DNA from: Pleurocapsa minor HA4230-MV1
GTDB lineage: Bacteria; Cyanobacteriota; Cyanobacteriia; Cyanobacteriales; Xenococcaceae
NCBI GenBank assembly: GCA_019359095.1
Contig: JAHHHZ010000017.1
Span: forward strand, 124,001-188,000
DNA: 64,000 bases
Direction of reading: 5' to 3'
In this document: positions 1-64,000 of the stretch, piece after piece
Position numbering within the stretch: the stretch's first letter is position 1
Layout: each line of letters opens with the position of its first letter
The notes under the pieces: model-generated
The model's database searches: none
What the model was told of the DNA's origin: nothing
What the model saw: only the letters and a program-made list of their open reading frames with translations
Program-made: the position numbers and the translations under genes

Positions 1-337
1 CAAACCCGACGATCGCCGCTTTAAATTCGGTTTTCAGCATGGCAAAAATCTGAGGCTGTTGTTCCCTTAATTCTTCTAAAGACAAGCCTAATGCGCGCGC
101 ACGGTGGACTGAATCAATCGGACTAGTCGTGACATAGGTAACAACGGCAAAAATTTTATTGCCTGACTCTTCATCAAAAGATTTAATCCAGCTGCCAAAA
201 GGAGGCATTACAGGAAACTTCAGATCTTCGGGTTCAAGACATTGAGCTAGATATTGAGTAGTGGAAGTTTCGATCACCTCTCCAATATGCTTGGGGTTGC
301 GACCATCGACTGTAAATTGAGGCAGGGGAAGACGCAT
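1..337 (-). CDS. HAS-barrel domain protein (N-terminal part; runs off the window)
   Basis: The reading frame starts at ATG 337 on the minus strand and stays open to the window edge, so only about 112 N-terminal residues are visible. It begins MRLPLPQFTVDGRNPKHIGE and continues with VIETSTTQYLAQCLEPEDL and PPFGSWIKSFDEE. This resembles a conserved cyanobacterial protein carrying the HAS-barrel fold, the small beta-barrel found in HerA-type ATPases and ATP synthases. The molecular role in cyanobacteria is not known to me. The C-terminus is missing. The frame is certain; the family name is from memory of related sequences. Confidence 0.65.
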   Translation of the reverse strand, partial: MRLPLPQFTVDGRNPKHIGEVIETSTTQYLAQCLEPEDLKFPVMPPFGSWIKSFDEESGNKIFAVVTYVTTSPIDSVHRARALGLSLEELREQQPQIFAMLKTEFKAAIVGF

Positions 338-423
338 TGTTAAAGACTGGGAGGGATAAAGAGTAAAGGATGAGAAGATAATGCTTTTTGCTCTTGACTA
401 TCCTAATCTTGGCTAGAGTAACC

Positions 424-615
424 TTATTTTTTCTTCTTGGTTAAATCTACCGCTGCCAATTCCGATAGATTAAAGGTCACTAATTTGTCCCAGTTGCCAC
501 CTTCAAATAGCACTGCTACTTTAGCATCATCAATCCGCTGTACCAATCCCTGATAGTTGAAGTAGATATCGTCAGAATTGGTAACTTTAACCGTTGCGCC
601 AGGTAAAATAATCAT
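424..615 (-). CDS. ndhS: NAD(P)H-quinone oxidoreductase subunit S (NdhS)
   Basis: This is a 63-residue protein with the near-invariant core [19 protein letters not shown] and an N-terminus [19 protein letters not shown]. It matches NdhS, the SH3-like subunit of photosynthetic NDH-1 on the stromal or cytoplasmic side of the thylakoid. NdhS helps form the ferredoxin docking site, so it supports cyclic electron flow and respiration around photosystem I. Length is typical of the short cyanobacterial form. The C-terminus ends in a run of lysines. It stands alone on the minus strand, 86 bp from the HAS-barrel gene. Confidence 0.85.
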
Positions 616-707
616 TTGCTTAAAAATTTACTTAAGATGCGATCGCTATTTAGGGATATTCTATTTTACCTAAGTTTACCAAGTAAACCTAGATTTAGTA
701 AAAGGAA

Positions 708-1397
708 TCAATCCTTAATCGCATCAAGTATTTCATCGGTAGTTGGCTTGTAGTTGGGTTCAACTAGCTCAATGTTCTCCTTCCAAATGTAATAAACCTG
801 CTCAATTGTCCCATCATGGTGACTCCATGAACCCGTGTAATCAATAAAATTTAGTCTGACTAAGAGCCATTCTTGGTTAGGAGAATCTAATGGTTTGGTA
901 GCAAAAATAAACCCCGCCTCATTATCCTGATATTCATATAATTCAAGAGCATACAAAGAACCTTGCCAGCCATATTCTCCTGAAATTGTCGCTTCGATCG
1001 CTGCTCTTTCAGTATTATTTTTAGGAGTAAAAATAAACGCTTGTTCTGGAATATCTCTATAAATTACTGGCGACCAGCTAAATTTACTCAGCATAAATTC
1101 AGCTAATTTCTGTAAAGCTATTTTATCTTTAGTCATCAGCCAAACTTCTGACTCTAGACGATTACTAATTGTCCATTGAATTTCGTTTCTAAATTTGTAT
1201 GCTACAGCAGCAAAAGCCTGATCGTAAACTAACTTGTGATCGATACCAATATACCCTTCGTTAAGTAATTGTTCAATAGTTTTTTGTGAAGGAAAAGGTT
1301 TTTTATAAGAGAAGTCATAATGTATTGGTCTAGCTTGTAAATCAAACTCTATATAGATATTATTTTGCCGTAGCTTATTTAGCTTATTCTGTTTCAT
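708..1397 (-). CDS. Unrecognised soluble protein, about 229 residues
   Basis: I do not recognise this family. An upstream in-frame start at 1451 would add 18 residues, but ATG 1397 (MKQNKLNKLRQNN) is the more natural start because the extension is hydrophobic and unlike the rest. The protein is rich in aromatic and charged residues (IEFDLQARPIHYDFSY, NEIQWTISNRLESEVWLMTK, SGEYGWQGSLYALELYEY). It has no signal peptide, membrane segment or obvious catalytic motif. The composition is that of a soluble globular protein. It stands alone between ndhS and the divergent purL. Confidence 0.55.
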   Translation of the reverse strand: MKQNKLNKLRQNNIYIEFDLQARPIHYDFSYKKPFPSQKTIEQLLNEGYIGIDHKLVYDQAFAAVAYKFRNEIQWTISNRLESEVWLMTKDKIALQKLAEFMLSKFSWSPVIYRDIPEQAFIFTPKNNTERAAIEATISGEYGWQGSLYALELYEYQDNEAGFIFATKPLDSPNQEWLLVRLNFIDYTGSWSHHDGTIEQVYYIWKENIELVEPNYKPTTDEILDAIKD

Positions 1398-1719
1398 GAT
1401 AAATATTATCTTTATTACGAACCGCTCGTTTATTGTTCCCCAAACAAACATTAAACATATAGTTAGTACTTTAAATCGGTTAATCTAAGATCTGAATAAT
1501 CTAAATAGTGAGATTGTCGAGCTAGTAATTAATAGCTACATTGTTTAAAACACAAGAAAACTAATTAGAATTCTCAAAAAAATTCAGCTCTCAAATTAGT
1601 TTTAAAAAAGGCGATCGCCAGAATTAAATTTTTGTAATCATCAATAATTAAAAAATCATGCTTGTATTTGACCAGGAATAGATAAAATAAGGCTTGTGCC
1701 AAGAGTGAAAAGATTATCT
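1398..1719. other. Divergent intergenic region upstream of purL
   Basis: About 320 bp of AT-rich sequence lies between the divergent starts of the unrecognised gene and purL. It should hold both promoters. I see one HIP1-type GGCGATCGCC near 1612 and no clear hairpin, operator or small ORF. Confidence 0.4.
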
Positions 1720-4047
1720 ATGTCTGCCATGTCTGAGATTGGGTCTACCCCCTTTAGTGCTGAAGAAATTGCCTCAGAAGGTATCAAACCAGAGGAATAT
1801 CAAGAAATTGTCAAGCGTCTAGGTCGCCATCCCAATAAAGCAGAGTTAGGTATGTTTGGGGTAATGTGGTCAGAACACTGCTGTTACAAAAACTCTCGAC
1901 CTCTTTTAAGCCAGTTTCCCACTACAGGCGATCGCGTATTAGTTGGGCCAGGAGAAAACGCTGGCGTAGTCGATTTAGGTAACGGTTTACAGCTAGCATT
2001 TAAAATTGAATCCCATAACCATCCTTCGGCAGTCGAACCGTTTCAAGGGGCGGCTACAGGTGTGGGGGGCATTCTACGAGATATTTTTACGATGGGTGCG
2101 CGTCCGATCGCCATTCTGAATTCTTTACGCTTTGGTAATCTAGAAGATGCCAGAACCAGACGTATATTTCAAGGTGTAGTTGAAGGAATTTCTCATTATG
2201 GTAACTGTATTGGCGTGCCGACGGTAGCAGGAGAGATTTACTTTGATCGGGCTTATTCGGGTAATCCTTTAGTCAATGCGATGGCACTAGGACTAATGGA
2301 AACCGCTGAAATTGTCAAGTCTGGGGCATCGGGTATCGGCAACCCAGTACTTTATGTCGGTTCAACCACTGGCAGAGACGGTATGGGAGGAGCAAGTTTT
2401 GCTAGTTCAGAGTTAACCGATAATTCAATGGACGATCGCCCTGCGGTACAGGTAGGAGACCCCTTTTTGGAAAAATCCCTAGTAGAAGCTTGCTTAGAAG
2501 CCTTTAAAACTGGTGCAGTAGTAGCAGCACAGGATATGGGGGCAGCAGGATTAACCTGTTCTACCTCCGAGATGGCGGACAAAGGTGGCGTGGGTATTGA
2601 ACTAGATCTAGACTTAATTCCCGCCAGAGAACCAGGTATGACTCCCTATGAGTACCTTCTGTCTGAGTCTCAAGAAAGAATGCTGTTTGTGGCGCAAAAA
2701 GGTAGAGAACAAGAATTAATTGATATTTTCCACAAGTGGGAACTTCACGCAGTAGTGGCGGGTTCAGTAATTGAATCACCAGTAGTCAGAATTTTATTCC
2801 AGGGAGAAATAGCAGCAGAAGTTACCGCTACTGCTTTAGCGGATGATACTCCTATCTATCACAGGGAATTGTTAACCGAACCCCCTGCCTATGCCAAAGA
2901 AGCTGCTCAATGGACGACAGATAGTTTACCTGGCTGCGATTATCAAGGGATAGACGTTCAGGGAACTTACAAAACCTGGAATGAAATTTTGCTCCAGCTC
3001 TTAGATACTCCCACCATCGCCTCAAAGCAGTGGGTATATCGTCAATATGACCATCAGGTACAGAACAATACCATCCTTCTACCTGGAGGGGCAGATGCAG
3101 CGGTAATTAGAGTTCGTCCCATCGATGCTAAACCTGAAAATTGTAACATTGGCGTAGCAGCAACTACTGACTGTAATCCACGCTATGTCTATCTAGATCC
3201 TTATGAGGGTGCAAAAGCAGCCGTCGCCGAAGCAGCCCGCAACCTCAGCTGTGTTGGGGCAGAACCCCTAGCAGTAACGGATAATCTCAACTTTGGCAGT
3301 CCTGAAAAACCAGTAGGCTACTGGCAACTTGCCAACGCTTGTAAGGGGATAGCAGATGCCTGTCGAGAATTGTCTACTCCCGTAACGGGGGGTAATGTTT
3401 CCCTCTACAACGAAACTGTAGATTCAGAGGGTAATCCTCAGCCGATTTACCCAACTCCCGTAATTGGCATGGTGGGTTTAGTTCCCGATCTAACTAAAAT
3501 CTGCGGACAGTCTTGGACTAAAGAAGGAGACGTTATTTATCTTTTGGGTAACTCCAATTATGTTCTCGGTGGATCGGAATATTTAGCAGCAGTTCACGGT
3601 AAGGTAGCAGGAAAACCTCCTGTAGTTGATTTTGCTCTCGAAAAAAGCGTTCAGGCTGCTTGTCGCTATGGTATTCGTCAGGGATGGATTCAGTCGGCTC
3701 ATGATTTAGCCGAAGGTGGATTAGCCGTTGCCTTAGCCGAAGCCTGCATTGGTAATAGTCTGGGCGCAACAGTCAAGATCTCCGTCTCCGATCAGCGTTT
3801 AGATGAAATTTTGTTTGGAGAACTAGCAAGCCAGATCGTTGTATCTGTAAGTCCAGCTATAGTTGAGATCTGGGAAACTTATCTCCATGATAATTTAGCC
3901 GACTGTTGGAGCAAGATTGGTGTAGTTGAACAGCCTCAATCAGCACTAAAGATTTTAACAAATGATAATCTATCGTTAATTAATGTTAAGATCAAAATGT
4001 TAACTATTACTTGGTCACAGGCGATAGAAAACAGATTAGTCTTTTGA
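1720..4047 (+). CDS. purL: Phosphoribosylformylglycinamidine synthase subunit PurL
   Basis: PurL catalyses the ATP-dependent conversion of FGAR plus ammonia to FGAM in de novo purine synthesis. It works with PurS and the glutaminase PurQ, neither of which is in this window. Visible motifs include [56 protein letters not shown] and the second-half [10 protein letters not shown] and [11 protein letters not shown]. The length of about 775 residues fits the small PurL type. In-frame GTG codons occur at 1696 and 1705; ATG 1720 ([10 protein letters not shown]) was chosen because family homology begins just after it. The C-terminus ends in a non-conserved hydrophobic stretch. It is followed by purF on the same strand after 201 bp. 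Confidence 0.95.
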
Positions 4048-4248
4048 TGCTTCATTGAAATAGTGACGAACCACTAGCTGGTTACATAACTCAGGAAAGC
4101 CCTAAGATTTATTGCCAAAAAGCATCTAGTTCTAATAGCTCTAAACTATTTCTCAAAGCATTTAATCTGGAAGATGCTACCAGCATTTCCTAGTAAATAC
4201 ATATACCTGTAAATACTTATCACTCAAAGGTAGGAGCCAGCCAATAGC

Positions 4249-5748
4249 ATGATGCCACAACAATCTTTCGATTGGACAGAAGATTCTGATTCTTTAATGG
4301 ATATTCAGCGGGTTGATAAGCCAGAAGAAGCCTGTGGTGTATTTGGGGTATATGCCCCTGAAACAACCTTTGATGTAGCCAAACTAACTTATTTCGGTCT
4401 TTATGCCCTACAACATCGAGGACAAGAATCAGCAGGAATTGCTACTTTAAACAAGGGTGATCTTTATTGCCACAAAGATATGGGGTTAGTTTCCCAGGTA
4501 TTTAACGAAGAAATATTAGGACAGCTACCTGGAGAAATTGCGGTTGGTCATACACGCTATTCCACTACTGGTTCTAGTTTAAAAGAAAATGCTCAACCTG
4601 TGGTGTTAGATACGCGACTAGGAAAACTAGCTCTAGCTCATAATGGTAACTTGGTCAATGCTGTGGAATTACGTCAGCATTTAATCCAAAGAGAGGCTAA
4701 TTTTATTAGCTCCACCGATTCCGAAATGATTGCCCTAACGATCGCCGATGAAGTCAACCGAGGTAAAAACTGGATTCAGGGAGCGGTTAATGCTTTTAAA
4801 ATGTGTGACGGCGCTTATAGCTTAGCGATCGCTACTCCTGATGGCTTAATGGGTGCGCGCGATCGCAATGGCATTCGACCTTTGGTAATTGGTGTACTGT
4901 CAACAGAAGATGGCAAACAGCAGCGCTATGTCTTATCTTCAGAAACCTGTGGTTTAGATATTATTGGGGCAGAATATGTCCGTGACGTACAGCCAGGAGA
5001 ATTAGTTTGGATCACTGATTCAGGGGTTGCATCGGTAACCTGGGCAAAAGAAGCAGATAAAAAGCTATGTATCTTTGAAATGATCTACTTTGCTCGTCCT
5101 GATAGTGTGATGCACGACGAGACTTTATATAGCTACCGTATTCGCCTCGGCAGACAATTAGCCAGAGAATCATTTGTCGATGCGGATTTAGTGATTGGAG
5201 TTCCAGATTCGGGTATCCCAGCGGCGATCGGCTTTTCTCGTGAATCTGGGCTTTCCTACGGCGAAGGATTGATTAAAAATCGCTATGTAGGGCGTACCTT
5301 TATTCAACCGACTCAAAGTATGCGGGAAGCTGGCATTCGCATGAAGCTCAATACCCTTAAGGATGCCTTGCAGGGTAAAAGAATTATCATTGTTGATGAT
5401 TCGATCGTGCGTGGCACAACCAGCAAAAAAATTGTTCAAACCTTAAGAGATGCTGGGGCAACGGAAGTACACATGCGCATTTCTTCTCCCCCCGTAACCC
5501 ATCCCTGTTTTTATGGCATCGATACCGATAACCAAGATCAGCTAATCGCTGCGACTAAATCTGTGAAAGAGATTGAAGCAAGAATTGGCGTTGATACCTT
5601 GGCATATTTATCTTGGGAGGGAATGCTCGAAGCAACTCAGGAGAATACTAATAATTTCTGTTCAGCCTGCTTTACGGGGGATTATCCTGTTACTATCCCT
5701 GAAGATGTCAAACGTTCTAAATTGATGTTAGAAAAAATCAAGGTTTAA
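4249..5748 (+). CDS. purF: Amidophosphoribosyltransferase (glutamine PRPP amidotransferase)
   Basis: PurF commits PRPP to purine synthesis by making 5-phosphoribosylamine with glutamine as the nitrogen donor. The protein has a short propeptide before the catalytic cysteine in EEACGVFGVYAPE; maturation would expose this Cys as N-terminal nucleophile. The Ntn-hydrolase half shows ALQHRGQESAGIAT and VGHTRYSTTGSS. The transferase half has the PRPP loop IIIVDDSIVRGTTSKK. Cysteines near the C-terminus (NNFCSACFTGDYP) fit the iron-sulfur type seen in Bacillus and cyanobacteria. At 499 residues it is full length. It follows purL, giving a compact purine pair, although the 201-bp spacer could contain its own promoter. 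Confidence 0.95.
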   Translation: MMPQQSFDWTEDSDSLMDIQRVDKPEEACGVFGVYAPETTFDVAKLTYFGLYALQHRGQESAGIATLNKGDLYCHKDMGLVSQVFNEEILGQLPGEIAVGHTRYSTTGSSLKENAQPVVLDTRLGKLALAHNGNLVNAVELRQHLIQREANFISSTDSEMIALTIADEVNRGKNWIQGAVNAFKMCDGAYSLAIATPDGLMGARDRNGIRPLVIGVLSTEDGKQQRYVLSSETCGLDIIGAEYVRDVQPGELVWITDSGVASVTWAKEADKKLCIFEMIYFARPDSVMHDETLYSYRIRLGRQLARESFVDADLVIGVPDSGIPAAIGFSRESGLSYGEGLIKNRYVGRTFIQPTQSMREAGIRMKLNTLKDALQGKRIIIVDDSIVRGTTSKKIVQTLRDAGATEVHMRISSPPVTHPCFYGIDTDNQDQLIAATKSVKEIEARIGVDTLAYLSWEGMLEATQENTNNFCSACFTGDYPVTIPEDVKRSKLMLEKIKV

Positions 5749-5795
5749 AGATATATTGGTTTGGGAAATGACTATAGATTAGCGATCGCCAATCT

Positions 5796-7745
5796 TTACT
5801 CCCAACCAAACTCCATGCCTAAATATTGTTCCAACTGCTGATTGTAGGGGGTGAAATATTTGACTAAAGCCTCTCGAATGTTGGGATCTACATCTTGATA
5901 AGAACCTGCATTAACCTTGGGATAATTATCTTGAGGATAGCTAGGTAGGTTAAGGAATTTAAATACCTGTTCCATATTTGCGCGAGTATTTAGATAAAAA
6001 TCTTCGCTTTTGAGAATTAAAAACTGTTCGCGACCTAAAATTTCCATCCAGGGTTTAAGTTTATAGATATAAAGACTACTCATAATATTATCTGGGTCAT
6101 AATAGCCCGTGTTAGTAATCTCTGCTTCAGAGACGGTAGCTAATCGATCGATTTCACTGGCGATCGCCGTTGCCAAATCCAGCTTAGTCAAGCCTGTATT
6201 GAGCTTATGATAATGCCAAGATATGGCTCGATCTACGGGATTTCTCAAGAGGATAATAATTTTGGTCTGGGGAAAAGTATCCTTAATTCTTTGCGCCACT
6301 TGAGGAAAGCGGATATAGTTAGGGGTTGCTTCTCCCGTGAGAAAATCTGGGCGATCGGTGAGCGTGGGGAAATGAGCTAAATACCAATCAACACCCCGTT
6401 TAAAATGCTTCCAATAGAAATCAAGCTCTTTTTTATGGGAGAGTAATACTTGAGGATGGTGACTGAGGTAATGATAAATTGAGGAAGTTCCGCATTTAGT
6501 TGCTCCAGCAATAATAAAGTCAGGCCCAGATTTTTTCTGGGTTGGCCATTCCAACTGTGCCAGATCGGGATAAGCTTTAATTGCCTGTTGATAACTTCCC
6601 TTACGGTAACACTCGATCGCTTCAGCGACTCGATCTTGTTGAGTTAAAGCATCCCCTAAATTACCCCAGGCGATCGCAATCTCAGGATGCTCGGTAACAA
6701 TTTGACGATAAACCTGAATCACTTCAGGAAATTGTTCTTTGGCGATAGGTGTATATTGCAGATCGATATAACTACTCTTAAAAAAAGGATCGAGTTGAAT
6801 TGACTTAAGATAAGCTGTAATCGCTTCAGGAAAAGAGCCTTTAGCCCGCAAAAGTTTACCCAACTGAAAATACAAATCAACAGCAATTGGAAGATCTTCA
6901 GCTAAAGTTGCTCGCTCACTCGTAATAGCTAACTCGGCTGAGGGATCTTGTTTAGTCACATGTTCGATTGCTTGACGTAAATAGGCGATCGCTAAATCAA
7001 ATTGCTGTAAGTGCCGATAAACCGCTCCCAGCTTGCTCAAAGCCAAAACAAACTCAGGTTTAATCGAGATTACTTGGCGATAAGCTGAAATTGCCTGTTG
7101 CCATTGCTGTTGATTTTGCCAGAGCCTTCCTAACTGATAATAAGGAAGAGCATAGTTGGGCTTGAGGGCGATCGCCTTTTGCCAGTGACTTTCCGCTTCA
7201 TCATGTTCTTGAAGCTTAAAACAAGCTAAGCCCCAATAATAGTAAATTTTGGCTGACGGCTCTAACTCTGCTGCTTGCTGTAGGTGCGATCGCGCCTGGT
7301 CATATTCTTGTCGCTTATAGTTGACCAGACCCCAATGATAGTAAACTCTAGCGCTTGGCTCTAATTTTGCTGCTTGTTGATAATTATTACTGGCTCGCAA
7401 CCATTTATTTTGAGCTTCTAAGGCGAATGCGAGAGCGAAAAGATAGTTAGAATTGTCGGGATTGTTTTTAACTCCCTGACGATAAACTTTGATCGCCTCT
7501 TCATCTTTACCCTGTTGCAACAGCAGATCTGCCAAAATCTTATATACCGACTCAAAATCAGGCTGAAGCGTAATTGCCTGTCGGTAATGCTTAACTGCCA
7601 GTTGCCATCGTTGTTGTTGGGCATATAAATCTCCCAAATTAGCGTTTGCTTCGGCAGATTGAGGATTAGCCTCTATTTGTTGAACACACTCGGCGATCGC
7701 CTGTTCGAGTTCAACTGAATCTAATTGGGACAAAGAACTTTTCAC
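5796..7745 (-). CDS. TPR protein fused to a sulfotransferase domain
   Basis: Residues 1 to about 400 are tandem tetratricopeptide repeats with the usual W/L/G/Y/A/F/A/P spacing (NANLGDLYAQQQRWQLAVKH, YYHWGLVNYKRQEYDQA). The last 245 residues are a PAPS-dependent sulfotransferase. The 5'-phosphosulfate loop is FIIAGATKCGTSSIYHYL and the 3'-phosphate motif is LLRNPVDRAISWHYHK. There is no signal peptide, so it should act in the cytoplasm, probably on a polysaccharide, lipid-linked glycan or protein held by the TPR array. It is the last of three same-strand TPR-transferase genes, 29 bp from the next, which suggests co-transcription. The acceptor cannot be read from the sequence. Confidence 0.88.
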   Translation of the reverse strand: MKSSLSQLDSVELEQAIAECVQQIEANPQSAEANANLGDLYAQQQRWQLAVKHYRQAITLQPDFESVYKILADLLLQQGKDEEAIKVYRQGVKNNPDNSNYLFALAFALEAQNKWLRASNNYQQAAKLEPSARVYYHWGLVNYKRQEYDQARSHLQQAAELEPSAKIYYYWGLACFKLQEHDEAESHWQKAIALKPNYALPYYQLGRLWQNQQQWQQAISAYRQVISIKPEFVLALSKLGAVYRHLQQFDLAIAYLRQAIEHVTKQDPSAELAITSERATLAEDLPIAVDLYFQLGKLLRAKGSFPEAITAYLKSIQLDPFFKSSYIDLQYTPIAKEQFPEVIQVYRQIVTEHPEIAIAWGNLGDALTQQDRVAEAIECYRKGSYQQAIKAYPDLAQLEWPTQKKSGPDFIIAGATKCGTSSIYHYLSHHPQVLLSHKKELDFYWKHFKRGVDWYLAHFPTLTDRPDFLTGEATPNYIRFPQVAQRIKDTFPQTKIIILLRNPVDRAISWHYHKLNTGLTKLDLATAIASEIDRLATVSEAEITNTGYYDPDNIMSSLYIYKLKPWMEILGREQFLILKSEDFYLNTRANMEQVFKFLNLPSYPQDNYPKVNAGSYQDVDPNIREALVKYFTPYNQQLEQYLGMEFGWE

Positions 7746-7774
7746 TGGTTAATTACTGATTAATTACTGACCTA

Positions 7775-9235
7775 TTAAAGCTTGCGAATAATTAATTGGA
7801 AAGTAGGAGGAGATAAATGAACTGTTTGCCACTGATCTTTAACAGAAATCAAAAAGCGATCGATACCTGCTCTAGGATCTTGCTGTGGATCTTGAGGATT
7901 ACGCCAACCATAGTAAGCAAAGATGATTAATCCTCCTGATTTAATCAGCTTCCAAGCTAGTTGAGCATTAGTTTCGTTGTCTTGAATTAATTTACATCGA
8001 TCTTGAAGATGGATTAAATCGAAACTATCTGGGGTACATTCTGCCAGTTTTTGCTGAGTCTCACCCTTGCACATGCTTACTTTAGATTCAGCACCAGTTT
8101 TAATGATGTTCTCTTTAAATTTGTCGGCAAACTGACTATCAATACAGGTAAGATGACTTGCCTGATGAGTCAACAACCGATCTAATAGCCAACAGCTAGA
8201 CATTCCCTGATAACAGCCAACTTCTAAAGCATTTATGGCTTGTCCTTTGAGAGATTCTAGCTGCTCTGACCAAAGAGGAATACGATGACTAAAAATATCT
8301 GTCGAGAAAAAATAGTCATGGGCGACACATTGATCCCAACCGCGTTGTTTACAGGCTTTTTGAAAGTTTAAGGCTGCTTCAGCTAATTTACCTTTTGCCC
8401 GCAGAGCATTACCTAGATGACTATATACCCAGGGATATTCTTCTACCAGATTAATAATGGCATAGCAAGTGGAAATTGCTTCATCCCATTTTTCAGTCAG
8501 TAAGAAAGTTTTAACCAAGTCGCGATATGCCCAGGAAAAGTCGGGATCGTGCTTAATCGTCAGACGAAAACAGGCGATCGCTTCGGCAAATGCACGTTGT
8601 TGAAGGTAAATCGTGCCTAACTTATACTGTGCCTTGGCTGCTGTTGGTTCAATCTCTAAAGCCTTCTGATAGAGAGCCTGCGCCCGATTTAATTTGCCCT
8701 GCTGTTGATAAATTTCTCCCAAATCGAAAAAGGCGGGGACAGCGGTTTTACTGCCAACAGTTGCCTGTTCATAACAGGCGATCGCTTCGGTGATTTTGCC
8801 TTTCTGTTCTAAGGCTTTCGCCAATTTATAGTATCCTTGCTGGTTAACTAAATCAGGATTAATCTGGGTTGCTTTATACCAGTATTCCATTTCTGCATCT
8901 CTGCGCTGAAGCTGACCATTAATCTGAGCCAAAGCAGAGTAGACGCGGACAGAATTAGGCAAGTGTTCTAGAGCATGTTCAAAGCAGCTGAGGGCTGCAA
9001 TTAAATTATTTTCCAACAAATGCAGTTCCCCCAGTTGGGAATATGCTTCTGCCAAATTAAGAGTATGATCTAATGCCAAAGAATGCCAGACAATAGCTCG
9101 GTCAAATTCTGCTCTTCCTTGGAGTAGATTGCCTAAATTACTGAAAGCAGCCTGCCATTGTTCAGGATGATTGGCGCTAGTTATAATTGCCTGTTCGCAC
9201 TGGGTAATAGCCTGAGCTAAATAGGTAGAAACCAC
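7775..9235 (-). CDS. TPR protein fused to a class I SAM-dependent methyltransferase
   Basis: About the first 310 residues are TPR units (FSNLGNLLQGRAEFDRAIVW, FFDLGEIYQQQGKLNRA). The final part from about residue 325 looks like a Rossmann methyltransferase of the Methyltransf_24 kind. Motif I reads NALEVGCYQGMSSCWLLD and the acidic strand 2 end is HLTCIDSQF. DSFDLIHLQDRC and GGLIIFAYYGWRNPQ follow. It would transfer a methyl group from SAM, possibly to a sugar, but the acceptor is unknown. It lies between the TPR-sulfotransferase (29 bp downstream) and TPR-GT61 (139 bp upstream) genes and has the same architecture as both. Confidence 0.85.
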   Translation of the reverse strand: MVSTYLAQAITQCEQAIITSANHPEQWQAAFSNLGNLLQGRAEFDRAIVWHSLALDHTLNLAEAYSQLGELHLLENNLIAALSCFEHALEHLPNSVRVYSALAQINGQLQRRDAEMEYWYKATQINPDLVNQQGYYKLAKALEQKGKITEAIACYEQATVGSKTAVPAFFDLGEIYQQQGKLNRAQALYQKALEIEPTAAKAQYKLGTIYLQQRAFAEAIACFRLTIKHDPDFSWAYRDLVKTFLLTEKWDEAISTCYAIINLVEEYPWVYSHLGNALRAKGKLAEAALNFQKACKQRGWDQCVAHDYFFSTDIFSHRIPLWSEQLESLKGQAINALEVGCYQGMSSCWLLDRLLTHQASHLTCIDSQFADKFKENIIKTGAESKVSMCKGETQQKLAECTPDSFDLIHLQDRCKLIQDNETNAQLAWKLIKSGGLIIFAYYGWRNPQDPQQDPRAGIDRFLISVKDQWQTVHLSPPTFQLIIRKL

Positions 9236-9374
9236 GGATTTAATTGATGAAGATTAATAATGATTAACGGTTGCTGGCGAAATACTCGATCACCTTTAAC
9301 AGACATTGCTCAAATCGATTGCCCTAGGTGAAACTGAATTACATACAAAAATAAAACTAACTTTAATCTTGTTG

Positions 9375-12065
9375 CTAACAATGCTGCAAAACTAATTTAA
9401 GCGCATCAATACTAACAAAAATATCTTCAGTTAGTGCATTCTGATACATTAAATTACGGAGAGACGAACAGCTAAAGTTTTGTCCCACTATGTAATAGTG
9501 TTGTAAGTCTAGTTGTTGGCTAATCATCCAGTAGTCTGTTCTGATATAGTTAGGCGAAAAAAGCTCAACTACTTGAGTATGAGGAGAACAAAAAACTAGG
9601 TTAGTTAGCCCCGAACCATGAGGAGAGACAATCATCTTGGCACTAGCAAAGGTCTTTACCTGCTCTAAAAAAGACATTTCTTCAAGAAACACCGTCACAA
9701 AACCTAATTTAGTGAGTAACTGACTGACTTCTATCTCGTTAACCAACCGCCTATTTTTAGCCCTAGCTCGACTAACATAGATTTTAGAATAATTTTGATT
9801 ATTCTGGTTTGAATTAATTTGGGGCAAAAAGGTTTCTCTGAGAAACTTAATTGTTCCTTCAGGAACCCAGTCTAGGTAACCAGGGAAAGAAGGTACAATT
9901 AGCTCGCTAGCTTGAATATGACTGTGGCGATCGCTTTCAATAATCTTATCCTGGGCAATTCCCATTAGATCCAAAGTTTCTTGCTGATAGGGTTTGCTCA
10001 AACTATTGACCACAAACCAATCGATTTCTTTGAATTTGAGTTCACTGCGCCTTAACAGCTCTAATCGCGGCAAAATATCAAACATCCAATGATAGTAAAC
10101 ATGACCCGCCAAGCTCGATAATAAAGCCACTCTGCCTGTAATTTTTTCGACAGGAGCAATATTTTCTTGTTCAAAAATGCTATGTTCGGCTCGTTCTTGA
10201 TAAGGACATCCAGGCAAAAACCAAGGATAGTTTCTGGATAAATCTCCCAAGAGATAGTTATCTGGTGTAATGACTGCCATCGCATAACAAATTACCCAAG
10301 AGTTTTTTTGTGGCGCTACCCAAGCTCTACCATTGGGAATTGTTACTACAAAAGGCAATCCTGAGTCAATTTTAGGAGCTTGTTCTAGGGAACATTGGTA
10401 AGCATTTTGACCTATTTGAAGTGGCTTAAACTGAGCGATTAGCTTAGTCATACAACTGTTACAGTTGACTCCACCACAATCTGGGTAGGATGTATCCCCA
10501 GGCTTAATTTTGATTGCTTCTGGCTGCCTAACTATTTTTGTTTTATTCTGAACTACTGGCGCTTGTGACCACAATACCTGCACATAATCAAAATCTTTTA
10601 AGTTACTGTCTCGCACCCAGTCTTGAGTGTGATGATAAATTTGAGTCGGTAACGATGCTAGATTATCTTCGGTGGGGAATAATTTAGGTAACTGCTTCCA
10701 GTCATCTTGCTGGCGATCGCTTAAGACCCTTTCATAATAATTAATCGCTTGTTCTGCCTGCTGAGTTTTTTCCAAAACTTTACCCAGTTGAAAACAAATC
10801 TGAGGCTGATTTGGTTGCAGAGCCAAACCTTGATGGTAAACAATCACAGCAGCATTTAGTCTCCGCTGTCGAGCCAGGCAGTTTCCCAACTTAAGATATA
10901 GTTCTATATCCTCTGGTTGAAGTTGTAAAGCACGCTGATAATAACTTTCTGCCTGCTTAATTCCCCCAAACTCAAATAATACATCTCCCATGTAACCATA
11001 GGTTCGCCAAAGATGATGATAAGCTTCCTCTTGTTGTCCTGATTTTAAGGCTTGAAGCAAGCGAGCGCAGGCTAATTTGGCAATTTCCAACAGATCTTCG
11101 GGACTGCTGGTTAGTTTTCCTTGACAATAAGCATTAACAAAATCTGGTTCTAGCTCAATTATTCTTTGCCAGGATTCTAAAGTCGATGCTAGATTGCCCA
11201 TTTTTTGCTGCACTTCGGCATAACTACTATGAGCTAAAACATTCTGAGGCTCAAGCTGAAGTACATGCTGAAAACAGCGAGAAGCTTCAGCATAGTTACC
11301 CTGTTGCTGCCAAAGACGACCTAAATTATGATGTGCCAAAGCCATTTTTGGCGACAAAATGATCGCTGTTTCAAAACTAGTTAGAGCAAGTTCTGGTTGA
11401 GAATTAAACCAATACACTTGACCCAAATTATTGTGTAAAGTAACCCAAGTGGGATCTAAAGCAATTCCTTTTCTCAAGGTAGCGATCGCCTTAGAATATT
11501 CTTGTTGGCGAGCGTAAGTACTCCCTAAATTACTATAAGCTTGGACTAAATCAGGCTGAATAGTAATTACCTGCTGATAGGCAGCGATCGCCGCATCTAG
11601 TTCTCCTTTTTGATCGTAAAGTACTCCTAAATTGAAGTATGCTGCTTCATAATCAGGATTGATTTTAATTGTTTGATTGTAGGCAGCGATCGCCTCCTGC
11701 CAATTGCCCATCTGATGTAGCACAACCGCCAAGTTGTACTGTAATTCCGCCCAATAAGGTTGCAGCTTTAAAGCCTGTTTGTAATGCCATACTGCCTGTC
11801 GAGGATCTTGCTGCTTACTATGAAGTAAACCTAATTCTGCATAAATTTCTGCCTGGTTAATTCTCGTACCGAGAGTTTTTCGATAAGCACTAATAGCTGG
11901 GGCAAATTTACCCTGTTGAGCATAAGCTCTAGCAAGATAGGGATAAAAATCAATTCCATCGGGATCGGTGGCGATCGCCTGCTGACAGATCTCAATAACC
12001 TGCTCCCATTCTCCTCGCCCTAAATGAATTTTAATCTTCTTGAATGAGGATTCGCCTCTTATCAT
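9375..12065 (-). CDS. TPR protein fused to a GT61 (DUF563) glycosyltransferase
   Basis: The N-terminal half (to about residue 480) is a long TPR superhelix, with a break near residue 310 where the repeats lose register. The C-terminal region is a GT61/DUF563 glycosyltransferase: LAGHVYYHWMFDILPRLELL, KIYVSRARAKNRRLVNEIEV, then the family signature VSPHGSGLTNLVFCSP. A cysteine cluster, CGGVNCNSC, sits between the TPRs and the GT domain and could bind a metal or form disulfides. GT61 enzymes usually transfer xylose, GlcNAc or similar sugars to glycans or proteins. No signal peptide is seen. This is probably the first gene of the three-gene TPR-transferase run. Confidence 0.87.
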   Translation of the reverse strand: MIRGESSFKKIKIHLGRGEWEQVIEICQQAIATDPDGIDFYPYLARAYAQQGKFAPAISAYRKTLGTRINQAEIYAELGLLHSKQQDPRQAVWHYKQALKLQPYWAELQYNLAVVLHQMGNWQEAIAAYNQTIKINPDYEAAYFNLGVLYDQKGELDAAIAAYQQVITIQPDLVQAYSNLGSTYARQQEYSKAIATLRKGIALDPTWVTLHNNLGQVYWFNSQPELALTSFETAIILSPKMALAHHNLGRLWQQQGNYAEASRCFQHVLQLEPQNVLAHSSYAEVQQKMGNLASTLESWQRIIELEPDFVNAYCQGKLTSSPEDLLEIAKLACARLLQALKSGQQEEAYHHLWRTYGYMGDVLFEFGGIKQAESYYQRALQLQPEDIELYLKLGNCLARQRRLNAAVIVYHQGLALQPNQPQICFQLGKVLEKTQQAEQAINYYERVLSDRQQDDWKQLPKLFPTEDNLASLPTQIYHHTQDWVRDSNLKDFDYVQVLWSQAPVVQNKTKIVRQPEAIKIKPGDTSYPDCGGVNCNSCMTKLIAQFKPLQIGQNAYQCSLEQAPKIDSGLPFVVTIPNGRAWVAPQKNSWVICYAMAVITPDNYLLGDLSRNYPWFLPGCPYQERAEHSIFEQENIAPVEKITGRVALLSSLAGHVYYHWMFDILPRLELLRRSELKFKEIDWFVVNSLSKPYQQETLDLMGIAQDKIIESDRHSHIQASELIVPSFPGYLDWVPEGTIKFLRETFLPQINSNQNNQNYSKIYVSRARAKNRRLVNEIEVSQLLTKLGFVTVFLEEMSFLEQVKTFASAKMIVSPHGSGLTNLVFCSPHTQVVELFSPNYIRTDYWMISQQLDLQHYYIVGQNFSCSSLRNLMYQNALTEDIFVSIDALKLVLQHC

Positions 12066-12338
12066 TGATGCTAATGGGAATGACCCTGACTCAAATTACA
12101 GAATAGATAGAGTGATAGGATAACTCGATTAATTTAAAAATAAAGCTATAGCGATCGGCTTGAGGTATTTTGTGGACTGAAACGCTGACTATTTTTGCTA
12201 GTTTGACTAATAAACTAATAATTTTATCGAATATCTCTACATACTATTAGACCCACAACTTTTCGTCATGGGTCTAATTCTCGTTATTGTGATTTTAGCG
12301 ATTAAAAATATATATACTCAAGCCCAAGATCTGCTTAG

Positions 12339-13064
12339 TTATGAGATCTCCCAATTATCAGTACCTTCTTGTTTACTAATCTGAATATCTTCTAGACCTT
12401 TACCAATATTGATCGCATTTTCTCCATCGACACGCAACATTCCTGTATTAGCATCGTAGCTTACAACGTCATCACCGACTCCCAAGATTCTGATCATATC
12501 AGTATCTTCACCTTCGGTTTCAAAATCGATGATTCGATCTAATCTACCGACAAATTCATCTTTGTCAAATTCAAAAAGATCGCTACCAGCACCACCCCTG
12601 AACACGTCAGCATTAAGACCACCCTTCAAGGTATCGTTACCAGCGCCACCATCGAGCATATCGTTACCAGCACCACCGATGAGAATGTCAGCACCAAGAC
12701 CTCCTTTAAGAGTATCGTTGCCTTCACTACCATCGAGCATATCGTCGCCAGCACCACCGATGAGAATATCAGCACCAAGACCTCCCTCGATGGTATCTTT
12801 ACCTTCACCACCATCGATAAGATCGCTGCCTTTTCCACCTACAAGCAGATCATCCCCATCTAACCCCAAGGCAGTAGAACTACCTGCTGCTGTAAGGCGA
12901 ATCGTATCATTTTTAGCTCCACCCACAAGAGTTAGTGAAGAACCAGATTCTTGTCCATTGGGTTTAACTTCAATCAAGTTTGTTTGACCCTGTAAACCTA
13001 TATAGTCTAAATTTTCACCAGTAATCGTTGCGCCATTTCCCAAATCTAAGACAATACTTGACAT
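12339..13064 (-). CDS. RTX calcium-binding repeat protein
   Basis: The 241-residue protein contains roughly nine RTX nonapeptides of the GGxGxDxLx type between about residues 75 and 165 ([20 protein letters not shown] is one stretch). These fold into a calcium-stabilised beta-roll. The N-terminus ([19 protein letters not shown]) has no Sec signal, and the acidic C-terminal tail is what type I secretion systems recognise, so export by type I is likely. At DNA level two long repeats lie 81 bp apart (three nonapeptides) at about 12651-12704 and 12732-12785, showing recent internal duplication. No enzymatic domain is visible. It sits 273 bp upstream of the TPR-transferase genes on the same strand. 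Confidence 0.85.
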
Positions 13065-13639
13065 AATTAATATATCCTAACTATTTATAATTTAATCTTG
13101 ACTTAAACATCTCCATCAAAACTTTAGGTATTAAACCTATTAAAAACTATCATAGTTCATATTTTTTTTACGTCCAGTTAAAAAATACACAAAAAAATAT
13201 TTTGATTACTATTAACAAAAAATATTTTAGGTTTCCAAATAATTGATTAAAACAGGTTTGTTTTATGTAAAAACACTGATAATCAGTAAACTTGCCAAAT
13301 AAAATAATCATCAGATTTTCAACTTTTAAAATATCTAAGTATCAATTTTTTAGTAAGTCAAAAATAAAAATAACCATTTATAGATTAAAAATTTTGCTTT
13401 TTAAGTTAGACATATCAAATAAATCTAATATTGTAAATTAGAATAATTACTGAATATCAGTAATAACATTTACGTGATTTGAGCTAATTTTTTATTGTTC
13501 AATGGAGTTAGGAAAAATGTCCACAACCTACTAAGCTGTTACGCATTCACAACAAGCAAATTAAATGAAACAGCTTACTTACTACTTACTACCTACTACC
13601 TATTTGCCCTAAGCTAATTTTGTACGGCTATATGTCTGG
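13065..13639. other. 575-bp AT-rich intergenic region
   Basis: This spacer separates the RTX gene start from the sugar kinase stop. It is very AT-rich with many A and T runs near 13140-13450. I find no convincing ORF. Its left side should carry the RTX promoter. Its right end carries the tandem run TACTACCTACTACC near 13592 and one copy of the dispersed motif listed at 13614. Confidence 0.5.
13614..13632 (-). repeat. Dispersed 19-bp motif, copy 1 (after the PfkB kinase gene)
   Basis: On the minus strand the motif reads TATAGCCGTACAAAATTAG. It lies 7 nt beyond the stop codon of the PfkB-family gene and is followed by a GGTAGTA-type heptamer array. Further copies are at 15429, 20919, 40276 and 46401. 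Confidence 0.8.
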
Positions 13640-14632
13640 CTAAAATTTTTCGAGCAAAGCTTGAACTAATTCAGGACTTGGTTGAGCAGCGATCGCCCCC
13701 GATTTAGTTGCCGTCAAACCACCCACCGCACAGGCATATTTAACCACATCTTGAGCCACTTGAGGATTAGATAACTCTTGTATTCCTCGTTGACATAGTT
13801 GATGAATAAAGCCAGCTAGAAAGGCATCTCCTGCACCAGTAGTATCCTGAACTTGTACGGGAAAGGGACTAACCTTACCCTCGTTTTCGGCAAGACAATA
13901 ACTCACCTGAGCAGCTCCATTGCTGACTAAAACACCTTCGACAGACGCAAGACGATAAAAAATTGCCCCTGCGTCGGCAGTCTCAAATAACCACCTAGCT
14001 TCTTCTTCTGCTAGCTTGAGAAAGTCCACATACGACCAAAGCTGCTCAATTAAGGGCAAAGCTTCCTCTTCATTGAGCCAAAACATCGAGCGCCAATTAA
14101 CGTCGAGAACAATCTTCAAATGATATTCCTCGGCTAATTCTAGAGCGCGAAATACAGCAGCTCTACTGTTAGGATAAGCTAGCTCCAAAGTGCCAATTAC
14201 TAGATATTCTGCTGCTAAAAATAGTTCTGTGGGCAGCAGATCACCCTGAAGATAGGCATCGGCAAAGCAATCGGCAGGTTGATTGCCAAAACCCGCAAAA
14301 GTGCGATCGCCTTCAACAGTACGAGTAACATAAACCTGCCTAGTAGGAGCTTGTTTAGTGTATTGAACGCCAGATACATCAACTCCAATCGACTGTAAGA
14401 GTTGAACCAGTTCCTTTCCAGCCTCATCTTGACCAACACAGCCAATAAATGCTGAGGAGGTACCCAATTTAGTCAAAGCACTAGCAACGTTAGCAGGAGC
14501 GCCTCCTGGGTAAGAAGTCCACGATGTAACTTCTGATGCAGATTTGCCTAATTCATCAGCAAGACAATCAAATAATATTTCCCCCAAGCAAATAACTTTA
14601 GCAGGGCGATTGGCGATCGCTTTATGGTTCAA
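13640..14632 (-). CDS. PfkB-family carbohydrate kinase, probably fructokinase
   Basis: The 330-residue ribokinase-like protein begins with CLGEILFDCLADELG and the sugar-binding SYPGGAPANVASALTKLG. The ATP and catalytic-base motif is DTTGAGDAFLAGFIHQL, where Asp of GAGD is the expected general base. The N-terminal GEILFDCLA and overall length are closest to bacterial fructokinases, which phosphorylate free fructose, for example after sucrose cleavage. Substrate cannot be fixed from motifs alone; other PfkB sugars are possible. It is a single minus-strand gene, and its stop is followed within 10 nt by the dispersed TATAGCC motif. Confidence 0.85.
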   Translation of the reverse strand: MNHKAIANRPAKVICLGEILFDCLADELGKSASEVTSWTSYPGGAPANVASALTKLGTSSAFIGCVGQDEAGKELVQLLQSIGVDVSGVQYTKQAPTRQVYVTRTVEGDRTFAGFGNQPADCFADAYLQGDLLPTELFLAAEYLVIGTLELAYPNSRAAVFRALELAEEYHLKIVLDVNWRSMFWLNEEEALPLIEQLWSYVDFLKLAEEEARWLFETADAGAIFYRLASVEGVLVSNGAAQVSYCLAENEGKVSPFPVQVQDTTGAGDAFLAGFIHQLCQRGIQELSNPQVAQDVVKYACAVGGLTATKSGAIAAQPSPELVQALLEKF

Positions 14633-14777
14633 CTTGCTTCCTCAATACATACGAACTTCTTATACTTCTAATTTTCAGGGTATCGTTTGCTAAGCACAAC
14701 AATATTTAAGAAGGTTTATATTTCTTGATGACTTCACTTTAATAATTGTTTAGTAAAGTAACATTTTTCTCAAAAAA

Positions 14778-15224
14778 TTAAACTTCACCCCGAATTTCTT
14801 CTACTACGCCATCTCTTAAAACAACTTCTACGTTTAGCTTTTTAACCAGATTGTCGCCTTGTTCCAGACGAAAGAAACTTTCCATTTGCGCCTGCACAAC
14901 TTCTTGATCTAACTCTAAAAGCTGAATCTGCTGTAGCTGCTGAAGAAACTGATTTTTTTTCTCTAGCATCTCGGCTTTTTTTTGGTTAACTTGTCCCTGA
15001 ATGTTTTCTGTTTGCTTTTGCACTTGGGGATTAGCAACACCTGCTTGTCTGGTTATTTCTTCAATAGTTCTCTTCCCCTGCATTTCTAGTTGCTGCATCT
15101 GCTGATCCAACCCAGCAACCTGTTTTTGTAATTGCTGAGTTACTTCTTCTTTCCATTGAGCCGTGACAATAGCTTTAACAGTTATGGGACGTTTTAATAG
15201 CAGACTAGCGTTGGAATAATCCAT
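14778..15224 (-). CDS. YlqD family protein
   Basis: This 148-residue protein opens with LLLKRPITVKAIVTAQWK and is then almost entirely a glutamine- and glutamate-rich coiled coil (QQLQKQVAGLDQQMQQLEMQ) before a C-terminal VLRDGVVEEIRGEV. This is the pattern of the YlqD family found in Firmicutes and cyanobacteria. Its function is not established to my knowledge. There is no signal peptide or membrane segment. It stands between the sugar kinase and the acyl-activating enzyme on the same strand, with gaps over 140 bp on each side. Confidence 0.8.
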   Translation of the reverse strand: MDYSNASLLLKRPITVKAIVTAQWKEEVTQQLQKQVAGLDQQMQQLEMQGKRTIEEITRQAGVANPQVQKQTENIQGQVNQKKAEMLEKKNQFLQQLQQIQLLELDQEVVQAQMESFFRLEQGDNLVKKLNVEVVLRDGVVEEIRGEV

Positions 15225-15428
15225 AATTTCGGCTCCTTGATCTAGACTTTAGATCTTAATTTTGATTGCAGCTTAAAGATTACAGGTTGTTTTCTATTGT
15301 GACTAGATTTTTCCCTGAATTTTTAATCTTTTTAGTTTTAGCTCATAAAACCTATTTTGAAGCATTTTATTAATATCTACTATCTACTACCTACTACCCA
15401 TAAAGCCGATCACCCTAATTGTCTATCG

Positions 15429-15447
15429 CTAATTTTGTACGGCTATA
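15429..15447 (-). repeat. Dispersed 19-bp motif, copy 2 (after the acyl-activating enzyme gene)
   Basis: The minus-strand sequence TATAGCCGTACAAAATTAG starts 15 nt beyond the stop codon of the gene ending at 15463. Continuing leftward it is followed by GTGATCGGCT (about 15400-15409) and then a GGTAGTA heptamer array, the same composite order as at 40276. Confidence 0.8.
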
Positions 15448-15462
15448 ATTGCCACAGGCAAG

Positions 15463-17391
15463 CTAATCGGCAAACATTTCCTCAATTAAAGACTGGTATC
15501 TAGCCATAACTTGAGGGCGTTTAACTTTAAAAGTTTGGGTCATCGTACCATTTTCCTGGGAAAAAGTCTCAGCTACAAAACGAAAATCACCAATGCGATC
15601 GTCAGCGCGATAGCCAGGACGATTTTTTATTTCACGATTTAATTCATTGCGATATAGATTAATAATTGCCTGATGATACAGATCGCTCTGCGCCACAGAT
15701 TCTGGGGAACTATTAAGTTCAGGTAGTTTAAGACTTAAGTTTTGATCTGTTACCCACTGTTGTAAAGTTTCTAAATTAGGGACAATTAATGCACCTAAAG
15801 CCCGCTGATCTTGCCCTACCAGCATAATTTGATCGATGTAGATACTACGAACACAGGCATCCTCAATCGGTTGGGGTTCAATATTTTCACCATTGCTTAA
15901 TACAATCGTATCTTTAGCTCTACCTGTCAACACCAAGTCACCATAAGGAGTCAACCAGCCTAAATCTCCGCTGTCAAACCAGCCCTGATTGTCAATTGCT
16001 TTGGCTGTAGCTTCGGGGTTTTGATAGTAGCCTTGCATAAGCTGACCACCGCGAATTAAGACTAATCCTCGCTCTCCTTGAGGTAAATCTTCTTTAGTTT
16101 GAGGATCGACAATTTTAATTTCAGTTTCGGGCAAAGGTCTACCAGCCGAACCGCGCACATTATGGTGTGGAGTACGGGCATTGGTAATGGGAGATGTTTC
16201 TGTTAACCCATAGCCGACAAATACATCGATATTCACGGTTTGATAAAAATCATCAAGATACTTCGCTAATGAGCCACCACCACTACAGACCGCTTTGATG
16301 TTACCGATCCCTGCGCGAATTTTATGGTAAACCAGTTTATCTGCCAGAGCATGAACAGGATAGAGAGAGGCTGCTTTGAGCTTGGCGATCGCTCTTTCTC
16401 CAGTTGTGGCATTAAAGTGTTCTAAACTCGTATCATTAGCAATTCTTTGCGCCATAATATAGCGCTGTGACTGTTTGAGAAAAAACTTAACTAACTTTTG
16501 CTGTGAGGCAGACTGTCCACTTAATAGCTTTTGTACTCCCTCATAAAGAGATTCCCAGAGACGAGGTACTCCTACCATATAGGTTGGCTGAAACTGCTTA
16601 AGATCCTGCTTAAAATAGCGGATTGAAGTGTAGACTTGGGTTGCGCCCTGAGCTAAAAAGAAATATTCCGCTGCTCGTTCATAAGCGTGCCAGCTAGGAA
16701 GAATCGAGAGAATTAGATCTCCTGGTTGCGGTTGAAAAACTGTTTTGACGTAGTTAACCTGATGCAACAGATTACCGTGAGTCAGCATCACTCCTTTGGG
16801 TTTGCCCGTTGTCCCAGAGGTATAAAGCAAGGTGGCAAGGGTATCTTTACTCTGTTTTACAGGCTGTAGGGGCTGATTTGCTCCCAATTCCAGCAACTTT
16901 TGATAGTTTATAGTCTTAATCCCCGTATCTTCTGAAACTGATTCGTCACTCAAAAGAACAATTAAGCCAATCGGTAAATTACCTAACTCAGAACTAAGTT
17001 TGGTTAAAGTTTTCAGATTCTCAACTACTAAAGCCGTGCTATCGCTATTTTCGAGAATATAGGCTAACTCTTGCTGATCCGCCCCTGAAGAGCGCACGAC
17101 ATCTACAGCTCCTGATGTCATGATTCCTTGATCGGCAATAAACCAACGGGGACTATTATCAGCAAACAGGGCGATCTTGGCTTGAGGCTGGATGCCTAAA
17201 GCTTGTAGTCCAGAAGCAAACTGTTCAATCTGCCTGATTAGATCCCGATAACTAATTCTTACTTCGGGTTGAGCATGGGGATCGTGTAAGGCAATCGTAT
17301 CGCCAAACTTATCCGCAGTTAATCGCCAAACTTCAGGTAAAGAACCGAGATTAATATAGTCAAAAGCGATCGCCTTAGATGCTGTATTCAT
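15463..17391 (-). CDS. Long-chain acyl-activating enzyme (acyl-ACP synthetase / AMP-dependent ligase)
   Basis: The 642-residue enzyme belongs to the ANL superfamily. The AMP-binding P-loop is LLYTSGTTGKPKGVMLTHGN, followed by VGYGLTETSPITNART (motif A5), WFDSGDLGWL and LTGRAKDTIVLSNGENIEP. The large insert and length match cyanobacterial long-chain fatty acid ligases of the slr1609 type. Those act mainly as acyl-ACP synthetases that recycle free fatty acids released from membrane lipids. ATP activates the fatty acid to an acyl-adenylate, then the acyl group passes to ACP (or CoA). It is monocistronic on the minus strand. Confidence 0.88.
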   Translation of the reverse strand: MNTASKAIAFDYINLGSLPEVWRLTADKFGDTIALHDPHAQPEVRISYRDLIRQIEQFASGLQALGIQPQAKIALFADNSPRWFIADQGIMTSGAVDVVRSSGADQQELAYILENSDSTALVVENLKTLTKLSSELGNLPIGLIVLLSDESVSEDTGIKTINYQKLLELGANQPLQPVKQSKDTLATLLYTSGTTGKPKGVMLTHGNLLHQVNYVKTVFQPQPGDLILSILPSWHAYERAAEYFFLAQGATQVYTSIRYFKQDLKQFQPTYMVGVPRLWESLYEGVQKLLSGQSASQQKLVKFFLKQSQRYIMAQRIANDTSLEHFNATTGERAIAKLKAASLYPVHALADKLVYHKIRAGIGNIKAVCSGGGSLAKYLDDFYQTVNIDVFVGYGLTETSPITNARTPHHNVRGSAGRPLPETEIKIVDPQTKEDLPQGERGLVLIRGGQLMQGYYQNPEATAKAIDNQGWFDSGDLGWLTPYGDLVLTGRAKDTIVLSNGENIEPQPIEDACVRSIYIDQIMLVGQDQRALGALIVPNLETLQQWVTDQNLSLKLPELNSSPESVAQSDLYHQAIINLYRNELNREIKNRPGYRADDRIGDFRFVAETFSQENGTMTQTFKVKRPQVMARYQSLIEEMFAD

Positions 17392-17540
17392 AATTATCTA
17401 TTTATAGATTATCCAGAATATCCCTGGAATAGAATAAATAAATGATAATCAGTTATCTGACAACAGCTAAAGTTTACATGGACAATTTAACATTTGCACC
17501 TGACAAAGGCTTTGACTAACAAGCTTCTCTTGAATTAACT

Positions 17541-18308
17541 TTAATTAACCGTGTAGGTAACCTCTTCCACCTGCCCTGGCGCACCTAAAACCTGCTGCTG
17601 TTGATTGTTAAAGCTAATCACCACTCCTCCTGCATTCCCCGCCCGAATTGTTACCTCTTTTTTGCCCTTCCATTGACGCTGAGTACCTGCGGGTAGAACC
17701 CCTTCAAAAGCTACTTTACTATCCACCATTACCTTGAGCCAGCAACGCTCTTGCAGGTTGATCCCAACGCTTACTGTTGCCGAATTACTCGATTGAGAGA
17801 TAAATTGAGGAGCAGCTTTAGGCTGACTAACTTGAGCGGTAGTTGCTGATTTATTTTCAGGAGCTAAAATTGGGTTGTCTACTGAAGCTTGATTAACAAT
17901 TACGGGGCGTTCTACTAAAGTTGTAATGCCAGTCACAGAGACAATTACCAGCAGAATATAGAGTAAATATAAATGGAGCGATCGCAACTGAAAATTGAAC
18001 CAGTATTGGCGACGCTGCTTTTGAGCTGAATTAATAGGTACAGCAGAATTATCGGACTCTACTTCAAAATGAATGTCCCCAGCACCGATAGCTTGGGCAT
18101 ATTTCCTGATTAATGCGCGAATATAAAATACTTCAGGTAGTTCTGTGATATCTCCTGCTTCGATCGCCTTTAATAACCGTTGAGAAATTAATGTCTGCTG
18201 CGAAACGGTATCCAGAGAAATATTGTGTGCCACCCGAATTTGATTGAGGTTAGCACCAATATCTTTTAGCTGTTGTTGTTGTTCGATAGTTAAATTATGT
18301 TTAATCAT
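17541..18308 (-). CDS. RodZ-like helix-turn-helix membrane protein
   Basis: The order of domains is a cytoplasmic N-terminal HTH_25 (IRVAHNISLDTVSQQTLISQ, residues about 10-75), one membrane helix (LYLLYILLVIVSVTGITTLV) and a C-terminal DUF4115-type beta domain (CWLKVMVDSKVAFEGVLPAG, EVTIRAGNAGGVVISF). This is RodZ architecture; RodZ links MreB to the wall-synthesis machinery. Cyanobacterial members are shorter than E. coli RodZ, so an equivalent role in cell shape is inferred. The ATG at 18308 overlaps the 3' end of the upstream pseudouridine synthase gene by 8 bp, indicating translational coupling. Confidence 0.8.
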   Translation of the reverse strand: MIKHNLTIEQQQQLKDIGANLNQIRVAHNISLDTVSQQTLISQRLLKAIEAGDITELPEVFYIRALIRKYAQAIGAGDIHFEVESDNSAVPINSAQKQRRQYWFNFQLRSLHLYLLYILLVIVSVTGITTLVERPVIVNQASVDNPILAPENKSATTAQVSQPKAAPQFISQSSNSATVSVGINLQERCWLKVMVDSKVAFEGVLPAGTQRQWKGKKEVTIRAGNAGGVVISFNNQQQQVLGAPGQVEEVTYTVN

Positions 18309-19095
18309 ATACTGCGCTCCCTGGCTGGGCAGTTAATTTGGGCAACTTAGGGTTAAAAGAAGCTTTTAAAAAATTAATTTCAGTTCTTTTCAAATGTCGA
18401 TACTTACTTGGAGGAAGTTTTAAGCCATGAGGGCTGTTTAATGTAATTGAACCAATTGCCGTACGATGTAACTCAGTTACCTCATAGCCTAGCTGTTGAG
18501 CTACACGACGTATTTGTCGATTTCTGCCTTCAGTTAAGACTATTTCCAGGGTTTTTCCTGTTTGATCTGACTTAGCCAAATTAATTTTGGCAGGGAGAGT
18601 CTTTTTTTGCTCTAAAATTACTCCTTCTTGCCAATAAGTCAAATCTTTTTTTGTAGGAGAACGATTTAATTTGACTAAATAGGTTTTGGGTAAATGATAT
18701 CGAGGATGGGTCAAACCCAGCGTTAATTCACCATCGTTAGTTAAGATCAAAGCGCCACTAGAGGCGAAATCTAATCTGCCAACGGGATGAATTCCCGATC
18801 CTTGGCTAAGATCTTGAGGCAAAAGATCGATTACGGTGGGACGGTTTTGCGGATCATCACAGGTAGAAACCACTCCTACTGGTTTGTTTAACAGTAGATA
18901 TAGAAGTTGAGGACGTTGAGCCTGTTGGACTTGCTGCCCATCCACTTGCAAAATATCTTGCGTTAGCTCGACGCGATCGCCTAGTTTGGCTATTTGACCA
19001 TTGATGCTAACCCTGCCTGCTGCTATCATTTTTTCTGCTTTGCGCCGTGAGGCAATTCCCCACTGAGACAAAACTTTTTGAACCCTTTCAGCCAT
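18301..19095 (-). CDS. RsuA/RluB-family pseudouridine synthase
   Basis: The protein has an N-terminal S4 RNA-binding domain (RVQKVLSQWGIASRRKAEKM, residues 3-50) and a catalytic domain with VGRLDFASSGALILTNDGEL, in which Asp of GRLD is the catalytic residue. EGRNRQIRRVAQQLGYEV is the family's C-terminal signature. It isomerises a specific uridine in rRNA, probably 23S rRNA if it is RluB-like, but the target position cannot be told from sequence. At 264 residues it is typical. It overlaps the RodZ-like gene downstream, so the two form an operon. Confidence 0.88.
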   Translation of the reverse strand: MAERVQKVLSQWGIASRRKAEKMIAAGRVSINGQIAKLGDRVELTQDILQVDGQQVQQAQRPQLLYLLLNKPVGVVSTCDDPQNRPTVIDLLPQDLSQGSGIHPVGRLDFASSGALILTNDGELTLGLTHPRYHLPKTYLVKLNRSPTKKDLTYWQEGVILEQKKTLPAKINLAKSDQTGKTLEIVLTEGRNRQIRRVAQQLGYEVTELHRTAIGSITLNSPHGLKLPPSKYRHLKRTEINFLKASFNPKLPKLTAQPGSAVYD

Positions 19096-19341
19096 CGAGA
19101 ATTCCTACCTGCTACGATTTACTTTAATTTTATAAATCAAGGTACGACTCGAAACAAATTAGGGAACTAATCATATATTTCCCCAAAAAAATCTCAAACA
19201 TATCAGCAAATATAGCTAAAAAACTAGCTGATTAAGTTACAGTAATAGACAATCAGCCATGGGGAAGAAGACTTTCAAGACAATTAGGGTATTTAATATA
19301 AAGATATGCAGCTAAACAATTAGCCAGATTAAGGGATATTT

Positions 19342-19683
19342 ATGCTTGATTTGCAACCTCTGTTTGAATTTTCGCGCCAAAACTGTGTCGCGATTTGCTC
19401 ATTTCTCGTACCAGCTATTTTACTAACCACGATCGCAACTCTAGTTTTGGTAGCTACAGGTCAATCACTGACTAAAATGCGTTGGTCGAGGGGGATGGCT
19501 TCGGTACTGGCGATCGCCTTATTTCTCCATGTCTCCACCTGGTTTATGATCGGCATTATTACCCCCGTCACCTTCATTTTGTTTGGCTTGGGTTCAACCT
19601 GCCTTGTCGTCAATTTAATAGCGGTAGCTTATCGTAAACAAGCGCAACTACTTTCGGCTATACTTCTATCTCCCCTAACCTGA
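19342..19683 (+). CDS. Small membrane protein of unknown function
   Basis: The 113-residue protein has three probable membrane helices: CSFLVPAILLTTIATLVLVA, ASVLAIALFLHVSTWFMIG and the segment ending FGLGSTCLVVNLIAVA. The ATG at 19342 follows AAGGGATATTT, an acceptable ribosome binding site. I do not recognise the family. It is 34 bp upstream of the likely start of the phytase-esterase-like lipoprotein on the same strand, so the two may be co-expressed in the envelope. Confidence 0.65.
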   Translation: MLDLQPLFEFSRQNCVAICSFLVPAILLTTIATLVLVATGQSLTKMRWSRGMASVLAIALFLHVSTWFMIGIITPVTFILFGLGSTCLVVNLIAVAYRKQAQLLSAILLSPLT

Positions 19684-19717
19684 TAGATTGAATACTGTAG
19701 GTTTTAAGGTCAAAAAC

Positions 19718-20878
19718 GTGAGCGATCGCTTAGTCAAGTTCTCTTCTAGATTTTTGCTCAGCTTCTTGCTGATTTTTACGCTCTTAACTTTTAGCGCCTG
19801 TAGCCTACCCCAAAGGGTAACCGCTGAGGAAAGAATGTTTCGCAACTTTTCTTTAGAGTTTATCGATCAGTATGAAATCCCCAAAGCAGAATTTCAGGAT
19901 ACAGTTGTTCAGGGATTATCGGCGATCGCTTATAATCGCCAAGAAGATTTATTTTATGTCCTGTCAGATGATCGAAGTAAACGCTCTCCCGCACGTTTCT
20001 ACACCTTCAAATTGGCATTCCAGCAAAGTAATCAACAAATTCAAATCGATAGCTTTAAGCCAGAGAAAGTAACTTTTTTACTTAATGAAGCAGGCGAAAA
20101 ATATCTCCCAGGTAAAATCGATCCCGAAGGATTGACTCTCTCTCCCAGAAATACCATTTTTATTTCTAGCGAAGGCGATCCGACTAAAGATATCGCACCC
20201 TTCATTGCCGAATATGAACTAGCAACAGGCAAAAAATTATCCGATCTACCCGTACCACCACGCTATCTAGTTAATCAAAAATCTCAAGGAATCCAAGAAA
20301 ATCTCTCGTTTGAATCCTTAACTATTAATCGTACAGGATTACCCGAAGACCCTTTTCGTGTCTTTACCGCTACTGAAGCAGCATTACTTCAAGATCGATC
20401 CTTGGAAGAACAAGCACAAACCAGAGTTCGCTTTCTCCACTACGTAGTTAATCCTGTTGGCGAGCCGATAGTTGTTGCCGAACATTTATACCTGCTCGAT
20501 CCTGCTCCCGCTGAAATTATCTCTAATGGACTAACTGAACTCTTGGCACTGAAAACAGAAGGCTATTTTCTCAGTTTAGAGAGAACTTATGGTTTTACTG
20601 GTTCAGGAGCAAAAATTTTCCAAGTAGTAATTGGAAATGCCACGGACACAACTAAGATTGAGAGTTTAAAAGGTAATATTGCTCAGGTACAGCCGTTGCA
20701 CAAAAAACTTTTATTTGATCTACAAGACTTGGGTATCTACCTCGATAATCTTGAAGGCATGACTGTAGGGCCTCGTTTACCCGATGGTAGTCAAAGTTTA
20801 CTCTTAATTAGTGATGATAACTTTAACGATGAGCAGATTAGTCAGTTGTTGCTATTTCGGTTAATTGAGAATAAGTGA
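19718..20878 (+). CDS. Esterase-like activity of phytase family lipoprotein
   Basis: The mature part matches the beta-propeller family described as esterase-like activity of phytase (PF13449): VVQGLSAIAYNRQEDLFYVL, IDPEGLTLSPRNTIFISSEG, and LEGMTVGPRLPDGSQSLLLI. The frame can start at TTG 19688, but GTG 19718 gives a better signal peptide (MSDRLVKFSSRFLLSF then LTFSACS). The LTFSAC sequence resembles a lipobox, so the protein is probably a periplasmic lipoprotein. Substrate is unknown; phosphate-ester hydrolysis is the family expectation. It follows a small membrane protein gene closely. Confidence 0.8.
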   Translation: MSDRLVKFSSRFLLSFLLIFTLLTFSACSLPQRVTAEERMFRNFSLEFIDQYEIPKAEFQDTVVQGLSAIAYNRQEDLFYVLSDDRSKRSPARFYTFKLAFQQSNQQIQIDSFKPEKVTFLLNEAGEKYLPGKIDPEGLTLSPRNTIFISSEGDPTKDIAPFIAEYELATGKKLSDLPVPPRYLVNQKSQGIQENLSFESLTINRTGLPEDPFRVFTATEAALLQDRSLEEQAQTRVRFLHYVVNPVGEPIVVAEHLYLLDPAPAEIISNGLTELLALKTEGYFLSLERTYGFTGSGAKIFQVVIGNATDTTKIESLKGNIAQVQPLHKKLLFDLQDLGIYLDNLEGMTVGPRLPDGSQSLLLISDDNFNDEQISQLLLFRLIENK

Positions 20879-20918
20879 TGTTGGCTAAAATACTACTTCC
20901 TATTTCCTATTTCCTACT

Positions 20919-20937
20919 CTAATTTTGTACGGCTATA
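20919..20937 (-). repeat. Dispersed 19-bp motif, copy 3 (after the PaO-like gene)
   Basis: The minus-strand sequence TATAGCCGTACAAAATTAG begins 14 nt beyond the PaO-like stop codon. It is followed by a GGAAATA-type repeat tract up to about 20890. It lies between two convergent genes. Confidence 0.8.
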
Positions 20938-20951
20938 TAAGGCGATCGCTT

Positions 20952-22259
20952 TTATCTTTCTGAATGTACATAATCTACAAAGTAAAATTTAGGCATCAGC
21001 CAAAATCTTAAGACAGCAGCAATTCCCAATCCTAAGATGGCAGAGAAAGTCAAATATAAACCCCAACTAATCCTCAGACTATCTGGTAATACCGCCACAG
21101 TGGCAACAACTACTACAAAATAAGCCAGCAACAGCCATTGCATAAGCTGGATCGTCTTTAAGGCTTGGCGGCAGCTACTACAGTGTTGCGTGTGCTGATG
21201 ATAGCGATCCAGTAAAACTTGGCGAGACGTTTCTGTTGTAGAAATAGAATTAACGCTATTTTCACTCCAGGGTAATTTGCGATCACAATAGCGATCGAAC
21301 CAATTACGGAATTCAATTACCAAACTATCTGCGCTGGTAGGCATTTTGTAAGCAGTTTTCCAATTGTTATTCTGCAAAAAGCTTTCCTGTTGATGCAGCA
21401 AAACCATGTCTCCATCTAAAACAGCATTACGATTTTGGATGTGATCCCACCAGCGAGGTGTTAAAGAATGAAGCTTTTGAGCAAAATTGCGCGGAAATTG
21501 TGCCACAATCCGAGATTTTCCAGGGGCAACAGGCAGACAATAGGTAACCAATCCTATTTGTTTATCCCCCCCAGGTAAAATAATGTCATATTCCAAATGA
21601 CAGGGAGGTTCAAAAGTAATTTTCGTGGGAAAAGCTTTATCAACTTCTGCTTCAATGATGTCCATCGTCGATCGCACGATATTTAAAGGAATTGCCATAG
21701 CGCGATCGCGATTTCCTTGAATGCCATGATGAGCAAAAGGAACATGACTAGGATCGGCGACGTTTTCTACTAGCGTCTGCCAGTCATACTCTAAATCCCG
21801 CACCATTGAAGACCAAACATAGCCTTTACTGGCATCAATTTTAGCTGATAGAGGTAAAGCAGTTTGAGCAGCGATTTCTGGTGTATCTGCATCCATCCAT
21901 ACCCAAAGTAAATCATTTGATTGCCGTGAAGGATAGACAGTCGCGCAGAAATTCTGACTTTGTTTAGCGATCAGATCGGGATTATCTGCTTGAGGAATAC
22001 GAGTACAGTTTCCTTGGGTATCAAACTGCCAACCATGATAGCTACACATCAAATTACCAGACTGATCGATTCTGCCTTCACTCAGAGGTGCAAGTCGATG
22101 GGGACAGCGATCTAAAAATACTTGATAGGTTGATGATGATGCTGGTTTCCAAATTACTAGAGGTATTCCTAGTAAGGTTGCAGTAGTCGGTTTTTGTGGC
22201 TCGATATCTTCAACAGGTAATAGAGGATACCAATGCTGAAAAAAATTAAACGACGACAT
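20952..22259 (-). CDS. Rieske 2Fe-2S oxygenase, pheophorbide a oxygenase-like
   Basis: The Rieske centre is DRCPHRLAPLSEGR followed by LMCSYHGWQFD (CxH...CxxH). The mononuclear iron site is ENVADPSHVPFAHHG. The C-terminus contains HCSSCRQAL, a CxxC motif typical of the PaO/Lls1/Tic55 group, and then two membrane helices. Plant relatives open the chlorophyll macrocycle or act in the plastid envelope; the cyanobacterial ones are described as Lls1-like and are linked to protection from light stress. The in vivo substrate here is unknown. Length (435 aa) is normal. Confidence 0.88.
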   Translation of the reverse strand: MSSFNFFQHWYPLLPVEDIEPQKPTTATLLGIPLVIWKPASSSTYQVFLDRCPHRLAPLSEGRIDQSGNLMCSYHGWQFDTQGNCTRIPQADNPDLIAKQSQNFCATVYPSRQSNDLLWVWMDADTPEIAAQTALPLSAKIDASKGYVWSSMVRDLEYDWQTLVENVADPSHVPFAHHGIQGNRDRAMAIPLNIVRSTMDIIEAEVDKAFPTKITFEPPCHLEYDIILPGGDKQIGLVTYCLPVAPGKSRIVAQFPRNFAQKLHSLTPRWWDHIQNRNAVLDGDMVLLHQQESFLQNNNWKTAYKMPTSADSLVIEFRNWFDRYCDRKLPWSENSVNSISTTETSRQVLLDRYHQHTQHCSSCRQALKTIQLMQWLLLAYFVVVVATVAVLPDSLRISWGLYLTFSAILGLGIAAVLRFWLMPKFYFVDYVHSER

Positions 22260-22301
22260 ATTTTTGGCTCAAATACTACTCTAGTTAAGTATAGATTGAA
22301 T

Positions 22302-22342
22302 AAGGCGATCGCAAAGGGTAGGCCGAGCCTAATCGCCTTTTT
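22302..22342 (+). terminator. Hairpin with T-run upstream of the PaO-like gene
   Basis: AAGGCGAT (22302-22309) pairs with ATCGCCTT (22332-22339) and is followed by a short T run. It sits between the gene remnant and the PaO-like gene. The T run is on the plus strand although both neighbours are on the minus strand, so a terminator role is uncertain. It could also be a HIP1-derived structural repeat. Confidence 0.4.
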
Positions 22343-22385
22343 GTCTAAAAATTAGACAGGTTATTTGATTAAAAAACTATCTTAG

Positions 22386-22696
22386 CTAGCTAATATCGAC
22401 AATACGCGAAATTTCTCCGTCTTTAAAGGAAAATTGAGAGCGTCCATTAAGATTAATAATTATAGATCTAACTTTGCGATCGCCACATAGATCGATTAAG
22501 CCTGTAAAAACTTTGTTAACAGTGCCGTCAAGTTCAATAACAGAAAATTGATCATCAAGTAAATTAGCAGTGCGAGCATCTTCCTTGCTGAGGTTATATA
22601 ACTGTAAGGCATCACCTGAGCATTTAATTCAATTACTTTAGGTTCGGGCGGTTGCAGAATTCCGCGACGGTATAAAATAAAGCGATCGCTTTGAGC
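22386..22696 (-). pseudogene. Frameshifted remnant of a small gene directly after sufR
   Basis: Reading leftward from the sufR stop, one frame gives DRFILYRRGILQPPEPKVIE without a start codon and soon degenerates. A second frame then continues sensibly as SGDALQLYNLSKEDARTANL, later VIELDGTVNKVFTGLIDLCG and INLNGRSQFSFKDGEISRIV, to a TAG at 22386-22388. The switch falls near 22638, at AATGCTCAGG. The best explanation is a formerly intact gene of about 100 codons with a frameshift and a lost start. I do not recognise the family. A sequencing error at the switch is the main alternative. Confidence 0.5.
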
Positions 22697-23341
22697 TTAT
22701 TTTGCTTCAATGGAATATCCACATCGATGCTCCCCATCGTTGATCCACTGCGTCCTTTGTATAATGCAGTCTGGCAATACCGCAGCAAACATTTCTAGTT
22801 CGTGTCCACAAATACTGGGATAGGATTCGGCTACATCGGAAATAGCGCAGTTATGCTCTACTAGAATAAATCCCTGCTTTTGTTCGGCAGAGGCTTGGTG
22901 TAATTCTGCCATGTAGCCTTCTTCTTGCCTTAACTGTACCAGCTTGGCAATCCGTTGCTGAAGACTGCCATTTCCTAAGCGATCGCGATATTCTGCTGCT
23001 TTGCGCTGCCACTGTTTTTCTAAAACTAGACTAACCTGCTCTTTACCGACGGTTTCGGCGAGGGTATCTAAAAAACTAACCGCAAATTCGCTGTATTTTT
23101 GGGGACTAAGGCGATCGCGTCCTGCACTACTTAACTGATACAAGTGCTGTGGTCTACCCATACCTTGCTGTACTGAATGATATTCAATCAAGCCATCAGC
23201 TTCTAATTCATGCAAATGGCGACGAACAGCTTGGGAACTCAAATTCAAATCTTGAGCTAGTTGGCTAGCAGTGGCTGGAGCATGTTTGAGTATAGCCTGG
23301 AGAATATTCTGTTTAGTAGACGGTAAACCAGTGGTCGTCAT
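22697..23341 (-). CDS. sufR: Iron-sulfur cluster biogenesis repressor SufR
   Basis: The 214-residue protein has an N-terminal winged helix of the DeoR/ArsR type (ATASQLAQDLNLSSQAVRRH, residues about 18-60). The C-terminal domain carries the conserved cysteines CAISDVAESYPSICGHE and HRCGYSIEA that ligate the Fe-S cluster. SufR senses Fe-S status and represses the suf genes when holo. It is divergent from sufB with two SufR-type operators in between, as expected for this regulator. The ATG at 23341 gives a standard N-terminus (MTTTGLPSTKQNIL). Confidence 0.93.
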   Translation of the reverse strand: MTTTGLPSTKQNILQAILKHAPATASQLAQDLNLSSQAVRRHLHELEADGLIEYHSVQQGMGRPQHLYQLSSAGRDRLSPQKYSEFAVSFLDTLAETVGKEQVSLVLEKQWQRKAAEYRDRLGNGSLQQRIAKLVQLRQEEGYMAELHQASAEQKQGFILVEHNCAISDVAESYPSICGHELEMFAAVLPDCIIQRTQWINDGEHRCGYSIEAK

Positions 23342-23396
23342 CGTCTTGAGGGCTATTGTGGGAAATAATAGAGATTAGCCAAATTTCTTCGACTTA

Positions 23397-23414
23397 AACA
23401 ACATCTTTATTGCT
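23397..23414. promoter_or_regulatory. SufR-type operator 1
   Basis: AACAAC-ATCTTT-ATTGCT is an imperfect inverted repeat matching the known SufR box CAAC-N6-GTTG (here CAAC-N6-ATTG). It lies in the sufR-sufB divergent spacer, 55 bp from the sufR start, and is preceded by ACTTA like the second box. Confidence 0.7.
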
Positions 23415-23436
23415 AATGTAACCTACAATATACTTA

Positions 23437-23454
23437 AACAACAAATTTATTGTT
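23437..23454. promoter_or_regulatory. SufR-type operator 2
   Basis: AACAAC-AAATTT-ATTGTT is the stronger of the two boxes, again CAAC-N6-ATTG. It begins exactly 40 bp after the first, about four helical turns, so SufR dimers on both would lie on the same DNA face. It is 127 bp from the sufB start. Confidence 0.75.
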
Positions 23455-23581
23455 AAACTCAGGACGAAATGTTTCGTCAAACTAATCTTAAATTAATTCT
23501 ACCTAAGCTGTAACAAGATTTGCTGATTACAGCTGTTTCAAATTCAAAAACACCCAAAAAAACAGTCATTAATTTCTCATC

Positions 23582-25021
23582 ATGAGTGCTAACGTCAAAA
23601 CTTTAGTTAATCAGCCTTATAAGTATGGTTTCGTTACTGATATTGAAACTGAACAGATTCCTCGTGGTTTGAGCGAAGATGTCGTGCGTTTGATCTCGGC
23701 TAAGAAAAATGAGCCTGAATTTATGCTAGAGTTTCGCCTCAAAGCCTATCGTCAGTGGCTAAAAATGAGCGAACCTGACTGGCCTCATGTTAGTTATCCC
23801 GCGATCGACTATCAAGATATTGTTTATTATTCTGCACCGAAGAAGAAGCAGGAAAAAAAAGGTAGTTTGGATGAAGTAGATCCCGCGATCTTAGAAACTT
23901 TTGAGAAATTAGGCATTCCTTTATCAGAACAGAAAAGGCTTAGTAATGTCGCAGTAGACGCGATTTTTGATAGTGTTTCCATTGGTACAACTTTTAAAGA
24001 GAAGTTAGCGGAAGATGGTGTAATTTTTTGCTCAATCTCCGAAGCCGTAGAAGAATATCCTGAACTCGTTCAGAAGTATTTAGGCAGCGTGATTCCCGTG
24101 GGAGATAATTATTTTGCTGCTTTAAACTCTGCGGTGTTTAGTGATGGTTCGTTTGTCTTTATTCCTAAAGGCGTAACCTGTCCGATGGAACTCTCGACTT
24201 ATTTTCGGATTAACGATGGTGATACAGGACAATTTGAACGTACTTTGATTGTGGCAGAAGAAGGTGCGTCTGTTAGCTATCTTGAAGGCTGTACTGCACC
24301 GATGTTTGACACTAATCAGCTTCACGCTGCGGTAGTCGAATTAGTGGCGTTAGACAATGCTGATATTAAATACTCTACGGTGCAAAATTGGTTTGCGGGA
24401 GACGAAAACGGTAAAGGCGGTATCTATAACTTTGTGACCAAGCGTGGCTTGTGTAAAGGAGTCAATTCTAAAATTTCTTGGACACAGGTAGAAACTGGTT
24501 CGGCAATTACTTGGAAATATCCTAGCTGTGTTTTAGTTGGCGATAACTCCGTAGGGGAATTTTATTCCATCGCCTTGACTAACAACAAACAACAGGCAGA
24601 TACAGGCACGAAAATGATTCATGTGGGCAAAAATACCCGCAGCACGATCATTTCTAAAGGGATTTGTGCAGGAGATTCTCAGGGTAGCTATCGTGGCTTA
24701 GTTAAAATTGGTAACAAGGCTACTGGTGCGCGTAACTACTCCCAGTGCGACTCGATGTTAATTGGCGATAATGCTGAGGCTAATACTTTTCCTTATATCC
24801 AGGTAGCTAACAATACAGCCAAGTTAGAACATGAAGCTTCTACGGCCAAAATTGGTGAAGAACAGCTATTTTACTTTGCTCAACGGGGTATTTCTGAAGA
24901 AGATGCGGTTTCTATGTTGGTAAGTGGTTTTTGTAAAGACGTGTTGAACGAATTACCAATGGAGTTTGCTGCTGAAGCAGATAAATTGTTAAGTCTTAAG
25001 TTAGAAGGAACAGTTGGTTAA
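23582..25021 (+). CDS. sufB: Fe-S cluster assembly scaffold protein SufB
   Basis: SufB forms the SufBC2D scaffold on which Fe-S clusters are built, the main pathway in cyanobacteria. The sequence is highly conserved: [60 protein letters not shown] and [20 protein letters not shown]. Cys and Glu residues of the cluster-binding region are present. Length (479 aa) is normal. Expression should be controlled by SufR through the two upstream boxes. Unusually, no sufC, sufD or sufS follows; a terminator-like hairpin and a convergent signalling operon come next. Confidence 0.97.
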
Positions 25022-25036
25022 TTAAAAATCTTTTGG

Positions 25037-25076
25037 AAAAAGCGATCGCTTCTTTAGACAGTGCGATCGCTTTTTT
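25037..25076 (+). terminator. Rho-independent-type terminator after sufB
   Basis: AAAAAGCGATCGC pairs with GCGATCGCTTTTTT across a 12-nt loop, 16 nt after the sufB stop. Both arms are HIP1 octamers. The following T run of six makes it a plausible terminator and supports sufB being a single-gene transcript. Confidence 0.65.
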
Positions 25077-25237
25077 GTGGATAATTTAATTACGATTAGA
25101 TAAATGCGATCGCCTAACGGTAAAAACTGTACCTGGCTATTAGCACCTAAAATGGTGAAATTAAAATCTTAGAGTGATCCTTTTTTAATTGATTTAGGCG
25201 ATCGCTGATCTAAAAAGCAAAGCATTTGAGATGCTCT

Positions 25238-26458
25238 TCAACTTTCTATTTTGGGCTTTAAAAAGAGTAAAGGTAAGGTAACGGTAACGATTGTTCCTCG
25301 ATCGACTTCACTATCCAGCACAATTTGACCTTGGTGAGCTTCGACGCAGCTTTTAGCGATCGCCAATCCCAATCCAGTACCAGGAATTCTGCCGACGTTG
25401 CTGGCACGATGAAAGGGTTGAAACAGATTATGATGGTCTTGGCTGGGAATACCAATACCCCAATCCTGAATGCGAAAGACAATATCTTGTGTTTGCGGAA
25501 TCAATTCAAAGAGTACTTTATTTCCTTCGGGAGAATATTTGATGGCATTGGCTAATATATTGCCTAAAATATGCTTTAATAGACTTTCGTCCCAAGCTGA
25601 TTGGGTGATTTTACCTCGGGCTTCAAATACAACTTCTATTTGTTTTTTATTAGCATTAAACTGTAACTGTTCTGCTAATTCTAAACAAAATAGTTCGAGA
25701 TTTAATTCTGTCAGATTACACTGGAAAGTATCTGATTCAGTTTGCCCAACTAACAGCACTTCATCCAAAAGTTGCACCATATCTTTACTGGCATTACGCA
25801 ACATTTGAAATAAATAAACTTTTCTTTCTTCGCTTAAAAGATCGTTTTTATTGTGTAACAGTTCCGTACAAGAAAGGACTGTAGTTAAAGGATTACGAAA
25901 ATCATGGGAGAACATCGAAACCAATTCCGACTGAAAGTGATTGATTTCTTTGGCTTTCATTAACTCCGAGGTTTTTTGTTGAATTTGATTGGTCAAATTT
26001 TCATTAGTTTCTCGTAGTAAATCTGAGGCTTTTTGTCGTTCAATTGCATATTGAATCGACCTGACTAAAACATCAATATTAATCTTGCGCTTGACTAAAT
26101 AATCCTGCGCTCCTCGCCGAACCGCCTCGATTGCTAGCTGATTATCATTGGTATTAGTTAAGACAACGATCGGTAAATGAACAGAATTTTGTACCAATAA
26201 CTCTACAGATGATAATCCTTGACTATCAGGTAAAGTTAAATCGAGTAAAACCAAATCGAATTGCTGCTGTTTTAATTGATTCAAACCAGTTTGCAGTCGT
26301 TGGACATGAGTTAGAACAAACTGATTCAAATCAAAGTTGCGCAGAATCTCTTGTATTAACCTAGCTTCAGCAAGATCGTCTTCAATTAATAAAATGGCGA
26401 TCGCTTTTTGCCCAGCATTAAGTTGTAACTGAGATATTTCGACGGAGCTTTTGGACAT
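25238..26458 (-). CDS. Response regulator receiver - histidine kinase hybrid
   Basis: An N-terminal REC domain (AILLIEDDLAEARLIQEILR, phosphoacceptor Asp in LVLLDLTLPDSQGL, Lys in DYLVKRK) is joined by a coiled coil (DLLRETNENLTNQIQQKTSE) to a HisKA domain with FSHDFRNPLTTVL. The HATPase has the N box NAIKYSPEG, G1 DWGIGIP and G2 GTGLGLAIAKS. It would receive phosphate or a signal at its REC domain and control its own kinase. It is 28 bp downstream of the Rcp1-like gene, forming the third gene of the phytochrome operon. No transmembrane segment is seen, so it is soluble. Confidence 0.88.
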   Translation of the reverse strand: MSKSSVEISQLQLNAGQKAIAILLIEDDLAEARLIQEILRNFDLNQFVLTHVQRLQTGLNQLKQQQFDLVLLDLTLPDSQGLSSVELLVQNSVHLPIVVLTNTNDNQLAIEAVRRGAQDYLVKRKINIDVLVRSIQYAIERQKASDLLRETNENLTNQIQQKTSELMKAKEINHFQSELVSMFSHDFRNPLTTVLSCTELLHNKNDLLSEERKVYLFQMLRNASKDMVQLLDEVLLVGQTESDTFQCNLTELNLELFCLELAEQLQFNANKKQIEVVFEARGKITQSAWDESLLKHILGNILANAIKYSPEGNKVLFELIPQTQDIVFRIQDWGIGIPSQDHHNLFQPFHRASNVGRIPGTGLGLAIAKSCVEAHQGQIVLDSEVDRGTIVTVTLPLLFLKPKIES

Positions 26459-26486
26459 GATTTTACTGAATCAAAGTTATAAATTG

Positions 26487-26939
26487 CTATTGAGAAGGTA
26501 GAGTAACGGTAGTTAGCCAAAATTCCTCAATTCTTCTCACAATTGTAAATAACTGGCTGAGGTTACGGGATTTAGTAATAAAACAGTTGGCATTGAGATC
26601 GTAACTTTGCTGGATATCATCTTCATTTTTAGAAGTAGTCAAAATAATGACAGGAATCCGTTTAAATTGGGGGTTAGTCTTGATTTCTGCTAGTACTTCC
26701 CGACCATCTTTTTTGGGCAGGTTTAAATCTAAAATAATTAGGTCAGGACGAGATGCAGAGGCATATTCCCCTGATTGATGTAAATATGCCATTGCCGCCA
26801 CCCCGTCTCTAACCATTGCCATGTCGTAAGTCAGAGAACTGTTTTTTAATGCTTCCTCGATCAGCCGAACATCAGCTTTATTGTCCTCCACCAACAGAAT
26901 AGTTTTTGGCTTTTCGTCCATTTCTAAGGTCACGCTCAT
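26487..26939 (-). CDS. rcp1: Rcp1-like response regulator
   Basis: This single-domain response regulator of 150 residues has ILLVEDNKADVRLIEEALKN, the phosphoacceptor Asp in LIILDLNLPKKDGREVL and the Lys in NCFITKSRNL. It has the slightly extended size and C-terminus (RRIEEFWLTTVTLP) typical of Rcp1, the cognate regulator of Cph1. A strong AGGAGG lies just before the ATG at 26939; GTG six bases later is an alternative start with more usual spacing. The first 62 bp overlap the 3' end of the phytochrome gene, so translation is coupled. Confidence 0.88.
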   Translation of the reverse strand: MSVTLEMDEKPKTILLVEDNKADVRLIEEALKNSSLTYDMAMVRDGVAAMAYLHQSGEYASASRPDLIILDLNLPKKDGREVLAEIKTNPQFKRIPVIILTTSKNEDDIQQSYDLNANCFITKSRNLSQLFTIVRRIEEFWLTTVTLPSQ

Positions 26940-29193
26940 GTCCTCCTACTGGGATCGTAAAGTAAAAAGTCGATCCTTTACCTAATTCTGACTCAACCCA
27001 GATTTTACCGCGATGGCATTCAATAATTTTTTTACAAATTGCTAAACCCATCCCTGTACCTGGATATTCATCTCTAGTATGGAGACGCTGGAAAATAATA
27101 AAAATGCGATCGCTAAACTGGGGATCGATCCCGATCCCGTTATCTCGAACAGAAAACAACCATTCATTTTCTTGACGTTCGACCTTGATTTCAATCTTAG
27201 GTGCCTCAGCGCTGCGGAATTTAAGCGCGTTAACAATTAAGTTTTGGAAGAGCTGCATCAATTGAGTACTGTCGGCTTTTAAAGTAGGTAGCGGATCGGC
27301 AATGATAATCTCGGCATCGCTATCGCGGATTCTTCTTTGTAGATTGGTTAGGGCTTGTTCTAGGGCTAATTGTGCATCTGTAATGGTAAATTCGCCACTT
27401 TGACTATCTACTTTGGAATAAATTAGAACATCATCAATCAAGGTTTGCATCAGGCTCACCCCTTCGACCGCAAAACCGATAAAGTCCTTGGCATCTGCAT
27501 CTAGACGTTCCCCATAGCGCATTTCTAACAATTGAACGTAGTTAGAAACATGATTTAAGGGTTCTTGCAAATCATGAGAAGCGACATAGGCGAATCTTTT
27601 TAACTCGGAGTTAGAACGTTCTAAATCTTGCGCTAGCAATGCCAGTTCGTCTGCTTGACGTAGCACTATATTGACAATGACTCGTCTTAATTCCCTGACA
27701 CCGTTAATTTCTACCTGTTTCCAGGGTAATGATGTTAAACGGACTTCTTCTTTCCACAATTCAAAGGATTTACGCGGAGATAAACGCAATCCTCGATCGG
27801 AATTAATGGTTTGATAGGCATGATTAGGATCGCCACCCCAGTTGACTGTTTGAATTACCTCTGGACGAAACCACAGGACATAATTACGACGAGAAATCGC
27901 CATCGCTACTAAACCACTGGCAACGTTTTTATAAGCATCTGCTTCGGGATATACTTCTGCTAAGGAATCAGTACAAAATACTTCTTCATCAATATTTTGA
28001 TACAGCCACTGCACCAAAAAGTTGAGCGCTTCTTCAGTAGGTGTCTCCCCCACCATCGTCCAAGTTCCATTAAGACACACCGCAGCACCCGTCGCAGCAG
28101 CCAGATCGAGGAGTGAAGATTCATCTTTAATTAAAGCTTCAACCAGATTTTCTGATTGAGTCATGTTGTCAATAATCTGCGATCGCAGTCGATCTAGCTT
28201 CAGACGATAATCGTAGTCTTCACTTTCTTGTCGATTAGAAATCTCGGAAAAGATTACTCTGCCCAAAAATTCGCAGGCTTTACGCAGTTCGTAAGGGACG
28301 TATTTAGGGGTCAAATGATGACAGGCAATTAGTCCCCAGAGTTTGCCATTTTCAATCAGGGAGATGGTTAATGATGCCCCTACTCCCATATTGTGCAGAT
28401 ATTCCAAATGACAAGGATAAGGACTTCTGAGGATGGAAAGAGTCAAATCTACAGGGCGATCGCCGTGAGGATGGTTGGCGGGAAACAGTTCAACAGGTTC
28501 GGCATAGGCATCAGGAATTAGTCTGATCCAGTTAGAACTGAAAAGCTTTCTGGCTGGCTTGGGAATATCTGAAGCAGGAAAATGCAAATTCAAATATGGT
28601 TCAAGATGATCTAACTTTTCTTCCGCAACCACTGCACCATGATCGTCTTCGTCAAATTTGTAGAGCATGACGCGATCGAATCCAGTTACCTTGCGTACTT
28701 CTTGCACAATAATTTGGCAGTAATCTTTAAGACTGGCAGAATCTTGTAATTGATTAATGGAAGCTTTGGCTAAATGATAAAAACTGAGAAAAGGAATAGT
28801 TTCTTGAGACTCAGCAGGTTCTAGCTCTAAAATCAAAATGCCGTCCTTATTACGATGAAAAACTCCATCAAAAATGGCATATTCTCCACCATTTTTTCTC
28901 ACCCACATTTTTGTCGGGTTAATAAAATCTAGGTTTTCTTGAGTGACCCCTTTTTGAATCAGATCGACTTGAAATGGATCGAAAAGCTCTTCTAAAGTTT
29001 TGCCAATCATTTCCTGAGCTTTGAGGCCAAAAGCATAATGACAATTAGTAGTGGCTTGAACTATGTTTAAATTCGGTTCTTCTAGCACTAAAATCATGCC
29101 ATGAGGTTGAATCATGCTAGAAGTGTGAATCGCCTGTCTTTCTAGTTCATTTAAATTGGTAACGTTAGCAAACTTAATACTTGTATCTTTCAC
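26878..29193 (-). CDS. cph1: Cph1-type phytochrome histidine kinase
   Basis: Domains in order are PAS (SSMIQPHGMILVLEEPNLNI), GAF, PHY, HisKA and HATPase, about 771 residues. The GAF domain has PASDIPKPARKLF and the chromophore cysteine in SPYPCHLEYLHNMGV at about residue 261, equivalent to Cys259 of Synechocystis Cph1, so it should bind phycocyanobilin and switch between red and far-red forms. The PHY tongue is SPRKSFELWKE and the phosphorylated His is in YVASHDLQEPLNH. A TTG at 29214 would add seven residues including a Cys, but GTG 29193 is preceded by AGGAG at ideal spacing and is the probable start. Confidence 0.92.
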   Translation of the reverse strand: MKDTSIKFANVTNLNELERQAIHTSSMIQPHGMILVLEEPNLNIVQATTNCHYAFGLKAQEMIGKTLEELFDPFQVDLIQKGVTQENLDFINPTKMWVRKNGGEYAIFDGVFHRNKDGILILELEPAESQETIPFLSFYHLAKASINQLQDSASLKDYCQIIVQEVRKVTGFDRVMLYKFDEDDHGAVVAEEKLDHLEPYLNLHFPASDIPKPARKLFSSNWIRLIPDAYAEPVELFPANHPHGDRPVDLTLSILRSPYPCHLEYLHNMGVGASLTISLIENGKLWGLIACHHLTPKYVPYELRKACEFLGRVIFSEISNRQESEDYDYRLKLDRLRSQIIDNMTQSENLVEALIKDESSLLDLAAATGAAVCLNGTWTMVGETPTEEALNFLVQWLYQNIDEEVFCTDSLAEVYPEADAYKNVASGLVAMAISRRNYVLWFRPEVIQTVNWGGDPNHAYQTINSDRGLRLSPRKSFELWKEEVRLTSLPWKQVEINGVRELRRVIVNIVLRQADELALLAQDLERSNSELKRFAYVASHDLQEPLNHVSNYVQLLEMRYGERLDADAKDFIGFAVEGVSLMQTLIDDVLIYSKVDSQSGEFTITDAQLALEQALTNLQRRIRDSDAEIIIADPLPTLKADSTQLMQLFQNLIVNALKFRSAEAPKIEIKVERQENEWLFSVRDNGIGIDPQFSDRIFIIFQRLHTRDEYPGTGMGLAICKKIIECHRGKIWVESELGKGSTFYFTIPVGGHERDLRNGRKAKNYSVGGGQ

Positions 29194-29863
29194 TTTTTTG
29201 CTCCTACATTTCAAGTTGTGACTATTAATATCATTAAGATAATTTTTTTAGATTAGGTACTTATACTTGTTTTTAATTAAGAGAGAATTTTAGTCTTTTT
29301 ATAAAATAATCAACTATAGGGAAATAATAAAGAGCATGACAATTTTCAGTGTGTTTCTTAAAGAACAAACATAAAAGTTTAATTTAGTTAGCTCAATTGA
29401 GGAGTTGCTGGTTTATAACTGAAAACTTGAGTAGTATTTTTTTTAGTTTTAAGCTTTAAGCTCTAAGCCTTTTAATCTAGCCTGGAAAAATGATTAAATT
29501 TAACTTTTATACCTCGATTCAGCATTCATCAAGGCCCTAAATTGAAGCTTGATATTTTAAGTTTAAAACTGAAAACAAGACAGATCGGTAGCGAACTTGA
29601 TTACCATAAAGACAAAACTAAGATATTGGCGTTATGGCGATCGCTTTTTTTTTGACCTCGATCAGTCGAAAACCGCTCAGGCTCTATCTAAGTTGACGAA
29701 ACTTCATTCTCCAGACTGCATTCTCTATAAAATCTTAGTTCGGTAATATTTCAGATAGGCGAAAAAAATTACGGATATTCAAACACCAAAGTAAAATGAC
29801 AACATCAGTTTATTTGCTTGAGTAACGCCATCATCAAAGTGTTCATCTCATCATGAGGGATTT
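29194..29863. other. 670-bp AT-rich intergenic region
   Basis: This is the spacer between the divergent phytochrome and LapA-like genes. It is strongly AT-rich, contains direct repeats such as AAGCTTTAAGCTCTAAGC near 29452, and one HIP1-like site near 29639. I find no ORF longer than about 16 codons with a start and ribosome site. Both flanking promoters should lie here; no specific element can be assigned. Confidence 0.45.
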
Positions 29864-30421
29864 ATGAATCGAATTAAAATACTGCTGCTAATCTTAATTA
29901 TCGCTGCATTGAGTATTGTATTTATCCAAAACAGAGAGCCAATTGCCTTAAAACTACTTTGTGCTGATAGTTCTCAAAGCTGTCTCTATCGCACTCCACC
30001 CTTACCTCTAGCAGCCTGGATTGCTCTAGCTACCTTGACAGGAGCGATCGCCAATTTACTGGTACAAAGTCTCAATCGCTACGGCTATAGTGACTCCAGT
30101 CGTAAAAGACCTATCGCCGAAGGTGACTTGTATTCCAATAGTAATACAAGCTGGAACAACAATGGTCGCCAAAGTCAATATTCTGAAGCTGATAGTATTA
30201 GAGATCCCTTTCCCGAACAGGTATCTGAGGCGAGGAGTTATGAAGTAAAGCAAGAACCCCAAAATGTAGAGCGTTCAGGTTCGACATATTCTTATAAATA
30301 TCGAGAATCAGGCGATCGCCCAAAAAGCGTTCAAGACAGCACGACCAAAAACTCAGTTGAACCTCAAGTCGATCGCGATCGTAATGCTAATCAGGAATCA
30401 AATGATGAAGACTGGATTTAA
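29864..30421 (+). CDS. LapA-like (DUF1049-type) membrane protein with disordered tail
   Basis: Two membrane helices (ILLLILIIAALSIVFIQNRE and PLAAWIALATLTGAIANLLV) flank a short loop containing two cysteines. IQNREPIALKLL is the LapA-domain pattern. The last 110 residues are polar, rich in Ser, Asn, Arg and Asp, and probably disordered in the cytoplasm. The family is linked to lipopolysaccharide assembly in proteobacteria; the cyanobacterial role is not known. The start has a GAGGGA ribosome site. Its stop codon overlaps that of the convergent gene by 4 bp. Confidence 0.7.
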   Translation: MNRIKILLLILIIAALSIVFIQNREPIALKLLCADSSQSCLYRTPPLPLAAWIALATLTGAIANLLVQSLNRYGYSDSSRKRPIAEGDLYSNSNTSWNNNGRQSQYSEADSIRDPFPEQVSEARSYEVKQEPQNVERSGSTYSYKYRESGDRPKSVQDSTTKNSVEPQVDRDRNANQESNDEDWI

Positions 30422-30624
30422 AAGCAGTTTCGACTAGCTGCAAATATCTCTTTTGATTCTTGTTTAACCATTCCCAACATCGTCGCCTGTTGTAAATTAA
30501 TAAATGCTTCTAAATCTTCCAATTCATATTTAGTTTTTAACATTTTTTTCAGCTTTTCTTCTGCTTCTAAGGTTAGATAGCCTGTATTCAAAGCTTGCTT
30601 GACTATTTCGCGGATTAATTTCAT
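30418..30624 (-). CDS. Small conserved cyanobacterial protein, 68 residues
   Basis: The sequence MKLIREIVKQALNTGYLTLE followed by AEEKLKKMLKTKYELEDLEA and a Gln/Ala-rich helix matches a family of short all-helical proteins common in cyanobacteria. To my knowledge the function is unknown. It is soluble and charged. It is convergent with the LapA-like gene, the two stop codons overlapping. Confidence 0.7.
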   Translation of the reverse strand: MKLIREIVKQALNTGYLTLEAEEKLKKMLKTKYELEDLEAFINLQQATMLGMVKQESKEIFAASRNCF

Positions 30625-31193
30625 GAAAATCTACCAATCGATATTTAGTTATTATAAAAGTTTTTTTTAGTTCTTTCTATTACTTTAGATAGAGTCTCTA
30701 ACGTAAAATATAATTTCTTAGACAAAATAATATTTTTTGAGATATCTACCAGTGCGTAGTTAAATTTTAGATAAACTTGTGTATTTTTTCTGTAATTTAG
30801 ATCACTTTTCTTTTGCTTGTTTACCAGTAAATATAATGTTTTGACAAAGTAGTCAGTAATTTGGATCACAGGCAAACAAGAGTAAGATCCACAATATTTA
30901 ACTGATTTAATTGATATTTAAGATTTTTTCTTAATTACTTTCTTATCAATTAGTAATTGAGCTTAATTAAGATTGTGACCGTAGAAATACTTAGAGAATC
31001 AAACAAATTAGCTCGATTGACTAGCAATATTTGTAGCGTTCAAGCGATCGCCAATCTAAGAGTCAAGATCGGCAAACAGCAAATATTTCAATTACCAAAG
31101 CAGTTTTGAGCTTCGCATCCATTAACTGATACATTCAGATCACGGCTATTTAGCCAGCAGCATTTAATTTCAATTGCAGACAGTAGTAAAACG
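30625..31193. other. 569-bp AT-rich intergenic region
   Basis: This stretch precedes aroK and follows the start of the 68-residue gene. A 76-codon minus-strand frame lies at 30645-30875 but looks like low-complexity AT-rich sequence, not a gene. No hairpin or operator stands out. HIP1-like GGCGATCGCC variants occur near 31045. Confidence 0.4.
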
Positions 31194-31727
31194 ATGAATA
31201 ATTTATTACAGGGTTTAAATATCTATCTAATTGGCATGATGGGTTCGGGAAAAACCACTGTTGGCCAACATCTGGCTCAAAGTATGAACTATCGCTTTAT
31301 TGATACCGATCGAACTATTGAAGCGATCGCTAAAAAACCAATCCCAGCTATTTTTGAACAGTCGGGGGAAACGAGTTTTCGCGAGTTGGAAACTCAGGTT
31401 TTGGGTGAACTGTCGGTTTACACCCGTACAGTAATTTCGACTGGAGGGGGCATCATTCAAGAGCAAATGAACTGGAGTTATCTACGACACGGTTTGGTTG
31501 TTTGGCTAGATGTAGATTTAGAGATATTAAAAAAAAGGGTCGCCCAAGATCAAAATCGACCATTGGCTGACAAACTAGAATCATTGTTAAACCAACGCCG
31601 TCCTTTGTATGCTCAGGCGGATTTGCAAGTTTCTCCTGGACTAGAACAGTCTCCTCAAGAAGTAGCGGCCCAGATTGAGCAACTGATACCTTCTATACTC
31701 AAATCCCAGGTGCAGCTAAATAACTAG
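31194..31727 (+). CDS. aroK: Shikimate kinase
   Basis: AroK phosphorylates shikimate at the 3-OH using ATP, the fifth step of the aromatic pathway. The Walker A loop is LIGMMGSGKTTVGQHLA. Shikimate-binding motifs are DTDRTIEAIA and ETSFRELETQ, and the GGG motif appears in ISTGGGIIQ. The Arg lid is DQNRPLADK. Length is 177 residues, normal for the family. argB follows after 40 bp on the same strand, so the two may be co-transcribed. Confidence 0.93.
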   Translation: MNNLLQGLNIYLIGMMGSGKTTVGQHLAQSMNYRFIDTDRTIEAIAKKPIPAIFEQSGETSFRELETQVLGELSVYTRTVISTGGGIIQEQMNWSYLRHGLVVWLDVDLEILKKRVAQDQNRPLADKLESLLNQRRPLYAQADLQVSPGLEQSPQEVAAQIEQLIPSILKSQVQLNN

Positions 31728-31767
31728 ATAACTAAAGACTTTAATTCTGCAAAATTTTCACAATTTC

Positions 31768-32688
31768 ATGATTAACGACAGCGAATATTTCAAAGAATCA
31801 GCAGCTACCCGCGTCCGTATTCTGAGTGAAGCTTTGCCCTATATTCAGAAATTTGCCAACCGAACGATCGTTATCAAATACGGGGGGGCTGCCATGAAAG
31901 ATAGTAGTCTCAAGGAAAAGGTAATTAACGATATTGTGTTTCTGGTTAGTGTTGGGGTGCGCCCTATAGTGGTTCATGGTGGTGGCCCCGAAATTAATAC
32001 CTGGCTCCAGAAACTGAATATTGAGCCTGAGTTTAAAGACGGGTTGCGAGTAACTGACTCACTAACTATGGACGTAGTAGAGATGGTTTTAGCAGGTAGG
32101 GTTAATAAAGAATTAGTCTCTTTGATTAATCGCGCAGGGGCTAAAGCAGTTGGACTATGCGGTAAAGATGCTAACTTAATTCAGGCGCGCCCTGTGGGTA
32201 AAGAAGGTGTAGGTTTTGTGGGGGAAGTTGCCAGCGTTGATACAGGACTAGTCGAATCTTTAGTTAGTAGCGGATATGTACCGATTATCTCTAGTGTTGC
32301 TGCGGATGAGAATGGTCAAGCCTATAACATTAACGCCGATACTGTAGCGGGAGAAATTGCCGCATCATTACAGGCGGAAAAGCTGATTCTCTTAACTGAT
32401 ACAGCAGGAATTTTATACGACTATCACGATCCCTCAACTCTACTCAACAAGCTAGATATTCAGAAGGCAAGGGAGCTAATTAGTGAAGGAATTGTTTCAG
32501 GGGGAATGATTCCTAAAGTTTCTTGCTGTGTGCGATCGCTTGCCCAAGGAGTAAAAGCGGCTCATATTCTCGATGGTAGATTACCTCATTCACTACTACT
32601 CGAAATTCTGACTGATGAAGGGATCGGTTCGATGATTGTTGCCTCAGAATCGATCAGTTTATTCTATGAAAATCAGACGGGCCAATAA
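31768..32688 (+). CDS. argB: N-acetylglutamate kinase
   Basis: ArgB phosphorylates N-acetyl-L-glutamate in arginine synthesis and in cyanobacteria is activated by the PII protein and inhibited by arginine. Motifs are [34 protein letters not shown] and [10 protein letters not shown]. The extended N-terminal helix ([20 protein letters not shown]) is the mark of the hexameric, arginine-sensitive form. Length is 306 residues. Just after the stop comes a tandem CTATAAG repeat that can fold. Confidence 0.95.
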
Positions 32689-32744
32689 AGGAGCAGGACT
32701 ATAAGCTATAAGCTATAAGCTTATTTACCTACCCTGCAAAACAT

Positions 32745-33188
32745 CTATTTGACTACTTGCTCGCGAATGACGCGAATATAACCGCCTTGGTCGCTATAAC
32801 TTTCGTAGGTAGAGTAGTTAGAGTGGTTAGCAGGATTAATAATAATTACTGTATCGCTTCTATCGTTGTCACGGTGGCGATCGTGATAATGTTCGTGTTC
32901 ATGACCATAACCATATTCATCACTATATTCATCATATCTAGAATAGCGATCGTAATCGCTGCTACGACTGTTGGTCGGCAAAGGAATATGAGTTCTTGGT
33001 CTCAGGTTTAAAGGTATTGGTGCATTAATTTGGCTATTTACACCTACCTGAGCTAGTTTAAAGCTTTCTCTGGCTGCTTCTGGTATTGCCTGAGCAGGAG
33101 TTCCCAGGATACATCCTGTTCCTGTCAAGAGAGCGATCGCACCTAAAACCGAGCGCCAATCAAACTTAGCCCAATATTGTCCTCTCAT
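32745..33188 (-). CDS. Secreted His/Tyr/Asp-rich protein
   Basis: A signal peptide (WRSVLGAIALLTGTGCILG then TPAQA, likely cleaved after AQA) precedes a low-complexity region dominated by Ser, Tyr, Asp, Glu, Arg and His (DEYGYGHEHEHYHDRHRDND). The C-terminus has TVIIINPANHSNYSTY and GGYIRVIREQ. The histidine clusters could bind metal ions. I do not recognise a family. The protein should be periplasmic or surface-exposed. It is divergent from the TPR-like gene at 33274. Confidence 0.65.
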   Translation of the reverse strand: MRGQYWAKFDWRSVLGAIALLTGTGCILGTPAQAIPEAARESFKLAQVGVNSQINAPIPLNLRPRTHIPLPTNSRSSDYDRYSRYDEYSDEYGYGHEHEHYHDRHRDNDRSDTVIIINPANHSNYSTYESYSDQGGYIRVIREQVVK

Positions 33189-33273
33189 AATCTAACCTTC
33201 GCAGCTTGAACGCAAGAGGTAAATTATTTAATAATGAGCTTAAGTAATTTCCTCTATATATTCATAGTTTAAC

Positions 33274-33783
33274 GTGACAGTAGATAATCAAGAACAGTTT
33301 CAGCAAAAATATCAGGCAGGCAAACAAGCCATGGAAATGGGGCAATATCGCCTGAGTATTGACAACCTCGAAGCGGCTAAAGATTTGGTCGCTCCCAATT
33401 CTCGACGAGGTGGTGAGGCTCAGATTTGGCTGATTACAGCATATCAAGCAGCTAATCAAATCGACCAGGCGATCGCTCTAGCTCAAGAATTAATTACCCA
33501 TCCTGATACCCAAACTCGCGAACAGGCACAGCGTATTCTCTATATTATGAAAGCGCCTAAGCTAGAGCGACCTAAAGAGTGGATGAGTGAAATTCCCGAT
33601 TTGACTCAAGCAGATCGAGGCGCGTCTCGCTATGTAGGAAGCAAGAAAAAACCCGCAACATCCCCCGAAATAAAACTAGAATACTCCGCAGCAGCGCCGA
33701 CTGAAACTAAAGACAATCAATTTATTTGGTTTGCCCTCAGCTTAATCGGCATAATCATTGGCAGTTTAGTCTGGCTCAGTTGA
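33274..33783 (+). CDS. TPR-like protein with C-terminal membrane anchor
   Basis: The likely start is GTG 33274 (MTVDNQEQFQQKYQAGKQAM). Residues 10-100 form TPR-like helices (GQYRLSIDNLEAAKDLVAPN, AQIWLITAYQAANQIDQAIA), then a proline- and lysine-containing linker, and a final membrane helix (FIWFALSLIGIIIGSLVWLS). This topology gives a cytoplasmic TPR domain anchored to a membrane, as for assembly factors. Related genes occur widely in cyanobacteria; I recall no assigned function. Confidence 0.7.
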   Translation: MTVDNQEQFQQKYQAGKQAMEMGQYRLSIDNLEAAKDLVAPNSRRGGEAQIWLITAYQAANQIDQAIALAQELITHPDTQTREQAQRILYIMKAPKLERPKEWMSEIPDLTQADRGASRYVGSKKKPATSPEIKLEYSAAAPTETKDNQFIWFALSLIGIIIGSLVWLS

Positions 33784-33818
33784 TTACTGATTACTACTCG
33801 TTACTCGTTACTCATTGC

Positions 33819-34766
33819 TCATTGTTCACTGACAACCCCTGTGCCGAAGAACTTAGGCGGTTCATTGAGAGTATAAACGGTGGTTTCGGTGGCGATCGCC
33901 TGACGGATATAGAGGGGAGTCTGCATAATACCTAGAAGGCTTATGCCGTCGATAAAACGATAGCCTCCAGTGGTTTTTGCTTGGAGTAGCCGATCGACTG
34001 ATTCTGGCTGAGGTTGTAGGGCGATCGCTGACTCGGAACACATCGCAAATCCCCAGGCGCGTCCATAGGAAGGTGTGGGAGCAGATAAAGAGGTTACATT
34101 GCTAAATACTGCTTTCAAAGTATTAACCAGCCGAGCATGATCTTTTACCTCAGGGGGAGAAATAGGGCCAGCCTGCACCATGACATAGCCTCCAGGATTA
34201 AGTACTCGTTTGAGTTTGGTAAAATATTCTTTGGTAAATAAAGCAAAAGAAGGGCCAGATTCAATCGGATCGCTGAGATCGGAAATGATAATGTCCCAAG
34301 TTTCGGTTGTTGTATCTAAAACTTCTAGAGCATCAGCAATCATCAACTTTACACGGGGATCGGCAAAAGCATCTTGGTGCATTTCTGGCAGGTGCTGCTT
34401 ACAGGCTTCTACCACCTCACCATCAATATCGATCATCGTTACTAACTCAATGCTGTTCCAGCGCAATACTTCGCGAATTGTCGCCCCTTCGCCACCACCT
34501 AAGACTAAGACTCTTTTGGGGTTTTGATGGGCAATCAAAGGCGGGTGGACTAAAGCTTCATGGTAGATAAATTCATCGACAGTACAGGACTGCCATTTGC
34601 CGTCTAGCACCAAGCCTTTACCAAAAGCGCCAGTTTCGACAATATACATTTCCTGATATTGTGTCTGACAATGTGCCAGAATCTTGGTTACTCCGTGAGT
34701 GTAGATGTCCCAAGGAGTAATATATTCATTGATCCAGAGATCCGCTTTTAGTTCGCTTCCAGACAT
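33819..34766 (-). CDS. speE: Spermidine synthase (polyamine aminopropyltransferase)
   Basis: SpeE transfers an aminopropyl group from decarboxylated SAM to putrescine or a related amine. Visible motifs are EYITPWDIYTHGVTKI, HEALVHPPLIAH, VLVLGGGEGATIREVLRW (the decarboxylated-SAM-binding loop) and IISDLSDPIESGPSFALF. The protein is 315 residues. The amine substrate may be putrescine or agmatine; motifs do not decide. It is monocistronic on the minus strand. Confidence 0.88.
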   Translation of the reverse strand: MSGSELKADLWINEYITPWDIYTHGVTKILAHCQTQYQEMYIVETGAFGKGLVLDGKWQSCTVDEFIYHEALVHPPLIAHQNPKRVLVLGGGEGATIREVLRWNSIELVTMIDIDGEVVEACKQHLPEMHQDAFADPRVKLMIADALEVLDTTTETWDIIISDLSDPIESGPSFALFTKEYFTKLKRVLNPGGYVMVQAGPISPPEVKDHARLVNTLKAVFSNVTSLSAPTPSYGRAWGFAMCSESAIALQPQPESVDRLLQAKTTGGYRFIDGISLLGIMQTPLYIRQAIATETTVYTLNEPPKFFGTGVVSEQ

Positions 34767-34893
34767 ATTGACAGAATTAAGAATAAAGTACAGGAAATTG
34801 AGTAATCTGAGTAATCAATACCTAATTTAATTTTTACCTGCCTTGGTTCCCGAATGGTAATTACTTATTATCTATTACTTATTTTCAAAGTTC

Positions 34894-35018
34894 TTAACTA
34901 AAATCCTTATCTCGCAAATTTTGGTAGCGATCAAAATTTAAGCTGTCCAATAAAATGCCTGCGATGCTTACTGTAACAACCATAATAATTCCCTGAAGCG
35001 ATTTTCCATCACCAAACA
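34894..35018 (-). pseudogene. Truncated copy of the small membrane-protein gene at 35949
   Basis: On the minus strand this fragment encodes LFGDGKSLQGIIMVV, then TVSIAGILLDSLNFDRYQNL and RDKDFS before a stop. The intact gene at 35949-36242 ends VFGDGKPLQGVITLGITVSI, AGILLDSLNFYRYQSW and RDKDFS. Homology covers only the last 41-42 codons and about 10 bp past the stop. No start or first membrane helix remains. It is therefore a 3'-end duplicate, offset 1055 bp from the parent, with the response regulator gene between. Confidence 0.85.
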
Positions 35019-35119
35019 AGGATTAAATATTGTGAGAATTTATTGAGAATTTATTAAGATCCGATTGATTGTCTATGAATGCTTGAACAATTCATATATA
35101 TATATGTATATTTATGTGT

Positions 35120-35872
35120 ATGACGATCAGAATTCTTCTTGCAGACGACCAGTTTTTGATTCTTGAGGGTATTAAAGCAATCTTAGAACCAGAGCCTGAG
35201 ATTGAAATAGTTGGTACGGCTCAAGATGGTCAAAGTGCGATCGCTTTGGTGAGAAAACTACGCCCAGATATTTTATTGCTGGATATTGAAATGCCTAAGA
35301 TGAACGGTATTTTGGCAACCAAATATATCTGTAAATATTTACCTAATACTAAAATAATTGTCTTAACCAGTCATAAAAGCCAAGACTATATTGCTGAGAC
35401 TTTGTTGGCTGGTGCTTCGGGTTATCTGTTGAAAGATAATTTGATTAAGGATCTTAAGCAAGAAATTTATTCTTTTGGTCGAGGTTATTCTAGCATTAAG
35501 GCCAAATTATTAACTCGGACAGCTAAGAAAAATTCCATAGCTAATGTGCTTCAGTATCGAGAAAAAATTATCTACCTCAAAAAATACCGTAAGAATATCT
35601 ATAAACCTGCTGTCAATCAGAAGCAGCGATGCCTTTATTCTAAAGGAGCGGTTTTGCGATCGCGCCAAAGTTCAAACATCCAACTAGCCAATTTAGACAT
35701 TAGCAAAGCTAGTTTAGCTCCCAGATCTAAACTTTTTACTACTAAGAGAATCAGAGCGACAAATCCCAAAACCTTTAGTCTAGCAAGATTCAATCGTCGA
35801 AAATACTTGAGCAAGATTATCTGGTTATTATTAGCGATCTTCAGCATCGTGCTTTCAATCGTAATCTTTTAA
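35120..35872 (+). CDS. Receiver-domain response regulator with a C-terminal membrane helix
   Basis: Residues 1-120 form a NarL-type receiver: RILLADDQFLILEGI, phosphoacceptor Asp in DILLLDIEMPKMNG, IIVLTSHKSQDYI and GASGYLLKDN (conserved Lys). Where NarL proteins have a LuxR helix-turn-helix, this one has about 90 very basic residues (YLKKYRKNIYKPAVNQKQR) and then a membrane helix, SKIIWLLLAIFSIVLSIVIF, at the extreme C-terminus. It therefore looks tail-anchored with no recognisable output domain. ATG 35114 and ATG 35120 are both possible starts. It is flanked by a full and a partial copy of a small membrane-protein gene. Confidence 0.8.
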   Translation: MTIRILLADDQFLILEGIKAILEPEPEIEIVGTAQDGQSAIALVRKLRPDILLLDIEMPKMNGILATKYICKYLPNTKIIVLTSHKSQDYIAETLLAGASGYLLKDNLIKDLKQEIYSFGRGYSSIKAKLLTRTAKKNSIANVLQYREKIIYLKKYRKNIYKPAVNQKQRCLYSKGAVLRSRQSSNIQLANLDISKASLAPRSKLFTTKRIRATNPKTFSLARFNRRKYLSKIIWLLLAIFSIVLSIVIF

Positions 35873-35948
35873 TTTCATCGCTTTGAAACTCAGATAATAT
35901 CTGTGCGATCGCCTATATGTAGTAGACTTCTATTCAGGTTCAAAGTTT

Positions 35949-36242
35949 TTAACTAAAATCTTTATCTCGCCAGCTTTGGTAGCGATAAAAATTCAAGCTG
36001 TCCAATAAAATGCCCGCGATGCTTACTGTAATGCCCAAAGTAATAACGCCCTGAAGCGGTTTTCCATCACCAAACACCGCTAAAAAATGCAGCATATACT
36101 GCGATCCTTGGTTGCTTACGGCTAAAAACCCTGGAATATAGCTAATTAGAGTTAAAAAACCCAACACCGAGCCAAATAATACTACAGGTAAGGCAAAGCT
36201 CATGGAAGCAGTGAGAAACAAAGAAAGAAAAAAATGTGGCAC
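35949..36242 (-). CDS. Small two-helix membrane protein, 97 residues
   Basis: Two membrane helices are evident: SFALPVVLFGSVLGFLTLIS and GVITLGITVSIAGILLDSLN. The loop between them contains GSQYMLHFLAVFGDGKPLQG, and the C-terminus is NFYRYQSWRDKDFS. I do not recognise the family but the sequence is well formed and its last 42 codons were duplicated to 34894-35018. It is convergent with the membrane-tailed response regulator. Confidence 0.65.
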   Translation of the reverse strand: MPHFFLSLFLTASMSFALPVVLFGSVLGFLTLISYIPGFLAVSNQGSQYMLHFLAVFGDGKPLQGVITLGITVSIAGILLDSLNFYRYQSWRDKDFS

Positions 36243-36590
36243 GGCTAATAAATAGTTTCTAGAATGATTTCTAGTGAAAATATTTTTAAACAGGACTTGA
36301 TTTAATTATTTAATTAATAATCCTATTTCTCTACACGATAATAGTTAAAAATTAACTATGGAGAATAATTTTAAAAATCTTAAACAAGCATAATTATTAC
36401 AGCATAATCGTTACTCTTCTTGAACTTTGTAGCTAAAAATACATGTATCTCTAATCAAGTTTTGTTAGTAATTCTTGAAATCCTGAAGGTACGTGATAAG
36501 TTAAGAACTGTCTCAATTTATTACTCGATCAATATAAAACATAGCGATCATCTTAAGACTTTAAAAATAAATTAAATTAGGAGTAGTATC
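36243..36590. other. 348-bp intergenic region upstream of rph
   Basis: The sequence is AT-rich and separates two divergent starts. The only clear element is AGGAG about 7 nt upstream of the rph TTG start. No ORF or repeat is seen. Confidence 0.4.
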
Positions 36591-37313
36591 TTGTCTGGGA
36601 AACGTTTAGGCGATCGCCAATTAAATCAACTGCGCAATCATAGTTTTCAGCTTGATTTTCTGGAAAATCCTTTAGCTTCAGTAGTGATTGAATGCGGTAA
36701 AACTAAGGTACTTTGTACGGTAAGTATAGAAGATCGCGTACCCAAATTTTTACTTAATACTGGACAGGCTTGGTTGACGGCGGAGTATCGGATGTTACCA
36801 GGAGCGACCAACACTCGCCATGCACGGGAATTAATGAAACTTTCAGGACGAACTCAAGAGATTCAACGGTTGATTGGACGTAGTTTGCGCGCAGCAATTA
36901 ACCTCAAAGGATTAGGCGAAAGAACTATTACAATCGATGCAGATGTGCTTCAGGCTGATGCGGGGACTCGTACCGCTGCTATTACAGGTAGCTATGTCGC
37001 CTTAGCTCATGGGATTAATAAATTGATCGCAGCAGGAGAGTTAAGAAAATCTCCTTTAATTGAACCTGTGGCTGCGGTATCTGTTGGCTTAATTGATGGT
37101 GAAGCTTATTTAGATTTAGACTATCCCGAAGACGTAAAAGCAGATGTAGATCTCAACGTGGTGATGAATGGCAAGCTGGAGCTAATTGAAATTCAGGGAA
37201 CAGCAGAATCTCATAGTATGACGCGATCGCAATTAAACAAAATGTTAGACTTAGCCGAAACAGGAATTAAAGAATTATTAGCAGCACAACAGGAAGCGTT
37301 AAATGAAAATTAA
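36591..37313 (+). CDS. rph: Ribonuclease PH
   Basis: RNase PH is a phosphate-dependent 3'-5' exonuclease that trims tRNA 3' ends. The 240-residue sequence has [56 protein letters not shown] and [20 protein letters not shown], all diagnostic. The start is TTG at 36591, supported by AGGAG seven nt upstream and by the conserved N-terminal R-x-x-DR-x-x-NQLR pattern. It overlaps the DUF6737 gene by 11 bp, so they are likely translated together. Confidence 0.95.
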
Positions 37314-37551
37314 TCAGACCAAATCAATTAGTGTTTGGGACTATAAACCTGGATGGTGTCAGCCTTGGTCAATTATTCTCACAGGAATAACGATTGTTGC
37401 GGGTAGCTGGCTAGTTTTGCACAATATCTGGATTACCATTGCCATTTCTCTGCCAGTTGTTGCTTGGTGGGTCTATTTTTTGCTAATTTATCCCAAAGCA
37501 TTCGCCGAATACATCGCCTCCCAGCAAACTACTGTAAATTTGGATACCTAG
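37303..37551 (+). CDS. DUF6737-type small membrane protein
   Basis: This 82-residue protein has the family core [19 protein letters not shown] and two membrane helices ([20 protein letters not shown] and [20 protein letters not shown]). It is found in cyanobacteria and some plastid lineages. I know of no function. The start overlaps the end of rph by 11 bp, so it is in an operon with it. Confidence 0.75.
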
Positions 37552-37641
37552 AGAATGTCTGGAAAGTGGTGTTGCAATACTTCTTGGATAAGCCTCAATT
37601 TACTACCTACTACCTGAATAAAAACCCATCAATAACAAAGC

Positions 37642-37869
37642 CTAAACGAAAAGTATTGTACCATCTCCCGCGACACAATCCCAGGCTTCCACTTCAGCCT
37701 GAAATTCAGGATCTTTTTCTAACTCCGCGTAATCTTCCTCTAACTCTTTTTGAAAGTCTTTTTTTCTTTGAGCTTCAACTAATTTTTCAATAAATGCACT
37801 GCGATTGTCCGTATGACTATCTAAATACTCTAAAGAGCGATCGCTTATACTTATACTTATTTTTGGCAT
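37642..37869 (-). CDS. Orphan ribbon-helix-helix-type antitoxin
   Basis: The N-terminus MPKISISISDRSLEYLDSHT is the start of an RHH (CopG/MetJ-like) DNA-binding domain. The acidic C-terminal half (ELEEDYAELEKDPEFQAEVE, AWDCVAGDG) resembles the toxin-binding tail of MazE-like antitoxins that precede MazF/PemK toxins in cyanobacteria. Such toxin genes usually overlap or directly follow, but here only about 90 bp of non-coding repeat sequence separates it from the convergent DUF6737 gene, so the partner is absent. The last residues TILFV are atypical and suggest an altered 3' end. Confidence 0.65.
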   Translation of the reverse strand: MPKISISISDRSLEYLDSHTDNRSAFIEKLVEAQRKKDFQKELEEDYAELEKDPEFQAEVEAWDCVAGDGTILFV

Positions 37870-37952
37870 TGGTTCTACTATTTAGTATGACCTTATAATC
37901 ATAATAATTTTAGTATGACCAAGTAGTCAGAAAAAGAAGAGGAGTATAGTTA

Positions 37953-38092
37953 TACCAGGGCTATTTCATTCTTATATATCCAGAGAATACATTCTCTGTC
38001 TAAGTACATTAAGTCCGTTTAAACGGACTTGAATTTTAAGCCAAGAAATTTATTTCTTGGTTCACTACAGTTAGAACGAAATAGCCCTGATA
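37953..38092. repeat. Cloverleaf-shaped palindromic element (terminal stem plus three hairpins)
   Basis: TACCAGGGCTATTTCATTCT (37953-37972) pairs with AGAACGAAATAGCCCTGATA (38073-38092), 20 bp with two mismatches. Inside are three near-perfect palindromes: CAGAGAATACATTCTCTG (37981-37998), AAGTCCGTTTAAACGGACTT (38011-38030) and CCAAGAAATTTATTTCTTGG (38041-38060). The whole folds as a four-way junction. It codes for nothing and lies between an orphan antitoxin gene and a DUF790 gene. A non-autonomous mobile element of the MITE or REP type is the simplest reading. Confidence 0.8.
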
Positions 38093-38148
38093 GTTAGGCT
38101 CTGCATAGCATAAGCGATCGCTCTAGCTAGAAACTAGAAACGGAGCAA

Positions 38149-39369
38149 CTAACTGTCCAATATTTCCAATACTGCTTTGGAGTTCAACTTATTTTTAAAC
38201 CAAATTAATTTATTCGGTAAATCGGTAAATTTAACCCCTGCTTTGTCTAGATTAAGTCTTTCGGAAACAGCGAGAATCAGGTTATCAGTATCACCATTAC
38301 GAACCTGATAGAATTTTTTTTGTAAATATTCTGGTCGCCAATAACCGACTATTTCAAGCAAATATTCTCTACCGTCAGGATGCACGATCCGAAAGTCGGG
38401 AATCATCACACTACCAGGTAAGGGAATCAGATCTACTTCCCTTTCTAAGCGCCATTCAGTGTTAGTTTTTGCCCAGCTTTTGGCAAAGGAGGCTTCAAGC
38501 ATACTGTCATAAGGTTTGCCTGGGGGATAATGGGAAACCAGCTCACAGCGATCGCTAGTTAAGACGAATTTACCTGTTTTGGTATTACCCGAATATTGAT
38601 CGCGGTTTTGCAACTTTGCCTGGAGACTCCATTTTGTAACATGCAGCAAGGCAGGAATCATTTTCGCTAAGGCTAGTCCATAACGTGTGCTGGCTTTAAA
38701 TAGACTAGCAGGGCCATCCATCGTTAGGGTAAACCCAGTATCGGCATCTCCTTCGATGTATGCCATCAGTTGAAACAGCTTGATGTAGCGAAACAAAAGC
38801 TTATATTCCCCAGGATCGTTACGGTGAGCATTAATAACGACACTGCTAGCACGATAGAAAACGCCCTGTACTTGGGATAAATTGTAGCGATGGAGCAGAG
38901 ATTCAGCTACAGGTGCTTCAAACTGAGTTAAAATCCGATTTTCCAGCAAGTCTGCATATAATCCTGTTTCAATTTCCTGGCGAGACACAGGACGTTTTAA
39001 TTCATCCGCTAAAGAGTGAGCAATAATTTCTAAAGTATCACTGCGCCGATCTGGTAAGGCTGAGGTTTTAGCTGCTTGGGCGAACACTCTTTGCCTCAAT
39101 GCCAAAGGTTCAAGGGGACTGATGATTTCAAACGTAGAGAAGGTATTGCGGAGTATATGAGCTAAACCCCTTTTAAGTCGATAATCTGGACTGTCCCCTT
39201 CTAACTCCAATAAACGTCGATCTAATTCTCCCTGAGTTTGACCAACACAGTCTTGAAAACAAGCAATAATTTCCGTGGCGATCGCTAAATTGCGGTTATC
39301 GATTCCTAACTTTTTGGGTACTATTGTCTCCCCATTAAGTTTATATATAAGTAAGTCGCTTTTTAGCAT
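38149..39369 (-). CDS. DUF790 protein (Bax1-like predicted nuclease)
   Basis: The 406-residue protein matches DUF790, the family of archaeal Bax1, a nuclease that partners the XPB/Rad25 helicase in DNA repair. The N-terminal half (LLIYKLNGETIVPKKLGIDN) ends with GVFYRASSVVINAH. The C-terminal region has a PD-(D/E)XK-like core: IPDFRIVHPDGREYLLEIVG, giving D, E and surrounding hydrophobic strands. ATG 39369 is preferred over TTG 39372. No XPB-type helicase lies in this window. Only 28 bp separate its start from the divergent TPR gene. Confidence 0.82.
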   Translation of the reverse strand: MLKSDLLIYKLNGETIVPKKLGIDNRNLAIATEIIACFQDCVGQTQGELDRRLLELEGDSPDYRLKRGLAHILRNTFSTFEIISPLEPLALRQRVFAQAAKTSALPDRRSDTLEIIAHSLADELKRPVSRQEIETGLYADLLENRILTQFEAPVAESLLHRYNLSQVQGVFYRASSVVINAHRNDPGEYKLLFRYIKLFQLMAYIEGDADTGFTLTMDGPASLFKASTRYGLALAKMIPALLHVTKWSLQAKLQNRDQYSGNTKTGKFVLTSDRCELVSHYPPGKPYDSMLEASFAKSWAKTNTEWRLEREVDLIPLPGSVMIPDFRIVHPDGREYLLEIVGYWRPEYLQKKFYQVRNGDTDNLILAVSERLNLDKAGVKFTDLPNKLIWFKNKLNSKAVLEILDS

Positions 39370-39397
39370 CAAAGAATTTTAGTTAACATTTGGTAAA

Positions 39398-40258
39398 ATG
39401 TATCAGTCTTTAGAATGTCGTCCAGATAGCTATCGAGAATGGTATCAAAGAGGCAATCAGCTTCGTGCAGAAGGTTTTTACCATGAAGCCTTAACTAGCT
39501 ATGAACGGGCTTTAAATTATCAACCTAGTGACTATTGGTCATGGTATCGCAAAGGGGTCGTCCTCGAAGCTTTAGGCTATTACCATGAAGCAATCGATAG
39601 TTTTACTCAAGCTTCGACAATTGAGCCAAATAACTACTGGTCATGGTACGAACAGGGATGCATTCATTTTACCGAATTTGGTCAATACGAGCAGGCGATC
39701 GCCTGTTTTAACCAGGCTTTGAAACTGCGCCCTCAAGACTATTGGGCTATTTACCGTCTAGGAGAAGCTTATCGTCACCTAGAACAGTATGACCAAGCCT
39801 TAGATTACTACAATCAGGCTTTGAAATTACGTCCTGATGATTTTTGGGCTTATTATCGTCGTGGAGAAGCACTACAGTACTGGGGAAAACTAGAGGAGGC
39901 ATTGCAAAGCTATCAGCAAGCTTCAAGTCTTGAGCCAAATGATTATTGGGCATGGTATCAGCAAGGGATTATCTACCAGCAATTATCACAGTTTGACCAA
40001 GGGATTAGTTGTTATCAGCGGGTATTAGATTTAGAGCCAAAATCCGCTTGGGTATGGTATCAACAAGCTTGTTGTTATGCTGAATTAAAGAACAGAAATT
40101 GGGCAATTATCTGTTTAGAAAAAGCGATCGATCTTTACCCCGTAAAATATCTAGAGTTAGCAGCTAATGAGCCTTTCTGGTCAGATTTTCGTCGCCAACA
40201 GGGTTTTCAGCTGTTGATTACCAATAAAAGTCGCAGATATGGTGTCCCCACGGCATAA
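39398..40258 (+). CDS. TPR-repeat protein, 286 residues
   Basis: Almost the whole protein is made of about seven TPR units with unusually regular Trp/Tyr positions (DYWSWYRKGVVLEALGYYHE, NYWSWYEQGCIHFTEFGQYE, DDFWAYYRRGEALQYWGKLE). There is no signal peptide, membrane helix or catalytic domain. It is probably a cytoplasmic scaffold. A Ser/Thr kinase gene follows 260 bp downstream; the pairing of TPR proteins with such kinases is common in cyanobacteria, but a direct partnership is inference. Confidence 0.8.
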   Translation: MYQSLECRPDSYREWYQRGNQLRAEGFYHEALTSYERALNYQPSDYWSWYRKGVVLEALGYYHEAIDSFTQASTIEPNNYWSWYEQGCIHFTEFGQYEQAIACFNQALKLRPQDYWAIYRLGEAYRHLEQYDQALDYYNQALKLRPDDFWAYYRRGEALQYWGKLEEALQSYQQASSLEPNDYWAWYQQGIIYQQLSQFDQGISCYQRVLDLEPKSAWVWYQQACCYAELKNRNWAIICLEKAIDLYPVKYLELAANEPFWSDFRRQQGFQLLITNKSRRYGVPTA

Positions 40259-40275
40259 TTGAGCTAAAGAGTTTT

Positions 40276-40352
40276 TATAGCCCTACAAAATTAGATTAGG
40301 ACATTAATAGTGATCGGCTCTTAAGCAGAAGGTAGAAGGTAGAAGGTAGTAT
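40276..40352 (+). repeat. Dispersed composite repeat, copy 4 (after the TPR gene)
   Basis: TATAGCCCTACAAAATTAG (40276-40294) starts 17 nt after the TPR stop. It is followed by ATTAGGACATTAATAGTGAT, CGGCTC and an AGAAGGT heptamer array (about 40329-40352). This is the most complete uninterrupted composite in the window. Confidence 0.75.
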
Positions 40353-40517
40353 TTCAAAAAGATCCCAAAGTTTTTATGTGTGGCTATCAGAGCTAATGAC
40401 TAATTACTCTTAAATTAAGCGTCTAGTTGAGTTATCCTTAACTTATTTATTTTTTAAGAAGATATCAAAATATCTTTGTATTTTGATGAATAATCAAGTC
40501 TGCACTAAAATTAAACT

Positions 40518-41639
40518 GTGAAGGGAAAAATCTTAGGCTCTCGTTATCAAGTTTTAGAATATATCGCTGAAGGCGGGTTTGGCAGAACATATCTAGCGCA
40601 AGATACCCAACTTCCGCGCAAAGATCTCTGTATCGTCAAGCAACTTGCTCCTAGCTTTAATGCTCCTAAACTCCTGACGATCGCCCGACGCTTATTTAAG
40701 TCAGAAGCCACAGCACTCCATAGCTTGGGCCATCATCCACAAATTCCTAAGCTTTTAGCTTATTTTGAGGAAGAGGAGAAATTTTATCTAGTCCAGCAAT
40801 ATATTCCAGGTCAAACCTTAGACAAGGAAATCACTTCAGCCAACGTTTGGTCAACAGATCAAGTTGTCGAGTTGTTGAAAGACTGTCTCAATATTCTGCG
40901 ATTTATTCACGATCGAGGAGTAATTCATCGCGATCTCAAGCCTGCCAATTTAATTCGTCGTAATAGCGATCGCAAAATTGTATTAGTTGACTTTGGGACA
41001 GTAAAAAACATTTTGCAGGGGCAAAGTAGTATAGCTGGGTTAACCGTATCTGTAGGAACACAGGGTTATATGCCAATTGAACAGGCAAGGGGTAAACCTC
41101 GCGCTAGTAGCGATCTATACGCTTTGGGCATGATCGGTATTCAGGCTCTTACAGGTGTCAAACCACTGAATTTGGAAGAAGACGAAAACGGCGAAATTAT
41201 CTGGTCACACTTAGTTGATACTAAACCTGAACTAATTAAAATACTCACTAAAATGACGCGGTATAACTATATGGAGCGCTATTCTTCAGCGCAATCTGTT
41301 TTAGATGATTTAAATAGCTGTTTTCCCGACGTCTCACAGTCTTTACCAGCCGCCATCAACCAAGCAGTGAGCAAACCTTTCTTAGCCCAGAATCAAAGGG
41401 TTGAGCATAGTATTTATGAAGATCCCAATGCTTTGCCTGGTATCCGTTCGATCGCTCTGGTGGCTCATCGTTCTCCTCCAGTTAAACCCAAACGATCCCA
41501 ACAGAAGCTGGTCAAAATAACTTTAATAGTTGTAGCTATTGCTGGTGGCATTTATCTATTGCTGCAACAATTACTCCTCAAACCCTCTCCAGATGCTTCC
41601 CCTGGCAAAGTAACACCCGAAACTAGCCTGAATAACTAA
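40518..41639 (+). CDS. Membrane-anchored Ser/Thr protein kinase (Hanks type)
   Basis: The likely start is GTG 40518 (MKGKILGSRYQVLEYIAEGG). Kinase motifs are complete: glycine loop EGGFGRTYLAQD, Lys in CIVKQL, catalytic loop VIHRDLKPANLI, DFG in LVDFGTVK and APE-region VGTQGYMPIEQARG. The kinase domain spans residues 9-270. A linker leads to one membrane helix (ITLIVVAIAGGIYLLLQQLL) and a short external tail. It should phosphorylate cytoplasmic proteins; targets are unknown. Confidence 0.9.
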   Translation: MKGKILGSRYQVLEYIAEGGFGRTYLAQDTQLPRKDLCIVKQLAPSFNAPKLLTIARRLFKSEATALHSLGHHPQIPKLLAYFEEEEKFYLVQQYIPGQTLDKEITSANVWSTDQVVELLKDCLNILRFIHDRGVIHRDLKPANLIRRNSDRKIVLVDFGTVKNILQGQSSIAGLTVSVGTQGYMPIEQARGKPRASSDLYALGMIGIQALTGVKPLNLEEDENGEIIWSHLVDTKPELIKILTKMTRYNYMERYSSAQSVLDDLNSCFPDVSQSLPAAINQAVSKPFLAQNQRVEHSIYEDPNALPGIRSIALVAHRSPPVKPKRSQQKLVKITLIVVAIAGGIYLLLQQLLLKPSPDASPGKVTPETSLNN

Positions 41640-41686
41640 AGCGTCGTTTGCTGCCGAAAATAAGTAATATGTAAGGCGATCGCGAT

Positions 41687-41776
41687 GTGATTAGTCATAT
41701 TTCCTCCGATATAGCCTTGCACTTGCTTAATTTACAACCAGAGGAAGAGCGTTACATTACTGATATTTTGCTTTGA
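41687..41776 (+). pseudogene. Short possible gene remnant (29 codons)
   Basis: A GTG-started frame reads VISHISSDIALHLLNLQPEE then ERYITDILL and a stop. It looks like protein sequence but is too short to be a normal gene, lacks a clear ribosome site and falls in the spacer between the kinase and ChaB-like genes. It may be the 3' tail of a lost gene. Low certainty. Confidence 0.25.
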
Positions 41777-41815
41777 TGATAATAAATAATTTATTGATCT
41801 TAATTGATTTTAATT

Positions 41816-42115
41816 ATGACTTATCAACAGTTAGAAGAATTACCCAGTGAAGTAACAGAAAAACTTCCCAAACACGGACAGCAATTATTTATGGCTGCCT
41901 ATAATGCTGTTTCCGAAAACGGCATGAATGAGGAAAATGCGACCCAAGTAGCTTGGAATTCAGTTAAAAATAGTTATCAACAAGATCGAGACGGTAACTG
42001 GATTTCAATCGAAAATTCCCAAGCAGATCGAGGCAACATTATGGGTACAGATCTAGATACCCAAGATCCGATTGGTAATCGTCAAAATAACACTGGCACA
42101 ATGCGTGGAGGCTAA
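41816..42115 (+). CDS. ChaB-like protein
   Basis: The first 60 residues match the ChaB family: YQQLEELPSEVTEKLPKHGQ, LFMAAYNAVSENG and ATQVAWNSVKNSYQQDRDG. The rest (to residue 99) is a polar, probably disordered tail rich in Asp, Asn and Gly. ATG 41816 is preferred over the upstream in-frame codon at 41804. ChaB was first described beside the ChaA cation antiporter, but cyanobacterial members often sit among stress genes. The acidic protein gene follows 76 bp downstream. Confidence 0.8.
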   Translation: MTYQQLEELPSEVTEKLPKHGQQLFMAAYNAVSENGMNEENATQVAWNSVKNSYQQDRDGNWISIENSQADRGNIMGTDLDTQDPIGNRQNNTGTMRGG

Positions 42116-42191
42116 ACGCCATAGGCTATACACCTAAATGTTTTAGTCGCTAAAAATTTTAGCCTAGTCAAAAATAAAAACTCAAAAATTA

Positions 42192-42491
42192 ATGATGGAT
42201 AACCAAGATAAAAAAGTAGTTGTCAGACACGATCCCGATGATGCTGAAGCAGGAAAAGGCGCTCCTGGCAATCAAGTAGGAGTGCAGTTAGCACAGTCAG
42301 TAGATGTTAACGATCCTGAAGCAATAATTCCTTCTGGTGCAGATCCAGAAAAAGATATAGAGCAAATAGAAGCTTTTGCCGAACAAGAAGAAGATACTGG
42401 CATAAGCACTACTGAAGGCTATGTTATCGATGAATCTGGTCGTTTAGACAATTTTGCAGTTGAACCAGAAATGTACGTAGAAGATAAATAG
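42192..42491 (+). CDS. Small acidic protein, 99 residues
   Basis: The protein is highly acidic (PEKDIEQIEAFAEQEEDTG) and opens with MMDNQDKKVVVRHDPDDAEA. It has no hydrophobic segment and few aromatic residues, so it is probably disordered. I do not recognise it with confidence. It follows the ChaB-like gene at 76 bp and is followed by a strong terminator, so the two likely form one transcription unit. Confidence 0.6.
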   Translation: MMDNQDKKVVVRHDPDDAEAGKGAPGNQVGVQLAQSVDVNDPEAIIPSGADPEKDIEQIEAFAEQEEDTGISTTEGYVIDESGRLDNFAVEPEMYVEDK

Positions 42492-42570
42492 CAAGAGGCT
42501 TTGCTCCTAGCTATAAGCTATAAGCCTAGATCATAAAGTTTATAGCTTTTTGATCAAAATTTAATCAATT

Positions 42571-42597
42571 CGGCTTGCTCACGCAGCCGTTTTTTTT
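42571..42597 (+). terminator. Rho-independent terminator after the acidic protein gene
   Basis: CGGCTTGC pairs with GCAGCCG around TCAC, followed by eight T residues. It lies 80 nt after the stop codon at 42491. A CTATAAG repeat tract sits between. This is the clearest intrinsic terminator in the window. Confidence 0.8.
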
Positions 42598-42810
42598 GAT
42601 CCTAAATCTGATTCTCAAAAATAACTTTGTGGTCAGCAGTTGAATTTCGCTGAAACTCTATTACCCATTATCCATTACTCATTACCCATTAGCTGTTAAA
42701 CTTCAATACTCAAGACAAGGTTAAAATTAAGGGGTGTAATATTAGTAATTATCAACACTTAATGCTAAATTCACGATGTTGGCATTTTAATATAGCTATA
42801 GGAATTCAAT

Positions 42811-43287
42811 ATGGTTGGTCAAATTTCCAATTCAGAAGCAAACATTAACCAAGCTGAGGATGAGTTAATTAAAGACAACTCTACCCATCAAGAAGTGATT
42901 GAAACGGTAATTTCTAGTCTCGATCAGGACAATACAGCGATGGTAAGTCACACGGATGAGGGTACTGTCTGGAAGTTTACCTATGGCAGTGTCGAAGTTT
43001 TTGTTCAGCTTACTGGAGAAAGCGAAAATGATTTATTAACGGTTTGGTCAAGCTTATTGCGACTTCCTGCTCGTGATGAGCCTGGATTAATGCGTCGTTT
43101 GTTAGAAATGAATTGGACTGGCACTTTTGAAACCTGCTTTAGTATTCATGATGACAAGGTAATGATCTCAGCACAACGCACCGTAGCGGATATGTATCCT
43201 GGAGAAATTTCTCGCTTAATTACTCTTGTCGCCAATCTTGCAGATGATAATGATGATCTGTTAAAAGCAGAATTCGGTGGCTCATAA
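42811..43287 (+). CDS. YbjN domain-containing protein
   Basis: The 158-residue protein has the YbjN fold pattern: a beta strand stretch TVWKFTYGSVEVFVQLTGES, LLTVWSSLLRLPARDEPGLM, RRLLEMNWTGTFETCFSIHD and MISAQRTVADMYPGEISRLI. The fold resembles type III secretion chaperones, and YbjN proteins are thought to act as chaperones or stress regulators. It is a single plus-strand gene with its own promoter region after the terminator at 42571. Confidence 0.8.
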   Translation: MVGQISNSEANINQAEDELIKDNSTHQEVIETVISSLDQDNTAMVSHTDEGTVWKFTYGSVEVFVQLTGESENDLLTVWSSLLRLPARDEPGLMRRLLEMNWTGTFETCFSIHDDKVMISAQRTVADMYPGEISRLITLVANLADDNDDLLKAEFGGS

Positions 43288-43463
43288 ATTTAGCCTGGAA
43301 TGAAGTTATGTAGTTCAAATAATCCTAATTTGCTGACAATAGTAGGGTAAATGTAAAGAAAAGTGCCAGGATATCAGTTAAGCTAACTAGTCTTTGCGAC
43401 ACTAGATAACATCCTTTGGGGTGCAATGTCGAAATATCTTGAGTTTGAATTAATTTGAATTAA

Positions 43464-44621
43464 ATGGAATTAGCAGCGAGAGCAAATTACGTATCGGCTT
43501 CTGTTACCTTAGCAATTTCTGCCAAAGCTAAAGAAATGCAAGCTAAGGGAATTGATGTTTGTAGCTTTAGTGCAGGAGAGCCAGATTTTCCCACCCCTAA
43601 ACATATTTGTGAAGCTGCTAAAACTGCCATCGACGAAGGTAAAACTCGCTACGGTGCTGCTGCGGGAGAATTAAAATTAAGACAAGCGATCGCCAAAAAA
43701 TTAGAGCAAGATAATAATCTGCACTATGAACCAGAGAATATCATTGTGACTAATGGCGGTAAGTTTTCTTTATATAACCTGATGCAAGTCTTGATTGAGC
43801 AAGGAGACGAGGTGATTATCCCTGCTCCTTACTGGTTAAGCTATCCAGAAATGGTCAAGTTGGCTGATGGTACTCCCGTAATTGTTGATACCTTAGCTGA
43901 GAACAACTATAAAATTACTGCCGAACAGTTAGATCGGGCAATTACGCCCAAAACCAAGCTGTTTGTCTTGAATTCTCCCTCGAATCCGACGGGAATGGTT
44001 TATTCTCCAGCAGAAATTCGAGCTTTGGCTCAGGTAATTGTGGAACGAGATATCTTGGTTGTCTCCGATGAGATTTATGAAAAAATTATTTATGATGATG
44101 TCGAACATCTGAGTATTGGTTCAATCGATGAGTCAATCTTTGCCCGCACTATTGTCAGTAGTGGTTTTGCCAAAAGCCATTCGATGACGGGGTGGCGCGT
44201 AGGATATACCGCAGCTCCCCTAGAAATCATTAAAGCAATGACAAAAATTCAAAGTCATAGCACTTCTAATGTTTGCACCTTTGCTCAATATGGCGCGATC
44301 GCTGCTTTAGAAGCATCTCAGGCATGTGTGCAAGAAATGTTAACAGCCTTTGCTCAACGTCGCAACTATATGTATCAGGCGATTAACGATATTCCTCAGT
44401 TGAGTTGTCCTAAACCCGATGGTGCTTTTTATCTTTTTGTCGATATATCTAAAACGGGTAAACAATCTCTTGCCTTCTGCCAAGAACTACTCGAAACTAA
44501 ACAGGTTGCTGTAATCCCTGGTATTGCTTTTGGTACCGATAACTGTATCCGCTTGTCCTACGCTACCGATCTCGATACGATCGAGGAAGGGATTAGAAGA
44601 CTCGCAGAGTTTGTCAAGTGA
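43464..44621 (+). CDS. aspC: Aspartate aminotransferase (class I, subgroup I-gamma)
   Basis: The PLP-dependent enzyme interconverts aspartate and 2-oxoglutarate with oxaloacetate and glutamate. Motifs are [44 protein letters not shown] and the Schiff-base Lys in [18 protein letters not shown]-terminal [15 protein letters not shown] binds the substrate carboxylate. The 385-residue length is typical. Some I-gamma enzymes are also prephenate aminotransferases, which cannot be excluded. It is 195 bp upstream of rpaA. Confidence 0.9.
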
Positions 44622-44816
44622 TAATTTAACCCGATAAGCATCTATAATCGTGATAAAAGTTTACCAATCTTTAACATATGATCGGTAACTTAAATAAAAT
44701 GAGCATTTTTGCTTATAATCAGGACAGGGTTTGTTACGTATCTTAGTTTTTTGTGTTAAGCCAAATTACACGAGCGTTTTATTACCAAAAATAAATATCC
44801 ACCATATTTTTTTAAT

Positions 44817-45557
44817 ATGCCAAGAATACTAGTAATTGACGACGATCCCGCAATCTCTGAATTAGTCTCGATCAACCTAGAGATGGCTGGTTATGACGTT
44901 AATCAGGCGGAAGACGGCATCAAGGGACAAGCTTTAGCAGTGCAGCTACAGCCAGACTTAATTATGCTCGATCTAATGTTGCCTAAAGTTGACGGCTTTA
45001 CAGTTTGTCAAAGGTTGCGCCGTGACGATCGCACGTCCGACATTCCAGTTTTAATGTTAACTGCTTTGGGACAAACCCAAGATAAGGTGGAAGGTTTTAA
45101 TGCTGGTGCAGATGATTATCTAACTAAGCCTTTTGAAGTGGAGGAAATGTTAGCTAGAGTTAGAGCTTTACTGCGTCGTACCGATCGCATTCCTCAAGCT
45201 GCCAAGCACTCTGAAATTCTCAATTTTGGGCCTTTAACTCTAATTCCTGAGCGTTTTGAAGCGATTTGGTTTGAAAGAACAGTTAAACTAACTCACCTGG
45301 AGTTTGAATTGCTGCATTGTCTTTTGCAACGTCATGGTCAAACTGTCGCTCCACCAGAGATACTTAAAGAAGTATGGGGTTACGATCCTGACGATGATAT
45401 TGAAACCATTCGGGTGCATATTCGCCATTTAAGAACTAAGTTAGAACCAGATCCTCGCCATCCCAACTATATTAAAACGGTTTACGGTGCAGGATATTGC
45501 CTGGAACTTCCTAGCACTGAACAAATATTAGTTCAAGAAGACAAGGTTACGGCTTAG
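44817..45557 (+). CDS. rpaA: OmpR-family response regulator RpaA
   Basis: A receiver domain ([20 protein letters not shown], phosphoacceptor Asp in [14 protein letters not shown], Lys in [20 protein letters not shown]) is joined to an OmpR winged helix ([40 protein letters not shown]). The sequence through the linker ([20 protein letters not shown]) is the RpaA signature as I recall it. RpaA is phosphorylated by SasA and carries circadian clock output to genome-wide transcription. The N-terminus distinguishes it from RpaB. The kinase sasA is not in the window. Confidence 0.8.
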
Positions 45558-45669
45558 TCAAAAGAGAGTCGGTGGTACCAAGTGCTAATCACTAAACTGA
45601 TAGTAAATTGCCGTTCAAGCAAAATATCGACTTTTCTTTACTCTCAACCTTCTAATTAATTTGAGCTAC

Positions 45670-46311
45670 CTATTTAACCTTGGCATCAGCAGTTGCGCTT
45701 TTATTGATTAGGTAATCCGCACCAGTCGTATCTTTACCTACATAAACAGAACGATCTATTTCCCCAAGACGATTAATAGGCCAAAAACGAAACACTGCTT
45801 TACCAATAATATTTTGGCGCGGAACAAAACCCCAGTAACGACTGTCATAGCTATCGTTGCGATTATCACCCAACACTAAATAAGATTCAGCAGGCACAAT
45901 TTCTGGCCCCCATTGATAATTTGATCGAGCTTCAAGATAATTTTCTGTTAGGGGAATATTGTTAACCAAAACCCGACCATTTTTGATCTCAACTTTATCT
46001 CCAGGCAACCCGATAACTCGTTTAATGAAAGCCTGATGGTAATTCTCTTGTTGTAATGTAGGGGGGGGATTAAAAACTACAATATCGCCTCGTTTAGGAT
46101 CGCTAAAATCGTAACTAATTTTGTCGATAATTAGGCGATCGTCGATTTGCAAAGTAGGTAACATCGAGCCTGAAGGAATATAACGCGCTTCAGCAATAAA
46201 GGTGCGAATTCCAAATGCCAAAAATAAGCTTAGTCCCAAAGTTTTAATATTTTCAATCCAAATGTTTTCAGGCTTTGATCGACGATTTAACTGTTTTTTA
46301 GCTGTGGGCAT
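45670..46311 (-). CDS. lepB: Signal peptidase I
   Basis: LepB cleaves signal peptides from exported proteins at the periplasmic or lumen side of membranes. After a basic N-terminus there is one membrane helix ([20 protein letters not shown]). The catalytic Ser is in [11 protein letters not shown] and the general-base Lys in [15 protein letters not shown]. Box D and E follow as [18 protein letters not shown] and [10 protein letters not shown]. The 213-residue length with one N-terminal anchor is the usual cyanobacterial form. The thylakoid versus plasma membrane location cannot be told from sequence. Confidence 0.92.
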
Positions 46312-46400
46312 AATTAAAAATTTGCATAATTTTACCTAAGTTTAGCTAGATTAAATGTCGCTGCTATGTCAATTTGATAGTAATCTTGTGGCACAAATTT

Positions 46401-46599
46401 TATAGCCGTACAAAGTTAGCGGCGCGTTTTGAGTATACCACAAGGGTACAACGTGAAGATTCACACTCATTTGCCCTAAAGGATTCCCTACGGTCACGAA
46501 GCTTATGCTAAAGCACTAGCTACGCGTCGTCCTTTAGGAAAAGCCGCCGCAGATTAGGACATCAATAGTAATCGGCTCGTAAATAGCGCAAAGCAGTAG
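46401..46599 (+). repeat. Dispersed composite repeat, copy 5, split by a nested small element
   Basis: TATAGCCGTACAAAGTTAG (46401-46419) and AGATTAGGACATCAATAGTA plus ATCGGCTC (from 46551) are the two halves of the composite seen intact at 40276. Between them, about 46419-46550, lies an insert with terminal inverted repeats GCGGCG and CGCCGC. The insert contains the CCTAAAGGA / TCCTTTAGG pair seen in other spacers. The arrangement indicates insertion of a roughly 130-bp non-coding element into an older repeat. Confidence 0.65.
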
Positions 46600-46629
46600 T
46601 AGGATAAGAGATGAAACTTTTCAGTTTCC

Positions 46630-47004
46630 TTACTGTAGTTTCAAAAGGCGAATGCTTTCAATAATTAAAATTGCTGCCCACACCATAATACTTAGCCCAG
46701 TCGCCGCCGCTGCAATATCTTTAATGACTCCGATACGCTTATTGTGCTTAGGTTCTACAAAATCGCACAAAACTTCGATCGCACTGTTAAACAATTCAGA
46801 AATTAGCATCAATCCCATAGCTAACAAGATCAAGCTGATATCTACCCACTGACGCAAGAAAAAAGAACCGCTTAAAACGGGTATAGATAAAATTACTTTG
46901 TAAGCAACACTAAAATCAGTCACTACCGCAACATGAAGACCTGAGAGGATGACTTTTAGCTTGCGTACGGGATGATAGCCAGTGGCGCGAAATTTGTTAG
47001 TCAT
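46630..47004 (-). CDS. dgkA: Diacylglycerol / undecaprenol kinase
   Basis: The small integral membrane kinase has three membrane helices and the family motif SELFNSAIEVLCDFVEPKHN followed by KDIAAAATGLSIMVWAAILI. ATP-dependent phosphorylation of a lipid alcohol (diacylglycerol, or undecaprenol in Gram-positive relatives) is expected. ATG 47004 (MTNKFRATGYHP) is preferred over an upstream TTG at 47010. It is divergent from the TetR gene. Confidence 0.87.
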   Translation of the reverse strand: MTNKFRATGYHPVRKLKVILSGLHVAVVTDFSVAYKVILSIPVLSGSFFLRQWVDISLILLAMGLMLISELFNSAIEVLCDFVEPKHNKRIGVIKDIAAAATGLSIMVWAAILIIESIRLLKLQ

Positions 47005-47075
47005 GAGCAAATAATTTTTTAAAGAAGCTGAACTAATCTTACAAGTTAAATATAATTAATTGCCAAAATATTCAA

Positions 47076-47139
47076 CATACACTGCTGTATTGACAGTCGT
47101 GTTTTTTTTATTTAGACTAAAAACATACATTGCTGTATG
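47076..47139 (+). promoter_or_regulatory. TetR-devBCA promoter with two paired operators
   Basis: Two copies of one inverted repeat occur: CATACA-CTGC-TGTATT (47076-47091) and CATACA-TTGC-TGTATG (47124-47139), 48 bp apart. Between them is a sigma-70-type promoter: TTGACA (47090-47095), 17-bp spacer, TAGACT (47113-47118). The first operator overlaps the -35 box, the second covers the start site region, the arrangement expected for an autorepressed TetR gene. Confidence 0.75.
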
Positions 47140-47150
47140 GAAACAAAGAA

Positions 47151-47717
47151 TTGACTCTCACAAAAGCAGACTGGATTAATGCAGGATGGGTATTGATGGC
47201 AAATCAAGGGGTTGCAGCCGTCAAAGTAGAAGTATTAGCACATCAACTAGAGGTTAGTAGAGGTAGTTTTTATTGGCATTTTAAAAATCGCCGAGAATTA
47301 CTGGAAGAAATCTTAAAACGTTGGGAAACCGAAACTTTATGGCTCATAGAGGAATCGCAAAAAGAAACTACTCCAGAAGCTCGGCTAATTAAATTGTTTG
47401 CCTTGGGAGAAGAATTGTGTCACCTACCAGATCCCGAAGCAGCTATTTTTACTTGGGCAAATCAAGAACCCATCGTACAAGAGCGTGTACGTATTGTCGA
47501 AACTAGACGAGTTGATTATCTAAATCAACTATTGCAAGACTATGGTTTTGATGAAACAGAAGCCAGACACAAAGCAGAAATTGGCTATTTTGCCTTTATG
47601 GGCTTCTGGGAGCGTAGTGAAAGAGACAAAAAATTCGATCTCAGCATGAAAGATTTTGGCAAATTTTTGCTCGATTTATTGTTGTCTCCCATCAAAGAAA
47701 GAAAATCTAATTATTGA
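47151..47717 (+). CDS. TetR-family transcriptional repressor
   Basis: The N-terminal HTH is VEVLAHQLEVSRGSFYWHFKN followed by RRELLEEILKRW; the remainder is an all-helical ligand-binding domain. The probable start is TTG 47151 (MTLTKADWINAGWVL): the upstream TTG at 47130 lies inside an operator and only about 5 nt after the predicted transcription start. The inverted repeats flanking its promoter suggest autoregulation. The devBCA genes follow 28 bp downstream, so it should control this exporter. The inducer is unknown. Confidence 0.88.
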   Translation: MTLTKADWINAGWVLMANQGVAAVKVEVLAHQLEVSRGSFYWHFKNRRELLEEILKRWETETLWLIEESQKETTPEARLIKLFALGEELCHLPDPEAAIFTWANQEPIVQERVRIVETRRVDYLNQLLQDYGFDETEARHKAEIGYFAFMGFWERSERDKKFDLSMKDFGKFLLDLLLSPIKERKSNY

Positions 47718-47745
47718 TTAATTATTGATTATTGCTAAAAAAATT

Positions 47746-49029
47746 ATGGATAGACTACACAAGTTACCGTTAAATAATAAATTAATCATTGCTCTTTGTT
47801 TAGCGGGTTTGGCACTGGCAGGTGTGACCACTATCTATAGTGTTAGTCAAACAGCTACCGAAGAAGAAACTGAAGTCATCAAACCTCAACCCATAAGAGC
47901 TGTGACAGCTTTAGGGAGGATTGAACCCCAAGGAGAAATGATTCAACTTGCACCCTCTCCAGACTTAGGAGGGTCGAAAATATCGCAGTTACTAGTAGAA
48001 GAAGGCGATCGCGTCACGGCAGGAGAAACTATTGCTTTGTTGGATAACCATAGACGTGCCAATGCAGCTTTAAAGGTAGCACGCCAAGAAGTAAAGGTAG
48101 CACAGGCAGATTTAGACATTATTAAAGCGGGAGCAAAACGAGGAGATATCAATGCACAGGTAGCAAATCTTCAACGGTATAAAGCCGAGTTAGAAGGAGA
48201 AATAGTCGCCAATGAGGCAGAAGTAGCTCGCTTACAAGCTCAACTAAGTACCGAAAGGTTAGAAAAGCAAGCCACAATAGAGCGTTTGCAGGCAGAATTA
48301 CGTAATGCAACCAGCGAATTTAAACGCTATCAACAATTAGCGCAACAGGGAGTCATCTCCGCATCAGATTTGGATTCTCGCCGTCTTACCTTAGATACAG
48401 CAACCACAGCAGTAGCTGAAGCTCAAGCCAGTTATAATCGCACTCGAACCACTTTACAACAACAAATCAATCAAGCTCAAGCGATCGCTCTACAAAACAA
48501 AAATACGCTGCAACAGCAAATTAGCGCAGCAGAAGCAACTTTAGATAGTGTTGGTGAAGTCAGAGATGTAGATGTGATCAAAGCACAGGCAGAGTTGGAT
48601 AAAGCGATCGCCACTTTGCGCCAGGTAGAAGAAGACTTAGAACTTACCAAAGTCAAAGCACCGAGCGACGGACAAATTATTAAAATCAATGCTTATCCAG
48701 GAGAAGAAGTCGGTGATGACGGGATCGTAGAATTTGCTCAAACCAGCAAAATGATGCTTGTTGCGGAAGTTTACGAAAGCGATATTGGCAAAGTTAAAGT
48801 CGGACAAACTGCCAGCATCACCAGTGAAACAGGCGCATTTACCGAAGAACTTACAGGAGAAGTCCGTCAAATCGGCTTAAAAATTGGCAAACAAGATGTC
48901 CTCAGTACCGATCCTGCTGCGGATGTCGATAGCAGAGTTGTGGAAGTCGAAATACATTTCGATCCTGAAACTAGTAGCCGTGTCTCTCATCTGACCAATT
49001 CTAAGGCGATCGTCAAAATTAATTTGTAA
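47746..49029 (+). CDS. devB: DevB-type membrane fusion protein of an ABC exporter
   Basis: An N-terminal membrane helix (LIIALCLAGLALAGVTTIYS) precedes an HlyD-like periplasmic adaptor: lipoyl half-motifs (ALGRIEPQGEMIQLAPSPD, VEEGDRVTAGETIALLDN), a long coiled-coil hairpin (GEIVANEAEVARLQAQLSTE) and the beta-barrel domain (KMMLVAEVYESDIGKVKVGQ). In Anabaena DevBCA exports heterocyst glycolipids with TolC; here a lipid or drug is more likely because nothing suggests heterocysts. ATG 47746 is used. Confidence 0.87.
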   Translation: MDRLHKLPLNNKLIIALCLAGLALAGVTTIYSVSQTATEEETEVIKPQPIRAVTALGRIEPQGEMIQLAPSPDLGGSKISQLLVEEGDRVTAGETIALLDNHRRANAALKVARQEVKVAQADLDIIKAGAKRGDINAQVANLQRYKAELEGEIVANEAEVARLQAQLSTERLEKQATIERLQAELRNATSEFKRYQQLAQQGVISASDLDSRRLTLDTATTAVAEAQASYNRTRTTLQQQINQAQAIALQNKNTLQQQISAAEATLDSVGEVRDVDVIKAQAELDKAIATLRQVEEDLELTKVKAPSDGQIIKINAYPGEEVGDDGIVEFAQTSKMMLVAEVYESDIGKVKVGQTASITSETGAFTEELTGEVRQIGLKIGKQDVLSTDPAADVDSRVVEVEIHFDPETSSRVSHLTNSKAIVKINL

Positions 49030-49056
49030 TCAGTAATCAGTAATCAGTAATTAGTA

Positions 49057-50205
49057 ATGAAAATCCCTCTCTCTTGGTTACAGTTAAGTCATGAAAAATC
49101 GCGATTGCTAATTGCTTTAGCGGGTATTGGTTTTGCAGATATGCTCATGTTTATTCAGCTAGGTTTTCAGGCAGCTTTGTTTGATAGTACTGTTACTTTT
49201 CACAAAGCACTGACAGGAGATATATTTCTCATGAGTCCACAATCTGATGCTTTGGGCTTTACCAAAACTTTTTCAGAAAGACGTTTATATCAGTCTTTAG
49301 CAGTTGACCAAGTAGAGTCAGCAGTGCCAATTTATCTTAATTTTGGCTCTTGGAAAAATCCGATTAAGCGTAACACCCGCACTATTTTAACGATCGCTTT
49401 TAATCCTGCCCAAAATCCTGTAAAGTTCCCAGGTATTCAACAAAATATTGACCAAATCAAATTACCAGACGTAGTTTTATTTGACGATAGTTCGCGAGTA
49501 GAGTTTGGCCCAATTCCTGATTTATTAGCCCAAAATAAAGTGGTAAAAGCTGAAGTTGATTCTCGCAAAGTAACTGTGGGAGGAATATTTACGATGGGAG
49601 CTTCTTTTGCTGCTGATGGCAATATTCTGACGAGTGATACTAATTTTTTGCGCCTATTTCCCGATCGCCAAAAGGGATTAATTGATATGGGAATTATTAA
49701 TCTCAAACCAGGAGCAAATTTAGAGTCTGTCAAAGCAACTCTAGAAGCTAAACTACCAAAAGATGTCGAGATTTTCGACCGAGAAGAATTTATTCAAAAC
49801 GAAATATCCTATTGGCAAAATGCCACGGCGATTGGGTTTATTTTTACTCTCGGCACAGCGATCGGTTTTGTCGTGGGAATAGTTATTGTCTATCAAATTC
49901 TTTATACAGATGTTGCTAATCATTTACCTGAATATGCCACCCTCAAAGCAATGGGGTATAAGGATAGCTATTTTGTAGTTTTAGTCTTTCAAGAAGCAAT
50001 TATCTTAGCTGTATTAGGATTCCTGCCTGGTTATTTGATTGCTACAGGCTTATATAGTTTGGCAGCAGGAGCAACCGCTTTACCTCTAGCCATGACAGCC
50101 AATCGAGCTATCACAGTCTTAATTCTAACTGTCATAATGTGTTGTGCTTCAGGTACTGTTGCTGTGAGGAAATTGAGCGCAGCCGATCCCGCAGATATTT
50201 TTTAG
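49057..50205 (+). CDS. devC: DevC-type ABC exporter permease
   Basis: The 382-residue protein has the MacB/FtsX topology: an N-terminal helix (LLIALAGIGFADMLMFIQLG), a large extracytoplasmic domain, then three helices (GFIFTLGTAIGFVVGIVIVY, FQEAIILAVLGFLPGYLIAT, ITVLILTVIMCCASGTVAVR). It forms the membrane dimer that works with DevA and DevB. It begins 28 bp after devB; the spacer is a tandem run of AATCAGT-like heptamers. Confidence 0.88.
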   Translation: MKIPLSWLQLSHEKSRLLIALAGIGFADMLMFIQLGFQAALFDSTVTFHKALTGDIFLMSPQSDALGFTKTFSERRLYQSLAVDQVESAVPIYLNFGSWKNPIKRNTRTILTIAFNPAQNPVKFPGIQQNIDQIKLPDVVLFDDSSRVEFGPIPDLLAQNKVVKAEVDSRKVTVGGIFTMGASFAADGNILTSDTNFLRLFPDRQKGLIDMGIINLKPGANLESVKATLEAKLPKDVEIFDREEFIQNEISYWQNATAIGFIFTLGTAIGFVVGIVIVYQILYTDVANHLPEYATLKAMGYKDSYFVVLVFQEAIILAVLGFLPGYLIATGLYSLAAGATALPLAMTANRAITVLILTVIMCCASGTVAVRKLSAADPADIF

Positions 50206-50219
50206 TTAATTGTTAATCG

Positions 50220-50948
50220 ATGAATAACATCCCATCAACCATCAACCATCAACCATCGACAACCAACCAAGTTGTTAATATACACAACCTCAATCATTTC
50301 TTTGGGGAAGGAAAATTAAAAAAACAAATTTTATTTGATATTAATTTAACTCTTAATTCAGGAGAAGTAATTATTTTAAAAGGGCCTTCTGGTTCAGGTA
50401 AAACCACTTTGCTAACTTTAATGGGAGGATTACGATCGGCCCAATCAGGTAGTTTGCAAGTATTTGGGGAAGAATTAGTCGGGGCGAAAAAAAATAAACT
50501 GGTACAAACTAGAAAAAATATTGGCTATATTTTTCAAGCACATAATTTATTGGCTTCCTTGACAGCAAAACAAAATGTCCAGATGTCATTAGAGCTACAT
50601 CATGGCATCAAAACCACAGAAATAGAACAAAGAGCGATCGCCTTATTAGAAGCCGTAGGTTTAAGCGATCATATTAATTATTATCCTCAAAATCTCTCTG
50701 GGGGACAAAAACAACGAGTGGCGATCGCTCGTGCTTTGGTTTCTCATCCCAAAATGGTACTGGCAGATGAACCCACCGCCGCTTTAGATAGTAAGTCGGG
50801 TAGGGATGTAGTGGAGTTAATGCAGCAGCTAGCTAGGGAACAAGGCTGCACTATTTTAATTGTGACTCACGATAATCGTATTTTGGATGTAGCTGATCGC
50901 ATCGTGGAACTAGAAGATGGCAAAATTATTTTAGATAGCAAACAGTAA
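50220..50948 (+). CDS. devA: DevA-type ABC exporter ATPase
   Basis: The ATPase has Walker A GPSGSGKTTLLTLMGG, signature LSGGQKQRVAIARAL, Walker B KMVLADEPTAALDSKSG and the H-loop VTHDN. It drives the DevBCA mechanotransmission cycle. The N-terminus is unusual: about 18 residues (MNNIPSTINHQPSTTNQ) encoded by tandem ATCAACC-type heptamers before the conserved VVNIHNLNHFFGEG. No better start codon exists in frame, so the repeat appears to have been incorporated into the protein. Confidence 0.9.
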   Translation: MNNIPSTINHQPSTTNQVVNIHNLNHFFGEGKLKKQILFDINLTLNSGEVIILKGPSGSGKTTLLTLMGGLRSAQSGSLQVFGEELVGAKKNKLVQTRKNIGYIFQAHNLLASLTAKQNVQMSLELHHGIKTTEIEQRAIALLEAVGLSDHINYYPQNLSGGQKQRVAIARALVSHPKMVLADEPTAALDSKSGRDVVELMQQLAREQGCTILIVTHDNRILDVADRIVELEDGKIILDSKQ

Positions 50949-51103
50949 GCTGTTCATCATTTAATTTGCTTGTTATGCCTGACTGGGAGACTGAGTGACT
51001 TGGAGACTAGGAGTCCTAAAGGATTCACTAAAATAATAGCTTCGCGTCCGTCTTTGCGTCTTTGAGCCTTTGCGCGAGACTTACTATTAAGTGCAACTTT
51101 AAA
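50949..51103. repeat. Spacer with CCTAAAGGA-type repeat
   Basis: The spacer after devA holds TCCTAAAGGATTCAC near 51012 and the sequence AATAGCTTCGCGTCCGTC, shared in part with the 46.4-kb and 59.0-kb spacers, plus CTTTGCG repeats. It separates convergent genes and has no coding capacity that I can see. Confidence 0.5.
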
Positions 51104-52369
51104 CTATTGTATTAAAGAGATGACGGATTGATCCGCAGCTAGCAAAGCACTACCATAAGCTGCCTCAGTATAATTTGCCGAGCTAACTGATACTTGAAGA
51201 TGTCGCTGGCGAATTTTCTGCCAAGTCAGGTTTTTCGCTCCCCCTCCTGCTGTGTAAACACGAGTTAATCGATCGGCACCGAGGCTTTGCAATTTTTGAT
51301 AGCCTAACTTTTCAATACGGGAAATACTCTCTAATAAACCATGAAGAAATTCTCTGGGTTCGCGGGGACGAGGTTCTAACTGGGGAAGTAAATTAGGATC
51401 ATTGATGGGAAAGCGATCGCCTGGCTCGATTAAGGGATAATACTCCAGAGGACTAGCAATATTGGGATTGATTTGCCCAGAAAGTTGTTCTAGCTGCTCG
51501 TTACTAAAGAAATGCTGGAGTACAGCGCCACCTGTATTAGAAGCACCGCCAGTCAACCATAATTTTCCTAGTTTATGGCTATAGATCCCAAATTCAGCAG
51601 CAGTAACTTTGGTACGACTCAATAATTTTAAAACCAAAGTAGAGCCAAGGGATGTAACGGCTTCTCCTGGTTGGTTAGCACCACTAGCCAGAAATGCAGC
51701 AATACTGTCCGTTGTACCAATCTTAACGATACAGTTGGGCGGTAAATTTAAACGCTGATTAGTCTCACTTAACACTCCCACAGACGCACCAGGAGCTAAA
51801 ACCTGGGGATAAAGATGACTAAAAGGTAAATCTCGTAACCACTGGGGATAACGCAGATCATCTACGTCGTATCCCAACTTCAGAGCATTGTGATAATCGC
51901 TGATACCTAACTTACCGTGGAGCAAATAAGCCAACCAATCAGCCTGATGTAGTAAATAATGAGCTTGCTTAAAGTAAGGCTGTTCACTCCACCAAATTAA
52001 TTTTGCCAGACTGGAAGTGGCGCTAATTACCACATGATTATTAGGAGCGATCGCTTTAACCCGCTCTAACACTGCTTGTCCTCTAGAGTCATTGTATAGA
52101 AGAGGTTCGGTGATGGGTTTACCCACAGCATCACATAGTAATACGGTAGAAGAAGTTCCGTTAATAGCGATCGCCTGAATATTTTCCCTAACCTTAACGG
52201 GTATCTGAGTAATCAACTCAAATAAAGTATCTTGCCAAACCTGAGCTAATTGATGTGAGGGAATACTACCAAAACTAAATTGCTGAGTGTCAATAATGTT
52301 TTTTTGGCGATCGATTGCGATCGCTCTGGCTCCAGAAGTCCCAAAATCAATACCAAGATAGCAATTCAT
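51104..52369 (-). CDS. FGGY sugar kinase, D-ribulokinase-like
   Basis: The sequence from ATG 52369 (MNCYLGIDFGTSGARAIAID) matches the cyanobacterial SePSK type, shown in Synechococcus elongatus to phosphorylate D-ribulose. Shared motifs are TSSLAKLIWW, ADWLAYLLHGK, SDYHNALKLGYD, GTTDSIAAFLASGANQPGEA and TGGASNTGG. AGGGAKNLTWQKIRQRHLQV binds ATP. The physiological role is unclear; it may salvage free ribulose. The Uma2 gene at 52389 ends about 20 bp upstream on the same strand. Confidence 0.87.
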   Translation of the reverse strand: MNCYLGIDFGTSGARAIAIDRQKNIIDTQQFSFGSIPSHQLAQVWQDTLFELITQIPVKVRENIQAIAINGTSSTVLLCDAVGKPITEPLLYNDSRGQAVLERVKAIAPNNHVVISATSSLAKLIWWSEQPYFKQAHYLLHQADWLAYLLHGKLGISDYHNALKLGYDVDDLRYPQWLRDLPFSHLYPQVLAPGASVGVLSETNQRLNLPPNCIVKIGTTDSIAAFLASGANQPGEAVTSLGSTLVLKLLSRTKVTAAEFGIYSHKLGKLWLTGGASNTGGAVLQHFFSNEQLEQLSGQINPNIASPLEYYPLIEPGDRFPINDPNLLPQLEPRPREPREFLHGLLESISRIEKLGYQKLQSLGADRLTRVYTAGGGAKNLTWQKIRQRHLQVSVSSANYTEAAYGSALLAADQSVISLIQ

Positions 52370-52388
52370 TTTATTGTCTGTAGGACAT

Positions 52389-52970
52389 TTAAAAAATCTC
52401 ACCTAAATCCAAAACAAACCCAGGTAAAACACCGTCTCCTAATAGAGTCCGAGGATTATTTAAAACTTCTACCTGCTTGCCTGGGCGATATATTTCTACT
52501 GTTTTAGCGGCTGGCTCAATTAACCAACCAAGCTGGACACCATTATCAATATATTCCTGCATCTTCCCTTGTAGATCTTCATAGCGCTGATTTTTCAGAT
52601 CGCTAGGACTAACTAATTCAATCACAAAATCGGGAGCAAGGGGAGGAAAACCATCTTGTTGCACTTGAGTGAGCTGATTCCATCGTTCTAATCTAATCCA
52701 ACTAACATCTGGACTTCTTCTCGCACCATTGGGTAAAACAAAAATTGTCGAAGAATCAAAAGCTTTTCCTAATTTAGTCTGACGATTCCAAATACCAAAA
52801 TCTAAATATAGATTAAAGTTTTTTCCTCCCGCTGTACCGTCAGTAGGACTCATAATAATCAATTCTCCATCTTTGGTTAACTCCATTCGCGCTACTTGTT
52901 CGGCGTATGCTAGTTGCTCAAATTGTTCTGGAGTTACCCTAAATCCTTTGGGTATGGAAATCGCTTCCAT
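52389..52970 (-). CDS. Uma2-family (DUF820) predicted nuclease, copy A
   Basis: The 193-residue protein belongs to the Uma2/DUF820 family, highly amplified in cyanobacteria, with a restriction-endonuclease-like fold. SPDVSWIRLERW, PPLAPDFVIELVSPSD and LKNQRYEDLQGKMQEYIDNG contain the expected catalytic Asp and Glu residues, and LGWLIEPAAKTVEIYRPG follows. The biological role is unknown. It shares most of its sequence with copy B, 125 bp upstream, except a central block around residues 50-75. Confidence 0.85.
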   Translation of the reverse strand: MEAISIPKGFRVTPEQFEQLAYAEQVARMELTKDGELIIMSPTDGTAGGKNFNLYLDFGIWNRQTKLGKAFDSSTIFVLPNGARRSPDVSWIRLERWNQLTQVQQDGFPPLAPDFVIELVSPSDLKNQRYEDLQGKMQEYIDNGVQLGWLIEPAAKTVEIYRPGKQVEVLNNPRTLLGDGVLPGFVLDLGEIF

Positions 52971-53095
52971 TGTTTTGCTTACTCAATCTTTTCAGTTACC
53001 ATTTTAAATCTTAAACAATCATGATAATTCAGATTATTCTGGCGGATTTAACAAATTTGTATGAGCAAGATTAACTAACTAATTAAGCATGGCGA

Positions 53096-53677
53096 TCAAA
53101 AAATATCATTTAAATCTAGAGTAAATCCAGGTAAAACATCTTCCCCTGATAAAGTTTGCGGATTATTTAAAACTTCTACCTGTTTGTCTGGGCGATATAT
53201 TTCTACTGTTTTAGCGGCTGGCTCAATTAACCAACCAAGCTGGACATCATTATCAATATATTCCTGCATCTTCCCTTGTAGATCTTCGTAGCGCTGATTT
53301 TTCAGATCGCTAGGACTGACTAGTTCGATCACAAAATCGGGAGCAAGGGGAGGAAAACCATCTTGTTGCGCTTGAGTAAGCTGATTCCACCGTTCTAATT
53401 TAATCCAGCTAACGTCAGGACTTCTTCTTGCACCATTAGGTAATACAAACACAGTTGAAGAATCAAAAGCCTCTCCTGTAGTATCTCGATCTGTCCAATT
53501 TCTAACTTGCTGAGTTAAACGGCTATTTTTTCTTCCTGCTGTTCCGCCAGTGGGACTCATAATAATTAATTCTCCACTTTTAGTTAACTCCATTCGTGCT
53601 ATTTGTTCGGCGTATGCTAGTTGCTCGAATTGTTCTGGAGTTACTCTAAATCCTTTGGGTACAGAAATTGCTTCCAT
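53096..53677 (-). CDS. Uma2-family (DUF820) predicted nuclease, copy B
   Basis: This is a tandem paralogue of copy A with the same length. N-terminal EAISVPKGFRVTPEQFEQLA and C-terminal EIYRPDKQVEVLNNP are nearly identical in both, and the catalytic core PPLAPDFVIELVSPSD is intact. Residues about 50-75 (SRLTQQVRNWTDRDTTGEAF) differ strongly from copy A. It starts at ATG 53677. Confidence 0.85.
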   Translation of the reverse strand: MEAISVPKGFRVTPEQFEQLAYAEQIARMELTKSGELIIMSPTGGTAGRKNSRLTQQVRNWTDRDTTGEAFDSSTVFVLPNGARRSPDVSWIKLERWNQLTQAQQDGFPPLAPDFVIELVSPSDLKNQRYEDLQGKMQEYIDNDVQLGWLIEPAAKTVEIYRPDKQVEVLNNPQTLSGEDVLPGFTLDLNDIF

Positions 53678-53813
53678 TGTTTTTCTTGCTCAATCTCTTC
53701 AGTTACTATTTTAAAGCTTGTAATTCTGTTGGTTGAATTTTTAAGACGATCCGAAGGCTAGACATAGCCTAATCGCCCTAAGAGATATTGAGGTGAGATA
53801 TGACGCGATTACT

Positions 53814-53837
53814 TATAATGTACGGTAACATCGTACA
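53814..53837 (+). promoter_or_regulatory. Promoter -10 and operator of the YefM-type antitoxin gene
   Basis: TATAAT (53814-53819) is a perfect -10 box. It touches an inverted repeat TGTACG-GTAACAT-CGTACA (53819-53837), similar to the TGTACA-containing operators of yefM-yoeB modules. The antitoxin ATG is 13 bp further on. The layout indicates retained autorepression. Confidence 0.6.
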
Positions 53838-53849
53838 ACTATCAAAATA

Positions 53850-54101
53850 ATGGACAGTATTAGTGTCAATCGGTTTAGAGAAAACCTGAAACACTTTGTA
53901 GAACAAGTAATTAGTCAACATCAGCCACTAAAAGTTACGCGACGGAATAGAGAAAATTTTGTCGTAATCAGTGCAGAAGACTGGGAAAGAGAGCAAGAGA
54001 CCCTTTATATATTACAAAATCAGAGCTTGATGCAGCAAATTGCTGATTCGAGCCAAACTAACCTTCAAAAATGCGGTTATCAAAAAAGCTCTAAGCTCTG
54101 A
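53850..54101 (+). CDS. YefM/Phd-type antitoxin without an intact toxin partner
   Basis: The 83-residue protein has MDSISVNRFRENLKHFVEQV, LKVTRRNRENFVVISAEDWE and REQETLYILQNQSLMQQIAD, the standard YefM antitoxin fold. The C-terminal 20 residues (SSQTNLQKCGYQKSSKL) differ from the usual toxin-binding tail. A yoeB toxin gene would normally overlap or follow within a few bases; here repeats follow instead. A possible toxin 3' fragment is at 54251. Confidence 0.82.
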   Translation: MDSISVNRFRENLKHFVEQVISQHQPLKVTRRNRENFVVISAEDWEREQETLYILQNQSLMQQIADSSQTNLQKCGYQKSSKL

Positions 54102-54115
54102 GCCTTAGTAGCTAT

Positions 54116-54179
54116 CGGGTTTAATACCCCCACCAAACAAAGTTTAGTGGTCTACAAATCAGGGGAGGTTTAATACCTG
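54116..54179. repeat. Short palindromic element with GGTTTAATACC direct repeats
   Basis: GGTTTAATACC occurs twice, at 54118-54128 and 54167-54177, 49 bp apart. Between them is a hairpin CCACCAAAC-AAA-GTTTAGTGG. The structure resembles subterminal hairpins of IS200/IS605-type elements or a derived MITE, but no transposase is present. Confidence 0.45.
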
Positions 54180-54191
54180 CATCACGATTGC

Positions 54192-54245
54192 AGCTTATAG
54201 CTTATGGCTTATGGCTTATAGCTTATAGCTTATAGCTTATGGCTT
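54192..54245. repeat. Tandem heptamer array GCTTATA/GCTTATG
   Basis: About seven tandem copies of GCTTATA or GCTTATG occupy this stretch. The same heptamer in reverse (CTATAAG) appears near 32702 and 42510. It is a typical cyanobacterial short tandem repeat. Confidence 0.75.
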
Positions 54246-54250
54246 CGCCC

Positions 54251-54310
54251 CTTTATAAATTTGATGACCACTATATCTATATTTTTGCTATTGGCGGTCA
54301 CTATCAATAA
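54251..54310 (+). pseudogene. Possible toxin C-terminal remnant
   Basis: A short plus-strand frame ends LYKFDDHYIYIFAIGGHYQ and a stop. The end resembles the C-terminus of YoeB/RelE toxins (Tyr, Asp-Asp, hydrophobic strand, final His-Tyr). Located downstream of an orphan YefM gene on the same strand, it may be what is left of the toxin gene. The match is short and weak. Confidence 0.25.
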
Positions 54311-54383
54311 TATTTCTTTGGCGATCGATTGCGATCGCGCTGTGGCGATCGCCTATTCGTAGGTAAATTAGTACATTTCAAGT

Positions 54384-55364
54384 TCACAATGTACATTGAT
54401 GCAATAAATTTTGCCATTCATCAGAAGCGATTAAAGTACTAGCATCAAACTGTTGACCATATTCAGCCGAATAGTTTTTAAAAGATTCGAGCCAGTCTAA
54501 AGGTATCTTGGTGGGATATTGATGACTATAAGCTTGAGACTCACTTAAATAATTAGTCATCTCCCTTAGATACCCTGTTTGATGTAGTCGCCAGGCGCTC
54601 CAAATTAGACTTTGATAACGAGATTGCGCCTCTACAGTTTTTAGTTCTGGAGTCAGAGTAGCTTGAGTGAAAAATTTAGCCGTAATTTGGTTTAACTCTT
54701 GAGCTTGCAACAAGGCATTTTTAGACGCATTAGTTTCATGTTGTCGATATCTCACCGTTACTTTTTCTACCCATGCAGCGGAACAGCCAATCTTGGCAAG
54801 ACGCATGACTAAATCGACATCAGGGGTTTGTTCTAGAGTAGTGTTAAAACCGCCCGCTCTCTCCAGCCAATTACGGCGAAACAGTATTGCCCCTAAAAAA
54901 ACTGGTTTCCAAATGATGAGATTAGTCGCCGTAAGCTGAGGTATTTGTTGCCACGGCTGCACCGCTGCTTCTACTTCACTTTGGCGATCGCCGATCTGGT
55001 TTTCTCGGTAGATTTGCCAACCACTGTTAACCATTCCTAAATCGGCATCTTGCTTGAGTAGCGCTACTTGAGAGGATAGCTTATCAGGCAAAAAGATATC
55101 ATCTTGATCTAAAAAGGCGATATAGTCACCCAAGGCTGCTGCTAAACCAAGATTACGGCTAGCTGCTACTCCTTGATTAGTTTGGCTCAAATATCGAACC
55201 GCCTTGCCATATTTTTGAGCTACTTGAGCGGTATTATCAGTTGAACCATCATCGACGACAATAATTTCATAATCTTGATAGGTTTGTTGCAACACACTAT
55301 CGATCGCCTCTGCTAAATAGCGATCGCCATTATAGGCAGGAATAATTACACTAACTTGAACCAC
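54384..55364 (-). CDS. Family 2 glycosyltransferase
   Basis: The GT-A fold shows VSVIIPAYNGDRYLAEAIDS, IIVVDDGSTDNTAQVAQKYG and the DxD-like metal site in DYIAFLDQDDIFLPDKL. NTTLEQTPDVDLVMRLAKIG is the acceptor-side region. It uses a nucleotide-sugar donor; acceptor unknown, probably a surface polysaccharide or glycan. It is soluble or peripheral, no membrane helix seen. The GT4 gene lies 35 bp upstream on the same strand, so they form a two-gene unit. Confidence 0.9.
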   Translation of the reverse strand: MVQVSVIIPAYNGDRYLAEAIDSVLQQTYQDYEIIVVDDGSTDNTAQVAQKYGKAVRYLSQTNQGVAASRNLGLAAALGDYIAFLDQDDIFLPDKLSSQVALLKQDADLGMVNSGWQIYRENQIGDRQSEVEAAVQPWQQIPQLTATNLIIWKPVFLGAILFRRNWLERAGGFNTTLEQTPDVDLVMRLAKIGCSAAWVEKVTVRYRQHETNASKNALLQAQELNQITAKFFTQATLTPELKTVEAQSRYQSLIWSAWRLHQTGYLREMTNYLSESQAYSHQYPTKIPLDWLESFKNYSAEYGQQFDASTLIASDEWQNLLHQCTL

Positions 55365-55399
55365 AATCTTTGCCCGAAAAGAAACGCCAGTAGCAATTA

Positions 55400-56563
55400 T
55401 TAGTTATTAATAATTAATTGTCGATTAGCAATTTCTAAATATAGCCGTTCTAACTTGGTAATATTTTGCTCTAGAGTATATCTTTCCAGAACTCTTTTAC
55501 GAGCCTTTTGACCCAATAAATCAGTCATTTCAGGATGATCGCGAAATAAAGGTAGCAGAGTTTTTAACTGTGAGGTCACTTCTTGAGTATCCAACACTAC
55601 TCCCGCTCCCTGCTCTAACACTTCCCCATCTGCCCCCGCATCGGTAGCTAGACAAGCCGTACCGCAAGACATTGCTTCTAGAAGGGAAATAGATAAACCT
55701 TCTACTAAAGAGGGCAAAATAAAGGCATCCGCAGCCCGCAAAATATTGATACGCTGTTGCTCGTTGGAAATATAACCCAGCCAAATAATATTATGTTCTT
55801 TACCATAATTAAGCTCCAAAGAACTTCTCAACGGGCCATCCCCAACCATTAATAGCTGACAACTTTCTCCCAAGTCCGCTAATTTCCAAGCTTTTAATAA
55901 AGCCTCAATATTTTTCTCGGTGGCGATACGCCCTTGATAAACAAACAGTCTTTTCGCTCCTAGCTGATATTTGAGGCTGGAATGACCTGGAGAATATTTA
56001 TGCTGATCGACACCATTAGGAATAATCATCACGCGCTCGCCTGGTACACCCAGTTTAATCAGTAAATCTCGCTGGATCTCACTAAAGACAATTACTCGAT
56101 CATAGCGCGCGAGAAATGGTGCATATAGCTGATAGGTGAGGTATTGAGTACTAGACTTAAGATTACGAATTTTGCTGTCAAAGGCGGGATGAAAAGTAGC
56201 AACCAGAGGAAGATTCAACTCCTCGCAAATATCGGGCAGCCGAAAATCTAGGGGAGACAAAGTTAATGAAGCGTGAACTAGATCTGGTTTTAACCGTTGG
56301 AGCGATCGCAATAATACCTTACTCGACTTAAAGGTAGGAATCGTATAAACCTGAGATTTATAAATAAACGGTAGGGAAACCTCATGGCAGTTTGACCAAG
56401 CTTGTGACTCCTGAGTTAGATGATGCGCGTAATTTGTCTGTGGTTGAGAAAAATGCAGAAAACTAACCTGATAATCTCGATCTAACAGGGCATTAGTTAT
56501 TTCCCGACCATAGGTTACATTGCCACAAAAAGGCGATTTTTTTCCCAGCCAAGCGATATGCAT
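55400..56563 (-). CDS. Family 4 glycosyltransferase
   Basis: The GT-B enzyme begins MHIAWLGKKSPFCGNVTYGR and has the donor-binding half with KRLFVYQGRIATEKNIEALL, LLMVGDGPLRSSLE and the E-x7-E motif in PSLVEGLSISLLEAMSCGTA. It retains anomeric configuration. Probable role is polysaccharide or glycolipid assembly with the adjacent GT2. Length 387 residues is typical. Confidence 0.9.
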   Translation of the reverse strand: MHIAWLGKKSPFCGNVTYGREITNALLDRDYQVSFLHFSQPQTNYAHHLTQESQAWSNCHEVSLPFIYKSQVYTIPTFKSSKVLLRSLQRLKPDLVHASLTLSPLDFRLPDICEELNLPLVATFHPAFDSKIRNLKSSTQYLTYQLYAPFLARYDRVIVFSEIQRDLLIKLGVPGERVMIIPNGVDQHKYSPGHSSLKYQLGAKRLFVYQGRIATEKNIEALLKAWKLADLGESCQLLMVGDGPLRSSLELNYGKEHNIIWLGYISNEQQRINILRAADAFILPSLVEGLSISLLEAMSCGTACLATDAGADGEVLEQGAGVVLDTQEVTSQLKTLLPLFRDHPEMTDLLGQKARKRVLERYTLEQNITKLERLYLEIANRQLIINN

Positions 56564-56684
56564 TCAAATGCTCTTTCTCCCAGGCAACTACGATAGTAAA
56601 GCTATTTATTAGCTTTAGTTAATTTACCAGATTAGGGGTGAACTCTGGCTTTTTCTCCAGAAAATCCTATACTTTTGACCCAAA

Positions 56685-58055
56685 TTAAGACTTATCTCGA
56701 TCCAAAACATCATCATCTTGCATCATATACCAAGTTAAAATCCCACCTAAAGCAGCGATCGCCGCCAAACCCCACATCACTCCAGGTAAGCCAAAACGAG
56801 TTTCTGCTTCGGCAGCTAGCACTAGAGGCAGGGAAAGAGCAATATTAACCGCATTATTTTGTAAACCAAATACTTTTCCTCTCATTGCTTCAGGAGTCCT
56901 TGACTGGATTGTCGTCTGCATTGGTACACCGACTAAAGCTGCAAATGCGCCTATTAATGCTGTCATCGTCAAAGCTAACCACAAATTATGCGTGGCAAAA
57001 GATAAGCCGATTAAAGAAGCAGCCACCCCAATTGAACCAATTAGACTCAACCGCGCGCGCCTAATATTTTGCCCTTTACTCCCTAAAATAGCTGCACTTG
57101 TACCCATCCCAATCCCTGCTGCTGCCAGCAAAATACCAAACTGTTCGGCTGCGATCTGCGGAATTTGATCCGCTATGCTCACCGCCAGCACTGCTAGGGC
57201 AGCAAAAATTGAGAACAAAATTACTAACTGGATCAAGGCATTACGCACACGGCTATTTTGACCAAGGTATTTAATCCCATCCCTAATATCAGCTAAGACA
57301 TGAGGCGTTTCTTTGTGAGATTGTTCTAACTTCTCTCCCGTTTTCAGGGTGAGTAAAATTATTCCAGCGATCGCATAGGCACTGCCGACTAATATTTCTT
57401 TCCCAATATTTGAGGGTAAACCAACTTGAGCAGCTAAACTATCGGCAATATTTAACAATGGTTCACCTATTGCAAAACCAATAATTAACAGCGCCATCAT
57501 GGTGGTGGTGTAAAGGGAGTTAGCTGCCAAGAGATCTTTATCTTTGACTATTAAAGGAATTACCGCTTGCTCTGCGGGAGCAAAAAATTGAGTGAAGGTA
57601 GAAACTGCAAAAGTAACCCCCAGCATTAAAGCAAATCCCCAGGGAATAGAGGCAGATAAACTTTGTCCCTGAGACACTAGTAAAAAGGGTGGCAATGTCA
57701 GTACTAAAATTCCTCGTAGCAAGTTAGAAATAACTAATACAGGTTTTTTGCGCCAGCGATCTACATATACCCCCGCCAAAGAGCCAAACAACACCGCAGG
57801 AATCGTAAAAGCAATCATAATAGGTGATACCCATTTACTAATGGGCTGATCGGGCAACTGGAACTGATTTGCCACGATCGCAATCATCATCACCAAATAA
57901 ATTTTATCCGCTAGCTGAGAAAATATTTGACCACTCCAAAGAATTAAAAACTGTTGGTTTTTGAAGACGGGAGCAAATCCTTGAGAGTCCGATACTGTTG
58001 CTATTTCTGTTTTACTATCTGAAGTAGAGGGAGTTTCTGATTCCGACAAGCGCAT
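56685..58055 (-). CDS. Major facilitator superfamily transporter
   Basis: About twelve hydrophobic helices are present. The region FAPVFKNQQFLILWSGQIFS precedes helix 1, and the loop 2-3 motif is GSLAGVYVDRWRKKPVLVIS. The fold and SRTPEAMRGKVFGLQNNAVN match the MFS_3/enterobactin-exporter-like group. An efflux role is likely; substrate unknown. recO lies 21 bp upstream on the same strand. Confidence 0.85.
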   Translation of the reverse strand: MRLSESETPSTSDSKTEIATVSDSQGFAPVFKNQQFLILWSGQIFSQLADKIYLVMMIAIVANQFQLPDQPISKWVSPIMIAFTIPAVLFGSLAGVYVDRWRKKPVLVISNLLRGILVLTLPPFLLVSQGQSLSASIPWGFALMLGVTFAVSTFTQFFAPAEQAVIPLIVKDKDLLAANSLYTTTMMALLIIGFAIGEPLLNIADSLAAQVGLPSNIGKEILVGSAYAIAGIILLTLKTGEKLEQSHKETPHVLADIRDGIKYLGQNSRVRNALIQLVILFSIFAALAVLAVSIADQIPQIAAEQFGILLAAAGIGMGTSAAILGSKGQNIRRARLSLIGSIGVAASLIGLSFATHNLWLALTMTALIGAFAALVGVPMQTTIQSRTPEAMRGKVFGLQNNAVNIALSLPLVLAAEAETRFGLPGVMWGLAAIAALGGILTWYMMQDDDVLDRDKS

Positions 58056-58076
58056 TTTATCTAGTTGAGCTGGGTT

Positions 58077-58940
58077 TTAAAATTCAATATAGAGGTTGTC
58101 TACTAGCTTAGCCGAACGAATCGTCTTACCAATATGATATTGGATATATTCTCGTAAAACTTGTTCAATTGTGATCCACGCTACTTCTAAATCAAAATTA
58201 CTGGTTGCTTGAGCTGTAAATAACTCGGTTGAGGGTAGATCTTGATTTACTAACTGTTGTAACAAAGCTAACTCCATCCCATTCAAACGATAATCTATGT
58301 TCGGCAAACGAACATTGTAAGTTTCCATTTCATCTAATTCAAGATCTTTAACTTGTTGCTCCTGCTGTGCTGCTGCTAAATCAATAATTCCCCCTCCCTC
58401 AAAGCTAAATCCCACGCGCCAGGCAACAGAATCTAGATTGGGGTCAACAATTTGTTGAGTCACACAACATTCTAAGATCTGAGGCGTTAAGCCAGCGATC
58501 GCAATTAAATGAAATACTCCCTGAGCCAAATAAGGATAGATCGACTGCCCCAGTTCACATTGCTCAATCCGTCGCAGATGCTCATTAAGCAATTCATATA
58601 GCTCTGGTTGGGGTTGCTCCGCTACTGCTAAGGCAATGGACAATTCAGCCAAATATTGAGCAGTTGCCAACTTACCAATGTCTCGGCTTAAACCAGGGTA
58701 GGTATAAATAGTATCTGCCTGAATAATTTTATCAAGCGATCGCCCTTTAATAACTAAAAATTCATTAATCACAAATAGCTCAGTTCTACCCCTTAACTGG
58801 GATTTATATTTCTTCGCTCCTGGCGCAACTGCACGAATCAAACCATACTCAGGAGTCAGCACCGTCACCAGGCGATCGTTTTCCTTCAGGGATGAACCTT
58901 TTAACACAATTCCTTTAGCTTTATACTTTTGATTGCTCAA
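58077..58940 (-). CDS. recO: DNA repair protein RecO
   Basis: RecO anneals DNA and loads RecA onto SSB-coated gaps together with RecR. The N-terminal OB fold reads YKAKGIVLKGSSLKENDRLV, TVLTPEYGLIRAVAPGAKK and LRGRTELFVINEFLVIKGR. The C-terminal helical part has YPYLAQGVFHLIAIAGLTP. Some RecO proteins carry a four-cysteine zinc site; here only a Cys-Cys pair (LECCVTQQ) is seen in that region. Length 287 residues is slightly long but normal for cyanobacteria. Confidence 0.88.
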   Translation of the reverse strand: MSNQKYKAKGIVLKGSSLKENDRLVTVLTPEYGLIRAVAPGAKKYKSQLRGRTELFVINEFLVIKGRSLDKIIQADTIYTYPGLSRDIGKLATAQYLAELSIALAVAEQPQPELYELLNEHLRRIEQCELGQSIYPYLAQGVFHLIAIAGLTPQILECCVTQQIVDPNLDSVAWRVGFSFEGGGIIDLAAAQQEQQVKDLELDEMETYNVRLPNIDYRLNGMELALLQQLVNQDLPSTELFTAQATSNFDLEVAWITIEQVLREYIQYHIGKTIRSAKLVDNLYIEF

Positions 58941-59033
58941 TTTTGTTGATTGCTTATTGTAGGGTGGGCATCGCCATTAACCATCATCAAGACCAATTAC
59001 CTAAATAATGCCCACCAATAATCAGTAATTAGC

Positions 59034-59115
59034 GCGAAGTTGCGTTGCCCTAAAGGACTAGCTTCGCGTCGCGGGGGTTTCCCCCGTTGTCCTAAAGGAT
59101 ACACCTTCGGATAAG
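59034..59115. repeat. Multi-hairpin repeat with CCTAAAGGA units
   Basis: The spacer contains CCCTAAAGGAC (59049) and TCCTAAAGGAT (59093) separated by a GGGGG-TTT-CCCCC hairpin (about 59077-59089). Outer arms GCGAAGTTGC and GCAAACTTCG can also pair. It belongs to the same loose family as the 46.4-kb and 51.0-kb spacers. Confidence 0.6.
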
Positions 59116-59134
59116 CAAACTTCGTAAGAAGTAA

Positions 59135-59815
59135 TCATTTAATTGATTCATTCTGTTGTCGAAGTAAATCCACTCCGCGAGAAGTACCAAGACGGGTAGC
59201 ACCTGCCTGAATTAGAGCGATCGCCTGTTCATAAGTCCGAATTCCCCCCGCAGCTTTAATACCAACTTGTCCTCTAGTAATTTCCTTAAGTAGCTTGACA
59301 TCTTCTACCGTTGCCCCACCAAACCAGCCTGTACTAGTTTTAAGATAAGCTACTCCTGCATCAAGACAAACTTCTGCTGCCAGTCTTTTTTCTTCGTTAG
59401 TTAAAACTGTAGTTTCTAAGATTGCCTTAACAGTTTGACCCGTTTCGTCACAAATTTGAGCTATCTCGCGATAGATCTTGCCTGATTCCCCCGATTTAGC
59501 CCAACCCAAGTTAATCACGACATCTAGCTCCGTCGCACCATTTTCCACTGCTTCCTGCGCCTCGTATAGCTTAACTGTGGAAGTAACCGCACCAGTAGGA
59601 AAGCCGATCACAGTACAAATCTGAGGCTGTTTATCGTGTAATAGCTCTCGCGCCTGTCTTACCGCAGCAGGATAGATACAGACAGCAGGAAAATTATATT
59701 GCCACGCTTCTTGACAAATCTGATTAACTTCTTCAGCAATAGCACTCGGCTTTAATAGAGTGTGGTCGATATAGGTAGCAAGATCGATATCTAAATCTAA
59801 ATTAGTTACGGACAT
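59135..59815 (-). CDS. deoC: Deoxyribose-phosphate aldolase
   Basis: DeoC cleaves 2-deoxyribose 5-phosphate to glyceraldehyde 3-phosphate and acetaldehyde in deoxynucleoside catabolism. Motifs are [49 protein letters not shown], the Schiff-base Lys in [15 protein letters not shown] and [14 protein letters not shown]. The enzyme is 226 residues. It lies 41 bp downstream of ispD on the same strand, so co-transcription is likely. Confidence 0.95.
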
Positions 59816-59856
59816 TTTTGGCTTAATTTTTAAATTATTTTTAAATTAATTTGTGC

Positions 59857-60540
59857 TTAATTTCTTCTCTGACGCAAAATAAATTCAGCGATCGCCAAAT
59901 CGACAGGCGTGGTAACTTTGAGATTAGTTTCTTCTCCCTGAACGATTTTTACGGGTAAATCGCATTTTTCAAATAAGGCAGCATCATCTGTAACTTGCCA
60001 TCCCAATTTTTTGCCATGAGCATGACAACTTTTTAATAACTCTACTTCAAATCCTTGAGGAGTCTGCGCAGCCCAAAGATTACTACGGTCTGGAGTATCC
60101 ATAATCAGACCTTCGGGATTTACTACTTTAATCGTATCTTTTACTGGGACAGCAGCAATTAATCCTTTGCAGGTGTGTAATGTTGCGCTACAAAGATCGA
60201 AAAGTTCGGGAGTCGCCAAACACCTTGCACCATCGTGAATTAACACCCGTTTAGCATCTGCTGGTAAAGCCTTTAGGCCATTGTAAACCGATTCCTGACG
60301 AGTCTCACCACCCACAATTAACTTAACTGGTGTAGTTAAATCTAATTGACGCAAAATATCTTGAAAATCAGCAAAATCAGCAGACTGCCCCATAATACCA
60401 ATCCATTCGATAGTTGAAGAGTTTTCCGCAGCTAGTAAACTCCATGCCAGTAAAGGCTTTCCCAGTAGTTTTAATAAGAGCTTATTGCGCTCGCTGCCCA
60501 TGCGACGACCCATACCTGCTGCGGGAATCAATAAGTGCAT
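59857..60540 (-). CDS. ispD: 2-C-methyl-D-erythritol 4-phosphate cytidylyltransferase
   Basis: IspD makes CDP-ME from MEP and CTP in the non-mevalonate isoprenoid pathway, which supplies carotenoids and chlorophyll phytol. The CTP-binding N-terminus is LIPAAGMGRRMGSERNKLLL. Further motifs are RVLIHDGARCLATPELF, AVPVKDTIKVV and RSNLWAAQTPQGFEVELLKS. The length (227 aa) is standard. Confidence 0.95.
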   Translation of the reverse strand: MHLLIPAAGMGRRMGSERNKLLLKLLGKPLLAWSLLAAENSSTIEWIGIMGQSADFADFQDILRQLDLTTPVKLIVGGETRQESVYNGLKALPADAKRVLIHDGARCLATPELFDLCSATLHTCKGLIAAVPVKDTIKVVNPEGLIMDTPDRSNLWAAQTPQGFEVELLKSCHAHGKKLGWQVTDDAALFEKCDLPVKIVQGEETNLKVTTPVDLAIAEFILRQRRN

Positions 60541-60633
60541 TTAATGATGTTTTCCTAAAAATAATCCGCTTTAGCTCTATCATCTACTAAAATTGACCTC
60601 AGATAAAACTAAGGACTATATCTTCTTTATAGA

Positions 60634-61575
60634 ATGCGTGTACTAGCCCTCGTGCCTGGCGATATTGGCAATCAAATTCTCTTTTTTCCTACCTTGGAAA
60701 CTCTTAAGCAGCAGTATCCTCAAGCGTCAATTGATGTTTTAGTCGAACCCCAATCAAAAAAAGCTTATCGAGTTTGCAAAAATGTTGATGACGTTCTAGT
60801 GTTTGATTTTCAAGACCGCAACAGTTTCGCCGATTATCTCAATCTTTTGGGAACGGTGCGCGATCGCGAGTATGATGTCCTCATTAGTCTCAAAACGACC
60901 TGGCGAATCAAGCTCTTACTTTGGCTTAATGGCATCCCCACCAGAATCGGTTATCAAGATGATTCACCACTGTATCTATCCGCTGCTGTGACCCGCAAAC
61001 CAGAGCAGTATACGGCGCAAATGTATCATGATTTGGTTACAGGACTGGGTATTCAGACTCCTTGCCCTCCTCTAAAGATCAATGTACCAGCCGAAGATAT
61101 TCGTTGGGCAGAATCGGAACAGCAACGACGGACTATGGATAGTGGATATATCGTTCTCTGGGATCAACCATCAGCAACTGAAATAAGCTCCTATCCCATT
61201 ACTAGCTGGCAAAAAATTGTTCAAGATATGGAGCAGCGCCAAACAGGATTATCCATTGTGATCTTGCAAAGCGATCGCAATCAAGATTGGGTGACGACGA
61301 TGATTTCGGCAAATGGTAATCTTAAAGCGATCGCGCCTCCAGACGTGGGTAAAACCGCAGCCATTATTGCGGGAGCAAATCTAATCTTGTGTACCAGCGG
61401 GATGGCAATGCAGCTAGCTGTAGCGACAGATACCTATACTTTTGCTCTAGCTAGTAATCAAGACAGCAAGACTATTCCTACTACCAAAGAAAACTGTATT
61501 TTGATCTCATCCAATACCAACGAATTAAAAGATATCCAGCCTGAGAAAGTGATCTCGCAACTATGGCAACAATAA
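60634..61575 (+). CDS. Family 9 glycosyltransferase (heptosyltransferase-like)
   Basis: The N-terminus MRVLALVPGDIGNQILFFPT matches GT9, and DVLISLKTTWRIKLLLWLNG, GIPTRIGYQDDSP and ANLILCTSGMAMQLAVATDT follow. GT9 enzymes add heptose or other sugars to lipopolysaccharide or related glycans. At 313 residues it is a normal GT9. The start at ATG 60634 leaves 93 bp to the divergent ispD. Confidence 0.85.
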   Translation: MRVLALVPGDIGNQILFFPTLETLKQQYPQASIDVLVEPQSKKAYRVCKNVDDVLVFDFQDRNSFADYLNLLGTVRDREYDVLISLKTTWRIKLLLWLNGIPTRIGYQDDSPLYLSAAVTRKPEQYTAQMYHDLVTGLGIQTPCPPLKINVPAEDIRWAESEQQRRTMDSGYIVLWDQPSATEISSYPITSWQKIVQDMEQRQTGLSIVILQSDRNQDWVTTMISANGNLKAIAPPDVGKTAAIIAGANLILCTSGMAMQLAVATDTYTFALASNQDSKTIPTTKENCILISSNTNELKDIQPEKVISQLWQQ

Positions 61576-61793
61576 ATGCAGTTATGTATCTTGAAATATT
61601 TACTTATGAGGAATTAAACGCAAAATAACGGAGTGTATCCTTTAGGATAAACAACTAGTTACGATTGGGTGGCAATTAAAATTAGCTGAAATTAAAATTA
61701 ATTGCCTTCCTTGCTCCTAGATCTCAAAAACTCAGTGTCTGTCATTGTCAAGACTTAATCGATTCCACCCTAAGCCAGATGTAGTAATTGTTT

Positions 61794-62765
61794 ATGACAC
61801 AAAAATATTGGGAGCAGAAACCAACCTCTTTTGCTGAGATAGTTCAACTAGTCGAAAAGTATCTCCAAGCCGAAATTGTTCAAGAAACCAAAGATAAACA
61901 ACTTTACTACCATAATCTCAGTCATGCTTTAGCAGTTAAACGGCGAGCCTGCTCGATCTTTCAAGCAATTAAACCCGTCTTGATGGAGAACTATTCATTA
62001 CAGGAATTAACACGATTAGAAAGTTTGATTAGTATCTGTGGATTAGCTCACGATATGGTGCAGATATTCGAGCCGACTCCACCTAATTTATCTCGCAAAA
62101 GGCTGTCAGGCTCTAGTGAAACAGAAACAGCAAACAAACTGTTACGCTACATTCAAAATCTTAATCAGGCTGTGGCAACTGAAAAACTTGATGCTTCTTT
62201 TCTGTTTAGCGATCGCGAACAACAAATTATTCGCGATGCCATCATTGCCACGATTTGCGTCCAAGATCCCCAAGGGAGTAAAGCGTCAGCTACTTTTTTT
62301 GCCCACTCGATCTATCAACCCTATCTTTACGATTCTCACAGCAAGATCTCAATCGTCGGTAGTATCATTGCTCTAGCGGATTTAGGTGCTTTGGGGATGG
62401 ATGGAGTCGAAGCATATATTCAGGATGGAATATTAGTCTTTCTCGAAGATAATCCTCATTTTCAAGAGCTAGTTTTACATTGTCATTACCCTAATTCTGC
62501 ACAAGACTCAACTAAAGCCAAATTATTAACCATGAGTCGCTTTATCGTTGATTTGGCTTATGAAAGACAAGCCAGATTTGAGCAAGAGATTGCGGGATTT
62601 ATGCCCCAGATGCGTCAGATTTTACGTAACCAAGTATTTATTTATCTAAATCAAGCAAGTATCGATCGGATTACGACTTTGGTACCAAATCAATCAAGCG
62701 CTAGCTTTTCGCAGCTAATCAGTTTTTTTTGCTCTAATAAAATTCAAATCATCAATACTCAGTGA
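61794..62765 (+). CDS. HD-domain-like protein
   Basis: The pattern LYYHNLSHALAVKRRACSIF, then ICGLAHDMVQIFEP, resembles a metal-dependent HD phosphohydrolase (His...HD). Later REQQIIRDAIIATICVQDPQ and IVGSIIALADLGALGMDGVE fit the helical HD core with Asp in ALADLG as the last ligand. The substrate is unknown. ATG 61794 (MTQKYWEQKP) is preferred over TTG 61788. It is a single gene in a repeat-containing neighbourhood. Confidence 0.7.
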   Translation: MTQKYWEQKPTSFAEIVQLVEKYLQAEIVQETKDKQLYYHNLSHALAVKRRACSIFQAIKPVLMENYSLQELTRLESLISICGLAHDMVQIFEPTPPNLSRKRLSGSSETETANKLLRYIQNLNQAVATEKLDASFLFSDREQQIIRDAIIATICVQDPQGSKASATFFAHSIYQPYLYDSHSKISIVGSIIALADLGALGMDGVEAYIQDGILVFLEDNPHFQELVLHCHYPNSAQDSTKAKLLTMSRFIVDLAYERQARFEQEIAGFMPQMRQILRNQVFIYLNQASIDRITTLVPNQSSASFSQLISFFCSNKIQIINTQ

Positions 62766-62787
62766 ACCAAGTAAATTAATCATCTAT

Positions 62788-63162
62788 TTAGTTGATTACA
62801 GAAGCTCCTACCTGAGAAGCTTGCCACAGCCTATATAGGGAATATTCAATTTCATGATTTAGCTCACAAACAAAGACTCCTTCTTCGCTATTTTTTGTTT
62901 CAGCCAGCCAAGTACCGATTAAACTAACCTCTAGGTAATCTTCATCACAAGGAATTAACTCAATCGGCTGATTTTCTGCTAATTTAACTAAACTATGAAT
63001 TCCAGAATTAATTGACAGTACTATATTGGCAATGCTGGACTCTACATAAATACATACTCCAGCACGCACATTAACTAGAATTCGCTCTGCTTTCCAAACT
63101 TCAACAGCTTCTTCTAGATACTCCAAATTAATTCCGTCTTCTAAATATGTAATTTTCAACAT
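62788..63162 (-). CDS. alr0857-family small conserved protein
   Basis: The 124-residue protein MLKITYLEDGINLEYLEEAV followed by VNVRAGVCIYVESSIANIVL and IPCDEDYLEVSLIGTWLAET matches a conserved cyanobacterial family named after Anabaena alr0857. It is soluble with no known catalytic motif. Function unknown. It is convergent with the HD-domain gene. Confidence 0.65.
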   Translation of the reverse strand: MLKITYLEDGINLEYLEEAVEVWKAERILVNVRAGVCIYVESSIANIVLSINSGIHSLVKLAENQPIELIPCDEDYLEVSLIGTWLAETKNSEEGVFVCELNHEIEYSLYRLWQASQVGASVIN

Positions 63163-63707
63163 AATGATCTTCTGCTCTTCTAAGGTAAGGTTGTCCCTGC
63201 TCTAGATTCAGGTTTGGTCAATATTCATCTGATTGAACTAGTCCATAACTAACTGTTGACTATTTTTTGGGCTTTGGCGTTGATACAGATCACTCAACAA
63301 TTGTTCAGTTTGAGAAAATCACATCAAAAAAACCCACTGAGTATTTTCAATGCTGCGGGGTATATTAAGTTTTGTTAAAATAACCTGTTAATTTACTAGG
63401 TATATTCTGGGCTGTTTTGCCCCGCTATTCAGTTTTTGCAGTAATTCACGAGCAATTTTTAGAGCGTAATTCTTAGTTACAATTTTCTATACGTTATATT
63501 ATTAATAAGTATGCTGAGTTACTTTGTGTTTTAATCAAATAACTCTGCTCTTTGTTTCCCATCAACGCACAATTTTTGGAAACAATATATTAAATATTTT
63601 TAAAAAAGTGATGGAAACAACATTAAATTTGCCAACAAGGGTTTCCAAAACATACTTTTAATACTACAATTATAGCACCGTGTATGTCTAGTATCTAGAG
63701 GAAAAAA
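63163..63707. other. 545-bp intergenic region upstream of the last gene
   Basis: The spacer is AT-rich between two divergent starts and leads to the AGAGGAAAAAA ribosome site before ATG 63708. It contains several T and A runs. I found no ORF, clear hairpin terminator or known riboswitch core. The length is suited to a long leader or several promoters. Confidence 0.4.
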
Positions 63708-64000
63708 ATGCGAACCCTAACTCGCACATCGACAACTGAAATGGAAGTTACCAGTATTCGTTTAGAGCGTAGTCTCAAAGACAAGCTCAAAGAACTTTCG
63801 GGTAATCAAGGTTATCAGGCTTTAATCAGAGATATTTTGTGGAACTATGTCCACCAAAAATCTGGCGACTATCGCCCTCAATTTGCTCGCTCTGATATTC
63901 GTGCCACAGTTGAAGCTACAGCTCGTAAAGATGAAAGCTGCGCTCTAACTGGGAAGCTAATTCAAGAAGACGAACCCATGTTATTGGGATTTACAATCTA
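63708..64000 (+). CDS. Conserved cyanobacterial protein, ribbon-helix-helix-like N-terminus (partial)
   Basis: The frame from ATG 63708 reads MRTLTRTSTTEMEVTSIRLE, then RSLKDKLKELSGNQGYQALI, RDILWNYVHQKSG and continues past the window end. The EVTSIRLERSLKDKLKEL segment with the following helix looks like an RHH (Arc/MetJ) DNA-binding domain. A good AGAGGAAA ribosome site precedes the start. About 97 residues are visible. The target is unknown. Confidence 0.7.
   Translation, partial: MRTLTRTSTTEMEVTSIRLERSLKDKLKELSGNQGYQALIRDILWNYVHQKSGDYRPQFARSDIRATVEATARKDESCALTGKLIQEDEPMLLGFTI

Follow-up and report, generated by a model that had tools for sequence, protein, structure and literature searches.

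The window, by which we mean the whole stretch of DNA analysed, comprises 64,000 nucleotides from the 5.64-Mb genome of Pleurocapsa minor HA4230-MV1. A single run on its minus strand contains three open reading frames (ORFs) encoding a GT61 glycosyltransferase, a methyltransferase (MT) and a sulfotransferase (ST), each with its catalytic domain C-terminal to a TPR array (Table 1). All three domains scored above the Pfam curated cut-offs. Thus, the three same-strand TPR-transferase fusions with gaps of 29 and 139 bp, described in an earlier note on this DNA, were confirmed by ORF and Pfam analyses. That note omitted a fourth gene, encoding a small RTX protein and located directly upstream of the GT61 gene at a distance of 273 bp. 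The flanking genes are housekeeping-like, with AIR-synthase/PurL-type and PurF-type genes on one side and genes for a PfkB kinase, YlqD, an AMP-binding protein, RodZ and a pseudouridine synthase on the other. No polysaccharide polymerase, flippase or export gene, as would mark a Wzx/Wzy sulfated exopolysaccharide cluster, was found among the eight neighbouring window genes scanned. The closest named relatives by the GT61 domain are a Hyellaceae MAG, Pleurocapsa, Myxosarcina and Waterburya.

Table 1 Features of the TPR-transferase locus and of the second RTX set in the same genome.
Feature	Position	Strand	Evidence
TPR-sulfotransferase gene, 649 aa, GTG start	5796..7745	-	ORF and Pfam
Sulfotransfer_1 domain, residues 408-602	5940..6524	-	PF00685, 8.1e-16
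TPR-methyltransferase gene, 486 aa, GTG start	7775..9235	-	ORF and Pfam
Methyltransf_24 domain, residues 337-439	7919..8227	-	PF13578, 1.1e-12
TPR-GT61 gene, 896 aa	9375..12065	-	ORF and Pfam
GT61 (Glyco_transf_61) domain, residues 657-833	9567..10097	-	PF04577, 7.8e-32
CGGxxCxxC motif in the interval between TPR array and GT61 domain	10452..10478	-	Motif scan
TPR array of the GT61 protein, residues 12-448	10722..12032	-	11 matches to a custom TPR model; residues 309-355 unscored
Strong hairpin in the RTX-GT61 gap	12246..12278	-	Folding; similar in most relatives
Small RTX calcium-binding protein, 241 aa, proposed acceptor	12339..13064	-	PF00353, 3.7e-26; kept position upstream of TPR-GT61
Second RTX/TPR-transferase set (own genome, contig C19)	L167:3573-13477		

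We examined the kinship and motifs of the three catalytic domains. The glycosyltransferase belongs to GT61, and no GT41 family was detected among the best 25 of 26 matched families. Its closest solved relatives in a profile search were POMGNT2 (4.7e-9) and EOGT (1.5e-5), both of which build protein-bound O-glycans. When the whole TPR-GT61 protein was compared with natural PDB chains, the best match was OGT (7ntf, 2.9e-63), through the TPRs; an engineered TPR protein scored higher. An HGxGLTN-type motif was present in 92 of 112 standalone TPR-GT61 proteins and in 11 of 24 copies fused to a methyltransferase. The CGGxxCxxC motif, perhaps a metal site, occurred in 70 of the 112 standalone proteins and in none of the 24 fused ones. 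The methyltransferase is a Methyltransf_24 member with the class I ExGxxxG SAM motif (E in 31/33 rows, the glycines in 33/33 and 32/34), and it resembled solved O-methyltransferases weakly (best E = 0.0062). The sulfotransferase aligned best with the bacterial sulfotransferase 3rnl, followed by human heparan sulfate 3-O-sulfotransferases, and no tyrosylprotein sulfotransferase was among the 20 PDB sequences listed for it. Of the Sulfotransfer_1 (3-OST/NDST-like) motifs, G and T of the P-loop, the K-E pair, RNP and S were invariant in 27 of 27 rows, and the P-loop Lys was present in 22 of 27; these correspond to the PAPS P-loop, the K-E pair and the RNP-R/S residues.

The earlier note had expected the TPR arrays of the trio to be close kin, which was not borne out. 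The mean repeat identities among the three arrays were 0.223, 0.242 and 0.227, compared with a background of 0.265 (sd 0.032; 55 pairs among 11 arrays of the own genome). Kinship within the trio thus does not exceed that among the genome's TPR arrays in general, and a common array origin was rejected. In phmmer searches, each array found, after itself, the array of the second RTX locus as its top match, but the length of that array raises its score. An Asn ladder, considered as a sign of peptide-backbone binding, was also set aside as not discriminating, since it was found in 52% (GT), 43% (ST) and 9% (MT) of repeats versus 52% elsewhere (other TPR proteins of the own genome, 48 repeats). The ladder is depleted in the MT arrays. 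The ladder position of TPR-MT proteins (52 arrays) is mostly occupied by Lys or Asp, not by Asn as in the GT and ST arrays.

To follow the gene order across species, 100 genomes (own included) were searched with each catalytic domain alone, so that the TPRs could not drive the matches. GT61 matches were found in 65 genomes, MT in 46 and ST in 76, with single ST matches counted among the matches listed. A strong GT61-domain match (E ≤ 2e-116) was present in 39 genomes, own included, by hand count. In 29 of these 39, an MT gene adjoined GT61 at a distance of at most 5 kb on the same strand of the same contig, and the full order GT61, MT and ST on one strand occurred in 22 of 39 (in G005 split over two contigs). 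The recurrence of the three fusions in the same order in this many genomes is more than chance. Seven genomes had MT with no adjoining ST, four of them cut by a contig end (G017, G018, G019 and G069) and three not (G016, G022 and G024). Among the ten of 39 with no MT beside GT61, G001 was cut by a contig end, G008 carried an MT-ST pair approximately 33 kb from GT61, G023, G062, G084 and G098 had MT matches away from GT61, and the domain search gave no MT match in G031, G035, G063 and G085. In many strong-GT61 genomes, long frames at other places encode ST homologues as well, so that a long ST protein by itself is nothing unusual.

The gaps between the genes ranged from 0 to 177 bp for GT-MT (26 loci) and from -23 to 140 bp for MT-ST, plus one of 347 bp (21 loci). 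In the 121 loci, collected as overlapping sets, 24 ORFs encoded a TPR-MT-GT61 protein in which MT is fused to a second GT61. These fusions were found in filamentous relatives, including Microcoleus, Kamptonema and Tychonema. The fused GT61 is a distinct type: its identity to the standalone type is 0.44, whereas members of the standalone type share 0.54 and members of the fused type 0.77. Synteny of the three fusions across genomes, proposed earlier as a check, was thus found. Together with the fusions and the short or overlapping junctions, it upholds the idea that the trio is one modular, co-inherited unit.

We then analyzed the position of RTX genes relative to TPR-GT61. Among the 121 loci, 8 had no recognised TPR-GT61, 17 had too little upstream sequence and 1 was the window, leaving 95 assessable loci with at least 1.5 kb upstream. 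An RTX gene lay within 2 kb upstream on the same strand in 28 of 34 relatives and 50 of 61 named loci, two sets that overlap in genomes. With the sets pooled, RTX occupied slot -1 in 69/100, -2 in 17/95, -3 in 8/88, -4 in 2/81 and -5/-6 in 0/126 cases, and slot +1 in 5/112 and +2 to +6 in 0/422. RTX is the closest gene partner of TPR-GT61. The link persists where no MT adjoins (L124 and L126-L128); in L126 and L127, which carry a divergent TPR-ST, RTX and GT61 overlap by 20 bp.

The upstream RTX gene was missing in 17 of the 95 assessable loci. In four of these (L116 and L190-L192) it lies just downstream of GT61, in L189 it is on the opposite strand, and in L245 it is 5.4 kb off. No common substitute gene was found among the misses inspected; the genes upstream encode an S13 peptidase in L114 and L135, an S41 peptidase in L122 and, on the opposite strand, a GT2 protein in L100 and L110. 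RTX and GT61 also vary together. For the 68 non-redundant pairs out of 81, the distances of the two proteins gave a Mantel r of 0.867, reached in none of 999 permutations, a correlation that is partly species phylogeny. Ten candidate genomes held two pairs, and 7 of them were usable; here, matching by RTX agreed with matching by GT61 in 17 of 21 genome comparisons, so that RTX type mostly follows GT61 type.

The window RTX protein contains eight full nonapeptides of the GGxGxDxxx calcium-binding type. RTX proteins linked to TPR-GT61 start with a sequence such as MSSIV or MTQVTNPTTPASS, continue with RTX repeats and end with a motif like FELF, common to 69 of 77. Residues 2-25 have an S/T/P fraction of 0.34 compared with 0.13 in the repeat region and are higher in 70 of 71 proteins, a comparison biased toward the tail by the Gly/Asp-rich repeats. 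The window tail is itself not S/T/P-rich (4 of 24 residues). A 631-aa RTX protein beside TPR-GT61 in the filamentous cyanobacterium Phorm 6 (L237) has a long mucin-like tail of STTP/NNSTAP repeats. Two HlyB-type exporters above the cut-off were detected in the own genome, one of them with an in-frame stop. At C20:52628-55972 of this genome, an RTX ORF lies near an HlyB-type exporter frame with an in-frame TAA.

Sixteen RTX ORFs were counted in the own genome, and two of them, the window gene and one other, lie beside TPR-transferase genes. The second encodes a 190-aa protein starting with MSSIV and heads genes for a TPR-GT2-GT4 protein (1431 aa) and a TPR-GT4-methyltransferase (1432 aa). In five further RTX neighbourhoods, a TPR ORF was present a few genes away in two (294 aa in L158 and 549 aa in L171) and in none of the other three. 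The remaining nine RTX ORFs were compared against the 150 scored of 301 TPR candidates, which makes the comparison for this genome incomplete. Beyond this genome, 20 stretches with small RTX genes not linked to GT61 were picked by hand. Nine of these contained a TPR ORF (L302, L303, L305, L307, L309, L312, L315, L320 and L321), with a TPR-GT2 or GT2 protein also beside it in L305, L307 and L312; L302 and L303 end at a contig edge. No TPR ORF was found in the other 11 stretches as fetched, several of which hold RTX proteins not of the MSSIV type; the small RTX family thus extends beyond the members linked to TPR genes. Nine neighbouring proteins of small RTX genes not linked to GT61 were scanned. 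They comprised GGDEF-EAL regulators, WD40, LmeA, a short-chain dehydrogenase, a tetrapyrrole methylase, a GT2/GT1 protein, a TPS-domain protein and the TPR-GT4-methyltransferase of the second locus, and no common theme was found among them besides the last. L308:8370-11602 and L310:4428-8362 hold small RTX relatives next to response-regulator GGDEF-EAL genes, and neither stretch contains a TPR ORF.

The gap between the RTX and GT61 genes contains a hairpin, with a z score of -2.43 for a 111-nt stretch. A best 45-nt folding energy of -14 kcal/mol or lower was found in 17 of 19 RTX-GT61 gaps versus 34 of 150 other gaps of the same loci, these counts coming from related, not independent, genomes. 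The window hairpin and several copies in relatives have no T run. Scans of the region gave no excess of promoter-like matches (23 vs 20.5 in shuffles) or terminator-like matches (5 vs 6.3), the hairpin not being among the latter, and Rfam gave nothing at gathering scores in 5600-13700. The hairpin may attenuate transcription between an abundant substrate and scarce enzymes.

The earlier note had proposed a common acceptor for the three transferases, and the adjacent RTX protein, unnamed there, is a concrete candidate for it. We lean towards the reading that the RTX protein is the operon's own substrate, to be glycosylated, methylated and sulfated before it is exported. On the strength of linkage and family knowledge, an acceptor role for this protein appears somewhat favoured. 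The domains, the gene order and its conservation, the RTX linkage and the RTX-GT61 co-variation are observations, from which we infer the following order of steps. The first gene would supply a small RTX protein, expected to be unfolded in the low-calcium cytosol. TPR-GT61 would grip the unfolded protein and add a sugar to Ser/Thr, in many RTX members probably in the N-terminal tail. TPR-MT would methylate and TPR-ST would sulfate the resulting glycan. A type I exporter encoded elsewhere would secrete the product, which would fold on calcium to become a sulfated surface or sheath glycoprotein.

This operon reading draws on the position of RTX before TPR-GT61, kept also where MT does not adjoin and as close as a 20-bp overlap, and on the second small RTX gene heading other TPR-transferase genes in the same genome. 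The GT61-RTX co-variation, the S/T/P-rich tails and the mucin-like tail of the 631-aa member point in the same direction, as do the kinship of GT61 with POMGNT2 and EOGT, the kinship and invariant motifs of ST and the absence of polysaccharide genes among the eight neighbours. Against it we weighed the window tail, the bias of the tail-versus-repeat comparison, the loci and stretches in which RTX or a TPR ORF is missing (17/95 and 11/20), the Asn ladder, which is not enriched, the phylogenetic part of the Mantel correlation and the weak kinship of MT. More tentatively, RTX glycoproteins of this kind may form a widespread class in cyanobacteria, each served by a TPR-transferase line of its own that makes a methylated, sulfated glycan on an unfolded cytosolic export substrate. 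This would be a bacterial parallel to the sulfated matrix glycoproteins of eukaryotes, with a GT61 relative of POMGNT2 and EOGT at its first step.

Some of these observations would also suit a different role for the RTX protein, as a secreted calcium-dependent matrix protein or lectin that partners a sulfated glycan built by the TPR-transferases on another acceptor, the genes adjoining because they are needed together. The small RTX relatives with no TPR gene nearby and the window tail agree with this, and cyanobacterial sulfotransferases are, according to passages of PMC8205485, mostly found in polysaccharide clusters. However, the tight placement of RTX directly before TPR-GT61, the pairing of RTX type with GT61 type and the presence, elsewhere in this genome, of another RTX protein at the head of another TPR-transferase set make us regard it as rather unlikely. 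We consider it improbable that the trio acts on a polysaccharide repeat unit, either lipid-linked or capsular, with the TPR arms recruiting a shared cytoplasmic scaffold or each other. The RTX linkage would be left unexplained, and the eight neighbours scanned include no polymerase, flippase or export gene, although ST is closest to glycan sulfotransferases and sulfated exopolysaccharide clusters exist in cyanobacteria (described in passages of PMC8205485). There is little to recommend direct protein modification, in which TPR-ST would sulfate tyrosines or other protein sites and TPR-MT would methylate RTX side chains with no common glycan. All three TPR arms are of a kind able to bind proteins and the RTX gene is adjacent, but ST matches heparan sulfate sulfotransferases and no tyrosylprotein sulfotransferase was among its listed PDB sequences.

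As far as our searches show, a locus that combines TPR-guided transferases of three chemistries with a neighbouring RTX gene is undescribed; full-text searches of open-access papers, among them PMC4284469, returned no description of such a system. The cyanobacterial surface proteins SwmA and oscillin are RTX proteins reported to be glycosylated (passages of PMC3034196), and no enzymes named for glycosylating such proteins were found in the literature searched. Both SwmA (130 kDa) and oscillin (646 residues) are larger than the window RTX protein (passages of PMC3034196). The 631-aa RTX protein of L237 is close in length to oscillin. With a candidate substrate and three transferases in one conserved operon, the glycosylation question becomes directly testable. 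In the synechan xss cluster of Synechocystis, sulfotransferases work with glycosyltransferases as proposed here, but that cluster follows a Wzx/Wzy polysaccharide pathway, unlike this locus (passages of PMC8205485); the word tetratricopeptide is absent from the main text of that paper.

OGT and SPINDLY (GT41) resemble TPR-GT61 in having a TPR superhelix N-terminal to the glycosyltransferase. They differ in that the present enzyme is GT61, three transferase types share one gene run and an RTX gene is adjacent. POMGNT2 and EOGT are eukaryotic GT61 enzymes detectable as relatives by profile; unlike TPR-GT61, they have no TPR array and act in the secretory pathway. If the operon reading is true, the locus would reveal a bacterial route to sulfated glycoproteins that is cytosolic and guided by TPR arrays. 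Operons dedicated to the decoration of an exported protein are in themselves familiar. In the adhesin glycosylation loci of HMW1C, TibC and SRR GtfA/B, the exported protein gene lies beside its own glycosyltransferase genes, and a candidate exported protein gene likewise lies beside transferase genes here. In contrast to those loci, no exporter gene was recognised alongside, the transferases belong to other families and are joined by methyl- and sulfotransferases, and the candidate substrate is an RTX protein.
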